DNA of 64,000 nt, from assembly GCA_947245585.1 (NCBI GenBank), contig CAMXPV010000017.1, positions 1-64,000 on the forward strand, written 5' to 3'. Shown in pieces: positions 1 to 64,000 of this stretch. The first letter of the stretch is position 1; every line of letters begins with the position of its first letter. This stretch comes from an uncultured Lachnospiraceae bacterium. GTDB lineage: Bacteria > Bacillota > Clostridia > Lachnospirales > Lachnospiraceae. The translations under genes were made by a program, and so were the position numbers. The notes below the pieces were generated by a model, which saw nothing but the letters and a program-made list of their open reading frames with translations, was not told where the DNA came from and ran no database searches.

Positions 1-40
1 AAAGTGCGTAAGTTTTTGTTACCGGTAACTTACACACTTT
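1..40. repeat. 40-bp imperfect inverted repeat at window start
   Basis: Bases 1-6 pair with 35-40 and 8-14 with 27-33, with one mismatch (7/34) and a 12-nt loop that itself contains the palindrome GTTACCGGTAAC. It overlaps the first codons of the HNH reading frame. It could be a terminator, an element end, or a longer palindrome cut by the window edge. Confidence 0.6.
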
Positions 41-315
41 ATATTACACTCCCTGGGCATTGCTATCTTTGCGGGGAATTTTTGGATTTTGATTCTTTCG
101 AGATTGAGCATAAAGTACCGCTTTCCAAAGGTGGGACGAATAAATTAAGCAATCTTTGTCCCGCCTGCCATTGCTGTAATACCATCAAGCATGACATTTA
201 CTTACAGGCGTTTATTGAAAAAATCAGCCAGATTTTTATGTATCAGATGGAGATTTCCCATAGAAACAGTCTGAAATGGAGATTGATACATAATGTATTA
301 AAGAAGATGAAGTGA
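4..315 (+). CDS. HNH endonuclease-like protein, probably 5'-partial
   Basis: This short protein carries a zinc-type HNH nuclease core. A CYLCG pair lies near residue 20, followed by EIEHKVPLSKGG, then NLCPACHCCNTIKHD with a second Cys pair, the Asn and the last His. Such modules nick or cut DNA and are common in mobile elements. The frame is open to the window edge and the first start codon (GTG at 4) lies inside a hairpin with no ribosome binding site, so the N-terminus is probably missing. It sits at the outer end of an integrase-bearing element. The HNH call is secure; the start and the function of the full protein are not. Confidence 0.6.
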   Translation: MRKFLLPVTYTLYITLPGHCYLCGEFLDFDSFEIEHKVPLSKGGTNKLSNLCPACHCCNTIKHDIYLQAFIEKISQIFMYQMEISHRNSLKWRLIHNVLKKMK

Positions 316-458
316 TAATAGCGGCACTGGTGGAAAATTTCTGCCAGTGCTGATTGTAAATATGGGGGAAATACCGTATAATATAAGTGATAAATTTGCG
401 GAAAGATGGTCTGATATCAGGGCTGACATATGAAGCCAGATTTAAGGAGTGATGCTCT

Positions 459-935
459 ATGCGGAAATTAAAGGTATACTTAGATACATCGGTTATAAGC
501 CATTTATTACAAGAGGATGTACCTGAGAAGATGGCAGATACAAAGCAGTTATGGGAAATGTTTAAGGCTGGGAAGTATGAGGTTTACCTGTCTACAGTAA
601 CATTAGAGGAAATTGCAGACTGTCCAGAGCCAAAGAAGAGCAAGATGTATGGTTACTTGGAACAGATAACTTATACGCCTATTGCAATTACAGACGATGT
701 GTCAGATGTTGCACAACAGATTATTGATATGGGCATATTAACTAAGAAAAGTTATGATGACTGCCAGCATATTGCAGCAGCGGTTATTTATGAATGTGAT
801 TGTATCATTTCTTGGAATTTTAAGCATATTGTCAATATAAAAACAATTAGGGGTATAAGAGCTATTACCAATTTGAAGGGTTATAAGCCTATTGAGATTC
901 TGAATCCATCTGTATTGTTAGAAAGCGAGGGATAA
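459..935 (+). CDS. PIN-domain ribonuclease toxin (VapC-like)
   Basis: A 158-aa single PIN domain, predicted to be a Mg2+-dependent RNase toxin of a type II module. The acidic positions are visible: Asp9 in YLDTS, Glu50 in VTLEE, Asp100/Asp101 in SYDDCQHIAAA, and the polar residue Asn120 in SWNFKH. A good AAGGAG site precedes the ATG. A 57-aa partner follows 2 nt after the stop, the reverse of the usual antitoxin-first order. The family often occurs with exactly such a small downstream protein. It lies inside the left mobile element, where it may help retain the element. The target RNA cannot be told from sequence. Confidence 0.8.
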   Translation: MRKLKVYLDTSVISHLLQEDVPEKMADTKQLWEMFKAGKYEVYLSTVTLEEIADCPEPKKSKMYGYLEQITYTPIAITDDVSDVAQQIIDMGILTKKSYDDCQHIAAAVIYECDCIISWNFKHIVNIKTIRGIRAITNLKGYKPIEILNPSVLLESEG

Positions 936-937
936 CT

Positions 938-1111
938 ATGGAAAAGCCAGTTTTAAGTCCTAATTTTACAATTGAAGATATTCATAAACTAAGAGAGTAT
1001 AATTATTATCTTACCAAGGATATGACTCCACAGGAAAGGCGGGATTATTATAATAAGCGTGGTATGGAAGTACACAGGCAGATACAGGAAAGAAAATTGC
1101 AGAAAGCATAA
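938..1111 (+). CDS. Small 57-aa partner of the PIN toxin (putative antitoxin)
   Basis: This frame starts with ATG 2 nt after the PIN stop and ends with TAA at 1109-1111. The product begins MEKPVLSPNFTIEDIHKLRE and is rich in charged residues and Tyr. The 'FTIEDIHK(I/L)RE' signature recurs, in my recollection, immediately downstream of PIN genes in several phyla, so I infer an antitoxin or accessory partner. No known DNA-binding fold is evident. The tight spacing implies translational coupling to the toxin. Confidence 0.65.
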   Translation: MEKPVLSPNFTIEDIHKLREYNYYLTKDMTPQERRDYYNKRGMEVHRQIQERKLQKA

Positions 1112-1156
1112 TGCTAAATCTAGTTTAGTTGTAAAAGTGAAATGTTATAAACGTGG

Positions 1157-1195
1157 GAAGCACCAACGGATTAATCAATCTGAAGGTGCTTCTTT
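1157..1195. terminator. Possible terminator between convergent genes
   Basis: GAAGCACC (1157-1164) pairs perfectly with GGTGCTTC (1185-1192), with a 20-nt loop, followed on the plus strand by TTTT. It would serve the PIN/antitoxin operon but overlaps the 3' end of the minus-strand gene that ends at 1175. Confidence 0.45.
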
Positions 1196-1459
1196 TGCGT
1201 CCTGTTGCCCAGTATGGATCTCATCAATGGCAGATTCTAAATACATATTGCGCCAGGTCATTTTGACGGATTCTTGCTTTAGTTCGCTGAGTCGTTTATC
1301 CAGATATCGGGAAAGCCAATTCATGATTGGGGACGGAATAAAACGTTCTGGTACTTTGGAAATAATCGCGAATAATAAGTCTTCAGCTTTACTATGGAAA
1401 TTCTGAAAAAATTCTTTTAATCGGTTACGGTCTTTTAGTTCAATGTCTATTATGATCAA
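1175..1459 (-). CDS. Conserved hypothetical protein, 94 aa
   Basis: A hydrophilic alpha-helical 94-aa protein. The reading LKEFFQNF..KAEDLLFAIISKVPERFIP followed by a DKR(L/I)SEL segment looks like a small family I have seen near mobile elements in Lachnospiraceae; I cannot assign a function. It is convergent with the PIN module and divergent from the integrase remnant downstream. It has no membrane segment, no Cys cluster and no recognisable helix-turn-helix. Retention of a clean frame next to decayed genes supports it being real. Confidence 0.5.
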   Translation of the reverse strand: MIIIDIELKDRNRLKEFFQNFHSKAEDLLFAIISKVPERFIPSPIMNWLSRYLDKRLSELKQESVKMTWRNMYLESAIDEIHTGQQDAKEAPSD

Positions 1460-1673
1460 CTCCCATCTTTAATCTATGTACATCTATATGATACCTTCTG
1501 GACGGAAAATGTACAATATTTACTCCGAAAATCTATCAGATAATTTTCTCAAAATAACGGAAATTTGTTTGAGTTTTTATAATGGGGATGGTTTTAAAAT
1601 AGTCAAAAACTCAAAAAAGATGCAGAAATATATATCAAGGAAAAATCAAAAAAATTTCTTGGAGGGTATGTGC

Positions 1674-2069
1674 ATGGAAAATTTGATAGAAGAGTTTAAA
1701 AGGAAAATGTATTTGGAAGGAAAATCGGAAAGGACGGTGGAAGTATACAGCAATTCCGTGAAGGAATATTTCAGATGGTTTTATGAGAGTTATGGGGATG
1801 TGGAATATAAAAGGCTATACCGCGAAAATATTCTGGAATACAAAAGTTACCTAACACTAATAGTTCAAACGGAAGAAGTAGAAGAAGATAATTGTCCGGC
1901 CAATATAAATAAAGTAACTGATAACAAAGTTGATGTGAACCAGATTAGGTATGATGCCGAGTCTGGTTCTTTATATGTAGGCAGAATAAATGAGAAAATT
2001 AAATATGGAATCAATTTTTGCGGCACTATCAAGATTGAGACGGTGCCTTTTTCAATAAATTGTTTATAG
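1674..2069 (+). pseudogene. Truncated tyrosine recombinase (N-terminal core-binding domain only)
   Basis: Starting at ATG 1674 behind GGAGGG, residues 1-60 read like the SAM-like core-binding domain of a tyrosine recombinase, with KSERTVEVYSNSVKEYFRWF and a YKSYL end. The similarity stops abruptly near base 1850, and an unrelated Asp/Glu-rich tail with GINFCGTIKIETVPF follows to the stop. The whole catalytic domain is absent, so this is a remnant fused to foreign sequence. The intact integrase starts immediately downstream. The frame is open further upstream but that part shows no recognisable domain. Confidence 0.6.
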
Positions 2070-2144
2070 AGGTGAAGTGCTATAGAAAATACAGTAAAAA
2101 TCAACAGTCTGCAATACGGCCAATTCGCTCAAAACAGTGATATA

Positions 2145-3326
2145 TTGCAGTTTATCATAGACAATGGTATCATAAACCTTAACGATGTACAGAATAGTAT
2201 GGAAGCTATGAAAAGAAAAGGATTATTAGCAAAGCATCCGTATAAAATCTGGCAAAGCAAAGATGGGAAGTGGTATACATATCTGCCAGTACAAGGCGGT
2301 GGAAGGGTACTCAAAAAGAGAAAATCGAAAAAGGACTTAGAAAATATAGTAATTGACTATTATAAAAACAATCAGGAAGTCCTGTTAGAAGATCTGTTTC
2401 AGGAGTGGGCATCCCAAAAACTTGAGTATGGTGAAATCCAAAAGCAAACGTTTGACCGATATACAACGGATTTTCACAGATTCTTTGATCAGGCTGATAT
2501 TGCGAATAAGGATATTAGAAAGATAACGGAAGATGATCTGGAACTGTTTATCCGTGAAACGATTAGGAAGCAGAGCCTATCGAATAAGGCTTATGGCGGT
2601 CTGCGATTGCTGATTATCGGCATATTTAAGTATGCGAAGAAACGGAAGTACACAGAGATTAGTATCACTCAGTTTATGGGAGACTTAGATTTGCCTAAGA
2701 AATGCTTTTCCAAAAGAGTCGTTAAAGATGAGGAATCAGTCTTTACAGATGCAGAGGTCGAAAAAATATCCGCTTACATAAGAAAAAATATATCTCTGAT
2801 CAATTATGGGATTTTGCTTGCTTTTCAGACTGGCGTACGTGTTGGCGAACTTTGTACACTCAAATATTCTGATATCAAAGGGAACAAGCTATGTATCAGG
2901 CGTACAGAGGTAAGATACCGTGGTGAAGATGGGAAATATGTATTTGAAGTCCGTGAATCTCCCAAGACGGAAGCGGGAAATCGGGATATTATTCTCAACT
3001 CTGATGCACAGCGCACTTTAAAAGAAATCAGGAAACTCAATCCGTTTGGCGAATATATATTTATGAGTGACGGAAAACGTATCAAAGAAAAGGCGTTTAG
3101 TGTAAAGATTGTTAAGATATGCAGATATGTCGGTATTAAGGAACGGTCTATGCACAAAGCAAGGAAAACATATGCAACAAAGCTAATCAATGGCGGCGTG
3201 GATGAAAGCCTTGTGGTTAGACAGATGGGTCATACGTCTATTGATTGTACAAAGAATCATTATTATTTTAATAACAAAAGTGACGAAGATGCGGCAAAAC
3301 AGATTGAAAATGCCATATCTTATTAA
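2145..3326 (+). CDS. Site-specific tyrosine recombinase / integrase
   Basis: A roughly 390-aa integrase of the phage/ICE type. The N-terminal arm-binding part contains KWYTYLPVQGG, the core-binding domain spans about residues 75-165, and the catalytic domain follows with TGVRVGEL (Arg near 232), HKARKTYATKL, a GHTS box and the nucleophile Tyr in NHYYF. The open frame extends upstream to 2076. The best ribosome site (GAGGTG, 2070-2074) is followed at proper spacing by ATA (2082), not ATG, so the ancestral start may be lost; TTG at 2145 is the first conventional alternative. Its 3' end lies about 80 bp from a tRNA-like attachment sequence, consistent with an element end. Confidence 0.8.
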   Translation: MQFIIDNGIINLNDVQNSMEAMKRKGLLAKHPYKIWQSKDGKWYTYLPVQGGGRVLKKRKSKKDLENIVIDYYKNNQEVLLEDLFQEWASQKLEYGEIQKQTFDRYTTDFHRFFDQADIANKDIRKITEDDLELFIRETIRKQSLSNKAYGGLRLLIIGIFKYAKKRKYTEISITQFMGDLDLPKKCFSKRVVKDEESVFTDAEVEKISAYIRKNISLINYGILLAFQTGVRVGELCTLKYSDIKGNKLCIRRTEVRYRGEDGKYVFEVRESPKTEAGNRDIILNSDAQRTLKEIRKLNPFGEYIFMSDGKRIKEKAFSVKIVKICRYVGIKERSMHKARKTYATKLINGGVDESLVVRQMGHTSIDCTKNHYYFNNKSDEDAAKQIENAISY

Positions 3327-3404
3327 GGATGATTACATGGTAATCAAAAGTAATCAAAGTGAAAACGCAAAAACCGCGTATTTTCAAGGAAAACTGGCAG
3401 TATA

Positions 3405-3430
3405 GTGAGGGTTCAAGTCCCCCTCTCGCT
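3405..3430 (+). other. tRNA 3'-end fragment, probable attachment site
   Basis: The stretch contains GAGGGTTCAAGTCCCCC followed by TCTCGCT, the T-arm and acceptor end of a tRNA (Leu/Ser-like), with no 5' part of a tRNA next to it. Elements that integrate into tRNA genes recreate the 3' end at one junction and leave a copy at the other. Position directly behind an integrase supports an att site. The T-stem has one A-C mismatch, so it may be a degenerate copy. Confidence 0.55.
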
Positions 3431-3436
3431 ATTCAG

Positions 3437-3466
3437 GAACATCGTAGAAATGCGGTGTTCTTTTAT
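3437..3466 (+). terminator. Rho-independent terminator
   Basis: GAACATC (3437-3443) pairs with GGTGTTC (3454-3460), seven pairs including one G-T, and is followed by TTTTATTTT. It lies just beyond the att-like tRNA end and may end integrase or tRNA transcription. Confidence 0.6.
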
Positions 3467-3641
3467 TTTGTGTTGCATTTCGTGTTGCATAGTTCTGAGA
3501 AATGTAAGTTTGCCTTATCCGACATTTCTTTTTTTCTGTCGTTCATGGCGTGCCTGTAAACGGATTTTAATACTTTATCAGATCGCCATCCACCATCGGC
3601 CATGATGCAAGCGTCCGGAATACCGAGCGCATCATCCTCTT
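3463..3641 (-). pseudogene. C-terminal remnant of a second tyrosine integrase
   Basis: The minus strand reads DALGIPDACIMADGGWRSDK, then VLKSVYRHAMNDRKKEMSDK, and ends at a TAA (3463-3465). This is the GGW...VYRHAM C-terminal end of a phage-type integrase with the catalytic Tyr (in VYRHAM). All upstream domains are missing; similarity breaks near 3641. It faces the intact integrase across the att-like tRNA end, so two elements have used this site or the site has been rearranged. Confidence 0.65.
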
Positions 3642-3741
3642 TTTAGGGTATAGAAATAACATCTAGACGATAATCGACCATTTTTGTCGAAGTGTGGAAA
3701 CTTGATTGGAATTGTAGTATAATAACGAAGAAAGTGAAATC

Positions 3742-4442
3742 TTGAAATTATACCATTTTCCAATTGGAATGGAGATGTTTCATGCTGATAATGAAGAACA
3801 ATGGATTCAGATTAAAAATACAATTGATATGTCTGATTATTATATATTAATAGTTGGTCGATACTGTGGAACATTGATAGAAGATGAAGGAATAAGTTAT
3901 ACCGAAAAAGAGTACAATTCTGGAATACTTCTGATGAATTGGCATATCAAGTGGCTTCTACACTTAGTATAAAATTCAGAGAAAGCAATAGAAATGGTTG
4001 GATGCCCTTTAATCCCTATGAAATAAATTATTCAGAAAAGGTTGAAAATTATCTTGTTGGAGATTATGTTGTTTTATATTGTTCGGAACTAAAAGGGAAA
4101 AATGAGAAATTTATAAAATCAAAACTTATAATTGGCCAGGATGGTGCAATTACTTTTTATAATAATATAAAAAGAGGTATTACAGATGCAGAATATAGTT
4201 ATCATGGTATATGCAGAATAGATGAGAATACCATATATATTTATTTATATAATTGGGTTCCTGTTTGCATAAAAATAGCAGGTTTTAAAGAAGAATTATT
4301 TGTAAATGGAGTAAATAAAAATTTACTGAGAGAGATTATAACAAGTAGTAATGCTAATTGGGAAAATAATATGTTGATTATAGAAGAAGAACAAAAACAC
4401 CTATTTTTTTCAGATGAAATTTTAATGGCAGATAGAATCTAG
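3742..4442 (+). pseudogene. Decayed DUF4062 protein (5' truncation plus internal frame break)
   Basis: The first segment reads HFPIGMEMFHADNEEQW and then DYYILIVGRYCGTL and GISYTEKEYN, the classic DUF4062 N-terminal domain, whose usual first 30 residues are missing. After about base 3920 the reading frame must change to continue as SDELAYQVASTLSIKFRE and a C-terminal domain ending at 4442. The middle of a normal DUF4062 protein is absent. Intact relatives are thought to be TIR-like or ATPase-linked conflict proteins. The C-terminal part still has a clean 167-codon frame starting at 3939. Confidence 0.6.
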
Positions 4443-4833
4443 GATTTGAGATTAAAGTTATACACAGAGATATGGAATTAGTGTGAAAAATATTATTTTA
4501 ATTTATAGAAGAAAACGTTAATGATGTAGTTTATCATAATATCAAAATAGAGGGGTATTCCATGGAGTGGGCAGCATATCATTGTTCCATTCTATATGCA
4601 TTGGTCGTAGAAGATTAAAGGTAAGGATGCTTTTTGGAGATTATTATTTACGAGTACAAAGGCAAAAATCCCAAAATAAGAAAATAGAAATATTAAGATT
4701 TATTACAGTCATTGCTGAAGCGCTCGCTTTAGAGGTAGCGGCTTTTCAGTTTTTGTTGGGCGCATTTGGAAACTTGAGATTAAAACTATGGAGAAAATTA
4801 GGGTTGGTGATTTTAAGATGCCGTAAGTTGTAT
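4443..4833. other. Gene-free AT-rich interval
   Basis: About 390 bp between the DUF4062 remnant and the PIN module promoter. It contains one 91-codon frame (4567-4842) without family resemblance, plausible ribosome site or balanced composition. I see no gene, RNA or clear repeat here; it is probably decayed sequence. Confidence 0.4.
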
Positions 4834-4862
4834 TTGCTATGAAATTTTTATTGGGATATAAT
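4834..4862 (+). promoter_or_regulatory. Sigma-A-type promoter of PIN module 2
   Basis: TTGCTA (4834-4839), a 17-bp spacer and TATAAT (4857-4862). The same -35, spacer length and much of the spacer recur at 14057-14085 before the third PIN module. Confidence 0.7.
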
Positions 4863-4900
4863 AAAATAAAAGTAAGCAGTCTGAGAGGAGGAATACAACC

Positions 4901-5149
4901 ATGTTGGCGGCGGTGAAAGGATATTATGATGGAAATAAAATAGTTGTGGATGAAAATGATCGCGCAAGCCTTTCTGTTGGTGATGAGGTGATCATCACTA
5001 TTTTGAATAAGTTTGGCAGGCAGGGCGTGGAGACGAGGGCAGAGAGACGAAGACGGATGATCGAATCTGATGCCTGTGTGACTCCCAGTGGAAGAACAGT
5101 AGAAGAAATTGATGGGTATATGAAGGAGATGAGAGATGGACGGGTATAA
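4901..5149 (+). CDS. Antitoxin of PIN module
   Basis: An 82-aa protein beginning MLAAVKGYYDGNKIVVDEND with a GDEVIITIL strand, followed by a basic RAERRRR segment and a C-terminal VEEIDGYMKEMRD helix. It resembles small antitoxins that pair with PIN toxins in Clostridia: an N-terminal beta DNA-binding part and a C-terminal toxin-binding helix. A GAGAGGAGG site precedes the ATG. It overlaps the toxin start by 14 nt. It probably autoregulates the promoter at 4834-4862 and neutralises the PIN protein. Confidence 0.65.
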   Translation: MLAAVKGYYDGNKIVVDENDRASLSVGDEVIITILNKFGRQGVETRAERRRRMIESDACVTPSGRTVEEIDGYMKEMRDGRV

Positions 5150-5552
5150 AAGGATTTTTCTGGTCACATCTCCAATCGTGTATTACTTGGAATGTAATGA
5201 GGTATTTTATACCAGGGTGAAAAACTTTTGGAAAGAACATGAGTATTCTGATTATATGACATCAGTAGTGACGGTGACAGAATATTTGACTTATCCATAT
5301 CAAAAACATAATGAAAAACAGATCAATGCTTTTTATACTTTTATGGATGGTATGGAGATAGAAATTAGAGAGATAGATAGGGCGATAGCAGAAAAAGCCG
5401 CCCGGATAAGGGCAGAATATACTTCTTTTAAGACGATGGATGCTTTACAGCTTGCGACCGCATGTTTGTCTGGGTGTGATCTTTTTCTGACGAATGATAA
5501 ACAGTTAAAGCAGTTTAGGGAGATTGCCTGCGTTACGGTTGAAGAGTTGTAA
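5136..5552 (+). CDS. PIN-domain toxin homologue with first catalytic Asp replaced
   Basis: A 138-aa PIN protein closely patterned on the one at 14351. Glu in VTVTEYL, Asp in KTMDALQLATA and LTNDKQL are present, but the first acidic residue is missing: the segment reads RIFLVTSPIVYYLE, with Val10 where the paralogue has Asp10 (RIFIDTAPIIYFLE). A GAC to GTC change would explain it. This Asp coordinates the metal in PIN nucleases, so activity is probably reduced or lost while antitoxin binding may persist. It overlaps its antitoxin gene by 14 nt. Confidence 0.75.
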   Translation: MDGYKRIFLVTSPIVYYLECNEVFYTRVKNFWKEHEYSDYMTSVVTVTEYLTYPYQKHNEKQINAFYTFMDGMEIEIREIDRAIAEKAARIRAEYTSFKTMDALQLATACLSGCDLFLTNDKQLKQFREIACVTVEEL

Positions 5553-5747
5553 CGTCATCTCCTTATATTATTTCATTAATCTGTTGCCAAAATACAATAT
5601 CGCTTTTGGATACAAATTGGATACAGAGGCGTGACGATGTGCGTTCCCTCTCGAGCAAATTACCAGATGGGTTAATGATTTTCGAATAAAGAAGAAAGGA
5701 CAGCAATACAAAGCGGATCGCTGCGCTGAGTACCATGGTGGAATGTT

Positions 5748-6332
5748 ATGACGGAAAGAGAAAAAATGTTGGCAGGACAACTTTATGATTGTGGTGATGA
5801 TGAATTGTTAACCCAATGGCACAAGGCAAAAGATTTAGCAAGAGATTATAATCAAACGGACTCTGCCGATGCCGGAGAAAAAGACAGAATTTTAAGTGAA
5901 TTGCTTGGTGGAAAAGGCAAAAATCTATGGATAACGGCACCTTTTTACGTTGATTATGGTAATAATATTTATTTTGGCAATAACTGCGAAGTAAATATGA
6001 ATTGTACCTTTTTAGATGATAATATGATTCGTATTGGAGATAATGCTTTAATTGCGCCGAATGTGCAAATATATACAGCGTTCCACCCGACAAATGCGAT
6101 TGACCGCTTTGGAGAGCCTAAAGAAGATGGCTCATTTGAATTTTGTAAAACACAGACGGCGCCAGTGATTGTGGGCAATAATGTGTGGATTGGCGGTGGG
6201 GCTATCATTATGCCAGGTGTTACGATAGGAAATAACGTTGTAATCGGAGCGGGAAGTGTTGTCACAAAAGATATTCCTGATAATGTAATAGCATATGGAA
6301 ATCCTTGCCGGGTAGTGCGGAAAAATGAATAA
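5748..6332 (+). CDS. Sugar O-acetyltransferase (maltose/galactoside acetyltransferase family)
   Basis: A 194-aa left-handed beta-helix acetyltransferase. The N-terminal Mac domain is MTEREKMLAGQLYDCGDDEL, and hexapeptide repeats run from about residue 60 to the end (GNNIYFGNN, IGDNALIAPNVQIY, VGNNVWIGGGAIIMPGVTIG, GAGSVVTKDIP). The His in TAFHPT matches the usual catalytic position. It transfers acetyl from acetyl-CoA to a sugar hydroxyl in the cytosol; the physiological acceptor is unknown for most members. A second copy lies at 12173, about 55% identical by eye. The gene stands alone among unrelated accessory genes. Confidence 0.88.
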   Translation: MTEREKMLAGQLYDCGDDELLTQWHKAKDLARDYNQTDSADAGEKDRILSELLGGKGKNLWITAPFYVDYGNNIYFGNNCEVNMNCTFLDDNMIRIGDNALIAPNVQIYTAFHPTNAIDRFGEPKEDGSFEFCKTQTAPVIVGNNVWIGGGAIIMPGVTIGNNVVIGAGSVVTKDIPDNVIAYGNPCRVVRKNE

Positions 6333-6345
6333 TGATGTAAACCAG

Positions 6346-6450
6346 TGTGTGGACGGCCGTGAAGAATATGGTTTATCTGTTAAAACGATGGCAGAGGATT
6401 TTGGAGATTTTGTTTTTCGGCTATTCACATTTATGGAGGATAAACTTTGA
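6346..6450 (+). pseudogene. SUKH (SMI1/KNR4) gene remnant with internal deletion
   Basis: The frame reads GREEYGLSVKTMAEDFGDFV and ends in FRLFTFMEDKL. Both halves match the intact SUKH protein at 7573-8043 (DREEYGLPV and KETVAEDFGDFVLRL), but about 110 bp between them is gone and the N-terminal half is missing. The nucleotide match to the intact copy is high, so this is a recent duplicate or allele. Its TGA overlaps the start of the next gene. Confidence 0.7.
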
Positions 6451-6890
6451 AAATCATAGAGGTAAAAGACAGAACTGCGCCGTTAATAGAACATCTATTA
6501 AAAGTGTGGGAAAGTTCTGTAAAAGCAACACATATATTTTTGTCAGAGAATGAAATAGAAAACATTAAAGAGTATGTGCCGCAGGCATTAAAAGAAATTT
6601 CCCGTTTGGTTATCGTAGAAAATGAATATCAAATTCCTGTTGGCTTTATGGGGATTGTGGGACAACATCTTGAAATGCTCTTTATTTCACAGGAAGATAG
6701 AGGAAAAGGATTGGGAAAGGAATTGCTTACATATGGAATAGAAAAATATTCGGTAAATGATTTAGCGGTTAATGAGCAAAATCCTCTTGCGATAGGTTTT
6801 TACGAACACATGGGATTTGAAGTTTATAAAAGAACAGAATGTGATGAGCAAGGCAATCCATATCCGCTTTTATATATGAGATTGGAGTGA
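6447..6890 (+). CDS. GNAT family N-acetyltransferase
   Basis: A 147-aa GNAT domain. The acetyl-CoA binding motif is LFISQEDRGKGLGKELLTYG, with the Q/R-x-x-G-x-G/A signature, and motif B is NEQNPLAIGFYEHMGFEVY. The N-terminus (LLKVWESSVKATHIFLSENEI) resembles YjaB-type acetyltransferases. Substrate unknown. The start is TTG at 6447, as no ATG in this frame lies before the conserved N-terminus; it overlaps the stop of the SUKH remnant. It is one of at least six GNAT genes in the window. Confidence 0.85.
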   Translation: MKIIEVKDRTAPLIEHLLKVWESSVKATHIFLSENEIENIKEYVPQALKEISRLVIVENEYQIPVGFMGIVGQHLEMLFISQEDRGKGLGKELLTYGIEKYSVNDLAVNEQNPLAIGFYEHMGFEVYKRTECDEQGNPYPLLYMRLE

Positions 6891-6926
6891 GCTGACAATA
6901 CTAGTCAGATTTAATGAGGGCAAGTC

Positions 6927-6956
6927 ATGTGCGAACGATGTGAAAACGTGACTTAG
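6927..6956 (+). pseudogene. Short 5' remnant of an MCELC-type gene
   Basis: Nine codons read MCERCENVT then TAG. The same start, MCELCENV, opens the remnant at 8727, and the surrounding nucleotides (gagggcaagtc / gagggtaaacc, gatgtgaaaacgt / ctatgtgaaaacgt) also match. Two copies of one small Cys-containing gene have therefore been reduced here. Confidence 0.45.
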
Positions 6957-6969
6957 AGGAGTAGTAATT

Positions 6970-7302
6970 ATGTTAGAGATACCAGAAAGGGTTAACTATG
7001 GAGAATGGGATAATCATGATTTCATCATGCCTTCTGAGTTACAGCTAACTAGCAATAGTTATCTTCACGAGGCTATACAGGTTTTTTATAAAGCGGGAGG
7101 ATATGATTTTTTCAAGGTTGTTGCTCCCGAAAAGTATGCAACGAAATGGTTAGATTTTGTTGGTGGTTTGTACTCAGATATTGTAGGAAACAAGTATAAA
7201 ACGGACGGCAGATTTCATAAGACTCCCTTATCGTATGAAGATCGGATAGCATTGAAAGAACAAGGTGTTCCCCAATTGTTTACAGACGATATTGAGGGAT
7301 GA
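6970..7302 (+). CDS. Hypothetical protein, 110 aa
   Basis: A soluble acidic protein with no family I recognise. It has an aromatic-rich N-terminus (VNYGEWDNHDFIMP), a predicted helical centre around YLHEAIQVFYKAGGYDFFKVV, and a C-terminal DRIALKEQGVPQLF. An AGAGGAG site sits 9 nt before ATG 6970, and the frame is clean, which supports expression. It lies among single-gene accessory units, so a role in conflict or stress is possible but not shown. Confidence 0.55.
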   Translation: MLEIPERVNYGEWDNHDFIMPSELQLTSNSYLHEAIQVFYKAGGYDFFKVVAPEKYATKWLDFVGGLYSDIVGNKYKTDGRFHKTPLSYEDRIALKEQGVPQLFTDDIEG

Positions 7303-7327
7303 ATTTCAGTTTGAAAGGAGCATATTT

Positions 7328-7516
7328 ATGGAGAAAAAATTAAAAATCGTAGTGGGAAACTGTCCTCAAAATCACAAATGTCCGGCTGTAAAGGTTTGTC
7401 CGGTGGGCGCGTTAAGCCAGAATGGTTTTGAAGCGCCGCAAATAGACTATGACAAGTGTATTGCCTGTGGTAAATGTTCTAAAACTTGCCCGAAAAAGGC
7501 GTTGGTATTATCTTAA
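7328..7516 (+). CDS. Small 4Fe-4S ferredoxin-like protein
   Basis: A 62-aa protein with a C-terminal cluster motif CIACGKCSKTCP and an N-terminal set CPQNHKCPAVKVCPVGAL that completes two cubane sites. The C-terminal motif is the standard Cx2Cx2Cx3C-P; the N-terminal one is unusually spaced (Cx5Cx5CP). Such proteins carry electrons for anaerobic redox enzymes. The start at ATG 7328 follows GAAAGGAGC. No redox partner is encoded nearby, so the physiological partner is unknown. Confidence 0.85.
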   Translation: MEKKLKIVVGNCPQNHKCPAVKVCPVGALSQNGFEAPQIDYDKCIACGKCSKTCPKKALVLS

Positions 7517-7572
7517 AGTGTATGGAAATGTTGGCGAATGCAGCTGAACTATAGTTTAGGGAGACATGCGTT

Positions 7573-8043
7573 ATGAGTTATCAGAACTATAAAAGAGCCA
7601 TGGAGCTTGCACCGAAATGTAAATTTTATACTACTGTGGGCGGTAAAAGTCAAGAAGAAATAGATAGATCTGAAGAAGTGTTAGGCATTAAGTTTTCAAA
7701 ACAATGCAGAGAGTTTTATGAACAATTTGGCTATCTGTCTTTTTTTGGTAATGAGATTTTTGGAATTGATCCGTATGACGATTCCGGAGAATTGGAGGGA
7801 AACTCCGTTGCTTATGCTGTAAACGACCGTGAAGAATATGGTTTACCTGTTAATTGGATTCCGATCTATCATTTTGATGATGGAATTATGGCATATTTAG
7901 ATTATTCATCCTTAAATGATGACGGGGAACCTTGTGTTATTGCGGCTTTCTATAATGGATCAGGATATCAAGTGAAGGAAACAGTAGCGGAGGATTTTGG
8001 AGATTTTGTTTTACGGCTAGTAGAAGAGCAACTTGGAAATTAG
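7573..8043 (+). CDS. SMI1/KNR4 (SUKH) family protein
   Basis: A 156-aa SUKH-1-type protein. The signature is SQEEIDRSEEVLGIKFSKQC followed by REFYEQFGYLSFFGNEIFGI, then an AYAVNDREEYGLPVNWIPIY strand region and a C-terminal AEDFGDFVLRLVEEQL helix. In bacteria these commonly act as immunity proteins against contact-dependent or polymorphic toxins and are found as orphan copies in immunity arrays. No cognate toxin lies within the window. A shortened copy is present at 6346-6450. Confidence 0.88.
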   Translation: MSYQNYKRAMELAPKCKFYTTVGGKSQEEIDRSEEVLGIKFSKQCREFYEQFGYLSFFGNEIFGIDPYDDSGELEGNSVAYAVNDREEYGLPVNWIPIYHFDDGIMAYLDYSSLNDDGEPCVIAAFYNGSGYQVKETVAEDFGDFVLRLVEEQLGN

Positions 8044-8053
8044 AGGCGCAATT

Positions 8054-8179
8054 ATGGGAAGCAGCAAAGACAGACTGCATCCCGAATTTAATTTATACGC
8101 AAAGTATGGTTTTGAAATCATAGACCGTAAAATGATTCCGTGGGGTTCTGTAGAAAAGATTTATATCATGCTGATATGA
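8054..8179 (+). pseudogene. Gene remnant, C-terminal piece (KYGFEIIDRKMIPWGS)
   Basis: Forty-one codons read MGSSKDRLHPEFNLYAKYGF and continue EIIDRKMIPWGSVEK before a frameshifted end. The YAKYGFEIIDRK part looks like the last strand-helix unit of a GNAT-type enzyme. The same 85-bp block occurs again at 8855-8939, where the frame continues as YHADMMEK. Neither copy has the rest of a gene upstream. Confidence 0.5.
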
Positions 8180-8194
8180 TGGAGGGAAACAAAA

Positions 8195-8698
8195 ATGGGA
8201 ATGACAGCATGTTACATGGAGGCTGAATGTGATTTAATAGAAAATTTGAAGAACAAATCAGACGAAGATTTATTTGAAGAAGTGGAAGCTCTTGCAGATC
8301 AAAATGGAAAGATGTATGACATGGACAAATTGTGGGACGGGCTCCATTTTATTTTAACAGGTGTTTCGGCTACTACGCCTATTGAGGATAACTTGCTGAG
8401 TGAAGCGATTGTGGGGACGGACATGTTTTCAAATGATGAAGATGCAGATTTTATTGCATATATTTATCCTGAAAGGGTCAGAGAAATAGTATCTGCTCTC
8501 GAGCAATTTGACATTGATAAGGCGCTTACTGATTTTTCTCCAGGAAAGTTAGCGCAAAACGGCATTTATCCGATCATATGGGTAGACTCTGAAAAAGAGG
8601 ATTTAAAGAAGGAACTACTGGAAGAGTTTCGTGGGCTGAAAGAGTTTTACCGTGATATGAGCAATGAACAGAAAGGGATCATTGTAAGTATTTATTGA
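8195..8698 (+). CDS. DUF1877 (YfbM-like) protein
   Basis: A 167-aa member of the DUF1877 family, recognised by the opening MGMTACYMEAECDLIENL and the central LWDGLHFILTG. The molecular function of the family is unknown; small members are frequent as single genes in accessory and immunity arrays. The frame is intact, with GGAGGG 7-12 nt before the ATG. It is flanked on both sides by pieces of the same 85-bp repeat, suggesting it entered or was duplicated together with that block. Confidence 0.85.
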   Translation: MGMTACYMEAECDLIENLKNKSDEDLFEEVEALADQNGKMYDMDKLWDGLHFILTGVSATTPIEDNLLSEAIVGTDMFSNDEDADFIAYIYPERVREIVSALEQFDIDKALTDFSPGKLAQNGIYPIIWVDSEKEDLKKELLEEFRGLKEFYRDMSNEQKGIIVSIY

Positions 8699-8726
8699 AT
8701 TTTACTGCCGTTAGCGAGGGTAAACC

Positions 8727-8849
8727 ATGTGTGAACTATGTGAAAACGTAAAGACGAGCGACTTCTTTCCTACGCCGGAATCCTATCTTACGTGTCTGGA
8801 TTACATACAGTTTTTGGTGGACAACGGGAGTTTTAGAAAAGGAAAATAG
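8727..8849 (+). pseudogene. Small gene reduced by internal deletion (MCELC...GSFRKGK)
   Basis: Forty codons start MCELCENVKTSDFFPTPESY and end LVDNGSFRKGK. My recollection of the family is a longer Cys-rich protein with a similar start and a C-terminal GSF(K/R)KG(K/R) tail, so the middle appears to be deleted while both ends remain. That comparison is from memory, not a search. The same 5' end is seen at 6927. Confidence 0.45.
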
Positions 8850-8948
8850 AGGCAAAAGTATGGTTTTGAAATCATAGACCGTAAAATGATTCCGTGGGGT
8901 TCCGTAGAAAAAAATATATATCATGCTGATATGATGGAGAAAATGATA

Positions 8949-9461
8949 ATGGATATAGAATTTAAAAAGATAACCGAGTTTTCCCGTGGAACACTTGCGG
9001 CGCTTCTAAGAGATGGCTATTCTTTTGAACCAAAATTTGAACAGAATTGGTCTGATCAATGGCAGGAATTTGACAACTTTTTTTATGATAATCCTCATAT
9101 TGCAGAATTCAGTGGTTTTATGACAGTTTTAGAAGGAAAACCGATCGGGTTTGTTTCTTGGAATCCGACCAATCTGCCAGAATCAACAGAAATTGGGCAC
9201 AACTGTATTTTGACGAAACATAAAGGAAAAGGATATGGAAAACGGCAGATGCAGGAGGCGGTTTTACGCATCATCGCGCAAGGGGCAAAAAAGATAGTCG
9301 TTTGGACAAATGAAATCTGTGTTCCTGCGCAGCATACCTATGAAAGTGCAGGATTCCGGTTTGTAAAAAAGAGTGAGGAAACATTCTCCGAATATGCGGG
9401 ACAAAGAATACATTATGAAATAAGTCGAGAATCTATGGAGGCTGGCGGCAGAATAAAGTGA
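8949..9461 (+). CDS. GNAT family N-acetyltransferase
   Basis: A 170-aa GNAT enzyme. Motif A is EIGHNCILTKHKGKGYGKRQ with the K-G-K-G-Y-G acetyl-CoA loop, followed by IVVWTNEICVPAQHTYESAGFRFV. The N-terminal half (LAALLRDGYSFEPKFEQNWSDQWQEFDNFF) is typical of acetyltransferases I have seen in Lachnospiraceae of unknown substrate. ATG 8949 is chosen because ATGGAGAAA provides a GGAG site 10 nt upstream; in-frame codons extend to 8886 but belong to the repeat block. It overlaps the next gene by 4 nt. Confidence 0.85.
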   Translation: MDIEFKKITEFSRGTLAALLRDGYSFEPKFEQNWSDQWQEFDNFFYDNPHIAEFSGFMTVLEGKPIGFVSWNPTNLPESTEIGHNCILTKHKGKGYGKRQMQEAVLRIIAQGAKKIVVWTNEICVPAQHTYESAGFRFVKKSEETFSEYAGQRIHYEISRESMEAGGRIK

Positions 9462-10204
9462 GAAAACGAGTATATGAGATTATTGAATTGTCAGATGGAA
9501 ATGACAAGGTAAGCAGAAGTTACGATTTGTTTATGATGTGCGTTATCGTGGCAAGCCTTATCCCACTGGCATTTAAGGAAACGAATACCTTGTTTTTCGC
9601 AGTAGATTACATATCGGCCACTATTTTTATTATTGATTACATATTGCGTTTGGCGACGGCGGATTACAAGTTTAGAAGCAAAGGAAAACATTGTGGGGGA
9701 GGGATAAAATCGTTTGCCGCATATCCCTTTACGCCTATGGCCATTATTGATCTTTTGGCGATACTTCCGACATTCAGTGTTGTGGCATCCGGTTTCAAAA
9801 TATTAAAGCTTTTCCGATTGCTGCGCACATTCAGGGTATTTAAGGTATTTAAAATTGTAAGATATTCTAAAAGCATTACCGTTATTTCTAATGTAATCAG
9901 GAAACAAAAAGAATCTCTTTTAGCAGTATGCGTACTGGCGGCCGCATATATTGTCATATGTGCACTGATTATTTTTAATGTTGAGCCAGATACGTTTGAT
10001 AGCTTTTTTTCGGCTATATATTGGGCTACGGTCAGCCTTACAACTATGGGCTACGGGGACATATACCCGGTATCTACGTTTGGAAGAATTGTAACGATGC
10101 TTTCATCCTTTGTTGGGATTGCCATTGTAGCGCTTCCGGCAGGCATTATAACGGCGGGATATATGGATGCGATTAAAAAAGAAGAAAGAAATATACTTGA
10201 TTGA
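9458..10204 (+). CDS. Voltage-gated-type potassium channel
   Basis: A 248-aa six-helix K+ channel subunit. S1-S3 lie between residues 22 and 115. S4 is the Arg/Lys ladder KILKLFRLLRTFRVFKVFKI, and S5-pore-S6 follows with selectivity filter TTMGYGD and the Gly-rich S6 LSSFVGIAIVALPAGIITAG. It would form a tetramer in the cell membrane conducting K+. The start is GTG overlapping the acetyltransferase stop (GTGA), so the two genes are translationally coupled. No regulatory cytosolic domain is present. Confidence 0.93.
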   Translation: MRKRVYEIIELSDGNDKVSRSYDLFMMCVIVASLIPLAFKETNTLFFAVDYISATIFIIDYILRLATADYKFRSKGKHCGGGIKSFAAYPFTPMAIIDLLAILPTFSVVASGFKILKLFRLLRTFRVFKVFKIVRYSKSITVISNVIRKQKESLLAVCVLAAAYIVICALIIFNVEPDTFDSFFSAIYWATVSLTTMGYGDIYPVSTFGRIVTMLSSFVGIAIVALPAGIITAGYMDAIKKEERNILD

Positions 10205-10258
10205 AACGACATTGTGAAAAAATGATAGCACACGAATTTGACTACAGGAGGAAATGGG

Positions 10259-11311
10259 ATGGACATAGAAATCGTTCCGGCCTATACGCACGCACAGGAA
10301 ATAAACGCTCTGTTTTCGGAATACACAGACATGCTGATTGCAAATGACCGTTCTTTTCAAGAGTATCTTGCCATTCAGCATTATGACGAAGAGGTCAATC
10401 ATTTGGAAGAAAAATACGGTATGCCTTCCGGAAGGCTGTATTTGGCTTATTGTGACGGAGAAGCCGCAGGCTGTATCGGACTAAAAAAGATAGATGAAAG
10501 AAATTGCGAAATGAAACGTCTCTATGTCAGGCCGCAGTACAGAGAGCAGAAGATCGGCAAACTGTTGGTAGAGAAAATCATCCTTGACGCAAAAGAAATC
10601 GGTTATTCTTCTATGCTGTTAGATACGCTCCCTTTTTTGGATCAGGCGATTCATATGTATGAAAAATTCGGCTTTTACACAATAGATTGCTATAATAACA
10701 GTCCTATGAGTACATCCATATATATGAGATTGGATTTAAAGAGGGAAAGAATCATAAAACCTATGGAAGAGAAGTATCTTCTGCCGTCACTGGATCTGGT
10801 TGAAGAGGTATTTACGGAATGGGACAGCCCGGAGGAAGGGAAAATGGTACGGCAGTTGGTGGAAGAAATACGTGCAAAGAAATACTACCTTCCCGAGTTG
10901 GAATTGTTAATGCTTGATGAGAAAGATGAGATCATAGGATATGCCATGTTTTCCCGGTTTCACATTGGGGGCAGATACGAGAATGAATTGCTTCTATTGA
11001 CACCGGTTGCGGTAAAAACCAAAATGCAGAGACGGCATATTTCAAAGGAATTGTTGGAATATGGGTTTGAAAAGGCGAAAGAAGCAGGGTTTAAAGCGAT
11101 ACTGGTAGAAGGGAATCCCCAAAACTATAATCCCCGTGGATTCCAGTCAAGCTATCTGTTTGGAATAGAGGCAGGGCCAAATATCAAGCTTCCCCGTCCC
11201 GAATGCCTGATGGTCAAGGAATTGGAGGATGGCGCGTTAGACAGAATGCAGGGCCAGGTGGATTATTCCTTCTATGATGTGCTTTGTCCTCCGACAGGGG
11301 GACAGATATGA
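10259..11311 (+). CDS. Double GNAT acetyltransferase (two fused domains)
   Basis: A 350-aa fusion. Domain 1 (about residues 1-158) has CEMKRLYVRPQYREQKIGKL and an IHMYEKFGFYTID end. Domain 2 (about 165-335) has ELLLLTPVAVKTKMQRRHIS and FKAILVEGNPQNYNPRGFQS, resembling the YhbS type. Both halves are usually separate proteins. The start is ATG 10259 behind ACAGGAGG. Domain 1 has an atypical K-I-G-K acetyl-CoA loop and domain 2 an R-H-I-S loop, so only one may be active. The gene overlaps the following AraC-like frame by 4 nt. Confidence 0.85.
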   Translation: MDIEIVPAYTHAQEINALFSEYTDMLIANDRSFQEYLAIQHYDEEVNHLEEKYGMPSGRLYLAYCDGEAAGCIGLKKIDERNCEMKRLYVRPQYREQKIGKLLVEKIILDAKEIGYSSMLLDTLPFLDQAIHMYEKFGFYTIDCYNNSPMSTSIYMRLDLKRERIIKPMEEKYLLPSLDLVEEVFTEWDSPEEGKMVRQLVEEIRAKKYYLPELELLMLDEKDEIIGYAMFSRFHIGGRYENELLLLTPVAVKTKMQRRHISKELLEYGFEKAKEAGFKAILVEGNPQNYNPRGFQSSYLFGIEAGPNIKLPRPECLMVKELEDGALDRMQGQVDYSFYDVLCPPTGGQI

Positions 11312-12069
11312 AAAGTATCCATAGCATCGAATTTTATTCGGGAAGCAAGGAAGAATTACTTCCCAATTTTGAAAAAGATTTTCCCTATATCGCTTCGAGG
11401 GTCGAACTTGACAAATTTATAGGGCGCTATGTGCCGTGGCACTGGCACAATACGGTGGAACTTTTTTACATGGAAAGCGGCAGCATTGAATATGATACGC
11501 CGGGAGGAAAATTAGTGTTTCCTGCCGGAAGCGGCGGCATGGTAAATTCCAATGTACTCCATACGACGAAAGCGGTATCACAGCGGGAAAAGAATATACA
11601 ACTGCTTCATATGTTCGATGTTTCTCTGCTTGCCGGAGAACAGGGAAGCAGGATGTGGCAAAAGTATATCGCGCCTGTTACAACCGCCTCGCAGGTTGAA
11701 ATAATCCCTCTCTTCCCGGGGAATGACGGATATCAGCCATGGCTGCGGTTTGGGGAGCAGCAGCTATTTTGGAAAGGTTTTTCGGGAGTACGCAAATTGT
11801 TCGCCGACAGAATATCGAAGAAAATGGCAGAATTGTGATAGATGAGGGCAGAAATGAAATAGTTTTTCCACACCCATGGCATTATAATGATATCAGTAAA
11901 GCGAATCAGCTATTTGCGGGAGGTGGGGTGGATCAATGGAGAAGAAAAGATACAGGACAGTTTGTGGCAGCAGTACCGCCAAAACAATAACTGCCTGCGG
12001 CTTATTTTAGAAATCCCTAATCCGGGAGATTATATGAGTATTGTCTCTTACTATGCCGGAGACTGTTGA
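11308..12069 (+). pseudogene. AraC-family regulator, broken after the cupin domain
   Basis: The first 177 codons (11308-11838) encode an AraC-type N-terminal sensor with PWHWHNTVELFYMESGSIEY, a cupin His motif, and a LQLLHMFDVSLLAG strand region. Two stop codons (TGA TAG) occur at 11836-11841, and the C-terminal helix-turn-helix is absent from that frame. Weak traces of it (HTHGII...ISVKRISYL and CLRLI..IPNPGDYMSIV) appear in another frame to 12069. I therefore call it a frameshifted pseudogene; a shortened ligand-binding protein could still be made. Confidence 0.6.
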
Positions 12070-12095
12070 TTTGTCTGTAAATATTTCATCATAAA

Positions 12096-12136
12096 GGGGG
12101 GGGGGTGGACGCTTTATCTGCCACCCCCGCCTTTTT
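12096..12136 (+). terminator. G-rich terminator hairpin
   Basis: GGGGGTGG (12101-12108) pairs with CCACCCCC (12121-12128), followed by GCCTTTTT. The 5' arm lies in a run of ten G residues (12096-12105), a slippage-prone homopolymer. It separates the AraC remnant from the next gene. Confidence 0.65.
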
Positions 12137-12172
12137 GAAGGAAACGGCATTTCCAATTAGAGGGGTGATATT

Positions 12173-12763
12173 GTGTATTACGAGGCAAGCGATTTTTTAG
12201 AAACGGCGGATGACGATACTTTAAAGCGGATCGCCCGCGCAAGGGAATTGACAAGAAAGTACTATTTTTCTGATTATGGAGATACGGCAAACAGGACTGC
12301 CATTCTACGTGAGTTGTTGGGCAAAATGGGAGAGAACGTGGCAATTGATACGCCTTTTCATTGCGATTATGGGAAAAATATCTTTGTGGGAAATGATGTA
12401 ATAATCAATATGAACTGTACTTTTGTTGACAACAGCCCTATCCGGATTGGCGACAGGGTTTTGATTGCATCAAATGTGCAGATTTATACATCTGCACACC
12501 CGGTTTTGCCACAGGAAAGGCTTGTGTCAGATTGGCGAGAACACCGGACGACATTTTTTAAAACCTATGCACGTCCGGTAAAGATAGAAAATAATGTCTG
12601 GATTGGCGGCGGCTGTATTCTTCTGCCGGGAGTCACTATAGGGGAAAACAGCGTGATAGGGGCAGGAAGCGTGGTAAACCGTTCCATTCCGTCCAATTGC
12701 GTTGCTGTAGGGAATCCATGCAGGGTGATACGCTATTTAAATGCAGACAGGGAAAGGTGGTAA
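12173..12763 (+). CDS. Sugar O-acetyltransferase, second copy
   Basis: A 196-aa hexapeptide acetyltransferase paralogous to the one at 5748. The N-terminal part is DFLETADDDTLKRIARAREL, then GKNIFVGNDVIINMNCTFVD, TSAHPVLP with the catalytic-type His, and IENNVWIGGGCILLPGVTIG. The start is GTG at 12173 with GAGGGGTGAT upstream. Divergence from the first copy is considerable, so it is an independent acquisition or an old duplicate, not a recent tandem copy. The HAD gene begins 2 nt after its stop, so the two form an operon. Confidence 0.88.
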   Translation: MYYEASDFLETADDDTLKRIARARELTRKYYFSDYGDTANRTAILRELLGKMGENVAIDTPFHCDYGKNIFVGNDVIINMNCTFVDNSPIRIGDRVLIASNVQIYTSAHPVLPQERLVSDWREHRTTFFKTYARPVKIENNVWIGGGCILLPGVTIGENSVIGAGSVVNRSIPSNCVAVGNPCRVIRYLNADRERW

Positions 12764-12764
12764 C

Positions 12765-13397
12765 ATGAAATACAAACATATTGTTTTTGACGTTGATGGT
12801 ACTCTTATTGACACGGAATATGCGGTTTTGCACTCGCTGCAGGAAACGTTGAGGGTATTGATTGGAAAAGAGGTACCATGCGATGAACTGAAATTTGCAC
12901 TGGGAATTACAGGGATAGACGCATTGAAAATACTTGATATAAAAGACATCCCCCTTGCAATAGAATTATGGGAGAATAAATTGCGTGAATATTCGGATAA
13001 CACAAAGCCATTTGACGGAATAGAGGAGCTGTTGAAAAATCTTCTAAATTTGGGTTACAAAATTGGAGTTGTCACTTCAAGGACAAGGGAAGAATTTGAT
13101 CATGAGTTTTGTCGTCTGGGTATCAGCCATTATTTTACGACAACCGTCTGCGCGGACGATACTAAGGAGCATAAACCCAATGCCGGACCGCTTTTGAAAT
13201 ATATGCAATTATCGAATACAGACGATGAGAAAGTGCTTTATATCGGAGACAGTGAATACGACAGCAAGTGTGCCCAAAATGCGGGGACTGATTTTGCTTT
13301 GGCAGTATGGGGCAGCCATAACAAACTCGTAAAGGCAGACTACTTTTTGGAAAGGCCTGCCGACTTATTGTCTGTTTTGACTGGCACAAATTCATAA
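12765..13397 (+). CDS. HAD-superfamily phosphatase (phosphoglycolate phosphatase-like)
   Basis: A 210-aa HAD subfamily IA hydrolase. Motif I is HIVFDVDGTLIDTE, motif II is IGVVTSRTREEF, motif III Lys lies in KEHKPNAGPL, and motif IV is LYIGDSEYDSKCAQNAG. A helical cap lies between residues 18 and 90. It would hydrolyse a small phosphate ester in the cytosol; the resemblance to Gph/PgmB types does not fix the substrate. It follows the acetyltransferase by 1 nt. Confidence 0.88.
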   Translation: MKYKHIVFDVDGTLIDTEYAVLHSLQETLRVLIGKEVPCDELKFALGITGIDALKILDIKDIPLAIELWENKLREYSDNTKPFDGIEELLKNLLNLGYKIGVVTSRTREEFDHEFCRLGISHYFTTTVCADDTKEHKPNAGPLLKYMQLSNTDDEKVLYIGDSEYDSKCAQNAGTDFALAVWGSHNKLVKADYFLERPADLLSVLTGTNS

Positions 13398-13410
13398 ATG
13401 TAAGGACAGC

Positions 13411-13929
13411 TTAGGATAAATGCTGCCAATCTATGTTTTCCAAAGCCAGTAGTTTTGCTTTTTTGTCGATTCCTCCGGCATACCCCGTCAGACTTCCGTT
13501 AGTCCCGATCACTCTGTGGCAGGGGACGATAATAGAGATGGGATTGTGCCCTACTGCGCCGCCGACCGCCTGGGCAGACATGCGGGATTGTCCTTTCTGT
13601 CTTGCGACTTCCCTTGCGATTTCCCCGTAAGTGACCGTTTTTCCGTAGGGTATCTTTTGCAGGATTTTCCATACGGAAAGTTGAAAAGGGGTGCCGATCA
13701 TATGGACAGGCGGATTAAAATGTGGTTCTTTGCCAGAAAAATAGACGGTTAGCCATTCTCTTGCCTGTGCCAGGACAGGCGCGTCCGTTTCTTTATGTGC
13801 TGTGTCAAGGCGGTTTGGATAGTATTTTTCCCCGTCAAACCATAACCCGGTCAGCCCCGTTTCATCAGCGGCAAGGAGAATGCCGCCGATGGGAGATTGG
13901 TAATGAGTTGTATATTGCATTTGATGCAC
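13411..13929 (-). CDS. ogt: Methylated-DNA-protein-cysteine methyltransferase
   Basis: A 172-aa suicide repair protein that takes methyl from O6-methylguanine. The active site is IIVPCHRVIG with nucleophile Cys137; the helix-turn-helix region is KTVTYGEIAREVARQ, and the Asn hinge and GYAGGIDKKAKLLALE follow. The N-terminal ribonuclease-like domain is present, so it is the single-function Ogt form. Two starts are possible: GTG 13929, 4 nt after AAGGA, and ATG 13920. It is the only minus-strand gene in this part and is convergent with the HAD gene. Confidence 0.93.
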   Translation of the reverse strand: MHQMQYTTHYQSPIGGILLAADETGLTGLWFDGEKYYPNRLDTAHKETDAPVLAQAREWLTVYFSGKEPHFNPPVHMIGTPFQLSVWKILQKIPYGKTVTYGEIAREVARQKGQSRMSAQAVGGAVGHNPISIIVPCHRVIGTNGSLTGYAGGIDKKAKLLALENIDWQHLS

Positions 13930-14056
13930 CTGTTCCTTATAAGTTTCGGTATTGGTCTATATTTTATCACATTTTGTGCTATATTGTAACATATTATACT
14001 TGCCCATCATCATATCTATGACGGAATAGAGTGGACTGACAATCAAATACTTGTAT

Positions 14057-14085
14057 TTGCTATGAGATTTTCGTTAGGGTATAAT
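14057..14085 (+). promoter_or_regulatory. Promoter of PIN module 3
   Basis: TTGCTA (14057-14062), 17-bp spacer, TATAAT (14080-14085). The 35 bp from CTTGTATTTGCTATGA onward match the region at 4826-4862 at most positions, so the two PIN modules share an ancestral promoter. Confidence 0.7.
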
Positions 14086-14139
14086 ATAAATTAAGATACG
14101 TACTGGAATGCCGGGACAGGAAAAATAGGAGGTCTTTTT

Positions 14140-14364
14140 ATGACAGCGATCAGACAGGAAGCAATGCAAATGCTGGAAAAAGTACCAGAAGATAAACTGG
14201 GATTTGTGATTCAGATTATGCAGGGTGTGAACGGATTATTGGGGACGGTAGATACTGAGGAAAAGAAAGTTGTAGATTTAAAACAGTTTGTTATGGAACC
14301 GACAGAGCGGGGAGAAAATGCAGACCAATATGTAAGGGAGTTGCGGGATAATGACAGATTTTAA
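14140..14364 (+). CDS. Antitoxin of PIN module
   Basis: A 74-aa protein beginning MTAIRQEAMQMLEKVPEDKL, with a helical LGFVIQIMQGVNGLL part and a C-terminal YVRELRDNDRF toxin-binding tail. It resembles DUF2281-like antitoxins. Its N-terminal half is unrelated to the antitoxin at 4901 although the partner toxins are close paralogues and the promoters match. It overlaps the toxin start by 14 nt, the same overlap as in the other module. Expected to repress its own promoter with the toxin as co-repressor. Confidence 0.65.
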   Translation: MTAIRQEAMQMLEKVPEDKLGFVIQIMQGVNGLLGTVDTEEKKVVDLKQFVMEPTERGENADQYVRELRDNDRF

Positions 14365-14779
14365 AAGGATATTTATTGATACGGCTCCCATTATTTATTT
14401 CTTAGAAAATAGTTCCCTGTATATGGAATCAATGAGCGCCTTTTTTGCAAAATGTCTGAAAGAGAATATAAAAATTGTTACTTCAGCCCTAACTGTTGAA
14501 GAATACCTTGTACAACCCTATACTAAAGGGAAAGGCGATTATGTAGAGAATTTTAAAAGATTTATTGAATATATGAATATTGAAGTGGTGGATATTGATT
14601 TTTCAATAGCTGAACAGGGCGCAAAGATTAGGGGACAGTATAGAGGTTTTAAAGCGGTGGATTCATTGCAGCTTGCAACAGCAATAGTAAAGAAATGTGA
14701 TGTGTTTTTTACAAATGATAAACAACTTCGGCAGGAAAAAGAGCTGCCATGTATGACGATGGAAGACATACAGAAATAA
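14351..14779 (+). CDS. PIN-domain ribonuclease toxin
   Basis: A 142-aa VapC-like toxin with the full acidic set: Asp10 in RIFIDTAPIIYFLE, Glu in LTVEEYLV, Asp in KAVDSLQLATA, and Asp in FTNDKQL. It is expected to cleave a structured RNA when freed from its antitoxin. It is the apparently active counterpart of the Val10 protein at 5136, with similarity over the whole length. Confidence 0.85.
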   Translation: MTDFKRIFIDTAPIIYFLENSSLYMESMSAFFAKCLKENIKIVTSALTVEEYLVQPYTKGKGDYVENFKRFIEYMNIEVVDIDFSIAEQGAKIRGQYRGFKAVDSLQLATAIVKKCDVFFTNDKQLRQEKELPCMTMEDIQK

Positions 14780-14821
14780 GGAAAACCTGATAATTTACCT
14801 GTAATATCATACGGAGGATAT

Positions 14822-15313
14822 ATGGAAATAGAATTAGTCAGGGCGAATCCTGGTGATGCGAAAGAACTGCATGCCATGCAGGTGGAAGCCTTCCAAAAAT
14901 TATTAGAGAAATATCAGGACTTTGATACAAGCCCTGCCAGTGAGGGTTGGGAAAAAGTGGAAGCACGTTTACAGCAGGATTTTACCTATTACTATTTTAT
15001 CTGTGCCGGGCGGCAAAAAGTCGGGGCTGTTCGCGTGATCGACAAAAAAGAAGCGGGGAAAAACAAGAGAATTTCTCCGATCTTTGTCTTGCCGGAATTT
15101 CAGGGAAAGGGCATTGCGCAGGAGTCGATCCGGATGTGCGAAGAAGTGCATGGAAATGATCATTGGGAACTGGACACTATTTTGCAGGAACCGGGGAATT
15201 GCCATTTGTATGAGAAAATGGGGTATCGTCAAACCGGAAAAACGGAAGTGATCAACGAAAGGATGACACTGGTGTTTTATGAAAAAAATCTTCATTCACG
15301 GTACAGGGCATAG
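14822..15313 (+). CDS. GNAT family N-acetyltransferase
   Basis: A 163-aa GNAT protein. Motif A is ISPIFVLPEFQGKGIAQESI with Q-G-K-G-I-A, and motif B is EPGNCHLYEKMGYRQTGKTE. The N-terminus MEIELVRANPGDAKELHAMQ is the usual first strand-helix. The substrate is unknown. GGAGGATAT precedes the ATG. Its last 35 nt overlap the alpha/beta hydrolase gene in another frame, which implies coupled translation. Confidence 0.87.
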   Translation: MEIELVRANPGDAKELHAMQVEAFQKLLEKYQDFDTSPASEGWEKVEARLQQDFTYYYFICAGRQKVGAVRVIDKKEAGKNKRISPIFVLPEFQGKGIAQESIRMCEEVHGNDHWELDTILQEPGNCHLYEKMGYRQTGKTEVINERMTLVFYEKNLHSRYRA

Positions 15314-15905
15314 AGCGGCAAGCTGGGACGAAACGATCGCTTGTATGAAACATAGCGACAATATATTGTGTCCCGATCTGATGACCCTCCTGGACAAAAA
15401 AGAGGCAACTTATTCTAATTTATATGACTCGTTTGTGAAATACGGTGGTGAAATTGACGGACGTGTTGCACTGTGCGGTCTTTCGCTTGGTGGCATACTG
15501 GCGTTACAGTATGCGCTTGACTTTCCGGATAAGGTACAGTCACTTGTCCTGATTGGAACGCCGCATAAAGTGTCGAAGGCAGCGCTTGGCATTCAGAATG
15601 CCGTTTTCAGGTTTTTTCCGAAATCTCTTTTTGAGAGCATGGCTTTTGAGAAAAAGGATATCTTTCTTCTGGTCAATTCCATGAAAGATTTGGATTTCAG
15701 AAACAGGGCGCAGGATGTGCAATGTCCCGTCTTGCTTATTTGCGGAAAAAAAGACAGCGCCAATATGAAATCGGCGCTTTACTTTCAAGAAAATATGAAA
15801 CATGCAAAATTGGAAATCATAGAAAATGCGGGACATGTAGTAAATGAAGATAACCCAGAGAGACTTGCAGAGATTTTAGATGCCTATTATAGCGAAACGA
15901 TTTGA
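15279..15905 (+). CDS. Alpha/beta-fold hydrolase
   Basis: A 208-aa cytosolic serine hydrolase. The oxyanion loop is FIHGTGHRAASW, the nucleophile elbow is CGLSLGG (Ser69), the acid is likely Asp in CGKKDSAN, and the base is His in NAGHVVNEDNPE. The length and short cap resemble small esterases or peptidase-like hydrolases; the substrate cannot be inferred. The ATG lies within the 3' end of the acetyltransferase gene, with AAAGGATG about 12 nt upstream. Confidence 0.88.
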   Translation: MKKIFIHGTGHRAASWDETIACMKHSDNILCPDLMTLLDKKEATYSNLYDSFVKYGGEIDGRVALCGLSLGGILALQYALDFPDKVQSLVLIGTPHKVSKAALGIQNAVFRFFPKSLFESMAFEKKDIFLLVNSMKDLDFRNRAQDVQCPVLLICGKKDSANMKSALYFQENMKHAKLEIIENAGHVVNEDNPERLAEILDAYYSETI

Positions 15906-15937
15906 GATAAGACGAAATCTTTGGAGGAATATTTAGG

Positions 15938-16360
15938 ATGATTGATCTGTTGGATAAGAATACATGTCCTACTGTGGAGGACATAGACGAATATGTCAGG
16001 AATCCTGTCTTTTTGCAATTTTGCACGGAAATCAAAAGAACGTATGGCAGTAATGAAAAAATAGAATATAGTTCCTGTAGTTTGGAAAAAGGCTGGAACA
16101 TTAAATTTAGAAAAACTGGCAAATCTTTATGTACGATTTATCCGCGGGAGGGCTATTTTACTGTACTGCTTGTTGCTGGCAAAAAAGAAAAACCATTTGT
16201 TGAAGAAATCCTTCCGGATTGCGCGGCTGAGTTACAGGAAATTTACTGCCGAACACAGGAGGGAAACGGCCAAAGATGGCTGATGATTGATTTGGAGGAT
16301 AAAGATGATTTATATAGCGATGTCTTGCGGCTGATTCAAATTCGTAGGAATACGGGATGA
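15938..16360 (+). CDS. DUF3788 family protein
   Basis: A 140-aa protein with the DUF3788 signature GWNIKFRKTGKSLCTIYPRE followed by GYFTVLLVAGKKEK, and a C-terminal RWLMIDLEDKDDLYSDVLRL. The family is widespread in Firmicutes with no known activity and resembles a small alpha+beta nucleic-acid or nucleotide-binding fold. TTTGGAGG precedes the ATG. It is the last gene of the left accessory region. Confidence 0.85.
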   Translation: MIDLLDKNTCPTVEDIDEYVRNPVFLQFCTEIKRTYGSNEKIEYSSCSLEKGWNIKFRKTGKSLCTIYPREGYFTVLLVAGKKEKPFVEEILPDCAAELQEIYCRTQEGNGQRWLMIDLEDKDDLYSDVLRLIQIRRNTG

Positions 16361-16369
16361 TTATAGCAG

Positions 16370-16407
16370 AAAAACAGATTGATGCGTGACGGCAGCAATC
16401 TGTTTTT
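16370..16407. terminator. Bidirectional terminator
   Basis: AAAAACAGATTG (16370-16381) pairs perfectly with CAATCTGTTTTT (16396-16407), giving an A-run on one side and a T-run on the other. It serves the DUF3788 gene and the convergent cytidylate-kinase-like gene. Confidence 0.85.
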
Positions 16408-16431
16408 CGATATTTTCGGCGCTGATCAAAC

Positions 16432-17031
16432 TTACCCTTTCGCGGCCTCCATCAAAAGTCTGACGCACATATCTATGCCGAGCTGTCCGGCGTTTAAGTA
16501 CATTTCATAGTGCTTCGGGTCGTCCCACTCCTGATTGGTGACGGCGTTGTAAAAATTCCGTCTCCTTTTATCGTTCTTTTTCATGGCGCTTTCCGCTTCG
16601 GCCTTTTGAATGCCTTCTTTCTCAATCGCTCTCTGTAACCGCTTTTGATGGTCGGCATAGATAAATACCTGCAGGCTGTTTGTGTGTGCTCTTAAAATAT
16701 AACCTGAGGCCCTGCCCACAATCACGCAGTTTCCCTCCTCAGCCGCCTGTTCGATAATACGCTTCTCCTCCAGAAAAAGTTTGTCCGCCAGAGGAAGGTC
16801 TTTATTTCCGCCTAATCCGCCGAGGGGCGTTTTGGAAAGGTTCATAAGGATGTTGCCGGAACTGCTCTCTTCGAGAGCTTCGATTTTGAAAAACGGTATG
16901 TCAAGTTTCTGGGCCGCTTCCAACAGGATATTCCGGTCATAAAGCTTATATCCCAACGCTTCGGCCAACTTCTTTCCGATTTCGTTTCCTCCGCTGGCAT
17001 AACGGCGTTCAATTGTGATGATATTGTACAT
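16432..17031 (-). CDS. Cytidylate kinase-like family protein
   Basis: A 199-aa P-loop-type protein of the cytidylate-kinase-like group. It opens MYNIITIERRYASGGNEIGK, where the Walker A loop is reduced to SGGNEIGKKLA; EALGYKLYDRNILLEAA and VIVGRASGYIL follow, then an ADHQKRLQRAIEKE lid and an NAVTNQEWDDPKHYEMYLNA C-terminus. The group is common in Clostridia and is not the essential Cmk; the substrate is unverified. A GAAAGGGGGAAG site lies upstream of ATG. Confidence 0.85.
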   Translation of the reverse strand: MYNIITIERRYASGGNEIGKKLAEALGYKLYDRNILLEAAQKLDIPFFKIEALEESSSGNILMNLSKTPLGGLGGNKDLPLADKLFLEEKRIIEQAAEEGNCVIVGRASGYILRAHTNSLQVFIYADHQKRLQRAIEKEGIQKAEAESAMKKNDKRRRNFYNAVTNQEWDDPKHYEMYLNAGQLGIDMCVRLLMEAAKG

Positions 17032-17229
17032 AAATGCTTCCCCCTTTCTGATGTTTGCGCTCTTTTTTCTATTATAAACAATCCTTGGATATATCTCAAT
17101 TTATTTTTACAAGTATTTCCAGTGAAGAAGAACTTTAAGGAAAAATTAATTTGGAAGCGCAGGTGTGTTTATGGTAAAATTTTAATGTTGAACGGACAGG
17201 GAGAAGTTTCAGGATTAGGAGGAAAACGA

Positions 17230-17424
17230 ATGAGCGAAGTGGATGACGTAATCAAAATGTTAGATCATCTGACGCAGGACGGTGTCAGCCGGATCAAGGT
17301 GGAAACTTCTGGGGAAATTGCCGAGGGGGATCAGAAAAAGTCTTATCATCACGGGCGCTGTGATGTGGGCAGCCCTTTTGCGACGGGGCAGCTTTTTGAC
17401 GCGGAAGAACCAGATTGTGGTTAA
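17230..17424 (+). CDS. Small conserved protein (Lachnospiraceae type), 64 aa
   Basis: Starting at ATG 17230 behind TTAGGAGG, the protein reads MSEVDDVIKMLDHLTQDGVS and ends KSYHHGRCDVGSPFATGQLF plus an acidic tail. I recognise this YHHGRCDVGSP pattern as a small family in Lachnospiraceae with no assigned function. The conserved His-His-Gly-Arg-Cys cluster suggests a metal or interaction site. An upstream in-frame extension to 17122 lacks a ribosome site and was not used. Confidence 0.65.
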   Translation: MSEVDDVIKMLDHLTQDGVSRIKVETSGEIAEGDQKKSYHHGRCDVGSPFATGQLFDAEEPDCG

Positions 17425-17449
17425 AAGCGGAAATACCAATAGAAACTAA

Positions 17450-17478
17450 TTGAAATACCCGACTGCCTATGATACAAT
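17450..17478 (+). promoter_or_regulatory. Promoter of the chemoreceptor gene
   Basis: TTGAAA (17450-17455), 17-bp spacer, TACAAT (17473-17478), about 100 bp before the ATG at 17583. No GTG-rich or sigma-D-type motility promoter is apparent. Confidence 0.55.
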
Positions 17479-17582
17479 TTCTTTAATGACCGGCTTTACT
17501 TGATGGCAGGATAACCTCAATACGGCTATGTTACCATGAAAGTGGGCCGGATTTTGGTATCCATAAATAGAGGGAGGACAAA

Positions 17583-19229
17583 ATGCGTAAAAGTATTAAA
17601 GTTATGGCAGGAACAAGGGTTGTGGCAGCTTTGTTGGCGGTAGTGCTGTTCAGTGTGCTGACAACCAAAAACATTTTTAATATTGAGGAGACGCAGGCGG
17701 ACAATGTTGCGGTAAACGCCCTTTTGCAGAGGGCGCAGAAGGCGGAGGCAGCCCACTACAAATGGTCTTCTAACCTGAGTAACGCTCTGTACAGCGGTTC
17801 GGAATTTACCGGCAGCACGGACCCGACAGGCTGTGTATTGGGACAGTGGCTCTACGGCGAGGCCGGGACGACGGATGCCACGATTCTTGATCTGCGGAGC
17901 CAACTTGAGCCGCTTCACAAGGAGCTGCATGAGTCGGCGATCTACGTGTTGGAGCTGTATCAGACGGATCCTGCGCAGGCGCAGGCTTATTATCAGGACA
18001 CCATTATGAGCAATCTGGGTGTACTGGTAGGGCTTTTGGAGCAGGTGGTGGAGCGCGGTACGCAGTTAAACGAGACCAGCACGGAGCAAATGGAGGAAAC
18101 CGTGTCAACCATGCACATAGTTACGGGTGTTGGGCTTTTGCTGACATTATTTTTCCTGCTGAGTCTTGTATTCTATATTATTGGAAAAGTGGTGAAACCG
18201 ATTCTCACCATCACGGAGAGGACAAAGCCGCTGCAGGAAGGACATTTGAAGCTGGATCTGAGCTATAATGCCAATGATGAGATCGGCGATTTGTCCCGGA
18301 CGCTGCGACAGTCTATTCATCAGACATACCAGTATATTGAAGATATCAACCGCATTATGCAGGAATTGTCCGAGGGCAATTTCAATGTGTCCACGTCCGT
18401 GCCGTTTATCGGAGACTTTCAGTCTATCGCGGATTCCATTGAGAGGTTTACGAACTCGCTCTCCTCGGTTATGTCCAATATTCACCGGGTGGAGGATAAG
18501 GTGTTCGGACATGCAAGGACTCTCTCAGACGGTTCCCAGTCGTTGGCACAGGGTGCGACGGAACAGGCTGCGGCGGTGGAAGAGCTTTCCGCTACTTTGG
18601 ATGAACTTTCCAAGAGCGCGAAACTGAATTTGCAGAAGTCTGCTGAAGTGCGGGAAAACGCGCATCTGACCGGAGATCAGGTAAACTTAAGCAGCCAGCA
18701 GATGGAGCTTTTGGTCAGTGCTATGGCAGATATCAGCACCACCTCCGAGCAGATTGAGAACATTATTTCTACGATAGAAGATATTGCTTTCCAGACGAAT
18801 ATTCTGGCTCTCAACGCTTCTGTGGAGGCGAGCCGGGCAGGGGAGGCAGGAAAAGGCTTTGCCGTGGTGGCAAACGAAGTCCGTACTCTGGCTGCGAAGT
18901 CTGATCAGGCGGCCAAGGCGACGAAGGAACTGATTGAAAACTCCGTTCGGGCGACCACGAAGGGAAGCGCGATTGTCGACGATGTTTCCGCAACCCTTCA
19001 GAAGACGCTTGTGCTTGTGAACCAGTCTAACAGCGCCATCGATGAGATTACCGATGCGGTGCAGGAGGAAGCGGAAGCTGTTTCACAGGTGGCGGAGGGA
19101 CTTGGACAGATCGCCAATGTGGTGCAGACGAACACCGCCAACAGCGAGGAGTCTGCGGCAGTCAGCACAGAGCTGTTTGAGCAGGTGAGCCGCATGAAGA
19201 ATCAGACGAGCAATTTCCGTTTAAAATAG
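17583..19229 (+). CDS. Methyl-accepting chemotaxis protein with extracytoplasmic CZB-like domain
   Basis: A 548-aa chemoreceptor. TM1 is about residues 10-28 and TM2 about 180-202, followed by HAMP and a coiled-coil signalling domain whose tip reads [20 protein letters not shown]. The ligand domain (40-175) carries a CZB-like zinc signature: His58 and Trp61 in HYKW, Cys84 and Trp89 in CVLGQW, and His112/His116 in LHKELHES. In most known proteins CZB is cytoplasmic and C-terminal; here it faces outside. It would report Zn2+ or redox state to CheA. No che or flagellar genes lie nearby. Confidence 0.92.
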
Positions 19230-19248
19230 CACTAGAAGGAGTTAGAAA

Positions 19249-20628
19249 ATGTCAGAAAAAGCAATACCATATAAGATTTATCTGGAAGAGGAGGAGATGC
19301 CGAAACAGTGGTACAATGTCCGGGCCGATATGAAAAATAAGCCGGCACCGCTGTTGAATCCAGGGACGTTAGAGCCTATGACTTTTGAGGAACTGCGCGG
19401 CGTGTTTTGTGATGAACTTGTCAGGCAGGAGTTAAATGACACGGATGCGTACATTGACATTCCGCAGGAGATTCTGGATTTTTATAAGATGTATCGCCCT
19501 TCGCCGCTTGTGCGCGCCTATTGTCTGGAAAAGAAACTGGATACACCGGCGAAAATATATTATAAGTTCGAGGGGAATAATACCAGTGGAAGCCATAAGC
19601 TGAATTCTGCGATTGCGCAGGCGTATTATGCGAAGCAGCAGGGGCTTAAGGGAGTGACCACGGAGACCGGAGCAGGGCAGTGGGGCACTGCGCTCTCCAT
19701 GGCATGTTCTTATTTTGATCTGGATTGTCACGTATATATGGTGAAGGTTTCCTATGAACAGAAACCTTTTCGGCGGGAAGTAATGCGCACCTACGGCGCG
19801 CAGGTAACGCCCTCGCCCTCCGATACGACAGAGGTGGGCCGAAAGATTCTGGCAGAATTTCCGGGAACGGGAGGAAGCCTTGGCTGTGCCATTTCCGAGG
19901 CGGTGGAAGCTGCGGGGAGCAGGGAAGGCTACCGCTATGTGTTGGGCAGCGTGTTGTCACAGGTATTGCTGCATCAGTCTATCATCGGTGAGGAGACGAA
20001 GGCGGCGCTCAAAAAATACAACATCAAGCCGGATATGATTATCGGCTGTGCGGGCGGCGGCTCCAATCTGGGCGGTTTGATTTCTCCCTTCGTGGGTGAA
20101 AAACTGCGCGGTGAAGCTGATTACCGGATCATTGCGGTGGAACCGGCATCCTGTCCAAGCTTGACCAGAGGAAAATTTGTGTATGATTTCTGTGATACGG
20201 GTAAGGTTTGCCCGCTTGCCAAGATGTATACGTTGGGAAGCGGCTTTATGCCTGCGCCGAATCATGCCGGAGGACTTCGCTATCACGGTATGAGTTCGGT
20301 TGTGTCTCAGTTGTATGACGATGGCCTGATCGAGGCGACCAGTGTGGAGCAGACAGCGGTGTTTCAGGCGGCGGAGGAGTTTGCGAGAGTGGAAGGGATC
20401 CTTCCTGCGCCGGAGAGCGCCCATGCCATCAGGGTGGCCATAGACGAGGCAATGAAGTGCAGGGAGACCGGTGAGGAAAAGACGATAGTCTTTGGCTTGA
20501 CCGGAACGGGATATTTTGATATGGTGGCTTATGGAAAATTCCATGACGGCCAGATGACGGATTACGTTCCGACTGACGAGGAGTTGGCGAAAGGTTTTGC
20601 AGGTCTTCCCGATGTGGCAGGGCGGTAG
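19249..20628 (+). CDS. TrpB-like PLP-dependent enzyme (TrpB2)
   Basis: A 459-aa fold-type II PLP enzyme of the tryptophan synthase beta class 2. The PLP Lys117 lies in NNTSGSHKLNSA; GAGQWGTALS and the phosphate-binding loop GCAGGGSNLGG follow, and the C-terminus has FGLTGTGYFDMVAYG. Class 2 proteins are longer than TrpB1 (about 400 aa) and often work without TrpA. No trp genes are adjacent; the gene starts 19 nt after the chemoreceptor, so it may serve indole salvage, or another amino acid reaction. Confidence 0.92.
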   Translation: MSEKAIPYKIYLEEEEMPKQWYNVRADMKNKPAPLLNPGTLEPMTFEELRGVFCDELVRQELNDTDAYIDIPQEILDFYKMYRPSPLVRAYCLEKKLDTPAKIYYKFEGNNTSGSHKLNSAIAQAYYAKQQGLKGVTTETGAGQWGTALSMACSYFDLDCHVYMVKVSYEQKPFRREVMRTYGAQVTPSPSDTTEVGRKILAEFPGTGGSLGCAISEAVEAAGSREGYRYVLGSVLSQVLLHQSIIGEETKAALKKYNIKPDMIIGCAGGGSNLGGLISPFVGEKLRGEADYRIIAVEPASCPSLTRGKFVYDFCDTGKVCPLAKMYTLGSGFMPAPNHAGGLRYHGMSSVVSQLYDDGLIEATSVEQTAVFQAAEEFARVEGILPAPESAHAIRVAIDEAMKCRETGEEKTIVFGLTGTGYFDMVAYGKFHDGQMTDYVPTDEELAKGFAGLPDVAGR

Positions 20629-20664
20629 TTTTGGCGTAATGGACAGGTGAAAAGGAGATAGCAG

Positions 20665-22311
20665 ATGAAAGCGTGCAAAAGAGGAGTTACTAAAGTTTGG
20701 AAATGTCTTGCGGCCTTTTTCTTATTGACTGCATCAGTCATGATCTGTGGGAGCCATGTACAGGCGGCGGGCCGCCCGGTATCGTTTGGCTCCTGTGAGA
20801 TTTCAGGAGGAAATGTAATTTGTAACCTGAAGGCGGACGGTGTTCCCTCCGGCGATGACGGAAAATATTATATCTATGCGAATCAGGTGTATCAGGACGG
20901 CCCGGTGGGCGACGTGGTGGCCACTGTGGATGCGGGATCAGTCGTTTCGGTGACTTTTCCGCTGAATTACAATGCGGGGGACTCCAATTTAAGCCGCAAG
21001 TTTCTGGTGGCCGTGAAGCGGGACGGCCAGATGATGCAGGTCAGCGATGAGCATTATATTACGAACCCGGAGGCCAATGCGGCATATACGACCGGGCGGA
21101 TGACAAGGGGAATTAAGGGGCTTTTGCCGGAGGTATCCGCGATTGCAACAGGCGAGCTGAAAGACCTTGGCATACAGCAGGTGGTCTATAATCTTTATCT
21201 GGACGAAGTTTGTGCCGCGCCCGGTGATTCCGGAACGGTTACCTTTGATTATAATGGGAAAACCTACTATTTCAGCAATGGCAGGGTTACCCATTATGAC
21301 CAGATGGTGAAGGGGTTTAACGAGCAGGGAATCCAGGTGACTATGGTGCTTTTAAACAGGGGCGGTACCGAGGGGTCTCAGGACTTGGTGCATCCGTTGG
21401 CAAGAGGCGGAGAGGAATGCCCGAGTTATGCCCTGAATGTGGAAGAGGAAGAGGGCGTGGAGCATCTGAAGGCGGTGTGCGCTTTCTTGGGACAGCGCTA
21501 TTCAGGAGCCACCGGACATGGCCAGATCGATAACTGGATTCTGGGTAACGAGGTCAATGCGAGAACATCATGGTGGTATATGGATTCCACTTCTCTGGAT
21601 GTGAATGTGAGCGCATATGTGAAGGCTTTCCGCATCTTTTATAATGAGCTTAAGGCTATGAACGCGAATGTGCAGGTATACAATTCCATTGACCAGGAGT
21701 GGGGCCGTAAGTCGAATCCCGGCAGCTTCCTTGCGAAGGATTATCTCGATCAGTTTAATTACTATATCAACCGGGAAGGTAATATCGACTGGGGACTTTC
21801 CTATCATCCTTACAATTCGCCCCTCTATGATCCCTATGCGTGGAACGGGCCGGCAGTCTGGGTGAAAGAAAATGTTTCGACCCCCTATATCACGATGCAG
21901 AATATCGATGTATTGATTGATTATATGCACCAGTCCAAATTTTTAAATCCCGCGGGGGATGTGCGCAGTATTTCTCTGGCGGAGATTGGCTATACCTCCT
22001 ATTTCGGGGACGAGAAGCAGGAGGCGTCGGTGGTTTATGGCTACCTGAAAGCGGCATCGCTTCCGGATGTGGATGCCTTTATGCTCTTCCGTTTGAAGGA
22101 TGACGCGCATGAGATGGAGAGCAAGCTGAGTCTGGGCATCACCAATCTGGATGGAAGCCACAAGCCGGCCTATGATATCTACAAGAGCCTTGGTACGGCG
22201 GAAGAGGGCGCGGCAAAGGCGCGCGCGTCGGAGATTATCGGCATGGACATCGACGAGATGATTTCTGAGAATATCGTGTGGACCAGAGGCGGCGACGGGG
22301 TAGTGCAGTGA
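20665..22311 (+). CDS. Secreted DUF5722 protein, glycoside-hydrolase-like
   Basis: A 548-aa exported protein. A signal peptide runs to about residue 35 (KCLAAFFLLTASVMICGSHVQAAG). An N-terminal beta domain reaches about residue 125; then a TIM-barrel-like region carries WILGNEVNARTSWWY, LSYHPYNSPLYDP and LAEIGYTS, placing candidate acid/base Glu (NE) and nucleophile Glu (AEIG) as in clan A hydrolases. These assignments are inferred from pattern only. The protein likely acts on an extracellular glycan. It is separated by 36 nt from TrpB2. Confidence 0.78.
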   Translation: MKACKRGVTKVWKCLAAFFLLTASVMICGSHVQAAGRPVSFGSCEISGGNVICNLKADGVPSGDDGKYYIYANQVYQDGPVGDVVATVDAGSVVSVTFPLNYNAGDSNLSRKFLVAVKRDGQMMQVSDEHYITNPEANAAYTTGRMTRGIKGLLPEVSAIATGELKDLGIQQVVYNLYLDEVCAAPGDSGTVTFDYNGKTYYFSNGRVTHYDQMVKGFNEQGIQVTMVLLNRGGTEGSQDLVHPLARGGEECPSYALNVEEEEGVEHLKAVCAFLGQRYSGATGHGQIDNWILGNEVNARTSWWYMDSTSLDVNVSAYVKAFRIFYNELKAMNANVQVYNSIDQEWGRKSNPGSFLAKDYLDQFNYYINREGNIDWGLSYHPYNSPLYDPYAWNGPAVWVKENVSTPYITMQNIDVLIDYMHQSKFLNPAGDVRSISLAEIGYTSYFGDEKQEASVVYGYLKAASLPDVDAFMLFRLKDDAHEMESKLSLGITNLDGSHKPAYDIYKSLGTAEEGAAKARASEIIGMDIDEMISENIVWTRGGDGVVQ

Positions 22312-22420
22312 TACAGGTTGCGATTGATTACTATGTGAATCTAATGAGAATCAAGGCACATGAAACGGCTGAAAATAAGGAACTTGAGTTTTAATATATG
22401 AAGAGGCTATCGCAAATATA

Positions 22421-22445
22421 TTCGCCACCCGGATAGGGTGGCGAA
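22421..22445. terminator. Perfect 10-bp hairpin between convergent genes
   Basis: TTCGCCACCC (22421-22430) and GGGTGGCGAA (22436-22445) pair perfectly around a 5-nt loop. It lies 3' of both the DUF5722 gene and the minus-strand ribbon-helix-helix gene. On the minus strand it is followed by TATATTT, making a weak terminator there. Confidence 0.6.
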
Positions 22446-22452
22446 TAGTGTT

Positions 22453-22653
22453 TCAGATATCCAACTCAGGCGGGACATCCAGTTCGTGGGGAATGGGTGA
22501 CCCGTTTTTCTTTCGCTGGCGGACACATTCTGTCAGCAGATACTCTATCTGGCCGTTCACAGATCGAAAATCGTCTTCAGCCCAGGCTGCGATGGCATCA
22601 TAGAGTTTTGCAGACAAACGTAAGGGAACTTGTTTCTTGCTGTTATCCGCCAT
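22453..22653 (-). CDS. Arc-type ribbon-helix-helix protein
   Basis: A 66-aa protein with a typical ribbon-helix-helix core: [20 protein letters not shown] followed by [20 protein letters not shown]. The strand KQVPLRLS would contact the DNA major groove and the helices dimerise. Its ATG directly abuts the TAA of the SPFH gene, so they form one operon; this pairing of an Arc-like protein with an SPFH protein recurs in Firmicutes. It may autorepress via the palindrome in the operon promoter (23774-23789). Confidence 0.82.
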
Positions 22654-23694
22654 TTAGTAAAGGCTGCCGGAGTTGACAATGGGCTGGGCATCCCGATTGC
22701 CGCACAGCACCACCAGAAGGTTAGATACCATGGCGGCCTTGCGTTCTTCGTCCAAAGTGACCACTTCTTTTTCGGAAAGGCGGTCTAACGCCATTTCCAC
22801 CATGCCGACCGCACCGTCCACGATCATCTTTCTCGCGTCGATGATTGCAGAAGCCTGCTGTCTCTGTAACATGACGGCGGCTATTTCGGGCGCGTAGGCC
22901 AGGTAGGTGATGCGGGCTTCCAAAATCTCCAATCCGGCCTGCTCCACCTTTGTCTGAATCTCTTTTCGGATTCTCTCGGCTACAATTTCACTGGAACCGC
23001 GAAGGCTGCCTTCGTCCGCTTGTCCGTCCCCGGTTGTGTCCACGTTCTCAGCCACGTCATAAGGATAGAGACGGACGATGTTTCTAAGTGCGCTGTCACA
23101 CTGGAGGGAGAGATATTCCTTGTAGTTATCCACGTTAAAGACCGCTTTGGCCGTGTCCGTCACCCGCCACATCACGGCAATGCCGATCTCGATGGGGTTA
23201 CCAAGACAATCGTTGATCTTCTGGCGGCTGTTGTTCAGGGTCATGATCTTTAAGGAGATTTTCTTGTTGACGACCTTTACCTGCACATTCTGGTTGGTTG
23301 TGGCTAAGCTGAGCAGATTGCCGCCTGCCGCGCCGTCCACGTCGCCGCTCTGCTTTAACCTGGTCTCGGCAGCGGGATTGACGGCGGTGCAGAAGGGATT
23401 CACCCAGTAGAAGCCGTCGCCTTTCAGCGTGCCGATGTATTTACCGAAGAGGGTAAGCACCGCAGCTTCCTGTGGCCGCAGAACCGTAAGGCCGCAGAAG
23501 AGGAGCCAGCCGGTGAGCACATAAATGAGCCCGATCACAAAGAGGGCGATGCCGAAGGGGCTCTTCGGTCCGGAGTCGCTGATGCCAAGATTACCGCCCA
23601 CGATCATCGCCGCGATCGCAGCCACATAGAGCAGGATGCCCAATAGGAGCATCGCCATACCGTTTTGGTTTCTGTTTAATACTTTTTCTTCCAT
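22654..23694 (-). CDS. SPFH/band-7 domain membrane protein
   Basis: A 346-aa protein with two N-terminal membrane segments (about residues 14-34 and 47-70), then an SPFH domain starting at LRPQEAAVLTLFGKYIGTLK and running to about 260, with EARITYLAYAPEIAAVMLQR followed by a helical QQASAIIDARKMIVDGAV flotillin-like coil. It is expected to oligomerise on the cytoplasmic face of the membrane as a scaffold, in stomatin fashion. It shares an operon with an Arc-type regulator. No NfeD protease gene is adjacent. Confidence 0.88.
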   Translation of the reverse strand: MEEKVLNRNQNGMAMLLLGILLYVAAIAAMIVGGNLGISDSGPKSPFGIALFVIGLIYVLTGWLLFCGLTVLRPQEAAVLTLFGKYIGTLKGDGFYWVNPFCTAVNPAAETRLKQSGDVDGAAGGNLLSLATTNQNVQVKVVNKKISLKIMTLNNSRQKINDCLGNPIEIGIAVMWRVTDTAKAVFNVDNYKEYLSLQCDSALRNIVRLYPYDVAENVDTTGDGQADEGSLRGSSEIVAERIRKEIQTKVEQAGLEILEARITYLAYAPEIAAVMLQRQQASAIIDARKMIVDGAVGMVEMALDRLSEKEVVTLDEERKAAMVSNLLVVLCGNRDAQPIVNSGSLY

Positions 23695-23765
23695 AGTGTT
23701 TTGTCCTTTCTGTGATTCCCTTTTTGCGGAGACATTTTTTTCGTGTATTTACTCCTGATATTTGT

Positions 23766-23794
23766 ATGATATCATTTTGATATCAAAATGTCAA
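23766..23794 (-). promoter_or_regulatory. SPFH operon promoter with palindromic operator in the spacer
   Basis: On the minus strand TTGACA (23789-23794), 17-bp spacer, TATCAT (23766-23771). The spacer is almost entirely the perfect 16-bp palindrome ATTTTGATATCAAAAT (23774-23789). A dimeric regulator bound there would block RNA polymerase; the operon's own ribbon-helix-helix protein is the obvious candidate. Confidence 0.75.
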
Positions 23795-23806
23795 CACACA
23801 ATTAAT

Positions 23807-23837
23807 CGAGTAGGGAAGAATCATCTTCCCCTACTCG
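23807..23837. repeat. Long hairpin (13-14 bp stem)
   Basis: CGAGTAGGGAAGA pairs with TCTTCCCCTACTCG with a single bulged base and a 4-nt loop. It lies between purC and the divergent-side SPFH promoter and has no T-run, so its role is unknown. Confidence 0.6.
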
Positions 23838-23892
23838 CCGCGCGCCCCATGCGCCGCTTCTGCGGCATACTTCCCCTGCATGGAGCTGCGCA

Positions 23893-23922
23893 TAAAAAAA
23901 GCGCGGACAGAATCATCCGCGC
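23893..23922 (-). terminator. purC terminator
   Basis: On the minus strand GCGCGGA pairs with TCCGCGC (23901-23907 / 23916-23922) and is followed by seven T residues. Confidence 0.8.
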
Positions 23923-23929
23923 CTCGGGT

Positions 23930-23974
23930 GGAGAATGCAACGCATTCTCCAGATTGAGCGTTTCACGCTCAATC
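23930..23974. repeat. Two adjacent palindromes in the purC 3' region
   Basis: GGAGAATGC/GCATTCTCC (23930-23938/23942-23950) and GATTGAGCG/CGCTCAATC (23952-23960/23966-23974) are perfect stems with 3- and 5-nt loops. The first stem is repeated at 50882-50901 downstream of the penicillin-binding protein gene. Confidence 0.65.
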
Positions 23975-23976
23975 GA

Positions 23977-24846
23977 TTATAATTTCTTCCCCGTCAGAAG
24001 TTCATACCCCTGCAGGTATTTGTCGATGGTTTTCTGCACGATATCCTCGGGCAGCGTCCAGTTGTGGCCCTCGTTGGCCTTCAGCCAGTCTCTGGCAAAC
24101 TGCTTGTCGAAGGAGGGTTGGCCGTGTCCCGGCTCGTAACCGTCTGCGGGCCAGAAACGGGAGCTGTCGGGGGTGAGCATTTCGTCGCCGAGAACGATAT
24201 TGCCGTCCTCGTCCAACCCGAACTCGAACTTGGTGTCCGCGATGATGATGCCTCGGGTCAGCGCGTAGGCTGCGCATTTTTTGTAGAGGGCGATGGTGTA
24301 GTCCCGGAGCTTTGCGGCGTATTCTTCACCCTTGCCGGGAAAACGGGCTTCCAGGTAATCTACGCTCTGTTCATAGGAGATATTTTCATCGTGGTCGCCG
24401 ATCTCCGCCTTGGTGGAGGGGGTGTAGATAGGTTCCGGCAGCTTGTCGGATTCCTGTAAGCCCTCGGGGAGCGTAATGCCGCAGACGGTGCCGTTTTTCT
24501 GGTAGCTGGCCCATCCGCTTCCGGTGATATAGCCGCGGACGATACACTCGATGGGGAGCATGTTGAGCTTTTTGCAGAGCATGCTGTTGCCGTCGAATTT
24601 CTCCTGTCTGAAAAATTCGGGCATGTCCTTTACATCCACGGAAATCATGTGGTTGGGCAGGATATCCTCGGTCATGTCGAACCAGAATTTGGACATCTGG
24701 GTCAAAACCGTGCCCTTTTTGGTCACCTGATTGTTTAAGATCACGTCGAAGCAGCTGATGCGGTCGGTAGCGACCATAATCAGGCTGTCGCCGTTGTCAT
24801 AGATTTCACGTACTTTTCCTTCTTTGATGGGTTTTAATGTGGTCAT
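23977..24846 (-). CDS. purC: Phosphoribosylaminoimidazole-succinocarboxamide synthase (SAICAR synthetase)
   Basis: A 289-aa PurC, the ATP-dependent ligase joining CAIR and aspartate in purine synthesis. The N-terminus GKVREIYDNGDSLIMVATDR and the signatures LPIECIVRGYITGSGWASY, IIIADTKFEFG and GDEMLTPDSSRFWPADGY are all present. The length is that of the longer (about 290-aa) PurC form. It is a single-gene unit with its own promoter and terminator, away from other pur genes. Confidence 0.97.
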   Translation of the reverse strand: MTTLKPIKEGKVREIYDNGDSLIMVATDRISCFDVILNNQVTKKGTVLTQMSKFWFDMTEDILPNHMISVDVKDMPEFFRQEKFDGNSMLCKKLNMLPIECIVRGYITGSGWASYQKNGTVCGITLPEGLQESDKLPEPIYTPSTKAEIGDHDENISYEQSVDYLEARFPGKGEEYAAKLRDYTIALYKKCAAYALTRGIIIADTKFEFGLDEDGNIVLGDEMLTPDSSRFWPADGYEPGHGQPSFDKQFARDWLKANEGHNWTLPEDIVQKTIDKYLQGYELLTGKKL

Positions 24847-24884
24847 GGGTTCCTCCGTTTTTCTTTGTCCGTCATATACTCTAA

Positions 24885-24912
24885 ATTATACACAAGTGAC
24901 GGAAATTGACAA
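24885..24912 (-). promoter_or_regulatory. purC promoter
   Basis: Minus-strand TTGTCA (24907-24912), 16-bp spacer, TATAAT (24885-24890). No PurR-box palindrome or purine riboswitch is visible in the short leader. Confidence 0.6.
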
Positions 24913-24941
24913 GGGGATTGAGGGGAGGGACAAAATATTTC

Positions 24942-24970
24942 TTGTAAAACCACCATGATTTCGGTATAAT
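24942..24970 (+). promoter_or_regulatory. Promoter of the OPT transporter operon
   Basis: TTGTAA (24942-24947), 17-bp spacer, TATAAT (24965-24970), 55 bp before the start at 25026; divergent from the purC promoter. Confidence 0.65.
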
Positions 24971-25025
24971 TTTATCTATATGATAAAAGCGAGTATACTC
25001 GCTAAAAAAATGAAGGAGAGAAAAG

Positions 25026-26924
25026 ATGGGAGAAAACAAAGAATTTAAGCCGTATATTCCTGCGGAAAAAATTACCCCGGAATTTACGGTGACATCCATT
25101 GTCATGGGAATTATCCTTGCCATCGTGTTTGGCGCGGCCAATGCGTATCTTGGCCTTCGCGTGGGCATGACGGTGTCGGCTTCGATTCCTGCGGCGGTCA
25201 TTTCCATGGGCGTAATCCGTGTGATTATGAAAAAAAACTCCATTTTGGAGAGTAACATGGTGCAGACCATCGGTTCGGCGGGCGAGTCCCTGGCGGCCGG
25301 CGCGATCTTTACGATGCCCGCCCTTTTCCTGTGGGCGGAAGAGGGGCTGTGCGGGATGCCCAGTCTGGTGGAGATTACGCTGATTGCGCTCTGCGGCGGC
25401 GTTCTGGGCGTATTGTTCATGATTCCGCTACGTAACGCGCTGATCGTGAAGGAGCACGCGACCCTGCTTTATCCGGAGGGTACGGCCTGTGCGGACGTGC
25501 TTCTGGCAGGTGAGGAGGGCGGCTCCAATGCGTCCACCGTGTTCAGCGGCATGGGCCTTGCGGCGATCTTCAAATTCCTGGTAGACGGCGTGAAGGTGAT
25601 TCCTGCGGATATCGCCGTGGCTTTTAAATCCTTTAAGGGAGAGCTTGGCGTGGAAGTTTATCCGGCGCTTCTCGGTGTCGGCTATATCGTAGGGCCGAAG
25701 ATCGCTTCCTATATGTTTGTGGGTTCTTTGATCGGTTGGATGGTGATTATTCCCATGATCTGCCTGTTTGGTGCAAATACATGGATGTACCCTGCGGATG
25801 TGGGCGTAACCATCGGACAACTCTATGCGGAGGGCGGCGCAGGCGCGCTCTGGGGTTCCTATGTGAGATACATCGGTGCAGGCGCGATCGCCACAGGCGG
25901 TATTATTTCCCTGATTAAGTCCCTGCCTTTGATTGTGACAACCTTCCGGGATTCCATGAAGAGCATGAAGGGCGGTAAGAATACTAGCGATGCGAGAACG
26001 GCGCAGGATCTGCCTATGAGCATTGTACTGATCGGTATTGTGGCGATGATCATCATTATCTGGCTCGTGCCGGCGATCCCTGTCAATATTCTGGGCGCAC
26101 TTTTGATCGTGGTATTCGGTTTCTTCTTTGCCACGGTGTCCTCCCGTATGGTGGGACTGATCGGCAGCTCCAACAACCCGGTTTCCGGTATGGCGATCGC
26201 AACGCTGTTGATTGCGACCATCACCATCAAGGCGACGGGTGACAGCGGCATTACGGGTATGATGGGCGCAATAGCAATCGGCTCCGTCATCTGTATCATT
26301 GCGGCCATTGCAGGCGATACCTCGCAGGATTTAAAGACAGGATATCTTTTGGGCGCAACACCGAAGAAGCAACAGATCGGCGAGTTGGTGGGCGTGGTTG
26401 CCTCCGGCCTTGCCATCGGCGGCGTGCTCTATCTGCTGAATGCGGCATGGGGCTATGGCGGTGCGGAAGTTCCCGCGCCTCAGGCGACTCTGATGAAGAT
26501 GATCGTGGAGGGTATCATGGGCGGCGAGCTTCCCTGGACTCTGGTATTTATCGGCGTATTTCTGGCAATTGGTCTGGAAATTCTGCGGATTCCGGTAATG
26601 CCTTTTGCCATCGGTCTGTATCTGCCGATTTATCTGAATGCCGGCATTATGGTGGGCGGCGTGGTCCGCATGTTCATGGACGGCAGGAAGAATGTGGATG
26701 AAAAGACAAAGGAGAGACAGTCCACGGACGGCACCCTGTACTGCGCAGGCATGATTGCGGGCGAGGGCCTTGTGGGTATTCTGCTTGCTATCCTTGCAGT
26801 CTGCGGCGTGACCATGGATCTTTCGGGATCGCTTAACACGGGCAACATCGGCGGCCTCGTACTGCTTGTGGTGATGGTGCTCTGCCTGCTTAGGTTCTCG
26901 CTGTGGAAGAAGAGTAAGAATTGA
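25026..26924 (+). CDS. OPT family oligopeptide transporter
   Basis: A 632-aa polytopic membrane protein with about 14-16 helices. The start FTVTSIVMGIILAIVFGAAN followed by AYLGLRVGMTVSASIPAAVI is characteristic of OPT proteins, as are GTACADVL and SSNNPVSGMAIATLL. It would import peptides or metal-siderophore conjugates by proton symport. GGAGAG precedes the ATG. The stop overlaps the start of the PqqD-like gene (TGATG), suggesting coupled expression. Confidence 0.93.
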   Translation: MGENKEFKPYIPAEKITPEFTVTSIVMGIILAIVFGAANAYLGLRVGMTVSASIPAAVISMGVIRVIMKKNSILESNMVQTIGSAGESLAAGAIFTMPALFLWAEEGLCGMPSLVEITLIALCGGVLGVLFMIPLRNALIVKEHATLLYPEGTACADVLLAGEEGGSNASTVFSGMGLAAIFKFLVDGVKVIPADIAVAFKSFKGELGVEVYPALLGVGYIVGPKIASYMFVGSLIGWMVIIPMICLFGANTWMYPADVGVTIGQLYAEGGAGALWGSYVRYIGAGAIATGGIISLIKSLPLIVTTFRDSMKSMKGGKNTSDARTAQDLPMSIVLIGIVAMIIIIWLVPAIPVNILGALLIVVFGFFFATVSSRMVGLIGSSNNPVSGMAIATLLIATITIKATGDSGITGMMGAIAIGSVICIIAAIAGDTSQDLKTGYLLGATPKKQQIGELVGVVASGLAIGGVLYLLNAAWGYGGAEVPAPQATLMKMIVEGIMGGELPWTLVFIGVFLAIGLEILRIPVMPFAIGLYLPIYLNAGIMVGGVVRMFMDGRKNVDEKTKERQSTDGTLYCAGMIAGEGLVGILLAILAVCGVTMDLSGSLNTGNIGGLVLLVVMVLCLLRFSLWKKSKN

Positions 26925-27277
26925 TGAAAAAGAAGAAAGAACAGAAAAACTATCTGGATCTGGTTCCGGAGAGGGCTTCTGCATTGACTTGGACACAGGA
27001 CGACGAGGGAATCGTCGTCCTGGAGGTCGAAAATACGGGCGTTTTTAACCGGATCGCCCAGAAACTTTTTAAGCGGCCGAAGGTGACGAAGGTGCATATG
27101 GAAAAGTACGGGAGCTTTCTGTGGCCGCTGATCGATGGAGAGCGGACGGTGATGGAACTGGCCGACCTCCAGAAGGCGGAGTTTGGGGAGGAAGTGGAAC
27201 CCCTGTACCCGCGGGTGGTCAAGTATATGCAGATCATGGAGAGTTATCATTTTATCAGTTTTCGGGAGTCGTTGTAA
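26924..27277 (+). CDS. PqqD family protein
   Basis: A 117-aa winged-helix protein of the PqqD type. The core reads FKRPKVTKVHMEKYGSFLWP followed by LIDGERTVMELADLQKAEFG. PqqD domains bind leader peptides for radical-SAM maturases, but here the only partner is the OPT transporter, to which the gene is coupled by a 1-nt overlap. OPT-PqqD pairs recur in Clostridia; the role of the PqqD part in them is unknown. A transport-accessory or peptide-binding role is an inference. Confidence 0.85.
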   Translation: MKKKKEQKNYLDLVPERASALTWTQDDEGIVVLEVENTGVFNRIAQKLFKRPKVTKVHMEKYGSFLWPLIDGERTVMELADLQKAEFGEEVEPLYPRVVKYMQIMESYHFISFRESL

Positions 27278-27323
27278 TGCGAGAGCATTTTACGGCTCCT
27301 GTTTTTGTATACAGAAAAATTCT

Positions 27324-27353
27324 GTAACCTTTATGCAGTCTCAATTGTACTAT
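27324..27353 (+). promoter_or_regulatory. Possible ECF-sigma autoregulated promoter
   Basis: GTAACCTTT (27324-27332) resembles an ECF -35 (AAC core) and TGTACTAT (27346-27353) a -10, about 17 bp apart, directly before the sigma gene. This is inferred from the general ECF pattern. Confidence 0.4.
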
Positions 27354-27392
27354 TAGTGAAAGGCTTTCAAATAACTGAAAAGAGGAGTACTC

Positions 27393-27875
27393 ATGAGACA
27401 ATCAGTGCAGGAACTGTTTGAAAAATATCAGGACAACCTCTACATAATCGCTTTTAACGTCTGCAAAAGCGCGGAAGACGCAAAGGATGTTGTGCAGGAT
27501 ACTTTCATTCAGTACTATTTGGCAAAAAAGGAATTTGATGACGAGCAGCATATACGCGCATGGCTGATCCGGGTGGCAATCAATAAGGCCAAGAACGTGA
27601 ATAATACTTTTTGGAGAAGAAATAAGATGTCTCTGGAAGATTATATGGAGACGCTGGAATTTGAAACACCAGAATCGGAGGAGTTGTTTGAAACGGTCAT
27701 GCGGCTTCCGGAAAAGTATCGGATTGTCATTCACCTGTTTTATTATGAAGAATATACCGTACGTGAGATCGCAGGTATTCTCAAATTGTCGGAAAGCAAT
27801 GTGAAGGTGAGGCTGTCGCGCGGACGATCGCTGCTTAAGGAAAAATTGCAGGAGGAATGGGAAAATGACGAATAA
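27393..27875 (+). CDS. RNA polymerase ECF-type sigma factor
   Basis: A 160-aa sigma factor with region 2 (EDAKDVVQDTFIQYYL, IRAWLIRVAINKAKN) and region 4 (LPEKYRIVIHLFYYEEYTVR followed by EIAGILKLSESNVKVRLSRG). No region 1 or 3 is present. It overlaps by 11 nt the downstream membrane protein that is probably its anti-sigma factor. It would direct transcription in response to an envelope signal. Confidence 0.93.
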   Translation: MRQSVQELFEKYQDNLYIIAFNVCKSAEDAKDVVQDTFIQYYLAKKEFDDEQHIRAWLIRVAINKAKNVNNTFWRRNKMSLEDYMETLEFETPESEELFETVMRLPEKYRIVIHLFYYEEYTVREIAGILKLSESNVKVRLSRGRSLLKEKLQEEWENDE

Positions 27876-28485
27876 AGAAAAATATAAACAGGCTTTTTCA
27901 GCGATGCATTCCCCTTGCGAGATGACTCTGGAGGTGGAAAAGATGGCTATTTTAAGTAAAAAAGCAAAAATCAGAACAACGGCGGCGGCAATTGTCACAA
28001 TCTGTCTGATGATAACAGGCGGCAGCAGCGTTGTATACGCGGCGGATGTAGGCGGTATACAGAGGATGGTTCAGCTTTGGATTGAGGGAGACCAGACGGA
28101 TGTGTCCTTCACTTATAATGAGAGCGGAACCTATGATATGTCCTATGAGACAAAAGACGGGGAAATCGAGGAATTACATGGCGGAGGCGTTGCCTTTGAG
28201 GATGATGGCACGGAACGTCCGCTGACAGAGGAGGAATTGTTGGAAGATTTGAAGAGACCGACAGTGAGGTATGAGGAGGACGGTACAGCCTGGGTGTATT
28301 ATTATGATCAGAAGATTGAGATAACAGACCGATTTAAAGACGGGGTGTGTTATGTGAAAGTCTCGAATGGAGAGGAGACTTTGTATATGACGATTCTGTA
28401 TCAGGACGGTTGGTGCAGCAGTCCCCATAAGTATGAGCCGGCGGATTCTCTGCGGGTTAAAACCAGCCAGCCGGATAGGCCTTAG
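27865..28485 (+). CDS. Putative anti-sigma factor / membrane-anchored protein
   Basis: A 206-aa protein with an N-terminal cytosolic segment (residues 1-32, helical, AFSAMHSPCEMTLEVEKMAI), a single membrane helix at about 36-56 (TTAAAIVTICLMITGGSSVV), and an acidic extracellular part rich in Thr, Asp and Glu. The topology and position after an ECF sigma gene suggest an anti-sigma factor; no zinc HXXXCXXC motif is present. The outer domain would sense the signal. Confidence 0.75.
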   Translation: MTNKEKYKQAFSAMHSPCEMTLEVEKMAILSKKAKIRTTAAAIVTICLMITGGSSVVYAADVGGIQRMVQLWIEGDQTDVSFTYNESGTYDMSYETKDGEIEELHGGGVAFEDDGTERPLTEEELLEDLKRPTVRYEEDGTAWVYYYDQKIEITDRFKDGVCYVKVSNGEETLYMTILYQDGWCSSPHKYEPADSLRVKTSQPDRP

Positions 28486-28501
28486 TGGTGATATTCCTTA
28501 C

Positions 28502-28536
28502 GGGGCAAGGTATATAGAAATAAGTACCTTGCTCCT
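28502..28536 (+). terminator. Terminator after the ECF operon
   Basis: GGGGCAAGGTA (28502-28512) pairs with TACCTTGCTCC (28524-28534), 10 of 11 pairs, followed by TTTTT. Confidence 0.85.
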
Positions 28537-28562
28537 TTTTCGCGAAAAGCCACAAAAATATA

Positions 28563-28591
28563 TTGTCAAAAAAATGTCAATATGGTATTAT
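28563..28591 (+). promoter_or_regulatory. panT-coaX-coaBC-ispF promoter
   Basis: TTGTCA (28563-28568), 17-bp spacer, TATTAT (28586-28591). TGTCA-type motifs recur three times around it (28565, 28575, and TGACA at 28591), possibly an operator. Confidence 0.6.
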
Positions 28592-28639
28592 GACACCGTA
28601 TTGTATCTCGTATGAGAATAATAACAGGAGGAGTGTACC

Positions 28640-29506
28640 ATGAAAAATGAAAAGACCTACGAACTGGTGCTTACGGCACTGTTCACCGCCATAATCGTGA
28701 TTATGGCATTCACACCATTGGGATATATCCCGCTTGTCGTGATCAACGCGACGATCATTCATATCCCGGTCATCCTTGGAGCGCTATTTCTGGGACCGAA
28801 GAAAGGTGCATTTTTAGGATTCGTATTCGGACTTACCAGTTTTATCAACAACACATTTAAGGCGGCCACTGCCTCGGCGTTTGTATTTTCGCCGGTTTTG
28901 GCTTACAATGTAGTCGGTGTATCGGGTATCTTCAAGAGCCTGTACATCTGTTTTGTGCCGAGAATTTTGGTGGGTGTTGTGCCTTATTTTGTCTATATTC
29001 TGATTCGCAGGGCTTTGCGAAGCGAACAGAAATCGGCGCGGATTGTTGTGAATGCTGCGGCATCTTTGATCTTATTTATTTCCGTAAGGGCATTTATCAT
29101 ACGGTTGATGCCGGACACGGTGAATCTGGTTGTTTATCTGCCGGGGAAGGTAAATGCGGTGATCGGCACGGTGATCGGCCTTTTGGCAGGCATTGTGTTG
29201 ATGGCGGCGCTCACAGTCAGCGGCCGCAAAAAAGGGAGCGCGAATATTGCGCTCGCATACGCAGGGTTAACGGGCGCGTTTACCAACACCCTGCTTGTCA
29301 TGAGCGGTATCTTTATCCTGTACAGGGATGCCTATGCGCAGGCGGTTGGCGTTGCAGGAGAGGCGGTTCTTGATGTGATTATGGGTGTCGTGACCTTTAA
29401 CGGCATCGTGGAGGCAGTGGTTGCGGCGATCCTTGTGGCGGGCGTGGGCTACGCGCTGACCAGAGTGAAGCCGGTATATGGGAAAGAAAGCAGGGCAAAG
29501 GCATGA
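28640..29506 (+). CDS. panT: ECF transporter S component, probable pantothenate carrier PanT
   Basis: A 288-aa membrane protein whose first half is a classic ECF S component with the N-terminal coupling helix LVLTALFTAIIVIMAFTPLG and GALFLGPKKGAFLGFVFGL. It binds vitamin substrate and docks on the shared EcfAA'T module. Immediate overlap (4 nt) with coaX, and coaBC next, strongly suggests pantothenate as substrate. It is longer than standard S components (about 180-200 aa) owing to extra C-terminal helices. Confidence 0.85.
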   Translation: MKNEKTYELVLTALFTAIIVIMAFTPLGYIPLVVINATIIHIPVILGALFLGPKKGAFLGFVFGLTSFINNTFKAATASAFVFSPVLAYNVVGVSGIFKSLYICFVPRILVGVVPYFVYILIRRALRSEQKSARIVVNAAASLILFISVRAFIIRLMPDTVNLVVYLPGKVNAVIGTVIGLLAGIVLMAALTVSGRKKGSANIALAYAGLTGAFTNTLLVMSGIFILYRDAYAQAVGVAGEAVLDVIMGVVTFNGIVEAVVAAILVAGVGYALTRVKPVYGKESRAKA

Positions 29507-30273
29507 TTTTAGCGATTGACATAGGCAATACGAACATTGTCATCGGTTGCATTGACGGGGAAAAGGTGTGCTTCGTGGAGCGGGCTTCCACAAATCTGTC
29601 CAAGACGGAGTTAGAGTATGTGGTGGAGTTCCGCACCCTTTTTGAGCTGTATCATATTGGAATGGAGGAAATTACCGGAAGCATCATCTCCTCGGTAGTG
29701 CCGCCTCTCAACAATATCATAAAAAACGGTCTGGAGAAGATGTTCCATCAGGCTCCCATGGTGGTGGGGCCCGGACTTAAGACCGGACTGAATATTTTAA
29801 TGGACAATCCGGCCCAACTTGGATCGGATCTGGTGGTAAACGCAGTGGCGGGCCTGCACTATTACGGCGCACCGATCATCATGATTGACATGGGAACCGC
29901 CACCACCATCAGCGTGGTGGACGAGAAGAAAAACTATATCGGCGGTATGATTCTGCCGGGGGCCAAGGTTTCTCTGGACTCGTTGGTGAACCGCACGTCA
30001 CAGCTGCCCAGAATCAGTCTGGAGCCGCCGAAAAAAGTGATTGGCAGAAATACCATCGATTGTATGAAGAGCGGTATCGTGATGGGACAGGCTGCCTGTC
30101 TGGACGGCATGGTGGAGCGTATTTTTGACGAGCTCGGTTATGAGGCTCCTGTGGTGGCTACGGGCGGCCTTGCGGGAAGTATCGTCCCCTATTGCAAGCA
30201 AAATATTGTCTGTGACAATGAGCTTACACTGAAAGGGCTAGGGCTGATTTACCATAAGAACATCGAAAAATAG
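29503..30273 (+). CDS. coaX: Type III pantothenate kinase
   Basis: A 256-aa CoaX of the ASKHA fold, phosphorylating pantothenate in the first step of CoA synthesis. Phosphate motif 1 is MILAIDIGNTNIVIGCI, motif 2 is MIDMGTATTISVVD, the substrate loop is GADR-type (GSDLVVNAVAG with Asp), and motif 3 is VVATGGLAGSI. It overlaps panT by 4 nt. The length is normal for the family. Confidence 0.95.
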   Translation: MILAIDIGNTNIVIGCIDGEKVCFVERASTNLSKTELEYVVEFRTLFELYHIGMEEITGSIISSVVPPLNNIIKNGLEKMFHQAPMVVGPGLKTGLNILMDNPAQLGSDLVVNAVAGLHYYGAPIIMIDMGTATTISVVDEKKNYIGGMILPGAKVSLDSLVNRTSQLPRISLEPPKKVIGRNTIDCMKSGIVMGQAACLDGMVERIFDELGYEAPVVATGGLAGSIVPYCKQNIVCDNELTLKGLGLIYHKNIEK

Positions 30274-30319
30274 CGGGTGTTATATGCTTTTGCTGAAAAG
30301 AGACGGAAGGAGATAGCAA

Positions 30320-31519
30320 ATGTTATTAAAAGGAAAACATATCGTTCTGGGAGTAAGCGGCAGTATAGCGGCCTATAAAATAGCGTCTCTCGCCAGTATG
30401 TTAGTGAAAAAGCAGGCGGACGTGACGGTGATTATGACACCCAATGCGGTCAATTTTATCAATCCCATTACCTTTGAATCGTTGACGGGGAACAAATGCC
30501 TGGTAGACACCTTTGACCGCAATTTTCAGTTTAACGTGGAGCATGTGGCGTTGGCGAAAATGGCTGACGTTTTTCTTGTTGCTCCCTCTTCCGCAGACGT
30601 GATCGCGAAAGCGGCTTGCGGTATTGCGGACGATATGTTGACCACAACCCTTCTGGCCTGCCGTTGTCCGAGGATTTTTGCACCGGCTATGAATACCCGG
30701 ATGTATGAAAATCCCATTGTGCAGGATAATATAAAGAAACTGAAGGATTATGGCATGGAGGTGGTTGACCCGGCGGCGGGATATCTCGCCTGCGGGGATA
30801 CAGGTGCGGGCAAAATGCCGGAGCCGGAGGTTCTCTTTGAGGCCGTCGTGTGTGCACTGACCCCGAAGGATATGGAGGGAAAACGACTTCTCGTCACGGC
30901 GGGGCCCACGCAGGAAAGGCTTGATCCGGTGCGCTATATCAGCAATCACTCCACGGGGAAAATGGGGTACGCCATCGCGAGGCAGGCTATGCTTCGCGGC
31001 GCACAGGTGACGCTTGTGTCGGGAAAGACGGATTTACAGCCGCCTGCCGGTGTACATTTTGTGCCCGTGGTGTCTGCGGCGGATATGGCGCAGGCGGTGA
31101 AGGAGAAGGCTTCTGAGCAGGATATCATCATCAAGGCGGCGGCGGTGGCTGACTACCGGCCCGCGTCCGTGGCGCAGGAGAAGATGAAGAAAAAGGACGG
31201 GGAGCTTTCCATCGAATTGGAGCGCACGGAGGATATTCTGGCGTGGCTTGGCGCGCATCGCAGGGAAGGACAGTTTTTGTGCGGATTCTCCATGGAGACA
31301 GAGCATATGTTGGAAAATTCCCGGGCGAAACTGGAGAAGAAAAAGATTGATATGATTGTGGCCAACAATCTGCGGCAGGAGGGCGCGGGCTTTGGCACGG
31401 ACACCAACGTGGTGACCATTCTCACGAAGGACGATACCGTGGAGCTGCCTTTACTGTCCAAGGAAGAGGTGGCGGACAGACTGCTTACTTATATATTGGA
31501 AAAAGAAAAAGGAGAGTGA
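30320..31519 (+). CDS. coaBC: Bifunctional phosphopantothenoylcysteine decarboxylase / phosphopantothenate-cysteine ligase
   Basis: A 399-aa two-domain enzyme. CoaC (residues 1-180) has GVSGSIAAYKIASL, the catalytic His in FNVEHVALAK, and the PAMNTRMYENP motif with LACGDTGAGKMPE. CoaB (185-399) has LLVTAGPTQERLDPVRYISN and HSTGKMGYAIA. It makes 4'-phosphopantetheine precursors from CoaX product plus cysteine. GGAAGGAG precedes the ATG; same operon as panT and coaX. Confidence 0.96.
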   Translation: MLLKGKHIVLGVSGSIAAYKIASLASMLVKKQADVTVIMTPNAVNFINPITFESLTGNKCLVDTFDRNFQFNVEHVALAKMADVFLVAPSSADVIAKAACGIADDMLTTTLLACRCPRIFAPAMNTRMYENPIVQDNIKKLKDYGMEVVDPAAGYLACGDTGAGKMPEPEVLFEAVVCALTPKDMEGKRLLVTAGPTQERLDPVRYISNHSTGKMGYAIARQAMLRGAQVTLVSGKTDLQPPAGVHFVPVVSAADMAQAVKEKASEQDIIIKAAAVADYRPASVAQEKMKKKDGELSIELERTEDILAWLGAHRREGQFLCGFSMETEHMLENSRAKLEKKKIDMIVANNLRQEGAGFGTDTNVVTILTKDDTVELPLLSKEEVADRLLTYILEKEKGE

Positions 31520-31528
31520 CGACACGGT

Positions 31529-32080
31529 ATGAGAATCGGATCAGGATACGACGTACACAGACTGACAGAGGGGCGAAAGTGTATCATCGGCGGGGTGGAG
31601 ATTCCCTATGAGAAAGGGCTTCTTGGGCATTCCGACGCGGACGTGCTTCTGCATGCGGTCATGGATGCTCTGCTTGGGGCGGCAGCGCTTGGGGATATCG
31701 GGAAGCATTTTCCGGATACGGACCCTGCGTATCAGGGGATTTCCTCCATTAAGCTTTTGGAGCATGTGGCGAAGCTTTTGGAGGAAAATTTATTTTTGGT
31801 GGAAAATATCGACGCGACGATCATCGCGCAGGCGCCGAAGATGCGGCCCCATATCGACCAGATGCGGGAGAATATCGCGAAGGCTCTCGGCATTGAGGTA
31901 AGCCAGGTGAACGTGAAGGCCACCACCGAGGAAGGGCTTGGCTTTACGGGTAGGGGCGAGGGCATCTCCGCCCAGGCGGTGTGTCTGCTCACCAGTCCAA
32001 GAGACCTTTACAGCGAGGATGTGACTGCAAGGGGCTGCGAGGGATGTCCGGGGTGCAGAAAGGATGCGGGGGAAGCGTAG
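31529..32080 (+). CDS. ispF: 2-C-methyl-D-erythritol 2,4-cyclodiphosphate synthase, with Cys-rich tail
   Basis: IspF of the non-mevalonate isoprenoid pathway. Zn ligands lie in GYDVHRL (Asp8, His10) and [10 protein letters not shown] (His42), and the C-terminal signature is [20 protein letters not shown]. The enzyme normally ends near residue 157; this one has about 25 extra residues ending [10 protein letters not shown], a Cx2Cx2C cluster. It starts 10 nt after coaBC and closes the operon. Confidence 0.95.
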
Positions 32081-32110
32081 AATAAAGTAAAAAGGAAATG
32101 GAGAGAAGGA

Positions 32111-32143
32111 AAGGGCTGTGACATCATGTTACGGCCTTTTTTG
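32111..32143 (+). terminator. Terminator after ispF
   Basis: AAGGGCTGTGAC pairs imperfectly with GTTACGGCCTT (32128-32138), followed by TTTTTT-type run. Confidence 0.7.
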
Positions 32144-32201
32144 TGTGATAGGGGAGCGTTATAAACAAAAAGAACAATACTCTTTGCGAAGCATTGTTCC
32201 T

Positions 32202-32423
32202 TTAGTTAGGTTTATATTCAAGCAAGTCTGCAATGGAGCAGTTTAGGGTGTTGCATATTCTAATCAGCACATCAATATCTAATCTGGTAATTGTATTGTT
32301 TAGGTAACCGTTAAGTTGTGAGCGTTGTAATTCTGCTCTTTGGCAAAATTTGTTTTTGCTTAAGCCTGCTTCTTCAAGTAATTCTTTTAGATGAATTTCG
32401 ATGCTTCCCCGTGTTTCGGTCAA
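32202..32423 (-). CDS. XRE-family (Cro/CI) regulator
   Basis: A 73-aa single helix-turn-helix domain: IEIHLKELLEEAGLSKNKFC followed by QRAELQRSQLNGYLN and LCNTLNCSIADLLEYKP-type end. The start is probably TTG 32423, 7 nt after GGGAGGTG; a GTG inside that ribosome site (32432) is unlikely. It lies divergent from a small membrane protein with two matching 14-bp direct repeats in the intergenic DNA, which may be its operators. Confidence 0.85.
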   Translation of the reverse strand: MTETRGSIEIHLKELLEEAGLSKNKFCQRAELQRSQLNGYLNNTITRLDIDVLIRICNTLNCSIADLLEYKPN

Positions 32424-32440
32424 TATGGGCACCTCCCTAT

Positions 32441-32502
32441 ATATGTTAGGTATATTATAGCTTTTTTATTCGCATAAAATCAGTTATAATATGTTACGTA
32501 TA
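32441..32502. promoter_or_regulatory. Two 14-bp direct repeats, possible XRE operators
   Basis: ATATGTTAGGTATA (32441-32454) and ATATGTTACGTATA (32489-32502) differ at one base and are 48 bp apart in the divergent intergenic region. They lie in AT-rich DNA containing several TATAAT-like boxes. Confidence 0.45.
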
Positions 32503-32581
32503 ATTAATTACATATATTAATTTAATTATAATAAGTTATACATTTAACAGAAGATGATAAGAAGACAGGAGGAGAAAATGT

Positions 32582-32827
32582 ATGAAATTGTTGGAAGAAA
32601 TTTTTTCATGGGTTTTAGTTGTTTATATTGCTTTAATTCCTATGATATGGTTATGGGTATTGTATTATAAAGTGAAATGCTGGAAGGTAGATTCGTGTGC
32701 AAACAGAAAATGTAAATTTTGGCAATGGTGCAGTCATAACAAAAAGGAGAGAAAAAAGGACGAATTTGAATTAAGAAGACAATGGCTGATGCGTAGATAT
32801 GGATTATCTGACAATGATTTGGAATAA
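32582..32827 (+). CDS. Small membrane protein with four-Cys motif
   Basis: An 81-aa protein with one N-terminal membrane helix (about residues 8-28), then DSCANRKCKFWQWCSHN, four Cys within a short aromatic segment, and a basic C-terminal helix ELRRQWLMRRYG. The Cys set may bind a metal. A similar short family exists in Lachnospiraceae, as far as I recall; the function is unknown. AGGAGGAG lies 9 nt upstream of the ATG. Confidence 0.6.
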   Translation: MKLLEEIFSWVLVVYIALIPMIWLWVLYYKVKCWKVDSCANRKCKFWQWCSHNKKERKKDEFELRRQWLMRRYGLSDNDLE

Positions 32828-32914
32828 GCAATCGTAATGAAAATTTAATAGAAATATGGGCGTAGTTGTGATATTCTGTTAAAAATATAAAATGGAATTG
32901 GAAGGGCAGATTTC

Positions 32915-33475
32915 ATGAAAATACTTATTATAAACTGCAGCCCTGTAAGAAACGGCGCAACGGCGGAGATTGTGAATCTTGTAAACTCTTTTGTGAGTCA
33001 GGGTAACGAGGTTCGCATGGTCTGTATCGACGATTATCAGATCAACTTTTGTAAAGGCTGCCGCAAGTGCCATACAACGGCGCAATGTTTTCAGAAAGAT
33101 GATGTGGGAAAATTGATGGCAGAGTATGAATGGGCGGATAAAATTGTGTCGGTATCTCCTTCTTATTGGGCGGATATTCCCGGGCAGTTTAAGGTTTTTA
33201 TTGACAGATGTACGCCGTGGTGCAATACGCATGAGCCTCATGCAAAGCTTTCAAGCGGCAAAAAGGGGTACATCATTGCCTTGAGAACAGGGCCGAGTAT
33301 GCCGGAATGTGAAAAAGTGATGGGCAGTATTGCGCATTTTTACGGACATCTGGAAATTGAGACATGCGGGGAATTGGGATTGTGTTCTGTTGAATACAAG
33401 GAGGATGTGGCAGATAGAGTGGAGGAGATCAGGGAATTTTGCAATAACCATTTGTTTTGCACAGAAAATGAATGA
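32915..33475 (+). CDS. NADPH-dependent FMN reductase-like flavoprotein
   Basis: A 186-aa flavodoxin-fold protein. The FMN phosphate loop is INCSPVRNGATAEIV, CKGCRKC follows near residue 47 with Cys spacing as in iron-sulfur flavoproteins, and SPSYWADIPGQFKVFIDR is the conserved flavin-binding loop. It may reduce quinones, metals or xenobiotics. It stands alone; GGAAGGGC precedes the ATG. Confidence 0.88.
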   Translation: MKILIINCSPVRNGATAEIVNLVNSFVSQGNEVRMVCIDDYQINFCKGCRKCHTTAQCFQKDDVGKLMAEYEWADKIVSVSPSYWADIPGQFKVFIDRCTPWCNTHEPHAKLSSGKKGYIIALRTGPSMPECEKVMGSIAHFYGHLEIETCGELGLCSVEYKEDVADRVEEIREFCNNHLFCTENE

Positions 33476-33556
33476 ATTGGCAAAGGAAATACTGGGAACC
33501 GGATTGCGCTTCGGTAGCCCAATGGGTATAATAAAAATAGAAAAAGGAAAATTCAT

Positions 33557-34483
33557 ATGCAGAAAAAGACGCCGGATTATGATAATGTATTTAAAACAAT
33601 GAAAATGAAACATAAGAGGTTGTTTGTTCCTGTTATCAACGATGTTTTTAAACGGAATTATCCAAAGGATGTAAAAGTGGACATTTTATCTTCTGAGGGG
33701 TATCTGACGGAAACGGAAACGGCAGATGGCAGTAAGGAAATAGAGGAACAGATTTCGGATTTCCTAATCAAGATAGAAAATGAAATATATCTTTTGGAAT
33801 GCCAGAGCTATGATGACGGTTCTATGGCAATCAGAATAGCGGAATATGCCTTTATCGTTGCCAGACAGTTTGCATCATGGGATATTGGTCACGCAAATGT
33901 ACCAATGCCAAGGTTTTCCATTATTTATGTTAAGAGAACAGAACGGACACCAAAAGCAACGACGATTACTTTTTCCTTTCCCGACGGGCAGACGGTGGAT
34001 TATAAGTCGGATAATGTGATTCTGGAAGATTTTACAAAGGAAATGGTTATTGAAAAAAGATTATTTCCGTATATTCCGTTCTATATTGCGAGATATGAAA
34101 AAGAAATCTCATCAGAAGGTAGTATCGATAAGGTAATCGAGGAACTTACCTATTTTAGGGAAGAGATGATACGCCTGCATCAGTTAGGTGAATTGTCGGA
34201 TGATGAGCTGATAGATCTGAAGGGATTTGTAAACACTATCATTACACATATCACAAATGGAAATAAGAATGAAGAAAGGTTGGTGAATATAATGGGCGGA
34301 ACTGTTATTGAAACGGAATCTGAAAGATTGATGTGTATGGGAGCCGCAAAGATGGTTGTTGAACTGGGGCAGGAGTATGGACTTGATGATGAGGTAATTT
34401 TGAAGCAAATGCAGGAAAAGATTGGGTTGTCATTGGAAAAAGCAAAATTTTATTTGGCAGAATATGGAAAACAGCTTGTTTAA
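33557..34483 (+). CDS. Rpn-family recombination-promoting nuclease / PD-(D/E)XK transposase-like
   Basis: A 308-aa protein typical of Lachnospiraceae Rpn-like genes. The N-terminus PDYDNVFKTMKMKHKRLFVP VINDVF-type region leads to a PD-(D/E)XK nuclease core with ISDFLIKIENEIYLLECQSY (D and E-x-Q motif). A C-terminal helical part ends MQEKIGLSLEKAKFYLAEYG. Such proteins cut DNA and occur in many dispersed copies. A degraded C-terminal piece of a related gene is at 43908-44153. Confidence 0.85.
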   Translation: MQKKTPDYDNVFKTMKMKHKRLFVPVINDVFKRNYPKDVKVDILSSEGYLTETETADGSKEIEEQISDFLIKIENEIYLLECQSYDDGSMAIRIAEYAFIVARQFASWDIGHANVPMPRFSIIYVKRTERTPKATTITFSFPDGQTVDYKSDNVILEDFTKEMVIEKRLFPYIPFYIARYEKEISSEGSIDKVIEELTYFREEMIRLHQLGELSDDELIDLKGFVNTIITHITNGNKNEERLVNIMGGTVIETESERLMCMGAAKMVVELGQEYGLDDEVILKQMQEKIGLSLEKAKFYLAEYGKQLV

Positions 34484-34523
34484 AATGATCACTCTGATGT
34501 TTTAATAATGACTTTTTAAGGAA

Positions 34524-34565
34524 AGGGAAGTATTTCTGTTAAAGTTGGAGGTACTTCCTTTTTGC
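34524..34565 (+). terminator. Terminator
   Basis: GGAAGTA (34525-34531) pairs with TACTTCC-type arm (34551-34558, GGTACTTCC) and TTTTT follows. Confidence 0.7.
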
Positions 34566-34614
34566 TGATAGGACACATAATTTATAATTGGCAAGATTAT
34601 TGCGGGAGGCGGGA

Positions 34615-36222
34615 GTGAAAAAGAGGCTTGGAAGCATTCTGATTTTAATGATGTTTATTTGCGTGATGCTTCTTGGCCATGGAGGGGTGCAGAAACGGGA
34701 AGCCATATATTGCATGGAGAGGAAGGAGACTCCCAAGGAAACGCAGGAGGCAGCAGAGGACGCGGAGGAGCAGGAGGATATAGACCGTTCCGCGCTTGAA
34801 GATTATTGGGCAACATTGCCCGAAAGACAGCCAAGAGTCCTACTGAAATACGGGGAAGAAATTTTCCCGGCAAAATACAGCAATGAAGTGATAGACATTA
34901 CCTATACGGATGATTTGTCCCTGCTAGAGGAAATGGAGTGGACGAACCATTCTTATGCCTATCGGGACGGAAAGGTGTATTACCGCCAGTATCATACGGG
35001 AGGTTCAGAGTTAGACCGGTCAGGAAGAGTGGATTCGGTTACCGGCGGGGAAAGAGAAATTGTCTGTGTGAATCAGGAGAGCGAAAAGACAGAGCTCTTT
35101 CGGGACAACGGGTGGGGAGACATTTACCTGATGGGGGAAAGGTTTTACCTGACGGAATGCAGGAAGGATGATTTAGAATGGGAATACAAAATCTACTCCG
35201 TGGACAGGGAAGGCAATGACCGGATCGACTATGGAAACGGAGTGATAAAGGCTGTTGACGAGGCAAGAAATATTCTGATTCTGGAAATGCAGGAGGGACG
35301 GCATGGGTTGGTAAGCGATATCCGGGTGCTTGATTGCGGCAGCGGCGGCTGTACGAGTCTCGGGCCTTTTTTCAAGGGTGACGGTTGGAATGAGGGGGAA
35401 GAGTTCGTACAGTGGAGCTTTGAGGCCTATCAGGACGGGTGGATTTATTTGTCCTGTCTCAGATCGGACGGCACATGGGGGTCCGATTATACAACGGAAT
35501 TATATGCGGTGTCCCCGGAGGGAGTCTGGCAGCAGGTGATTGCGCTGACCTCCGACGAGAGTTTCATTGAAAGCATTGTTCAACTGGAAGTTTTGGAGGA
35601 CAGGATTTTCTTTACTTATGGCGGCTATGACGGAAGGGAGCGGTGGTATCAGGGCGGTAAAATGATTTCCATCAAGCGGGACGGTACGGACTATCGGGCG
35701 ATAGAGGATATTGAAGCCGACAAGCCCACCTATGATGACACCTTTTTTCTCAGGCAGGATACGGGAAGGACATTGCTCTATTTTGGGATGAGTTATTTTG
35801 AGACGGATGAGCAGAGTGAAAGCGGGAATGAACGCTATTTTGTGACGGTCTGGGATGTGGATAAGGGGACATTGTATCCGTCTGCAGTCTCGGAATATCC
35901 CATCTGCAGCGGAAGGAAAGGTATTTGTATAGTAGGTGATGAGGTTTGGGCGATACCTGACCGATCGGGGAGAGTTGTAAAAGTGTTAGATAATTTAAAC
36001 GATTACATAGAGATATGGCGTACTGAGGAAGATTATGAGTATGGCCCATCCTTTGGAGATTTATGTTATAGAGACGGTTATTTATACTTCACAGCGGAGT
36101 ACGGGGCATGGACGGATGATGTAGATTGGTTGGAGTTCCCCATCTATAGGATTATGATGCGGATGGAAGGATACCGGTTAAAGTTGGGAGAGGACAGGGC
36201 AGAGTTGTTGTATGCGTATTGA
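34615..36222 (+). CDS. Membrane-anchored beta-propeller-like protein, copy 1
   Basis: A 535-aa exported protein. The start is GTG 34615 after GGGAGGCGGGA. One hydrophobic segment (about residues 5-24, ILILMMFICVMLLGHGG) is a signal anchor without a lipobox Cys. An acidic linker follows, then repeated blades of the DUF5050 kind: YAYRDGKVYYRQYH, YQDGWIYLSCL, ISIKRDGTDYRAIED, YRDGYLYFTAEYG. It is probably extracellular; the ligand is unknown. It is paralogous to the gene at 36697 over its whole length, ending with the same KLGEDRAELLYAY. Confidence 0.65.
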   Translation: MKKRLGSILILMMFICVMLLGHGGVQKREAIYCMERKETPKETQEAAEDAEEQEDIDRSALEDYWATLPERQPRVLLKYGEEIFPAKYSNEVIDITYTDDLSLLEEMEWTNHSYAYRDGKVYYRQYHTGGSELDRSGRVDSVTGGEREIVCVNQESEKTELFRDNGWGDIYLMGERFYLTECRKDDLEWEYKIYSVDREGNDRIDYGNGVIKAVDEARNILILEMQEGRHGLVSDIRVLDCGSGGCTSLGPFFKGDGWNEGEEFVQWSFEAYQDGWIYLSCLRSDGTWGSDYTTELYAVSPEGVWQQVIALTSDESFIESIVQLEVLEDRIFFTYGGYDGRERWYQGGKMISIKRDGTDYRAIEDIEADKPTYDDTFFLRQDTGRTLLYFGMSYFETDEQSESGNERYFVTVWDVDKGTLYPSAVSEYPICSGRKGICIVGDEVWAIPDRSGRVVKVLDNLNDYIEIWRTEEDYEYGPSFGDLCYRDGYLYFTAEYGAWTDDVDWLEFPIYRIMMRMEGYRLKLGEDRAELLYAY

Positions 36223-36259
36223 CGGGCAAAGGTTTTGCAGAAAGAGAGGAATACCGGTA

Positions 36260-36625
36260 ATGAAATTAAAGAATATTTTGGTCGTGGTGAAAGACATTGA
36301 AAAATCGAAACAGTTTTATCACGATTTGTTCGGGCTTGATCTGGTGCTTGATAATGACGGCAATATGATTTTGACGGAAGGGCTTGTGCTCCAGGATGAA
36401 AAAATCTGGAGAGAATTTTTGGGAAAAGACATCATTCCGAGAAACAATTCCTGCGAACTGTATTTTGAGGAGAAAGATATAGAAGGATTTATTGAAAAAC
36501 TGGAAAGATTGTATCCGGGGGTTCCGTATGTCAACCGCCTTATGACGCATAGTTGGGGACAAAGAGTGATCCGGTTTTATGATTTAGACGGCAATCTGAT
36601 TGAGGTGGGGACGCCTATGTCATAA
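36260..36625 (+). CDS. VOC-family glyoxalase-like protein
   Basis: A 121-aa vicinal oxygen chelate protein with the first beta-alpha unit MKLKNILVVVKDIEKSKQFY followed by HDLFGLDLVLDNDGN, and a C-terminal IRFYDLDGNLIEVGTPM. Such proteins bind a metal and may detoxify an antibiotic or act as lyase or dioxygenase; the substrate is unknown. It sits between two paralogous propeller genes, starting 37 nt after the first. Confidence 0.9.
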   Translation: MKLKNILVVVKDIEKSKQFYHDLFGLDLVLDNDGNMILTEGLVLQDEKIWREFLGKDIIPRNNSCELYFEEKDIEGFIEKLERLYPGVPYVNRLMTHSWGQRVIRFYDLDGNLIEVGTPMS

Positions 36626-36696
36626 GGCGGGTATGCAAAATTGCCAAAGGACGCATGCTTAGAAATAATCTAAGTGCGCGATAGCGGGAGGCGGAT

Positions 36697-38235
36697 GTGG
36701 AAAAGAGAATTGCAAGTGTTCTGATTTTGGCGGCAGTTATGGGTGCGATGCTTGTCTCTTTTGGAGGGGAGCAGGAACAGGAAATGGTGCAGGAGGAGGA
36801 TGAGCCTTTTGAAAACCAGGTTCCGACAGAATCGGAGGAGATTTGGAAAACATGGGTAAAGGTAGAAATGGAGGGAAAGAAAGCGCCGGCCGTGTATTGC
36901 GACGAGGTGATGAACCCGGAGTATACGAATGACCTGTCTTTATTGGAGGAATCATATAAGACAGATCATCACTACGCCTGTCGTGATGGCAGGGTATACT
37001 ATCGCCAGTATCATGAGGATTCCTTTGAGGAGGCGGGGCTTTGGGCAAGTTATGATCCGGTTCCCGGCACAGAAAAGGAAATCGTTTGTGTAGATCGTGA
37101 TGGTGTGGTGACGGAGGTATTTTTGGATAACGGATATGGGGAATTTTATCTGATCGGAGACAGATTTTACATGACGGAGTTCAGGGAATGCGATTCAGGC
37201 AGAGAACGGGTGATATACTCCGTAGATATGGAAGGCAGGGACAGGATTGATTATGGCAGAGGGGAGATTTTAGCTGCCGATGAGGAAAGAAATATTTTAA
37301 TTGTGGAGAAATATGGGGAGGAGGTTGGTGACGCGCATGATTACTGTCTGTTGGACTGCGGCAGGGAAGTTTGCATGAGCATTCTTCCGGAGGAATACCA
37401 TGCAGAGGAGGCAGAGCGCCGTTATTGGGATTTTGAGGCGTATCAGGACGGTTGGATTTATCTGTCTTATTTCATGAGAGATGAAACTGAGAAGAGAACA
37501 GAATTATATGCGGCGCCTGTCGGGGGAGAATGGAACAAGGTCATAACACTGACATCAAACAGATCGTACAGTGAATATATCATCCAATTGGAGGCGGTGG
37601 GCGACAGGCTTTTCTTTCTTTTTGGCGGTTGGGACGGATCGGCACAGGTGTATCAGGGCGGCAGCATGATTACCGTGAAGCGGGATGGTACGGACTGCCG
37701 CTCGTTACAAAATGTTTCATCCAATGACCGCTATCCCTCAAGCCATTATTACCTGAGACAGGATGGAGAAAAGATATTGGTATATTACCCTTGCAGCTAT
37801 CGAATTACGGGGCCGGATGGAGAAGAGGAAGAGCATTACTGGGTGACAGTGTGGGATATGGATACGGGAACACTGTATCCTTCTACATTTCCGGCCTTTG
37901 CCATTGCCGATACTTATGGGAATGATTTGTTTATGGAAGATAACGATCAGAATAATGTGTTGGCATTGCCGGATCGGACAGGCACGATTGTGAATGTTGC
38001 GGCGCATTTGGAGGATTCCATAGAGGTGCTTCCTATTGATTCTGGAGGCATAAAGAGCAATCCGCAGTTTAAAGAGCTTTATTATAAAGACGGATATCTG
38101 TATTTTGAGGCGGAGTATAACGTTTGGAGCCACGAGGACAGTATCGGCTGGCGGGATGGTTACCGTAGAGAGCGGACGGAGCATTACCGCCTGAAGCTTG
38201 GGGAGGACAAGGCTGAGCTGCTGTACGCGTATTAA
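36697..38235 (+). CDS. Membrane-anchored beta-propeller-like protein, copy 2
   Basis: A 512-aa paralogue of the protein at 34615. The start is GTG 36697 after GCGGGAGGCGG, nearly the same leader as copy 1. The signal anchor is VLILAAVMGAMLVSFGG. The same blade motifs recur (YACRDGRVYYRQYH, YQDGWIYLSYF, ITVKRDGTDCRSLQ, YKDGYLYFEAEYN), and it ends KLGEDKAELLYAY. Shared leader and ends show tandem duplication with the VOC gene lying between the copies. Confidence 0.65.
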   Translation: MEKRIASVLILAAVMGAMLVSFGGEQEQEMVQEEDEPFENQVPTESEEIWKTWVKVEMEGKKAPAVYCDEVMNPEYTNDLSLLEESYKTDHHYACRDGRVYYRQYHEDSFEEAGLWASYDPVPGTEKEIVCVDRDGVVTEVFLDNGYGEFYLIGDRFYMTEFRECDSGRERVIYSVDMEGRDRIDYGRGEILAADEERNILIVEKYGEEVGDAHDYCLLDCGREVCMSILPEEYHAEEAERRYWDFEAYQDGWIYLSYFMRDETEKRTELYAAPVGGEWNKVITLTSNRSYSEYIIQLEAVGDRLFFLFGGWDGSAQVYQGGSMITVKRDGTDCRSLQNVSSNDRYPSSHYYLRQDGEKILVYYPCSYRITGPDGEEEEHYWVTVWDMDTGTLYPSTFPAFAIADTYGNDLFMEDNDQNNVLALPDRTGTIVNVAAHLEDSIEVLPIDSGGIKSNPQFKELYYKDGYLYFEAEYNVWSHEDSIGWRDGYRRERTEHYRLKLGEDKAELLYAY

Positions 38236-38251
38236 GAAAAACTGCAAATCT

Positions 38252-38872
38252 TCATTTCATCGCCCTTCGGAGCTTCGTCTTGATTCTCTGGAGGGCGTTG
38301 TCGGTGGATTTCTCATCCTTCCCGAGGACTTTTGCGATCTGTTGGTATTTCATGCCCGTCAGGTACAGATCGAGCACCTGTTTTTCAAAGGCGCTCAATT
38401 CCCGTTCAATCAGCATTTCCAGACGGTCCACATTTTCCCGGTCGATCATAAGCGCTTCCGGATTCAGGTCGGAATCGTCGGTCAGCACATTGACCAATGC
38501 TTCCTCTTCCCCCTCGCCGTCGCGGTTGGTGGAGACGTTTCCATAGAGGGAGATATAGTTGTTAAGCGGGATATGCTTCTGTCTTCTGGATGCCTGCACC
38601 GCCGTGTACATCTGTCTGGAGACACAAAGGTCGGCAAAGGTAAAGAAACTGGCATCCCGGCCGCTGTCGTAGTCGCGGATGGCCTTGAAGAGTCCGATCA
38701 TGCCCTCCTGAATCAGGTCTTCGGAGTCCGCCCCTAAAATGTACATGGATTTAGCCTTGCTCCGCACCAGATTTTTATATTTATTCATAATGTAATCCGT
38801 GATTCCCTGCTCGCCGTCGCGAAGGCGGATCAAAAGCTCCTCGTCGCTGTGGCCAGAATAGTCGTTTGGCAT
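38252..38872 (-). CDS. sigH: RNA polymerase sporulation sigma factor SigH
   Basis: A 206-aa sigma factor of the SigH (Spo0H) type. Region 2 contains GITDYIMNKYKNLVRSKAKS, then GADSEDLIQEGMIGLFKAIR, and DASFFTFADLCVSRQMYTAV; region 4 reads LSAFEKQVLDLYLTGMKYQQ IAKVLGK-type text ending RIKTKLRRAM. It initiates sporulation and stationary-phase transcription. It is on the minus strand, away from its usual neighbour rlmB, which lies 10 kb further on. Confidence 0.95.
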   Translation of the reverse strand: MPNDYSGHSDEELLIRLRDGEQGITDYIMNKYKNLVRSKAKSMYILGADSEDLIQEGMIGLFKAIRDYDSGRDASFFTFADLCVSRQMYTAVQASRRQKHIPLNNYISLYGNVSTNRDGEGEEEALVNVLTDDSDLNPEALMIDRENVDRLEMLIERELSAFEKQVLDLYLTGMKYQQIAKVLGKDEKSTDNALQRIKTKLRRAMK

Positions 38873-38959
38873 AGTCGTTCCCTTTTTGAAGATAAGATGT
38901 CTGCGTTTGGTTTTACCTGTTCAGTATAACATTTTCCTGCATAGAAATATAGTTTTTCG

Positions 38960-39073
38960 TAAAAATCTTGATTACGTGTAATCTGTTAAGGATAAAAATC
39001 TTGATTTCGTGTAAAATGGCGGTTATAAAAATCTTGATTATGTGTTATAATAAGTGGTGTAAAAATCTTGATT
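38960..39073. repeat. Four TAAAAATCTTGATT repeats with 33-34 bp period
   Basis: The 14-bp core TAAAAATCTTGATT occurs identically at 38960-38973, 38993-39006, 39026-39039 and 39060-39073. Three copies continue into a related NCGTGTAA- or ATGTGT-type extension. Periods are 33, 33 and 34 bp, about three helical turns. The array lies between divergent sigH and the DUF4143 ATPase gene. Confidence 0.85.
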
Positions 39074-39090
39074 CCCGCGAGCAATGAGCT

Positions 39091-39110
39091 GATTGGGCGA
39101 TGCCCAATCG
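39091..39110. repeat. Hairpin in the ATPase leader
   Basis: GATTGGGC and GCCCAATC form a perfect 8-bp stem with a 3-nt loop (GAT). A larger inverted repeat follows: CAACAACCCC (about 39151-39160) and GGGGGTTGTTG (about 39184-39194). Confidence 0.6.
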
Positions 39111-39223
39111 TCGGCTTGCGAAGCAGACATTTGGCGAATGCCGCGAGGGTCAACAACCCCGCCCCCTCTTATTGCTTTGAGATGGGGGTTGTTGGCTCGG
39201 GGAAAACGAAAAGAGGTGAATCC

Positions 39224-40576
39224 ATGAAACGTAAGATTTACGATGAGTTTTTACGGTGGAAGAGAGAAGGAAATGGAGAGACAGCTTTGCTGATCGATGG
39301 GGCACGCCGCGTAGGAAAAAGTTATATTGCAGAAGAATTTGCCAAGGCAGAATATAAAAGCTATATTTTGATTGATTTTAACAGGGTGGACGAAAGCGTA
39401 AAAGAGTTGTTTGTCCATTATTTGGACGATCTGGATGCGTTTTTTATGTATTTGTCCGGTTATTATAATGTGAAACTGTATGAAAGGGAATCTCTGCTTA
39501 TATTTGATGAAGTACAGCTTTTTCCCAGAGCGCGCACGGCGATCAAGTATCTTGTGGAAGACGGCAGATATGATTATATGGAAACGGGCTCTCTTATGTC
39601 TTTGAAAAGAAATGTGCAGGACATTGTGATTCCGTCCGAAGAGCGTCATATCAAGATGTTTCCTATGGATTTTGAGGAATTTTTATGGGCGCTTGGCAAT
39701 GATACGCTTATGGAAATTATGAAAAAAAGTTTTGCGGACAAAAAGCCGATGGGACAGGCTTTACATCGAAAAGCGATGGACTACTTTCGTCAATATTTGA
39801 TTGTCGGTGGTATGCCGCAGGCTGTACGGGAATATGCCGAAGGAAGGAATTTTGATAAAGTGGATCGTGTGAAACGGGATATTTTGACTCTTTATCGTGC
39901 GGATATGATTAAATATGCTGTTGGATATGAAATGAAGGTAGAAAGTATTTTTGATGAAATTCCCTCACAGCTTCAAAAACACGAGAAAAAGTTTAAGATT
40001 TCTTCCCTGAAAAAGGAGGCGCGCTTACGGGACTACGAGGATGCCATGTTCTGGTTGGACGATGCCATGATTGTTAATATCTGCTATCGTTCAACAGCGC
40101 CAAATATCGGTTTACGGCTGAACCGTGACCGCATGGCTTTAAAATGTTATATGGCGGACACCGGTTTATTGATCAGCCATGCCTTTGATGAAAACGGAAT
40201 TGTCAGCGAGGAGATCTATAAAAAACTGTTGTTTGATAAACTGGAAGTAAATAAAGGAATGATTGTGGAAAACGTTGTTGCGCAGATGTTGGCGGCAAAA
40301 GGGCATAAGCTTTACTTTTACTCGAACGCGTCCCGTTCAGACAGTTCGTCCCGAATGGAAATTGATTTTTTGATTGCAAAAAGTAAAATCAGCAGCCGGC
40401 ATAATATTTCCCCGATCGAAGTGAAATCCGGTAAAAATTATACGACTTCATCGCTGTGTAAGTTTATGGCAAAGTATGGGGAACAGACATATATCCCCTA
40501 TGTACTGCATACGGGGGATCTGAAAGAGGAAAATGGTATTGTATATCTGCCGCTTTATATGACGATGCGGTTGTAG
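39224..40576 (+). CDS. AAA ATPase with DUF4143 domain
   Basis: A 450-aa ATPase of the large AAA_14/DUF4143 family. Walker A is IDGARRVGKSYIAEEF (residues 24-39) and Walker B is LLIFDEVQ (91-98). YFRQYLIVGGMPQAV marks the linker, and the C-terminal DUF4143 domain has the PD-(D/E)XK-like FLIAKSK..ISPIEVKSGKN. Function is unproven; the family is highly multiplied in gut anaerobes and is suspected in conflict or mobile-element biology. ATG 39224 follows AAGAGGTG; upstream in-frame codons to 39068 cover hairpins and are unlikely to be translated. Confidence 0.88.
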   Translation: MKRKIYDEFLRWKREGNGETALLIDGARRVGKSYIAEEFAKAEYKSYILIDFNRVDESVKELFVHYLDDLDAFFMYLSGYYNVKLYERESLLIFDEVQLFPRARTAIKYLVEDGRYDYMETGSLMSLKRNVQDIVIPSEERHIKMFPMDFEEFLWALGNDTLMEIMKKSFADKKPMGQALHRKAMDYFRQYLIVGGMPQAVREYAEGRNFDKVDRVKRDILTLYRADMIKYAVGYEMKVESIFDEIPSQLQKHEKKFKISSLKKEARLRDYEDAMFWLDDAMIVNICYRSTAPNIGLRLNRDRMALKCYMADTGLLISHAFDENGIVSEEIYKKLLFDKLEVNKGMIVENVVAQMLAAKGHKLYFYSNASRSDSSSRMEIDFLIAKSKISSRHNISPIEVKSGKNYTTSSLCKFMAKYGEQTYIPYVLHTGDLKEENGIVYLPLYMTMRL

Positions 40577-40678
40577 TTGTACCCATAGGGGTTCAATAGA
40601 ATTTAGTGGAATTGTGTGTGCGGTTCTGGTAAATAGCCACATTGATAGTGTGTTTATTAAGTAGAGAGAGGAATCAAC

Positions 40679-41116
40679 ATGGGGAAACTAACTTTTGAGG
40701 TAGAGAAAATACTGAACGAGCGGTTTCATAAGGACAGTATCATTGCTCTGGCGACTGTACAAGAGGGTATGCCATATGTCCGTAATGTAAATGGATTTTA
40801 TGAGGATCGTTCATTTTATGTGATTACATATGCACTTTCCAATAAAATGAGACAAATCGAAAAATGTCCATATGTGGCGATTAGTGGCGATTGGTTTACG
40901 GCACATGGAAAGGGAGCAAACTTAGGTTGGTTTTGCGCGGATAAAAATAGAAATATTGCCAGAAAACTAAGAGAGGCTTTTCAGGAATGGATTGACAATG
41001 GACACAACAATTTTGATGATGAAAACACATGTATTCTTTGCATTGAACTGACAGACGGTGTTTTGTTCTCACATGGAACAAAATACGATATAGATTTTTG
41101 TGAGAAGAGTTGTTGA
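40679..41116 (+). CDS. Pyridoxamine 5'-phosphate oxidase-like flavin protein
   Basis: A 145-aa split-barrel protein. The core reads IIALATVQEGMPYVRNVNGF, SFYVITYALSNKMRQIEKCP, and YVAISGDWFTAHGKGANLGW, typical of FMN-binding PNPOx-like proteins of Firmicutes. It probably binds FMN or F420-like cofactors and acts on unknown small molecules. AGAGAGAGG precedes the ATG. Confidence 0.85.
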   Translation: MGKLTFEVEKILNERFHKDSIIALATVQEGMPYVRNVNGFYEDRSFYVITYALSNKMRQIEKCPYVAISGDWFTAHGKGANLGWFCADKNRNIARKLREAFQEWIDNGHNNFDDENTCILCIELTDGVLFSHGTKYDIDFCEKSC

Positions 41117-41144
41117 ATATAATAAAAATGGCGAGGCATTGTTT

Positions 41145-41477
41145 ATGGAAATAAAGATTATTGATTTACCAATGATTACTGTTATTGGAAAAGAGGGTTT
41201 ATGCACTGCAGAAAAAAATATTGCGCAACAGTTATGGCAGGAAGCCAATTCTCATTTTAATGAGGTGGCTGCGCCTGAAGGATGGACGAAATGGGTTATG
41301 CCGGCGCGAAAATATATGGTTGTGGACGTTGAACCAGACAGATATGGCGAAATATTTGACGAGGTAATAAATAATACCATTTCTGAAAAGGGAATGAAAC
41401 TTGCGGGGGCAGTGTGTGATTATACTGAGCCTGCGACGGGAAAAAATAAGCTGTTTTTTCCCATTGCATCTTTATAG
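41145..41477 (+). CDS. GyrI-like effector-binding domain protein, internally shortened
   Basis: A 110-aa GyrI-like protein. Residues 1-40 (MEIKIIDLPMITVIGKEGLC) and the C-terminal part (APEGWTKWVMPARKYMVVDV, GAVCDYTEPATGKNKLFFPI) match the family, but family members are about 155 aa, with a segment of roughly 45 residues between HF-EV and APEGW that is absent here. The frame is maintained. It may still fold poorly; I regard it as a probable in-frame deletion derivative. The weak site GGCGAGG lies upstream. Confidence 0.7.
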   Translation: MEIKIIDLPMITVIGKEGLCTAEKNIAQQLWQEANSHFNEVAAPEGWTKWVMPARKYMVVDVEPDRYGEIFDEVINNTISEKGMKLAGAVCDYTEPATGKNKLFFPIASL

Positions 41478-41507
41478 GAAATCAACAAATTTTTATGAGT
41501 GTATGAC

Positions 41508-42041
41508 ATGGAGAATACAATAATGATAGCAGAAACGGAAAGATTACTTTTAAGAAGATACAAAAAGGAAGATGTGCAGGACTTATTTGAATATTTATCT
41601 GACAAGGAAGTTGTGAAATACGAACCATATAAACCGTTAACCTTTGATGAAACGAAAGAAAACCTTGAGTGGCGTATTAGCACAGATGAAATGATTGCTA
41701 TCGAATTGAAGGAATCCCACAAAATGATTGGGAATGTATATATGGGCAAGCGCGACTTTGAAGCGATCGAAATGGGATATGTATTTAATCGAAATTATTG
41801 GGGATATGGTTATGCAACGGAAAGCTGCAATGCTTTAATTCAACAGGCGTTTTCCAATGGTGTCCATAGGATATATGCAGAATGCGATCCCGATAACAAG
41901 AACTCGTGGAAATTACTGGAAGCGTTAACATTTCAGCGGGAAGCTCATTTTAGAAAAAATGTGTATTTCTGGAAAGATGAAAGTGGAAACGCAATTTGGA
42001 AAGATACTTATGTATATGCTAGATTAAATGATGCCAAATAA
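41508..42041 (+). CDS. GNAT acetyltransferase (RimJ/RimL type)
   Basis: A 177-aa acetyltransferase. It starts ETERLLLRRYKKEDVQDLFE after a short leader; the acetyl-CoA region is EMGYVFNRNYWGYGYATESC with the W-G-x-G-Y-A loop, and then CDPDNKNSWKLLEALTFQRE. RimJ/RimL-type enzymes acetylate protein N-termini or antibiotics; the substrate is unknown. ATG 41508 is preferred over GTG 41499. Confidence 0.88.
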   Translation: MENTIMIAETERLLLRRYKKEDVQDLFEYLSDKEVVKYEPYKPLTFDETKENLEWRISTDEMIAIELKESHKMIGNVYMGKRDFEAIEMGYVFNRNYWGYGYATESCNALIQQAFSNGVHRIYAECDPDNKNSWKLLEALTFQREAHFRKNVYFWKDESGNAIWKDTYVYARLNDAK

Positions 42042-42123
42042 ATGACTTTATCAAGACATTCATGAGTTTTTAAAATGTGAATAATCAATGCGAATTGGCA
42101 TAAAATTATTTTGAAAAGTTCTA

Positions 42124-42152
42124 TTGACTTTCCTCTTTGTGATAGCTAGAAT
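42124..42152 (+). promoter_or_regulatory. Promoter of the type III toxin-antitoxin locus
   Basis: TTGACT (42124-42129), 17-bp spacer, TAGAAT (42147-42152). Expected transcription start near 42159-42161 places the antitoxin repeats at the very 5' end of the RNA. Confidence 0.8.
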
Positions 42153-42163
42153 AAAAGCATAAG

Positions 42164-42260
42164 GAAAGTTTACCACTGACCGATATGTGGTATATAAATG
42201 GTCGGGTTGAAAGTTTACCGCTGACCAATATGCGGTATATAAATGGTTGGGTCGAAAGTA
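42164..42260 (+). ncRNA. CptI-like type III antitoxin RNA: two 45-nt repeats plus partial
   Basis: Two tandem 45-nt repeats (42164-42208, 42209-42253) are followed by GAAAGT of a third. In each unit, positions 9-13 (ACCAC / ACCGC) pair with 24-28 (GTGGT / GCGGT) and positions 15-19 (GACCG / GACCA) pair with 36-40 (TGGTC / TGGTT); the stems interleave as an H-type pseudoknot. Of five differences between copies, 12/25 covary (A-T to G-C), and 19 and 40 swap between Watson-Crick and G-U pairs. Type III antitoxins are exactly such repeat pseudoknots, and 45-nt units with just over two copies are known for CptI. Confidence 0.88.
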
Positions 42261-42261
42261 T

Positions 42262-42291
42262 AGTCCTTCGCCGTAAGGCGGGGGACTTTTT
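42262..42291 (+). terminator. Terminator/attenuator between antitoxin RNA and toxin
   Basis: An 11-bp stem, AGTCCTTCGCC (42262-42272) with GGCGGGGGACT (42277-42287), including two T-G pairs and a GTAA loop, followed by TTTTT. In type III loci this partial terminator sets the excess of antitoxin RNA over toxin mRNA. Confidence 0.88.
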
Positions 42292-42310
42292 CCATCAAGA
42301 GGATAAGCGA

Positions 42311-42799
42311 ATGAAGAAAACGGGGTTTTATATCATAAAGGATAAATTTTTTGAGGGTATGGCTGATCCGTACCTCAAAAGTAATAAAGCAGGGAACAGA
42401 CCACATTATTATTGCTTTGAAGATACGAATACAGGAATTTACTGGATGATACCTTTGTCCAGTCAAATTGATAAATATAAGCGGATTGTAGAAAAGAAAG
42501 AAAAAGCGGGAAAGCCCTGTGACATTATTCATATTGTGAAATTAGATGATAGCAGACAGAGTGTATTTTTGATACAGGATATGTTTCCGATAACAGATGA
42601 GTACATAGAACGGGAATATACCATAGCCGGAAATCATTTGATGTTGACAAGTGAGCATACTGTTAAAGAAATTGAACAGAAAGCCAAAAAGGTTATGGGT
42701 ATGTTGAAACGTGGTATGAAATTTACACCAACGCAGCCGAATGTGTTAGCTATATTAGAAAAGGTGAAAAAATCTAAATTGATACGAGGAATGAAATAA
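42311..42799 (+). CDS. cptN: CptN/ToxN-like endoribonuclease toxin (type III)
   Basis: A 162-aa toxin starting at ATG 42311 behind AAGAGGA. It opens MKKTGFYIIKDKFFEGMADP and contains KAGNRPHYYCFEDTNTGIYW, MIPLSSQIDKYKRIVEKKEK and LIQDMFPITDEYIEREYTIA, which I recognise as the CptN branch of ToxN/AbiQ-type RNases. These cut the repeat precursor RNA and cellular mRNAs and are inhibited by the pseudoknot RNA; several family members give phage abortive infection. Codons upstream to 42185 lie in the antitoxin repeats and are not a true extension. It overlaps the HAD gene by 1 nt. Confidence 0.88.
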   Translation: MKKTGFYIIKDKFFEGMADPYLKSNKAGNRPHYYCFEDTNTGIYWMIPLSSQIDKYKRIVEKKEKAGKPCDIIHIVKLDDSRQSVFLIQDMFPITDEYIEREYTIAGNHLMLTSEHTVKEIEQKAKKVMGMLKRGMKFTPTQPNVLAILEKVKKSKLIRGMK

Positions 42800-43308
42800 T
42801 GTCAAAAGTTATATTTCTGGACATAGATGGTGTGCTCAACTCAAATTTTTGGAATGATAGTCATCAGACAGAAATCAGCGATGGCACGTTGATTGACAAG
42901 GAGAAAATCAAACTGCTTGCGGGTTTGGTAAACGAGACAGATTCAGAAATCATTCTTCATTCAGGATGGCGGTTTTGGTTTGATGCCGACTTAAAACCAC
43001 TATGTGTGGAGGCAAATAGATTAGTTGAGTTATTAGAAAAAGTGAACTTGTATATAAGCGGAATAACTCCAGATTTGACGACAGAAGAAATTAGAAAAAC
43101 AAAGAAATTTAGTCTGGTAAAAGCTGATGAAATTTTGTTATGGTTAAATTTACATAATAGCGTTACAGAATGGGTAGTTCTTGATGACCTCGATTTGCAC
43201 AATGATTTAATCAGAAAGCACCATGTTAAAACGGATCAGACGATAGGACTGACTAAGGAGAATATAAAACAAGCTGTAAAGATTCTTTCAGGGCAATTAA
43301 AAAGTTGA
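42799..43308 (+). CDS. HAD phosphatase resembling RNA-repair-associated HAD (SAK type)
   Basis: A 169-aa HAD protein. Motif I is KVIFLDIDGVLNSNFW (Asp8, Asp10), motif II is IILHSGWRFWF (Ser55), and motif IV is EWVVLDDLDLHN (Asp129/130). The pattern fits the family called the HAD domain of Swiss-army-knife RNA repair proteins, predicted to trim RNA ends. It starts on the last base of the toxin stop (TAATG), so it is translationally coupled to the CptN-like RNase. A deleted copy lies at 45081. The RNA-repair role is inference. Confidence 0.8.
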   Translation: MSKVIFLDIDGVLNSNFWNDSHQTEISDGTLIDKEKIKLLAGLVNETDSEIILHSGWRFWFDADLKPLCVEANRLVELLEKVNLYISGITPDLTTEEIRKTKKFSLVKADEILLWLNLHNSVTEWVVLDDLDLHNDLIRKHHVKTDQTIGLTKENIKQAVKILSGQLKS

Positions 43309-43365
43309 TTAATTTTTAGGAATGGATATGGTATGAAAGATAGGGAAAAGGGATTCAGGAAAGCT

Positions 43366-43854
43366 ATGATAAAAGAGATAAATGAAAATGATATTGCAGA
43401 ATGTGTTGATGTAATTAGAAGAAGCTTTTATACGGTTGCGGAGGAATTGGGCTTTACAATAGATAATGCCCCGCATTTTACGGCATTTGCTACAACACAA
43501 GATAGGCTGCTATATCAATTAACAAATGAGCATAGGCAAATGTATGCATATTATGATGATAATAGTGGTAAAATCATTGGCTATTATTCGTTGGAATTAC
43601 AGGATAATAATCAATGCGAACTTAACAATTTATGTGTTCTCCCTCAATATCGCCACAAACAGATTGGGAAATGTCTGCTTGAAGACGCCTGCGTAAAAGC
43701 AAAAAAGGCGGGGTGTAAAAAAATGAATATTGGAATTGTGGAAGAAAATAAAGTGTTAAAAGAATGGTATATGGAAAACGGGTTTATACATACTGGAACG
43801 AAGAAATTTGATTTTTTCCCATTTACTTGCGGATATATGGAAATAGTATTGTAG
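43366..43854 (+). CDS. GNAT family N-acetyltransferase
   Basis: A 162-aa acetyltransferase. Motif A is CELNNLCVLPQYRHKQIGKC with R-x-x-x-I-G-K, and motif B is EENKVLKEWYMENGFIHTGT. It begins MIKEINENDIAECVDVIRRS, and HFTAFATTQDRLLYQL is a specific insert seen in a Clostridial subgroup. The substrate is unknown. ATG 43366 follows CAGGAAAG; an upstream in-frame ATG at 43333 has no ribosome site. Confidence 0.85.
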   Translation: MIKEINENDIAECVDVIRRSFYTVAEELGFTIDNAPHFTAFATTQDRLLYQLTNEHRQMYAYYDDNSGKIIGYYSLELQDNNQCELNNLCVLPQYRHKQIGKCLLEDACVKAKKAGCKKMNIGIVEENKVLKEWYMENGFIHTGTKKFDFFPFTCGYMEIVL

Positions 43855-43907
43855 GGATAGGCGTTTTATTTTGCAAGGTTTTTAACGAATAGACGAAAAA
43901 GCACGGG

Positions 43908-44153
43908 ATGACTAGAGAGACAGTCACAGAAACAATCCGCATATGCAGGGATAGGAATGTATTAAGAGAATAATTGATTGACAGGGAAAAGGAGTTGTGA
44001 TAATTATGATGCGTTTATTTGATGAAGAACAGATCATGAAGTCATTTAATTTTAGAAGCGAAAGGCATGATGAAGCGAGAAAAACAGCGGAAAGATTGGT
44101 AAAAAGGGAAAATGATACTTGAGGATATTACAGAATGTGTTTATTATACTTAA
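43908..44153 (+). pseudogene. Degraded C-terminal end of an Rpn-type nuclease gene
   Basis: The reading TRETVTETIRICRDRNVLRE is followed by a TAA where family members have Tyr, then LIDREKE, a frame change, and MMRLFDEEQIMKSF with a basic ERHDEARKTAERLVK tail; a further frame change restores KGKMILEDITECV. This corresponds to the C-terminal third of an Rpn/PD-(D/E)XK protein. One stop and two frameshifts show decay. The nuclease domain itself is absent. Confidence 0.6.
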
Positions 44154-44302
44154 AAAGTATGTGTTGAACAATAATGATATAATTTTTTTGGAACCTTAGG
44201 GGAATAGTTTAAATATTCATTTGTTAATAGTGGCATAAGGTTTCCTTTCAAATTAAATGATGCCAAATAAAATTTTTCCCATTGTTATCTATCATGTTTT
44301 GA

Positions 44303-44683
44303 TTACCATAGAGTTTTGACATTATACTTAGGTATTGTGCTGTCTTTTGTAATAATGATATAGTTTTCCGCGATAGCCTGTGAAATAATTAACCGGTCAA
44401 ATGGGTCTCCGTGAATTGCAGGGATTTGACTGATTTGGTCAAGATGAAGTGGTTTTATTGAAAGGATATCTAATTGCTCTTTTTCACAAGTTTCTGCAAT
44501 TTTAGAAATAGAACTTTTAATTTGAAGTTTTCCAATGCTTGATTTAATTGCAATTTCCCACATGGAAACAATACTTACACAGATTTTAACGTCATTATGG
44601 TAAATTATGTTCGATGCTTTTGGGGAAAGTTTTCCACTGTCATATAAAAAGTATAATAAAGCATTTGTGTCCAGTAGATACAT
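44303..44683 (-). CDS. PIN-domain toxin (VapC-like)
   Basis: A 126-aa PIN toxin of the Sll0205-like group. The acidic residues are present: Asp5 in YLLDTNALLYFL, Glu in SMWEIAIKSSIGKL, Asp in GDPFDRLIISQA, and the end TKDSTIPKYNV. It is a predicted RNase. The ATG overlaps the stop of the upstream DUF2281 antitoxin. It is the fourth PIN protein in the window and belongs to a different subgroup from those at 5136 and 14351. Confidence 0.88.
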   Translation of the reverse strand: MYLLDTNALLYFLYDSGKLSPKASNIIYHNDVKICVSIVSMWEIAIKSSIGKLQIKSSISKIAETCEKEQLDILSIKPLHLDQISQIPAIHGDPFDRLIISQAIAENYIIITKDSTIPKYNVKTLW

Positions 44684-44910
44684 TATATATACTCCTTAAA
44701 ACATTCCGGTGTTTCATCGAAATTTTCTGCCATCATAATAAATTCATCAGCTAATGGATTTATTGATCTATGAAACGCAATATTATTGTTTGTAGGTTTT
44801 TTCTGTTCGTTTTGAGCGGAATATTTTAAAAATCTCATAAATTCGATTACTTGCTCTATTTTATCTTCGGAAAGATCTTTCGCTTCTTTAATTAAAATAT
44901 CATATGCCAT
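44683..44910 (-). CDS. DUF2281-type antitoxin
   Basis: A 75-aa protein from ATG 44910: MAYDILIKEAKDLSEDKIEQ VIEFMRFLKY-type opening followed by a C-terminal part rich in acidic residues (EFIMMAENFDETPECFKEYI). DUF2281 proteins are antitoxins for PIN toxins. The site GAAAGGG lies upstream. It precedes and overlaps the toxin, the standard antitoxin-first order. Confidence 0.8.
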   Translation of the reverse strand: MAYDILIKEAKDLSEDKIEQVIEFMRFLKYSAQNEQKKPTNNNIAFHRSINPLADEFIMMAENFDETPECFKEYI

Positions 44911-45080
44911 AAACACACACCCTTTCGAGACATGATATATTTATTTAGGTAATAATATATGCAAATATATAAATTATTATAAAGCGTACTTTCTATCATT
45001 TTAAAATATGATATAATTACAATCAAAGTATAACAAAATTATATAGAAAAAACAATAATATTTATATGAGGATCGAAATA
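44911..45080. other. AT-rich intergenic region
   Basis: Very AT-rich DNA between the PIN module and the HAD remnant. It must hold the module promoter on the minus strand, but I could not pick one -35/-10 pair with confidence. Confidence 0.3.
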
Positions 45081-45243
45081 ATGTCAAAAGCTATATTTCT
45101 GGATATAGATGGTGTGCTCAACTCAAATTTTTGGAATGATAGTCATCAGACAGCATCATGTGAAAACAGATCAGACAATAGGACTGACCAAGGAGAATGT
45201 AAAACAAGCTGTAAAGATTCTATCGGGGCAATTAAAAAGTTGA
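45081..45243 (+). pseudogene. HAD gene copy with internal deletion
   Basis: The first 25 codons (MSKAIFLDIDGVLNSNFWND SHQT-type) match the HAD gene at 42799 almost exactly; after CAGACAG the sequence jumps to the 3' end (GCATCATGTGAAAACAGATC through GGGCAATTAAAAAGTTGA), matching 43212-43308. About 345 bp are lost, with an AG microhomology at the junction, and the frame is broken after residue 24. Confidence 0.85.
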
Positions 45244-45299
45244 TTTATTTTAAGGAATAAGTTGCTGTCTACAACTGTCTACCAATTCTATAGACACAT

Positions 45300-45333
45300 A
45301 AAAAGCGAGAACCTTGTAAAATCAAGGTTCTCG
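45300..45333 (-). terminator. tRNA-Thr terminator
   Basis: A perfect 11-bp stem, CGAGAACCTTG / CAAGGTTCTCG, with a 6-nt loop, followed on the minus strand by a T-run (GCTTTTTA). Confidence 0.88.
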
Positions 45334-45346
45334 ACATTTCTAACAA

Positions 45347-45419
45347 AGCTGCTGACGGGAATCGGACCCGTGACCTCCGCACTACCAATGCGACGCTCTA
45401 CCGACTGAGCCACAGCAGC
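45347..45419 (-). tRNA. tRNA-Thr (anticodon GGT)
   Basis: The minus strand folds as a 73-nt tRNA: acceptor GCTGCTG/CAGCAGC, D arm GCTC-AGTCGGTA-GAGC, anticodon stem TCGCA/TGCGG with loop TTGGTAG giving anticodon GGT, and T arm ACGGG-TCCGATT-CCCGT. The discriminator is T and no CCA is encoded. It reads ACC (and ACU) codons. Confidence 0.95.
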
Positions 45420-45506
45420 CTGACAGGATAGACAAGCTTTCTGTCACCGTGTTATAGTTTACCAAAAAGAAAAAATCTTGTCAATACCTGAATCGGTTGA
45501 GTTTTC

Positions 45507-45535
45507 TTGACAAAACGCCTTAAGTTGCATATTCT
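45507..45535 (+). promoter_or_regulatory. cysE operon promoter
   Basis: TTGACA (45507-45512), 17-bp spacer, TATTCT (45530-45535), about 70 bp before cysE. No T-box or cysteine-responsive leader structure is evident. Confidence 0.7.
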
Positions 45536-45607
45536 TAAATATGGTAGAAAATTTCTGTGGCGTTGGCGGGACAAACGCCGTGCGGGAGATAGAAGGGAAG
45601 CGGCTCA

Positions 45608-46300
45608 ATGGGCTTGATTGGAAACATAAAGGAGGAAATCCGTGTCATACGGGAGAGGGATCCGGCGATCCACTCTAATATGGAAGTTTTTCTGTATCCC
45701 AGTTTTAAGGTGATGTGTTATTATCGTCTGGCCCATAAGCTTTATCTGCACCGCCACTATTTTTGGGCGCGTTGGGTTTCCCAGAAGGGTGCGCGCAGGA
45801 CGGGCATTGAGATTCATCCGGGTGCGCAGATTGGGAAAGGCTTTTTCATCGATCACGGACACGGTGTCATTATCGGGGAAACGACGGTGATCGGTGACAA
45901 TGTGACGCTCTATCAGGGGGTAACATTGGGAGGAACGGGAAAGGAGCAGGGAAAGAGGCATCCCACCATCGGCAATAACGTGATGATCAGCACCGGCGCG
46001 AAGGTGCTGGGTTCCTTTAAAATCGGCGATAACAGCAAGATCGGGGCCGGAAGCGTGGTGCTTAATGAGGTGCCGCCGGGTTCCACGGTTGTGGGCGTGC
46101 CGGGCCGTGTGGTGAAGCGGGATAACATGGCGCTTCCACAGGAAGAGCTTGACCAGACCCATCTGCCGGACCCTGTGCGGGAGGATATCATGGGTTTGCA
46201 GCGGGCCAATGCGGAGTTGACAAACCGTCTGCTCGATTTGGAGCAGGAGATGAAGCGTCTGCGCAAAGAAAAGGCGCAGGGTGATGGTGAAAATGGTTGA
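45608..46300 (+). CDS. cysE: Serine O-acetyltransferase
   Basis: A 230-aa CysE/EpsC-type enzyme making O-acetylserine for cysteine synthesis. The N-terminal helical part (MGLIGNIKEEIRVIRERDPA) precedes left-handed beta-helix repeats with GIEIHPGAQIGKGFFIDHGH, GVIIGETTVIGDNVTLYQGV and TLGGTGK. A coiled C-terminal tail (NRLLDLEQEMKRLRKEKAQG) is longer than usual. It is the first gene of cysE-cysS-mrnC-rlmB. Confidence 0.94.
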   Translation: MGLIGNIKEEIRVIRERDPAIHSNMEVFLYPSFKVMCYYRLAHKLYLHRHYFWARWVSQKGARRTGIEIHPGAQIGKGFFIDHGHGVIIGETTVIGDNVTLYQGVTLGGTGKEQGKRHPTIGNNVMISTGAKVLGSFKIGDNSKIGAGSVVLNEVPPGSTVVGVPGRVVKRDNMALPQEELDQTHLPDPVREDIMGLQRANAELTNRLLDLEQEMKRLRKEKAQGDGENG

Positions 46301-46334
46301 CATAATATGAGACGGAGAGGGAAAAGAGGAGATT

Positions 46335-47744
46335 ATGAAAGTTTACAATACATTGTCCGGAAAGAAAGAGGAGTTTACACCGCTTGAAGAAGGAAAGGTG
46401 AAAATGTATGTCTGCGGGCCTACGGTTTACAACCTGATTCATATCGGAAACGCAAGGCCCATGATTGTGTTTGACACGGTGCGCCGGTATATGGAACACA
46501 AGGGATATGAGGTCAACTATGTGTCCAACTTCACGGATGTGGACGACAAAATCATCAAGAAAGCCAACGAGGAAGGGACAGACCCTTCCGTGATTTCCGA
46601 GCGCTATATTGCAGAGTGCAAGAAGGATATGGAGTCTTTGCATGTGAAGCCTGCAACCACCCATCCGAAGGCGACCTGCGAGATCGACGGCATGATTGAG
46701 ATGATTCAGACATTGATTGACAAGGGACACGCCTATGTGGCGCAGGACGGCACGGTCTATTTCAAGACCAGAAGTTTTCCCGGCTATGGAAAGCTTTCCC
46801 ACAAGAATCTGGACGATCTGAGGAGCGGCGGCAGATCCCTTTTGGTGTCCGGTGAGGATCAGAAAGAGGACCCGCTTGATTTTGTACTCTGGAAGCCGAA
46901 GAAGGAGGGGGAGCCCTTCTGGGAGTCGCCCTGGTGTGAGGGCAGGCCCGGTTGGCATATCGAGTGCTCGGTGATGAGCAAGAAATATCTTGGCGAGGAG
47001 ATTGACATTCACGCGGGCGGCGAAGACCTGATTTTCCCCCACCACGAAAATGAAATCGCCCAGTCGGAGGCAGCAAACGGCAAGCCGTTTGCAAAATACT
47101 GGATGCACAATGGCTTTTTGAATATCGACAATAAAAAGATGTCCAAGTCTCTGGGCAACTTTTTCACGGTGCGGGATATCGGTGAGAAATATGATTTGCA
47201 GATTCTGCGGTTTTTCATGCTCTCCGCCCATTACAGAAGTCCGCTGAATTTCAGCGCGGAATTGATGGAGGCGGCAAAAAACGGACTGGATCGGATCGTG
47301 ACCTGTGTCTCTAACCTGAACTTCCTCTTGGAGAAGGCGAAAGCGGGAGAGATGAGCGCAGAGGAGAAGGCGCAGGCGGCGCAGGCGGCGGAACTGGCGA
47401 AGAAGTTTGACGAGGCCATGGACGATGACTTTAACACGGCGGACGCGATCTCCGCGGTGTTCGAGTTAGTAAAATTCGCTAATACCAATGCAGGCGAGGG
47501 CTCCAGTGCGGCCTTTATCAAAGCGCTGAAAGACGAGATTGTGACCCTGACGGATATCTGCGGGCTTACGGTGGAGAGAAGCGAGGAAATTTTGGATTCG
47601 GAGATCGAGTCGCTGATTGCGGAAAGACAGGAGGCCAGAAAGGCGAAAAATTTTGCAAGGGCGGACGAGATCAGGGATATTCTTACGCAGAAGGGCATTG
47701 TGTTGGAAGATACGCGAGAGGGTGTAAAATGGAAGAGGGCTTGA
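46335..47744 (+). CDS. cysS: Cysteinyl-tRNA synthetase
   Basis: A 469-aa class I synthetase. The HIGH motif is [15 protein letters not shown], zinc ligands lie in the [17 protein letters not shown] and [11 protein letters not shown] regions, and the KMSKS loop is [18 protein letters not shown] anticodon domain and the C-terminal [12 protein letters not shown] follow. The length is normal. It overlaps mrnC by 16 nt. Confidence 0.97.
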
Positions 47745-48169
47745 CGATTCTTGAGGCCATCAAGCGGGACTTTGCATGCAGGGACATTGATATCCGCACG
47801 TATTCTCCGCTCGCATTAGCGTATATTGGGGACGCGATCTACGATCTGGTGATTCGCACCATTGTGGTAGAGCGGGGGAATACCTCGGCAAACAAACTGC
47901 ACAAAAAGACGGTCGGCTATGTGAATGCGCGTGTGCAGGCGAAGATGATAGAGTCGCTTTTGGACGAGCTGACAGAGGAAGAGCAGGCAGTCTATAAGCG
48001 GGGCAGGAACGCCAAGTCTTACACCACCGCCAAAAACGCCAGTGTCATCGAATACCGCAAGGCCACAGGGTTTGAGGCGTTATGCGGTTATCTGTATCTG
48101 ACGGGGAAACAGGAGCGGATGCTTGCGCTGATTAAGAAGGCGGTGGAGCTAGTCGGGATGAAGATCTGA
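47729..48169 (+). CDS. mrnC: Mini-ribonuclease 3
   Basis: A 146-aa Mini-III RNase, an RNase III catalytic domain without dsRNA-binding domain. The signature is [20 protein letters not shown] with the catalytic Asp/Glu, and [20 protein letters not shown] follows. It matures 23S rRNA ends in Firmicutes. The position after cysS and before rlmB is the standard order. It overlaps cysS by 16 nt. Confidence 0.95.
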
Positions 48170-48235
48170 CAGCCGCGTAAGCGCGGGTTTGCGAGTGTGA
48201 AAATAGGGAAGACATGGAAGAGAGGTTTACATAAA

Positions 48236-48976
48236 TTGGAAGAAAACACCGGCATGATAGAAGGCAGAAATGCCGTAATAGAGGCCTTTCGGGCGGGAAA
48301 AACGATAGACAGGCTGTATGTGTTGGACGGCTGTAAGGACGGCCCCATTATGACCATCAAGCGGGAGGCGGCCAAACAGGGAAGCCAGATCAAATATGTG
48401 ACGAAAGAGCGCCTGGATCAGATGTCCGAGACGGGCAGACACCAGGGCGTGATTGCCGATGCGGCGGCTTACGGGTACGCGGAAGTTTCCGATCTTTTAC
48501 AGAGGGCGAAAGAGAAGGGGGAGGAGCCCTTTGTTTTGCTTTTGGATGGCATAGAAGACCCCCATAATCTGGGGGCAATCATCCGCACGGCGAATCAGGC
48601 CGGCGCCCACGGCGTTATCATTCCGAAAAACCGGGCGGTTGGGTTGACAGCTACGGTGGCCAAGGCATCGGCAGGCGCATTGAATTACACGCCGGTGGCC
48701 AAGGTGACCAATCTGGGACAGGCCATTGAGGAGTTGAAAAAAGAAGGACTCTGGTTTGTGTGCGCGGACATGGACGGCACATCCATGTATGAATTGAATT
48801 TGAAAGGACCCATTGGGCTGGTGATCGGCGCGGAGGGAAGCGGCGTAAGCCGTCTGGTCAGGGAAAAGTGCGATATGAACGCACAGATTCCCATGCGGGG
48901 TGATATTGATTCCCTGAATGCTTCGGTGGCGGCGGGGATTCTGGCCTATGAGATTGTAAGACAAAGGTTGAGATGA
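48236..48976 (+). CDS. rlmB: 23S rRNA (guanosine-2'-O)-methyltransferase RlmB
   Basis: A SpoU-family methyltransferase of about 246 aa. The N-terminal substrate-binding part is MIEGRNAVIEAFRAGKTIDR, and the SAM-binding knot has LLLDGIEDPHNLGAIIRTAN, LVIGAEGSGVSRLVREKCD and IPMRGDIDSLNASVAAGILA. It methylates G2251-type position of 23S rRNA. TTG 48236 is preferred because AAGAGAGG lies 10 nt upstream; GTG 48197 would add 13 residues with no ribosome site. Confidence 0.92.
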   Translation: MEENTGMIEGRNAVIEAFRAGKTIDRLYVLDGCKDGPIMTIKREAAKQGSQIKYVTKERLDQMSETGRHQGVIADAAAYGYAEVSDLLQRAKEKGEEPFVLLLDGIEDPHNLGAIIRTANQAGAHGVIIPKNRAVGLTATVAKASAGALNYTPVAKVTNLGQAIEELKKEGLWFVCADMDGTSMYELNLKGPIGLVIGAEGSGVSRLVREKCDMNAQIPMRGDIDSLNASVAAGILAYEIVRQRLR

Positions 48977-50385
48977 AGAGGATAAATGAAATTTTGGCCG
49001 TAGTCATCATATCGCTGATGGGAGTACTTGTGGCGGCGGTAGGACTGCGGGTATACGACACTTATATGACAAACAGGGAGATCAGGACGCAGATCAAAAA
49101 ACAGGAGCAGGTTCTCGCCAGAAACCGGGAGAACCATGACCGTGTGCAGGAGATGCGTCAGGAGATTCAGGAGTTGTCGGCGGACAGGGAAAAGCTGCAG
49201 CAGTTTTTGGATGAGATACGGCTTGAAAATCAGGAGACAGTTCCGGCTGCGTCCATGACGGAGCCGTTTGAACCAGGGGACAGCGGAATGTCCGGACATG
49301 AAAGTATGTCGGAGAATACGCCGGATATCCCGGCAGATATGGTGCAGTCCAGTATGTCCGGCAATGACACGATGTCCGGTAATGAACTGAGTATGTCGGG
49401 CAATGAACTGAGTATGTCGGGTAACAGCACCATGTCAGGAAACGGGCTTAGTATGTCGGGCAACTCTACTATGTCCGGGAACGGGCTCAGCATGTCAGGC
49501 AACTCTACCATGTCGGGAAATGGCCTTAGCATGTCTGATAACAGCACGATGTCAGGGAACGGCCTTAGCATGTCGGGCAACTCTACCATGTCCGGAAATA
49601 TGTTGGATGTTTTGACGGGGCTTGTGCGGCCGAAGATTTCACTGGAGGAGCGCAGGCGGAACAGAACATCTCTGGAGGAGACCTTCGTGGCCAACATGGA
49701 AGACCAAATGTGTCTGGAAAACAGCCGGATTGATTTTTCCGATAAAAAGATTGCCTGTCTGGGAGACAGCATTACGGCGGCAGCCAATCTGGAGGATGAG
49801 GAGAATTATCGTTCCTATGCCTACCCTGCGGTGCTCGGAGAGATTCTGGATGCTGACGAGGTGTACAATCTGGGCATTGGCGGTTCCTCCATCGGGCGGT
49901 ATTGGGCGGATGCTTTTGTGGAGCGCTATACCGAGATTCCGGAGGATACGGATATCATCATTGTCATGGGAGGGACGAACGATGGGTTCTGTCTTTCAGA
50001 GGAGGAGTTTGGTACGCTTTCGGAGAGGGAGCCATGGACTTTCTGCGGTGATCTGGATGAACTGATGCGGGGGCTTAAGGAGAATTATCCGGATGCGGAG
50101 ATATACTTTGTCACACCACTTCCGAATATTTTACAGGATTATCTGATGAGGGAGCGCGACTATCTTTTGCCCCAGAGTAATCTGGTGAATGTGATACTGA
50201 CACTGTCCGAGGAATATGATTTTAAGGTGATTGACCTGTACAATTCCAATATACTGGATTCCCACGATGCAGATATCGTGGCTGACTATGTGCCGGACGG
50301 CGTACATGCAAGCAAGGCAGGATATCGGATTCTTGCAGAGCACATTGCGGCGGAAATGGTGCGCAGTTATGAAGAAGAGGAGTGA
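48973..50385 (+). CDS. Membrane-anchored SGNH hydrolase with MSGN-repeat linker
   Basis: A 470-aa protein. Residues 8-27 are a membrane anchor, 33-86 a coiled coil (IRTQIKKQEQVLARNRENHD), and about 103-210 a linker of 15 Met-Ser-Gly-Asn-like motifs alternating as MSGNST and MSGNGLS. The SGNH hydrolase domain runs from 255 to 465: CLGDSITAA (block I), GIGGSSI (II), VMGGTNDG (III) and DGVHAS (V). It should act outside the cell as an esterase on a glycan or lipid. The ATG overlaps the rlmB stop. Confidence 0.85.
   Translation: MKRINEILAVVIISLMGVLVAAVGLRVYDTYMTNREIRTQIKKQEQVLARNRENHDRVQEMRQEIQELSADREKLQQFLDEIRLENQETVPAASMTEPFEPGDSGMSGHESMSENTPDIPADMVQSSMSGNDTMSGNELSMSGNELSMSGNSTMSGNGLSMSGNSTMSGNGLSMSGNSTMSGNGLSMSDNSTMSGNGLSMSGNSTMSGNMLDVLTGLVRPKISLEERRRNRTSLEETFVANMEDQMCLENSRIDFSDKKIACLGDSITAAANLEDEENYRSYAYPAVLGEILDADEVYNLGIGGSSIGRYWADAFVERYTEIPEDTDIIIVMGGTNDGFCLSEEEFGTLSEREPWTFCGDLDELMRGLKENYPDAEIYFVTPLPNILQDYLMRERDYLLPQSNLVNVILTLSEEYDFKVIDLYNSNILDSHDADIVADYVPDGVHASKAGYRILAEHIAAEMVRSYEEEE
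49288..49602 (+). repeat. MSGN coding repeats (39-bp units within the SGNH gene)
   Basis: Tandem units encode MSGNST-MSGNGLS (13 codons, 39 bp), preceded by shorter ELS-type units. Ser codons switch among TCC, TCG and TCA and Gly among GGC, GGG, GGA and GGT, so nucleotide identity is lower than peptide identity. Confidence 0.85.
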
Positions 50386-50521
50386 AATTAGCGGTAGATT
50401 GTGGTATAATGTACACAATGGCAATGAGCAGTGCGTGGACAGAGGATAAACGAAGAGGGGAGCTTGCTCACCGAAGGTTTTCCGAATGCGCGCTGTTAAC
50501 ATGACACAGAAGGGAGAACAT

Positions 50522-50800
50522 ATGGACTTTTTTGAAAAATTAGGGGATACCATCACGACGAAGGGTAAAGAGGTGACGGGAAAGGCCAAGGATCTGGCGG
50601 AGATCGCCAACCTGAAAAGCCAGATTGGCACCTGCGAGGATGTCATTAAGAAAAATTATATTGAGATCGGCAGGCTGTATTACGAGAAGCATGGGCAGGA
50701 GCCGGAGGAGGAGTACGAGGAGTTCTGCCGTGCGGTTGCCAACGCAAAAACAGGGATTTTAGATCTGGAAGATCAGATTCAGAGAGTGAAGGGAATCTAG
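50522..50800 (+). CDS. Conserved small coiled-coil protein, 92 aa
   Basis: A 92-aa charged helical protein: MDFFEKLGDTITTKGKEVTG followed by KAKDLAEIANLKSQI, then CEDVIKKNYIEIGRLYYEKH and an acidic tail with LEDQIQRVKG. The pattern is a common small Clostridial protein, often with a zinc-ribbon tail that is absent here. The function is unknown. A TATAAT box at 50405-50410 may serve as its -10. GAAGGGAG precedes the ATG. Confidence 0.75.
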   Translation: MDFFEKLGDTITTKGKEVTGKAKDLAEIANLKSQIGTCEDVIKKNYIEIGRLYYEKHGQEPEEEYEEFCRAVANAKTGILDLEDQIQRVKGI

Positions 50801-50829
50801 TATAGAAGCATAGAGGCTAAAACAAAAGG

Positions 50830-50868
50830 GCGGAGAGTGAATTTAATTTGAATCACTCTCCGCTTTTA
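50830..50868. terminator. Bidirectional terminator
   Basis: GCGGAGAGTGA (50831-50841) pairs with TCACTCTCCGC (50854-50864), perfect 11 bp, with AAAA before and TTTT after. It separates the small protein gene from the convergent penicillin-binding protein gene. Confidence 0.88.
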
Positions 50869-50880
50869 CGTAAATGTAGG

Positions 50881-50922
50881 GGGAGAATGCGGAGCATTCT
50901 CTTAATCGAGCTTGCTCGGTTT
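50881..50922. repeat. Palindrome pair 3' of the PBP gene
   Basis: GAGAATGC/GCATTCTC (50883-50890/50894-50901) has the same arms as the purC-downstream palindrome at 23930, and it is again followed by a second stem (CGAGC/GCTCG, near 50907-50918). Confidence 0.6.
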
Positions 50923-50923
50923 G

Positions 50924-53674
50924 TTATTCTTGTGCCGGTGGCTGTTCTGCCGGCGGTTGTTCACCTGCCTGTTGTTGCGCTGCCTGAGCTGCCGCGGCTG
51001 CGGCTGCCGCCGCCTCAGCGTTTCTCTGTTCAATTTCAGCCCTTTGCGCCTCGATCAATCCCTCGTAACCCGGTGTTGCAAAGAAGGTTTCATCGTGAGG
51101 ACACATGTTGGTCAAAGGAGCCGGAGGCGGTACTTCACCTTCAGCGCCCTCAACAGCTTCCCCGCCTGTCGCTTCGACAGGTTCCGGTGCAGTGGGAGCC
51201 ACGGCGTTGGGAGATCCGCTCTGCAAGGACACATCTTCAATCGGCGTCAGTTCGATAACGCCCTCCACCTTGAAGGGGCAGAACTCGCGGGCCGGAAGAT
51301 TGCTGTACTGGCAGATCTGTCCTGCATAGTGTACATCGCAGGTTGCGGTGGGAACGGTGCCTTCCGCAAAATATTCGGTGCGCAGTGTGCCGTCGCAGAG
51401 ACCCGCAATGGGCAGTTTCCCGGAGCGGGCGCAGACGGTTGCCGTCACGATGCCGGAGGGAACACTGAAGGACTCACTGGGAAGCTCCTCGTGAATCTGG
51501 GACATGACAACACGCCACATCTTTTTGGCCAGATTTTTTTCTTCGCCGACCAGTTTCACGTTATTGTCGAAACCGGCCCATGTGGTAGCGGTATAGTAGG
51601 GCGTGTAGCCTGAAAACCACACATCGTTATAATCGGAAGTGGTTCCCGTCTTTCCGGCAATCGCCATGTTTCCAAAATTGACGGAGCCGCCGGTTCCGCT
51701 GGTGACAACATCCACCATAGCGTCCGTCAGAAGAAAGGCGGTGGTCTCCTTGATGACCTGCTTTGACTGGGGCATGGTATTGTCCAGAATGATGTTGCCG
51801 TCATGGTCTAACACTTTTGTGTAGAGTTTTGGTTTGATATAGGTGCCCTTGTTTGCAATGCAGGCGTAAGCAGCATTTAACTCTTCGTTGGTGACACCGT
51901 GTGTGAGACCGCCAAGCGCGGTAGTCTGTTGGATATCGGAGAAAATTTCCCCGCCTATTTCTTCCCGTTCCACAATCGTGGTGAAGCCGAAGCTTTTCAG
52001 GTAATCAAAACCGAGCTGCGGTGTGATCTGTGTTAACGTCTTTACGGTCACGATGTTCATGGAGTCCCGAATGCCGTCCCGCAGCGAGCAGAGGCCGCGG
52101 TAGTTTTCGCCGTACCAGTTGGCCACCGGCCGGCCGCCCACATAGTTGAAGGGCGCGTCGTTCATGACCGTAGCCAGGGTAAGTCCCGCGCTGTCCAGAG
52201 CCGGCGCGTAGGTGGAAACGATCTTAAAGGTAGAGCCGGGCTGTCTGACGGTATCCGTCGCACGGTTCAGGGTACGGCTGCCCGTCTTTGCGCCGCGGCC
52301 GCCGACCATTGCCACGATACAGCCGGTGCTCTGATCCTCTACCACAAGGGAAACCTGAGGCTGGGGCGTTAGGCTGACGTTTTCGCCGTAAACTTCGTCG
52401 CCGGATCCCATCACATCCGCCTTGTAGGCTTCGATATCCTGATAGGCCTCCTCCTGGGAGGTATAAATTAAGTTGTAGCTGGAGGAACGGTTTTCCCGCC
52501 AGTAGCTGCGGAACATCTCCGTGCTGACATTTTCCCTGTCCCCGTTCGCGCGGTCAATGGTCAATTCGTAATTCAGATACCATTTGGTGTTGGCGGGGAA
52601 ATTGCTCTCGTCCGCAAACGCGTTGTCGCAGATCTTTTGAATCTTAGGGTCCTGTGTGGAATAAATTTTCAGGCCGCCGCTGTAGAGCAGGGTAAAGGCC
52701 TGCGTCTCGTTGTAGCCTGCAGCAATCAGATCCTCCATCACATCATCCACCAACGCGTCTACAAAGTATGTATTGACGGAGGCGTCTTCGTTTTCGGAAT
52801 CTGCGATCTGAATGCGGGAGTATACGTCATCGGCAAGCGCTTCCGCGCGTTCCTCTTCGGAAATATAGCCCTGATCCATCATATCCTTGAGCACTTTTTC
52901 CCGGCGCTCCGCATTTTTCTCGGGATGGGTGATAGGATTGTAACGGGACGGATTCTGCGTAATCCCGGCAATCACCGCGCACTCGGACAAATTGAGGTCA
53001 CTGACGGACTTGTTAAAATAGCGTCTGGAAGCCGCCTCCACGCCGAGGGTATTCTGGCCTAAGTTGATGGTGTTCATATAATTGATGAGAATCGTATCTT
53101 TATCCATCACCTTTTCCAGTTCCAGGGCAAGGTACTGCTCCTGGAATTTTCTCTTGAATTTGTCCGCAAGAGAATCCTCACTGGTCCAATCCGTAAACAC
53201 ATTGTTTTTCAGAAGCTGCTGTGTGATGGTGCTAGCGCCCTCGGAGAAATGTCTGTTTTGGAGCCCCACCACGCCCGCGCGGATAATGCCCTTGATATCG
53301 ATGCCGTTGTGGTCATAAAAACGGGAATCCTCGATCGCGACAAAGGCGTCTTTTAAGTCCTGCGGCACCATGTCGATGGTGACAGGAATACGGTTGGAGT
53401 CGTTGGAAACTAGTTTCTGAATCTGTGTTCCTTCTATGTTATATACAAAGGTGGAAAAACCGGAGGGCGTCACGTCGATATTGCCGATGTCCGGGGCGGT
53501 ATCTAAAATACCTTTAAAAGCGCCGATTCCGGCGCTTGCGCCAATGATGGCCACACCGATCATGCCAATTAAAAATACCTGCACAAATGTGAAGGTGATT
53601 TTCCTGCCCCACTTTTTTCCTGTGGAATGAAGCGCCTGCTGTTTCTTGCGGACGCCTTTTTTGCTGTAATTCAT
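50924..53674 (-). CDS. Class A penicillin-binding protein (PBP1A-like)
   Basis: A 916-aa bifunctional peptidoglycan synthase. TM helix at about residues 27-50; glycosyltransferase domain with AFVAIEDSRFYDHNGIDIKG (catalytic Glu115), STITQQLLKN and QNTLGVEAASRRYF; transpeptidase with RQPGSTFKIVS (Ser nucleophile), RDSMNIVTVK and GKTGTTSDY. The C-terminus adds a Cys-containing segment (CARSGKLPIAGLC, CPFKVEGV, NMCPHDETFF) and a low-complexity Ala/Gln/Pro tail. It polymerises and cross-links cell wall at the membrane. Confidence 0.96.
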   Translation of the reverse strand: MNYSKKGVRKKQQALHSTGKKWGRKITFTFVQVFLIGMIGVAIIGASAGIGAFKGILDTAPDIGNIDVTPSGFSTFVYNIEGTQIQKLVSNDSNRIPVTIDMVPQDLKDAFVAIEDSRFYDHNGIDIKGIIRAGVVGLQNRHFSEGASTITQQLLKNNVFTDWTSEDSLADKFKRKFQEQYLALELEKVMDKDTILINYMNTINLGQNTLGVEAASRRYFNKSVSDLNLSECAVIAGITQNPSRYNPITHPEKNAERREKVLKDMMDQGYISEEERAEALADDVYSRIQIADSENEDASVNTYFVDALVDDVMEDLIAAGYNETQAFTLLYSGGLKIYSTQDPKIQKICDNAFADESNFPANTKWYLNYELTIDRANGDRENVSTEMFRSYWRENRSSSYNLIYTSQEEAYQDIEAYKADVMGSGDEVYGENVSLTPQPQVSLVVEDQSTGCIVAMVGGRGAKTGSRTLNRATDTVRQPGSTFKIVSTYAPALDSAGLTLATVMNDAPFNYVGGRPVANWYGENYRGLCSLRDGIRDSMNIVTVKTLTQITPQLGFDYLKSFGFTTIVEREEIGGEIFSDIQQTTALGGLTHGVTNEELNAAYACIANKGTYIKPKLYTKVLDHDGNIILDNTMPQSKQVIKETTAFLLTDAMVDVVTSGTGGSVNFGNMAIAGKTGTTSDYNDVWFSGYTPYYTATTWAGFDNNVKLVGEEKNLAKKMWRVVMSQIHEELPSESFSVPSGIVTATVCARSGKLPIAGLCDGTLRTEYFAEGTVPTATCDVHYAGQICQYSNLPAREFCPFKVEGVIELTPIEDVSLQSGSPNAVAPTAPEPVEATGGEAVEGAEGEVPPPAPLTNMCPHDETFFATPGYEGLIEAQRAEIEQRNAEAAAAAAAAAQAAQQQAGEQPPAEQPPAQE

Positions 53675-53811
53675 GGCTATTGCCTCCTCGACTTGTTATT
53701 ATAGCAAAAAATCGGATGCAAATAAAGTTATTTATGCTTTCTTAAGAATTGTTTGCGATTCTGTGCACATTTATACTTGCACTGTCGGAAGAAATGTGCA
53801 AGGATTGATAC

Positions 53812-54474
53812 ATGGATAAACATGAACCGTATAAAATTATTGAATATGGGGGCGAGGGTGAGATCGTGGAGAAGAAGTCGCGATTTATCGCCCATGTACA
53901 GGCCACTGAAACCGAGGAGGAGGCAGTCAGCTTTATTGAGTCCGAAAAGAAGCGGTACTGGGATGCCAGGCATCACTGCTATGCCTATATCCTTGGGGAA
54001 CAGGGGCAGACAGTAAGGTACTCCGATGACGGGGAACCTTCCGGCACGGCGGGAAGGCCGATTCTGGAGGTGCTTACGGCATCGGGTATCCGTGGCCTGA
54101 CATTGGTGGTGACAAGATATTTTGGCGGCACCCTGCTTGGGACGGGCGGGCTCGTGCGCGCTTACACACAGGCGGCGCAGGCAGGGCTTGCAGACAGCCG
54201 TGTGGCTGTGATGCGTTACGGGCACAGGATAACGGTTGAGACGGATTACAATGGCATCGGCAAGATACAATATCTTTTGGGACAGCGAGGGATTCCCATA
54301 GAGGAGTCTGTTTACACGCAGCAGGTATCCATCAGGTTTCAGGTGCCTTACGAAGAAAAAGAAAAACTGATCAAGGATATCACGGAGGCCACCGCAGGCA
54401 CGGCGCGGGTGGACTTCTCGGATCCTTTCTATTATAAGAGCGCAGAGAAAAGCTTTGGGAATAGTCCGGCCTGA
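53812..54474 (+). CDS. YigZ/IMPACT family protein
   Basis: A 220-aa two-domain protein. The UPF0029/IMPACT N-terminal domain has EIVEKKSRFIAHVQATETEE, ARHHCYAYILG and SDDGEPSGTAGRPILEVL, then LTLVVTRYFGGTLLGTGGLV. The C-terminal domain is EF-G-V-like. The family is linked to translation control in eukaryotes and is of uncertain role in bacteria. It is divergent from the PBP gene and followed by mgtE. Confidence 0.92.
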   Translation: MDKHEPYKIIEYGGEGEIVEKKSRFIAHVQATETEEEAVSFIESEKKRYWDARHHCYAYILGEQGQTVRYSDDGEPSGTAGRPILEVLTASGIRGLTLVVTRYFGGTLLGTGGLVRAYTQAAQAGLADSRVAVMRYGHRITVETDYNGIGKIQYLLGQRGIPIEESVYTQQVSIRFQVPYEEKEKLIKDITEATAGTARVDFSDPFYYKSAEKSFGNSPA

Positions 54475-54525
54475 CTGGGAGCGTCCGCCGGGAAGCGGTT
54501 CTTTTGTGCGGAAAGGCGGCACGCT

Positions 54526-55941
54526 ATGGACGAGAAGAAACGAGTGGAGACAACGGTTGTTGAGGAGACAAAGGAGAATCAGGCATACAACGACTATGCT
54601 GATTTTGGCGTTGCTGATATCAGGGAGCTTCTTGGAAAAGGGCAGTATACAAGGTTAAGGCAGATCATTGCGGAATTAAATGACGCGGATATCGCCGATT
54701 ATCTGGAGGAGATGGAAGAGGAAGAGGTGGTAAAGATCTTCCGCATTCTGCCCAAAGATACGGCGGCGGATGTCTTTTCCTATCTGGAGATCGATCAGCA
54801 GCAGTCTGTCATCACTTCTCTTTCTGACAAGGATGCGGGACGCATCATTGACAACATGATGTCCGATGATGCGAAGGAACTGATGGAAGAGATGCCGGCC
54901 AACGTGGTGAAGCGTCTGATTGCCAATACCAGCGCGGACACCAGAAAGGCGATCAACCATTTGATGCGTTATCCGGAGGACTCCGCAGGCAGTGTGATGA
55001 CGGTGGAGTATATGGATCTGAAGGAGCATCAGACCGTTGCGGAAGCCATCGAACGGATCCGAAAGGTTGGGGTGGACAGTGAAACCATCAACATTTGCTA
55101 TGTGCTAGATAACAAACGCACTCTGGTGGGAACGGTAGCCCTGCGTTATCTGCTTCTCAGCGATCCGGATGCCGTGATCGGCGATATGATGCACAGGAAT
55201 GTGGTTTCCATCCACACGCTGATGGATCAGGAGGAGGTTGCAAGGCAGTTTAAGAAATATGAATTTACCGCGATGCCGGTGGTGGACAATGAGGACAGGC
55301 TTGTGGGCATTATCACCGTGGACGACGTGGTGGATATTTTGGAGGAGGAGACCACGGAGGATATCGAGAAGATGGCAGCTGTGGTGCCTTCCGATAAGCC
55401 CTATCTGAAGATGACGGTGTTCGACGCTTTTAAGAAGAGAATTCCGTGGTTACTGCTTTTGATGATCTCGGCAACTTTCACGGGGAGTATTATCACTTCT
55501 TTTGAGAGCGAGCTGAGCAAATATGTGGTGCTTACGGCTTTTATTCCCATGCTCATGGATACCGGCGGCAATGCGGGCGGTCAGGCCTCCGCTATCATCA
55601 TTCGTGGGATATCTCTGGATGAGATCGCATTCAGCGATTGGAGCAGGGTGATTTGGAAGGAAATCAGGACGGCGGTGTTGTGCGGCCTGACTCTTTCGGT
55701 CTGTAATTTTGCAAGGCTGATGCTTTTTGATCAGGTAAGCGTGCAGGTGGCTTTGGTGGTCTGCCTGACCCTGCTGATGGCAGTGATTGTGGCAAAGATG
55801 GTTGGCTCGACTCTGCCGATGGTGGCAAAAAAAATAGGGCTTGACCCGGCAGTCATGGCAAGCCCGTTTATTACAACAATTGTAGATGCGATTTCCCTGC
55901 TCATTTACTTCCGCGTGGCGGAGCTTGTGCTGAACATCTGA
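54526..55941 (+). CDS. mgtE: Magnesium transporter MgtE
   Basis: A 471-aa Mg2+ channel. The N domain (residues 25-150) has LPKDTAADVFSYLEIDQQQS and MSDDAKELMEEMPANVVKRL, two CBS domains follow (YPEDSAGSVMTVEYMDLKEH; FTAMPVVDNEDRLVGIITVD), and the membrane domain (about 300-470) contains LMDTGGNAGGQASAIIIRGI. The gate closes on Mg2+ binding to the CBS/N dimer. The N-terminus has an extra 25 charged residues. Confidence 0.96.
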   Translation: MDEKKRVETTVVEETKENQAYNDYADFGVADIRELLGKGQYTRLRQIIAELNDADIADYLEEMEEEEVVKIFRILPKDTAADVFSYLEIDQQQSVITSLSDKDAGRIIDNMMSDDAKELMEEMPANVVKRLIANTSADTRKAINHLMRYPEDSAGSVMTVEYMDLKEHQTVAEAIERIRKVGVDSETINICYVLDNKRTLVGTVALRYLLLSDPDAVIGDMMHRNVVSIHTLMDQEEVARQFKKYEFTAMPVVDNEDRLVGIITVDDVVDILEEETTEDIEKMAAVVPSDKPYLKMTVFDAFKKRIPWLLLLMISATFTGSIITSFESELSKYVVLTAFIPMLMDTGGNAGGQASAIIIRGISLDEIAFSDWSRVIWKEIRTAVLCGLTLSVCNFARLMLFDQVSVQVALVVCLTLLMAVIVAKMVGSTLPMVAKKIGLDPAVMASPFITTIVDAISLLIYFRVAELVLNI

Positions 55942-55949
55942 CAGCCTGA

Positions 55950-57791
55950 TTATTTCTTCGCCGCCGCGGAAATCGCCGCCCTCTTTCGCAGCGTCGGGTC
56001 CAGAATCTTCTTGCGGATCCTGAGACTTTCCGGTGTCACTTCCAAAAGTTCGTCGGTGTCGATGAACTCAAGCGCCTGCTCCAGGCTTAACACTTTGGGA
56101 GGCGTAAGGCGCAGCGCTTCGTCCGCACTGGAGGAGCGGGTGTTGGTGAGCTGTTTTTTCTTGCACACGTTCAACTCAATGTCCTCACCCCTTCCGTTCT
56201 GGCCGACGACCATGCCGGAGTAAACTTTTTCGCCGGGCCCGATAAAGAGAGTGCCGCGTTCCTGCGCGTTGTAAAGGCCATAGGTGATGGCCTCGCCTGC
56301 CTCAAAGGCGATGAGGGAACCCTGTTTGCGGTATTGGATGTCACCTTTGTAGGGGCCGTAGCCGTCAAAGATAGTGTTCATGATACCGTTGCCCTTTGTG
56401 TCCGTCATAAACTCACCGCGGTAGCCGATGAGGCCCCTGGAAGGTATGGAGAATTCCAGACGGGTGTAACCGCCGGAGGCCATGCCCATATTTTTCAGCT
56501 CGCCCTTTCTCTGGCTGAGTTTTTCAATGACAGTCCCGGAGAACTCTTCCGGCACGTCCACATAACACAATTCCATAGGCTCTGTTTTCTTGCCGTTTTC
56601 GTCTGTTTTGTACAGTACCTCCGCCTTGCTCACTGCAAATTCGTATCCTTCTCTGCGCATGTTTTCAATCAGGACGGAGAGATGCAGTTCGCCGCGTCCG
56701 GATACTTTGAACGCTTCTGTGGTATCTGTCTCTTCCACCCGCAGAGAAACGTCCGTGTTCAGTTCTTTGAAAAGACGGTCGCGCAGATGGCGGCTGGTCA
56801 CATATTTGCCCTCCTTGCCCGCAAGCGGGGAGTCGTTGACAATAAAGTGCATGGCGATCGTGGGCTCCGAAATTTTCTGGAAAGGTATGGGCTGCGGATT
56901 TTCAGGAGAGCAGAGGGTGTCGCCGATATGGATATCCGCGATGCCGGAGATTGCCACGATGGCGCCGATATTTGCCTCTTTCACCTCCACCTTATTTAAA
57001 CCGTCGTACTCGTAGAGCTTACTGATCTTGACCTTCTTCAGCTTATCGGGGTCGTGGTGGTTTACAATGACCACTTCCTGATTGACTTTGACGCTGCCGT
57101 TGTCCACCTTGCCCACGCCGATGCGGCCCACATACTCGTTGTAGTCGATGGTGCTGATCAAAACCTGCGTACCCGCGTCGGGATCGCCCTGAGGCGCAGG
57201 GATGTGTTCGATGATGGTGTCAAAGAGGGGAGTCATATTCCCGCCTTTGACGGTGAGCTGCGTGGTTGCCGTGCCTGTCTTTGCGGAAGCGTAGACGAAG
57301 GGGCAGTCAAGCTGTTCGTCGTTGGCATCCAAATCCATGAAAAGTTCCAATACCTCGTCCACGACCTGAATGGGTCTCGCCTCGGGGCGGTCGCATTTGT
57401 TGATGCAGACGATGACGGCAAGATCTAATTCCAATGCCTTTTTTAATACGAATTTGGTCTGGGGCATGGGGCCCTCAAAGGCATCCACCACAAGGATAAC
57501 GCCGTCCACCATCTTGAGCACCCGCTCCACTTCGCCGCCAAAATCGGCGTGGCCGGGGGTATCTATGATATTGATTTTAGTACCCTTGTAAGTGACGGCG
57601 GTATTTTTGGACAGGATTGTGATGCCGCGCTCCTTCTCAATATCACCGGAATCCATGACGCGCTCCGCCACTTCCTGATTTTCCCTGAAAACGCCGCTCT
57701 GCTTTAACAGCTCGTCCACAAGCGTGGTTTTGCCGTGATCTACATGGGCGATAATTGCTATATTTCTTACATCTTCTCTTGTCTGTTTCAT
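55950..57791 (-). CDS. typA: Ribosome-associated GTPase TypA/BipA
   Basis: A 613-aa translational GTPase starting at ATG 57791 ([20 protein letters not shown]). G motifs are [15 protein letters not shown], the switch I Thr in [26 protein letters not shown] and NKCDRP. EF-G-like domains II, III and V and the TypA-specific C-terminus ([34 protein letters not shown]) follow. It functions in ribosome assembly and stress growth. The in-frame extension to 57956 has no start support. Confidence 0.96.
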
Positions 57792-58040
57792 GTCGTACCG
57801 TGCCTTTCTTTCATGTGCGGGACATGGGATAAACAACCTGCACAGGCGGCCATAGTCTCCGCAATCCTCGACGATTATATCACTTGTGGGAGGTTCTTGC
57901 AAGTTACATGTCTTTTTTCTAAATGATACTCGCTTTTGTGGTTTCTGATAAACCATGTGTAAAATTTGCTGCGATTTTCACCATATTTTTACATTGATAA
58001 TATATTTATGGTCAAAAGTGGTCAGAAAGGAGCGACAGAT

Positions 58041-59195
58041 ATGTCCAGACGAGGCGACAACATAAGAAAACGGACAGACGGGAGATGGGAGGGACGATAC
58101 CGTGTTTTATCGGAAAACGGAGAGAAACGTTACCGGTCTGTTTATGGTAAATCTTACAGTGAGGTGAAAGAAAAGCTTGCCAATGTGATACATAGGGAGT
58201 ATGTTGTTGATGGCTTTTGCGAAAACAATTTGGAAGCGGGCATTGAAAAAGAGCGGTACAGCGTTTGCTTTTGCGCGCTCGCGGAGGAATGGCTTTGCGA
58301 GATAGAACAAAACAGGAAGTATTCTACTTATATTAAATATAAAATGATTTATCAAAGGCACATCCAGGAACTTTTTTCTGGTGATACATGCCCTCAGATG
58401 ACAAACGGACATATACAGAATCAAATTGCGGCTTTGGAGATATCGGATTTTACCAGACACAGCATACTTGCCATGATCAAACAAACCCTGCGCTATGCAG
58501 AGAAGAAATATGGCTGGCCCATGCCGTCCATCACCAACAGTTTTATGCAGAATAAGCCTCATTCCATTGAAATATTAAATCGCACCGAACAGGCAAAGCT
58601 CATGCAGTTTTTACACAAGGATATGGATATTTCCAAGGCAGGAATTTTTCTATGCCTTTCCACAGGCCTTCGTCTGGGAGAAATCTGTTCTTTAAAATGG
58701 GTAGATATTGATCCGGAATGCAAGCTGCTTCATGTAAACAGAACCGTTCAGAGAATCAAAAGTATGGAAGGGCCGTCCAAGACGGTGCTTCTGGAGACAA
58801 CGCCAAAAAGTGTTTTTTCCAACCGGGAAATACCGATGCCGGATACGCTCCTTTCGCTTCTTTTGGCATTTCGGACGAGCGGGCAGGAATATATTTTGTG
58901 TAAAGATAAACCCATGGAGCCTCGGACTTATCAAAATCACTTTAAACGGTATTTGGGACAGATTATGATACCTAATTATAATTTTCATACGCTGCGGCAT
59001 ACCTTTGCCACGAACTGTATTGACAGCGGCATGGATATCAAAAGTCTCAGTGAGATCCTGGGGCACTCTAACGTACAGATTACGCTGGACCGCTATGTGC
59101 ATCCAAGCATGGACACCAAGAGAAAATATATTGACGCGCTCTCAGCTGATTATGGTCAATTATATGGCAAAACAGGGGAAAAAAGCATCACATAG
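58041..59195 (+). CDS. Solitary tyrosine recombinase
   Basis: A 384-aa integrase starting at ATG 58041 after AAAGGAGCG. The AP2-like N-terminal part is RGDNIRKRTDGRWEGRYRVL, the SAM-like core-binding domain spans about 75-170, and the catalytic domain has STGLRLGEICSLKW (Arg), HTLRHTFATNC (His-x-x-Arg) and LGHSNVQITLDRYVH (His, Tyr). No tRNA, excisionase or mobile gene is adjacent, so it is an orphan or a chromosomal recombinase. It is followed by an SSB-like gene. Confidence 0.88.
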   Translation: MSRRGDNIRKRTDGRWEGRYRVLSENGEKRYRSVYGKSYSEVKEKLANVIHREYVVDGFCENNLEAGIEKERYSVCFCALAEEWLCEIEQNRKYSTYIKYKMIYQRHIQELFSGDTCPQMTNGHIQNQIAALEISDFTRHSILAMIKQTLRYAEKKYGWPMPSITNSFMQNKPHSIEILNRTEQAKLMQFLHKDMDISKAGIFLCLSTGLRLGEICSLKWVDIDPECKLLHVNRTVQRIKSMEGPSKTVLLETTPKSVFSNREIPMPDTLLSLLLAFRTSGQEYILCKDKPMEPRTYQNHFKRYLGQIMIPNYNFHTLRHTFATNCIDSGMDIKSLSEILGHSNVQITLDRYVHPSMDTKRKYIDALSADYGQLYGKTGEKSIT

Positions 59196-59320
59196 GCTGT
59201 CTTTGCGCGACCCCTAACAGTTCTATTTTTCTGCCATATCTTATATATTGATAATACAATAACAGTTCAGGGCCAAGAGTCAGTATGGCGTTGAGATACT
59301 TGAGCAGAATGGAGGAAAAC

Positions 59321-59953
59321 ATGACGGATAAGGTGATTGAAAACAACCAGGTGGCGGTTATGGGGGAGATCGTGAGCGATTTTACCTTTAGCCATGAGAT
59401 TTTCGGAGAAGGATTCTACATGGTGGATATCAGTGTAGATCGACTTAGTGAGTCAACAGATATCATACCGGTAATGGTATCGGAGCGTTTGATTGACGTG
59501 AATGAGGATTACAAGGGTATGAAGATCTGTATTACGGGGCAATTTCGGTCTTATAATAGACATGAGGAGAGAAAAAATAAGTTAGTGCTGTCTGTTTTTG
59601 CCCGGGAGATTGAGTTTGTGGACGAGATTGGGGAGGGCGCCAAAACAAATCAGATTTTTCTGGACGGTTATATCTGCAAAGCGCCAATTTACCGCAAGAC
59701 GCCGCTTGGAAGGGAAATTGCGGATCTGCTTCTGGCGGTGAACAGGCCTTACGGCAAATCGGATTACATACCTTGCATCTGTTGGGGGCGTAACGCCAGA
59801 TTTGCAAGTAACTTTGAGGTGGGAAGCCGATGCGCGATTTGGGGCAGGATTCAAAGCCGTGAATATATGAAAAAATTGTCGGAGGAGCAGTTGGAGCGGC
59901 GGATTGCCTATGAGGTTTCCGTCAGCAAATTGGAACTTGTGGAGGAAGAGTAA
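59321..59953 (+). CDS. Single-stranded DNA-binding-like protein
   Basis: A 210-aa OB-fold protein in which two SSB-like halves appear: NQVAVMGEIVSDFTFSHEIF with MKICITGQFRSYNRHEERKN, then NQIFLDGYICKAPIYRKTPL GREIADLLLAVNR-type text with SDYIPCICWGRNARFASNFE. The second half is the clear SSB signature (T-P-x-G-x-x-I-A-x-x-x-L-A-V). ATG 59321 follows GGAGGAAAAC. It is longer than standard SSB (about 150 aa) and lacks the acidic DDDIPF tail. It may assist the neighbouring recombinase or be of phage origin. Confidence 0.82.
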   Translation: MTDKVIENNQVAVMGEIVSDFTFSHEIFGEGFYMVDISVDRLSESTDIIPVMVSERLIDVNEDYKGMKICITGQFRSYNRHEERKNKLVLSVFAREIEFVDEIGEGAKTNQIFLDGYICKAPIYRKTPLGREIADLLLAVNRPYGKSDYIPCICWGRNARFASNFEVGSRCAIWGRIQSREYMKKLSEEQLERRIAYEVSVSKLELVEEE

Positions 59954-60029
59954 AGGTTGCATCCCCGAAAAGATTGTGATATTCTGAGCATATGTACTTT
60001 ATGTAACTTTTTAAAATACGGGGTGGGAT

Positions 60030-60530
60030 ATGGAAGAGGGAAGGATTCAGATCTATAGCGGGGAAGGCCACGGGAAATCACCGGCAGCTTTGGGACGGGC
60101 AATCCAGACAGCTTGCGAAGGAGAATATGTCGTTATCATACAATTCCTGAAAGGGAGAGGCTTGGCAGAGTCGGAGTTCGTGAAACGGTTGGAGCCGGAA
60201 ATTAAAATATTCCGCTTTGAGAAATCGGAGGAAGACTTTTCGCAGCTTTCCGATGAGCGCAAGGCGGAAGAAAGCCAGAATATCCGCAACGGCTTAAACT
60301 TTGCGAAGAAGATTCTGAATACGGGCGAATGTGCGCTTCTTATTTTGGACGAAGTCCTCGGACTCATTGATAACGGCATTATAACAGTGGAAGAGTTAAA
60401 GACGCTTCTTGCGGGAAAGCCGGATGAGATGGAGATTATCATGACGGGTATTACTTTGAATGACAAAGTCTGCGCGTTGGCGGATCAGGTGACGAAGGTG
60501 GAGACGATGCATTTTAAGATATGGGATTGA
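60030..60530 (+). CDS. Corrinoid adenosyltransferase (CobA/CobO/BtuR type)
   Basis: A 166-aa P-loop enzyme that adenosylates cob(I)alamin precursors. The loop is IYSGEGHGKSPAALGRAIQT, a slightly unusual G-E-G-H-G-K-S; then VVIIQFLKGRG, the acidic LLILDEVLGLIDNGII, and IIMTGITLNDKVCALADQVT. The C-terminus lacks the usual GI-A-R-GIE end. No other cobalamin genes are near. GGGATATGG gives only a weak ribosome site. Confidence 0.88.
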   Translation: MEEGRIQIYSGEGHGKSPAALGRAIQTACEGEYVVIIQFLKGRGLAESEFVKRLEPEIKIFRFEKSEEDFSQLSDERKAEESQNIRNGLNFAKKILNTGECALLILDEVLGLIDNGIITVEELKTLLAGKPDEMEIIMTGITLNDKVCALADQVTKVETMHFKIWD

Positions 60531-60576
60531 CAGAAGAGCAGACGAATGCTATGATTGTTCTAACATTATAGAGTTT

Positions 60577-60741
60577 TGATAGAGGTTGCGTTTTCTATCA
60601 GTACGGGTACGGATGTGGCAGGCACAGAAGAAGCGCCCGGAAAGGAGAAGACGCCGAAAGGGGAGACGGCCTGAACGTTTTTGCCTTGGGCATACAGTTA
60701 AGAGCTGTATGACTGTCATCGATACGATGGGGCGCTATCCA
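60577..60741 (+). promoter_or_regulatory. Lysine riboswitch (L box) of dapA
   Basis: The leader has the lysine-sensing pattern in order: GATAGAGGTTGCG, ATCAGTA, CCGGAAAGGAGAAGACGCCG, the GGGGAGACGGCC arm, TTGGGCATACAGTTAAG with TGTATGACTGTCA, and the closing GGGGCGCTATCC, which pairs with GATAG to form P1. High lysine should favour the terminator that follows. Fits control of dapA-dapB. Confidence 0.92.
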
Positions 60742-60765
60742 GAACGGTAACAGTAGAACTGTGTG

Positions 60766-60792
60766 GCCGGCCCTGTGTGGCCGGCTTTCTTG
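60766..60792 (+). terminator. Riboswitch expression-platform terminator
   Basis: GCCGGCC (60766-60772) pairs with GGCCGGC (60779-60785) around CTGTGT, followed by TTTCTT. It sits 49 nt before dapA. Confidence 0.8.
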
Positions 60793-60840
60793 CGCGCATA
60801 AGCAGAGTCAGATAATGACGGAGCCAGAAAGGAGAACAGT

Positions 60841-61725
60841 ATGGCAATTTTTAAAGGCGCGGGTGTCGCGATTGTCACCCCGTTTCATGAGGACGGAAGT
60901 ATCAATTATGAAAAATTTGCGGAACTTGTGGAGTTTCAAATTGCGGGAGGGACGGATGCCATCATCGTCTGTGGCACGACGGGGGAATCCGCGACGCTGA
61001 CCCATGAAGAACATCTGGATCTGATCCGTTTTTGTGCGGAGACGGTGAAAGGCAGAGTTCCGGTGGTTGCGGGAACCGGGTCGAACTGTACGGAGACGGC
61101 GGTTTATCTCTCTACGGAGGCCGAAAAATATGGGGTGGATGGTCTGCTTCTTGTGACGCCTTATTATAATAAAGCAACCCAGAACGGCTTGTATGCCCAT
61201 TTTAAGAAAGTGGCTGATTCCGTGAAGCTGCCGATTATTCTCTACAATGTGCCCAGTCGTACCGGCTGCAACATTCAGCCCCAGACGGCGGCGAGACTCT
61301 GCACGGAGGTGGAGAATATTGTGGGGATCAAGGAGGCTAGCGGCAATATTTCGCAGATTGCCAAGCTGATGTCTTTAGCGGGCGATCATGTGGATCTGTA
61401 TTCCGGCAATGACGACCAGATTGTGCCCATCATGTCTCTCGGAGGCATCGGCGTGATTTCGGTATTGTCCAATGTGGCGCCGAGACAGACTCACGAAATC
61501 TGCCAGAAGTTCTTTGACGGGGATGTGGCAGGCAGCGCAAGAGAACAGCTTCGCGCCATTGAGCTGTGCGACGCGCTTTTCTGCGAGGTGAATCCGATTC
61601 CGGTGAAGGCCGGGCTGAATCTGATGGGCAAGGGCGTAGGTCCCTTACATATGCCGCTGTCAGAGATGGAACCGCAGAATGTGGAGCGGCTGAAAAAAGC
61701 GATGCAGGCCTACGGAATACTGTAA
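60841..61725 (+). CDS. dapA: 4-hydroxy-tetrahydrodipicolinate synthase
   Basis: A 294-aa TIM-barrel lyase condensing pyruvate and aspartate semialdehyde. It starts FKGAGVAIVTPFHEDGSINY; CGTTGESATLTHEEH, the Tyr in YNVPSRTGCNIQP, and the Schiff-base Lys in NIVGIKEASGNI are present. Length is normal. AGAAAGGAG precedes the ATG. Expression is controlled by the upstream lysine riboswitch. Confidence 0.97.
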   Translation: MAIFKGAGVAIVTPFHEDGSINYEKFAELVEFQIAGGTDAIIVCGTTGESATLTHEEHLDLIRFCAETVKGRVPVVAGTGSNCTETAVYLSTEAEKYGVDGLLLVTPYYNKATQNGLYAHFKKVADSVKLPIILYNVPSRTGCNIQPQTAARLCTEVENIVGIKEASGNISQIAKLMSLAGDHVDLYSGNDDQIVPIMSLGGIGVISVLSNVAPRQTHEICQKFFDGDVAGSAREQLRAIELCDALFCEVNPIPVKAGLNLMGKGVGPLHMPLSEMEPQNVERLKKAMQAYGIL

Positions 61726-61737
61726 CTGTGAAAAACA

Positions 61738-61778
61738 AGAGACGTCTGTCGGGGGGAGTCCCTCGGCAGATGTTTTCA
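61738..61778 (+). terminator. Hairpin between dapA and dapB
   Basis: ACGTCTGTCGGGGGG pairs with TCCCTCGGCAGATGT with a few mismatches, followed by TTTTC. It may reduce read-through into dapB or act as an internal processing site. Confidence 0.65.
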
Positions 61779-61794
61779 TAGAAAGGAGAACAGG

Positions 61795-62550
61795 ATGGTA
61801 AAGGTGATTATGCACGGCTGCAACGGTAAGATGGGACAGACCATTTCGTCCCTGATTGCGGCGGACGAGGAGATAGAGATTGTAGCGGGTGTGGATGCAA
61901 AAGACGAGGGGAAAAATTCCTATCCGGTTTTTTCTTCCATTCAAGAGTGTACGGCTGTGGCGGATGCGGTGATTGATTTTTCCGTGGCTGCGGCGGTGGA
62001 TGCGCTGTTAGACTACTGCGTAGAAAAGAAAGTGCCCTGTGTTTTATGTACCACGGGACTATCGGAAGCGCAGCTTGAGAAGGTGAAGGAAGCTTCGAAG
62101 CAGGTAGCTGTCTTAAAATCCGCAAATATGTCTCTGGGAATCAATATGCTTTTGAAACTCTTAAAGGAGGCGGCGAAGACATTGGCTCCTGCCGGTTTTG
62201 ACATCGAGATCGTGGAGAAGCATCACAACCAGAAGTTGGATGCGCCCAGCGGCACGGCGCTTGCACTGGCGGATTCCATCAATGAGGAGATGGAGCAGGC
62301 CTATGCGTATGTCTATGACAGAAGTCAGGTCAGACAGAAGCGGGACGCGAAGGAGATCGGCATCAGCGCGGTCAGGGGCGGCACGATTGTGGGAGACCAC
62401 GATGTGATCTTTGCGGGAGCGGATGAGGTGGTCACCTTTTCCCACAGAGCCTATTCCAAAGCGGTTTTTGGCAAAGGAGCCATTCAGGCGGCGAAGTTTT
62501 TGAAGGGCAAACCTGCCGGAATGTATGATATGGCGGACGTAATCGGATAA
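61795..62550 (+). CDS. dapB: 4-hydroxy-tetrahydrodipicolinate reductase
   Basis: A 251-aa NAD(P)H-dependent reductase. The nucleotide-binding loop is KVIMHGCNGKMGQTISSLIA, then DAVIDFSVAAAVDALLDYCV and the catalytic signature EIVEKHHNQKLDAPSGTALA with His-His and Lys. It follows dapA in the lysine/meso-diaminopimelate pathway. AGAAAGGAG precedes the ATG. Confidence 0.97.
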   Translation: MVKVIMHGCNGKMGQTISSLIAADEEIEIVAGVDAKDEGKNSYPVFSSIQECTAVADAVIDFSVAAAVDALLDYCVEKKVPCVLCTTGLSEAQLEKVKEASKQVAVLKSANMSLGINMLLKLLKEAAKTLAPAGFDIEIVEKHHNQKLDAPSGTALALADSINEEMEQAYAYVYDRSQVRQKRDAKEIGISAVRGGTIVGDHDVIFAGADEVVTFSHRAYSKAVFGKGAIQAAKFLKGKPAGMYDMADVIG

Positions 62551-62587
62551 ACTCTACCACAATGTCAGAGTTTCAGGAGGAGAGTAA

Positions 62588-64000
62588 ATGGACGATTTAG
62601 AATTAAAATACCTGAAAAGCCTTGCGAAGCAGTATCCCACGATTGCCGCGGCCTCCACGGAGATTATCAATCTGCAGGCAATTCTGAATCTGCCCAAGGG
62701 CACGGAACATTTTATGACAGACATTCACGGGGAATATGAGCAGTTTAACCATATCCTGAAAAACGGTTCCGGCTCTGTGCGGCGAAAGATTGACGAGGAA
62801 TTTGGAAATACGCTGAGTATCAGGGACAAGAAGAGTCTGGCTACGCTGATCTACTATCCGGAGGAAAAGCTGGATATCGTCATGCAGCAGGAGGATGAGA
62901 CTTCTATCGAAGACTGGTATAAGATTACCCTTCACAGACTGGTGCAGATCACAAAGCGGGTCTCCTCAAAGTACACCCGGTCTAAGGTAAGAAAGGCGCT
63001 GCCGAAGGATTTTTCTTATATCATAGAGGAGCTGATTACGGAGAAGGCGGAGATTCAGGACAAGGAAGCTTATTACAATGAAATTATCCACACCATCATC
63101 CGCATCGGCAGGGCGCCGGAGTTCATTGTTGCGCTGAGTAATCTGATTCAGCGGTTGGTCATCGACCATCTGCATATTGTCGGGGATATCTTTGACAGAG
63201 GACCGGGACCGCATATTATTTTGGATACGCTCTGCGATTACCATTCGGTGGATGTACAGTGGGGAAACCACGATATTGTCTGGATGGGAGCGGCAAGCGG
63301 CCATCTGGCCTGCATCGCAAACGTGATCCGCATGGCGGCCAGATACGGAAATCTGGACACGCTGGAGGAAGGGTACGGCATTAACCTGATTCCTTTGGCT
63401 ACTTTTGCGCTTGATACTTATCAGGATACGGACTGCGAGGCTTTCGCCATCAAGTACAATACGGATTATGACACCAAGGACCTGAGTCTGGACATGAAGA
63501 TGCACAAAGCCATTGCCGTTTTACAGTTTAAGCTGGAGGGGCAGCTCATCATGCGGCGGCCGGAATTTGGTATGCAGGACAGGCTGTTGCTAGAGCATAT
63601 TGATTACGAGAAGAAGGCCCTCGTGCTTGACGGCGTATCCTATCCGATGAAAGATGTGGACTTTCCCACCATCAACAGAAACCGGCCTTATGAGCTTACA
63701 GCCGGGGAGGAGCAGGTGATGGAGCGTCTGCGGCAGGCCTTTGTCAAATGTGAGAAGCTGCAAAAACATGTGAGGTTTCTGTTTTCCAAGGGCGGGCTCT
63801 ACAAGGTGTACAACTCCAATCTGCTCTATCACGGCTGTGTGCCCATGGACGAGGAGGGAAACTTTAACAAGGTTAACGTTTACGGGGAAGAGTACAGCGG
63901 CAAGGAGCTTTACGATGTTTTGGAGCACTATGCGAGAAAGGGGTATTACTCCCATAACCTGCAGGAGAAGCTGAAGGGACAGGATATTATCTGGTACATC
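62588..64000 (+). CDS. fbp: Class III fructose-1,6-bisphosphatase, 3'-partial
   Basis: An open frame from ATG 62588 (after CAGGAGGAG) to the window end, 471 codons. It reads [20 protein letters not shown], then [20 protein letters not shown] (metallophosphoesterase motif), [20 protein letters not shown] and [16 protein letters not shown], the D-x-H / G-D-x-x-D-R-G / G-N-H-D series of the Firmicute class III FBPase (about 640-670 aa). It makes fructose-6-phosphate in gluconeogenesis. About a quarter is beyond the window. Confidence 0.95.

Follow-up and report, generated by a model that had tools for sequence, protein, structure and literature searches.

Within the window, a 64,000-nt stretch of a contig from an uncultured Lachnospiraceae bacterium, a promoter-like site, two short tandem repeats, a hairpin and a 162-codon reading frame follow one another closely on the plus strand, and the question this locus raises is whether these parts form a working unit, to which family that unit belongs, and what it does for the cell that carries it. 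We propose, with a probability of roughly 95%, that the locus is a chromosomal CptIN type III toxin-antitoxin cassette, whose toxin would be an RNase neutralised by RNA; this figure covers the identity of the locus and that mechanism, and the role of the cassette is weighed separately. The parts are as follows:

42124-42152, plus strand: predicted sigma-70-type promoter, TTGACT-17 nt-TAGAAT, read from the sequence, with a 17-nt spacing common to the loci compared.
42166-42210, plus strand: CptI antitoxin repeat 1, 45 nt, matching the published E. rectale CptI primer for a single repeat at all 45 positions.
42211-42255, plus strand: CptI antitoxin repeat 2, 45 nt, with 5 differences from repeat 1.
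42256-42261, plus strand: partial third repeat AAGTAT, read from the sequence, a 5/6 match to AAGTTT.
42262-42291, plus strand: predicted intrinsic terminator, an 11-pair stem (42262-42287) and a T run, between antitoxin and toxin.
42297-42303, plus strand: predicted ribosome-binding site AAGAGGA, read from the sequence, 7 nt 5' of the toxin ATG.
42311-42799, plus strand: CptN toxin, an endoribonuclease by homology, 162 aa, matching NCBIfam NF047359.1 and PDB 4rmo_A.

The toxin frame, 162 codons from an ATG at 42311 to a stop codon at 42797-42799, is the one that the initial annotation had described, and its product scores 180.7 bits (E 1.5e-53) against the NCBIfam CptIN equivalog NF047359.1, whose cut-off is 90. 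Its best structural relative in a search of PDB sequences is CptN (4rmo_A, E 2.1e-76), and 112 of 151 aligned residues are identical to those of the crystallised Eubacterium rectale protein. A homology search, which the initial annotation had named as a possible refutation of its CptIN call, places the toxin inside the CptN family, and that call is borne out by the NCBIfam score, the match to 4rmo_A and the identity of repeat 1. An accompanying warning, that protein-centred annotation would miss the RNA or extend the toxin frame into it, holds in part: NCBIfam names the toxin as CptN, whereas the RNA does escape the covariance-model search suggested at the time, no Rfam 15 family reaching its gathering score at the locus (five matches, each below gathering). 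The toxin frame does stay open upstream through the repeats, back to an ATG at 42185 that would give 204 aa. Alignments gathered here could seed an Rfam family for this RNA. Elsewhere in the same genome, a 96% complete assembly, we found no second copy of the protein or of the repeats.

Most of the residues implicated in the published account of E. rectale CptIN (PMC4627078, drawn on here in excerpt) have counterparts in the window toxin. Asp80, Ser84 and Tyr103 correspond to Asp81, Ser85 and Tyr104 of CptN_Er, which that account names, and Ser50 and Ser51 correspond to residues 51-52, which we equate by inference with its two serines. CptN_Er Arg53 is replaced by Gln52; among 66 full-length toxins, the window's included, this position holds Arg in 43, Gln in 18, Lys in 4 and His in 1. 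If Arg53 is the arginine of the reported ‘Ser-Ser/Thr-Arg’ triad, which carries no residue number in the excerpted text of PMC4627078, then one reported active-site residue differs here.

The antitoxin side of the locus is a tandem array at 42164-42259 (period 45, 2.1 copies, score 157), in agreement with the earlier description of two 45-nt repeats plus a 6-nt third. Repeat 1 is the reverse complement of the single-repeat primer reported for E. rectale CptI (PMC4627078, in excerpt) over 45/45 nt. Numbered after the published CptI, the two repeats differ at positions 10, 17, 23, 38 and 43; these are the five differences already noted in the initial annotation as 12, 19, 25, 40 and 45, its count having begun 2 nt upstream. 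Relative to repeat 1, two pairs of repeat 2 are changed on both sides. Both repeats carry A29 and U30 of loop L2, which are reported as required for CptI_Er antitoxicity, and the CptI_Er product has its 3' end at A45 (both PMC4627078, in excerpt); by analogy, AAGTAT may possibly supply the 3' half of the final GA^AAGU cleavage site here.

Does this RNA fold as its E. rectale counterpart does? The loops given in PMC4627078 (L1, G13 alone; L2, A27 to G35; in excerpt) imply stems S1 at 7-11/22-26 and S2 at 15-19/36-40, a pair list that we derive from those limits. Across 33 distinct repeat sequences, taken from 63 two-repeat and 10 one-repeat loci, these pairs hold in 99.4% of 330 cells, and two of them are changed on both sides, in 28 cells: pair 10-23 is GC in 17 of the distinct repeats, AU in 15 and GU in 1, and pair 17-38 is GC in 15, AU in 13 and GU in 5. 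Sliding the partner columns by 1-3 lowers the paired share to 20.6-44.5%, and none of 500 shuffles matches the paired percentage, the both-side cells or the covariation score of the stems in the published topology. Two other measures are unremarkable, with values as high in 134 of the 500 shuffles for both-side pairs and in 482 for pair types. Most of this covariation may go back to a single ancient divergence between the two repeats, with few independent events. An H-type pseudoknot with S1, S2, a one-base L1 and a 9-nt L2, as the initial annotation had proposed in outline, is strongly supported by pairing and covariation on the topology taken from the excerpted paper.

In detail, the joint change that had been reported at 12 and 25, our 10 and 23, is real. 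The second stem proposed alongside it can accommodate both of the changes assigned to it, but lies two nucleotides out of register with the published loops, which bring positions 19 and 40, earlier paired separately, together in pair 17-38. That second stem, 13-17/34-38, pairs in 98.8% of cells with one-sided changes only, and its register likewise outscores its own slides and shuffles. Taken over the whole structure, the covariation score is 0.215 in this register and 0.227 in the one from the published loops; both-side changes affect one pair (15 cells) in the former and two pairs (28 cells) in the latter. The combination of A17 with C38 occurs in none of the 33 distinct repeats, an absence that the earlier register leaves unexplained. 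Since the scores are close and the shared history of the repeats probably lies behind most changes, the counts alone are not decisive between the two, and we reject the earlier register chiefly on the loop limits given in the excerpted paper.

The signals around the repeats gain their weight from comparison with other loci. Promoter-like sites in the window (4, against a shuffle mean of 4.4) are by themselves not above chance; the pattern TTGACN-17-TANNNT precedes repeat 1 in 65 of 67 loci, so that the promoter with 17-bp spacing described earlier is weak alone and kept among relatives. The same holds for the terminator, whose 11-bp stem had also been recognised: one is found where shuffles average 0.5 (sd 0.7), and a loose terminator text is matched in 61/67 loci. 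These 67 are the loci in which a repeat can be recognised and the upstream sequence runs to 260 nt or more; they come from a set of 81, comprising the window and the best 80 of 123 relatives, in which distant loci are under-sampled.

Repeats were called in these sequences at 29/45 matches or more. Over 82 loci, among them L001, which is a second copy of the window's own, two repeats are present in 64, one in 10 and none in 8, and 7 of the last 8 have 142 nt or less upstream. Between pairs of the 56 loci that have a full-length toxin and both repeats (from the best 80 of 123 plus the window), fourfold sites differ by 51.3% on average and toxin amino acids by 12.7%; the corresponding means for repeat 1 and repeat 2 are 2.5% and 4.0%. 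On the toxin-gene tree, the number of parsimony steps per site falls in the same order, from 7.38 for third and 2.01 for first codon positions to 1.00 for repeat 2 and 0.71 for repeat 1, and repeat 1 is the same as in the window in 46 of 63 loci. Both the low divergence of the repeats and their low step counts argue that the RNA is under far stronger constraint than the toxin gene. The 56 loci thereby form a natural test set in which a nearly single RNA sequence is paired with toxins 12.7% apart on average, and in which one can probe how a toxin drifts without losing its RNA partner.

Within this constraint, the two repeats are consistently different from each other. Pair 10-23 is A-U in repeat 1 and G-C in repeat 2 in 52 of the 56 loci; the exceptions are G-C in both repeats in 3 and A-U in both in 1. 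Repeat 1 combines a weaker S1 (A10-U23) with a stronger S2 (G17-C38), and repeat 2 the reverse, G10-C23 in S1 and A/G17-U38 in S2. Two repeats inside one locus differ by 4.5 bases on average over the 56 loci, and repeat 1 is about as far per site from repeat 2 of its own locus (0.101) as from that of different loci (0.105), against 0.025 between one repeat 1 and another. Steps at positions 17, 33 and 43 number 9, 11 and 11 in repeat 2 and 2, 4 and 0 in repeat 1. The two repeats thus appear from these alignments to keep separate identities, without homogenisation, across many genomes, and this is the mildly new point of our analysis.

A second set of 29 loci (L083-L111), some of them likely the same assemblies as loci in the set of 81, has 20 two-repeat loci in which pair 10-23 is A-U then G-C in 15, G-C in both repeats in 4 and A-U in both in 1, one locus (L098) having been left out, as its 24/45 match is a chance one and its GC/AT entry not real, and another (L089) being cut by masked bases. 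Two more distant members of this second set, L099 and L103, with toxins of 72% and 59% identity, have G-C at 10-23 in both repeats, which suggests that the asymmetry may have arisen within the window's lineage. It may be functional, may guard against slippage between identical repeats, or may be inheritance under constraint; the repeat difference suggests a reason of the first or second kind, a functional division or slippage resistance. A transcript carries two repeats, as many as there are RNAs in the solved ring, and it is conceivable, though we think it improbable, that repeat 1 and repeat 2 are two kept forms and no interchangeable copies, and that one transcript could give an ordered, mixed pair of them for one ring, with the forms differing in processing rate or turnover. 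An absolute need for two different repeats is not supported: 4 of the 56 loci with full-length toxins are alike at 10-23, and L066 has one repeat and an intact toxin.

How would such a cassette work? Onto the parts, family membership, pair covariation, RNA constraint and compact conserved outline that we observe here, we map a mechanism in which cleavage, ring, toxicity, neutralisation and plasmid stabilisation are all carried over from E. rectale CptIN. The promoter would drive an RNA in which the 45-nt repeat occurs twice. This precursor would be cleaved after A45 in each repeat by CptN, whose RNase fold is that of ToxN/Kid, and each 45-nt product would fold into an H-type pseudoknot, lodge between two CptN molecules and close with them into an inactive 2:2 ring. 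The terminator ahead of the toxin gene would hold the toxin scarce relative to the antitoxin, and upon loss of the cassette or a stop in transcription the RNA would run out, leaving free CptN to cut cellular RNA. CptI RNAs are reported to be specific (PMC4627078, in excerpt), so neutralisation of the window toxin by its own RNA is to be expected by analogy.

By the same analogy, the cassette most likely serves its own retention, or addiction, a role that we favour over phage defence because E. rectale CptIN stabilised a plasmid and was without effect on >200 coliphages in E. coli (PMC4627078, in excerpt). The outline of the cassette is sharp: among the best 80 of 123 relatives plus the window, DNA similarity sets in between 42050 and 42149 for 67 of the 81 loci, and for 74 of them it stops between 42750 and 42799. 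Outside it, only L002 matches the window's flanks. For the other 80 of the 81 loci, blastn at E 1e-8 finds no flanking DNA in common with the window, using flanks of up to 5 kb, often cut by contig ends, a comparison in which diverged neighbours could be missed. With similarity confined in this way, the cassette seems to travel as a unit of about 750 bp. Carriage of close relatives by phages or plasmids was considered as a vehicle and rejected: in IMG/VR, 14 stretches fit the peptide pattern and none encodes a relative, in a search that reaches close relatives only, and the relatives in plasmid records (6, all below 60% identity) and phage records (1, at 28.2% identity) are distant.

The initial annotation had suggested that the system may block phages, and a version of this is the alternative that survives best: phage takeover would halt transcription, CptI would decay, and CptN would stop the infected cell in an abortive infection. 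The related ToxIN and TenpIN systems can confer phage resistance (PMC4627078 and the review PMC5086642, both in excerpt), and a VapBC-like pair and a PADLOC candidate defence gene lie near the cassette. CptIN systems themselves have so far given no such effect: besides the null result with CptIN_Er against coliphages, Ruminococcus torques CptIN showed no anti-phage activity, making two CptIN systems tested and inactive according to the excerpted PMC5086642, both of them in E. coli rather than in the native host. PADLOC returns no match for the window toxin. The earlier suggestion is thus unsupported, and we consider phage defence an unlikely role beside retention.

Far less probable is that the locus is a decaying remnant, in which RNA and reading frame persist around a toxin already dead, for example through Gln52 or through changes in its tail. 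Decay is indeed common among relatives. Of the 81 loci (the best 80 of 123 plus the window), 11 end too near upstream, and of the 70 kept, with at least 200 nt, 16 have toxins that a strict rule counts as broken. Among these broken toxins the rule counts that of L013, where the alignment shows no start codon at the expected position, and that of L074, whose C-terminus is unaligned; either may function. Two repeats are present in 62 of the 70 loci, with 53 toxins intact and 9 broken; one repeat is present in 7, with 1 intact (L066) and 6 broken; and the 1 locus with no repeat is broken, an association between repeat number and toxin state of p 6.7e-5 by Fisher's test with loci counted as if unrelated. 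Either toxin death lets repeat loss pass, or a live toxin wants two repeats. The window falls on the intact side of this division, with a full-length toxin, the named residues kept and two repeats, promoter and terminator intact, and from its intact frame, the kept residues and the constraint on the RNA we infer that the locus is probably active in its organism.

L066 (4890-5456), in which one CptI repeat precedes an intact toxin frame beginning with GTG, looks like a natural one-repeat system. In a same-family sample of 397 genomes, the window's included, 64 have a CptN relative and 34 have repeats, and 7 of these 34 (G151, G172, G181, G184, G218, G250 and G329) lack a match in the toxin search. 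The contig of G151 stops at the repeats; in G250 (L126), both repeats and the terminator are still followed by the start of a toxin gene that appears internally deleted. In L126, L138, L139 and L140, CptI repeats adjoin toxin genes that look deleted, frameshifted or truncated, and in the last three a single repeat is fused directly to the terminator.

Next to the toxin lies a HAD_SAK_2 ‘RNA repair’ gene (42799-43308; Pfam, 101.9 bits), whose product would, in a tripartite system, mend what CptN cuts. Such a system can be dismissed despite the one-base overlap of this gene with the toxin stop (TAATG, 42797-42801), since a HAD relative adjoins cptN in only 2 of the 81 loci (the window and L002, among the best 80 of 123 plus the window; four others, L044, L049, L065 and L073, with <300 nt downstream, could hide one), the one in L002 aligns as two pieces with a gap, and the window has a second, shortened HAD copy 2.3 kb away. 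That second copy, at 45049-45258, is internally shortened and includes the junction with the toxin 3' end: 42767-42871 is repeated at 45049-45153 and 43210-43323 at 45145-45258, each at 90%.

Several other features share the window with the cassette. The VapBC-like pair (44303-44916, minus strand) consists of a PIN-domain protein and a DUF2281/VapB-like protein, with NCBIfam matches below cut-off, and adjoins a tRNA gene at 45347-45419. Upstream, at 39068-40576 on the plus strand, lies an AAA_14/DUF4143 ATPase gene that scores 382.8 bits against PDC-S01, a candidate defence family in PADLOC. The stretch 49351-49599 is made up of tandem repeats whose periods are 21, 39 and 78 nt (consensus ATGTCGGGCAACTCTACC...), and a lysine riboswitch (106.6 bits) is found at 60572-60745 on the plus strand.

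Among known systems, the addiction cassette that we propose is a further member of the structurally solved CptIN family, and as such it is of minor importance, repeat 1 of its RNA being identical to the crystallised one; the asymmetry of its repeats is a modest lead. Its closest counterpart is E. rectale CptIN (PDB 4RMO; Rao et al. 2015, PMC4627078, in excerpt), which likewise has two repeats 5' of the toxin and whose toxin processes its RNA and is neutralised by it in a 2:2 ring. The RNA comparison with that system is limited to repeat 1 and the published primer, and the window toxin differs from CptN_Er in that Arg53 is replaced by Gln, one residue is missing around position 41 and the tail extends further. 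The CptIN systems of Ruminococcus torques L2-14 and Coprococcus catus GD-7 resemble the window's in family and organisation, as judged by their description in the same paper, which reports that the three CptIN toxins are 35-44% identical to one another, without cross-neutralisation. ToxIN/AbiQ and TenpIN are reported to follow the same type III logic with a related toxin fold; the window toxin falls below the cut-offs of both, at 15.7 bits against a gathering score of 25 for Pfam ToxN_toxin (PF13958) and 17.7 against 90 for NCBIfam TenpIN, and ToxI_Pa is described as having 36-nt repeats and a heterohexamer ring (PMC4627078, in excerpt), in contrast to the 45-nt repeats of the window.
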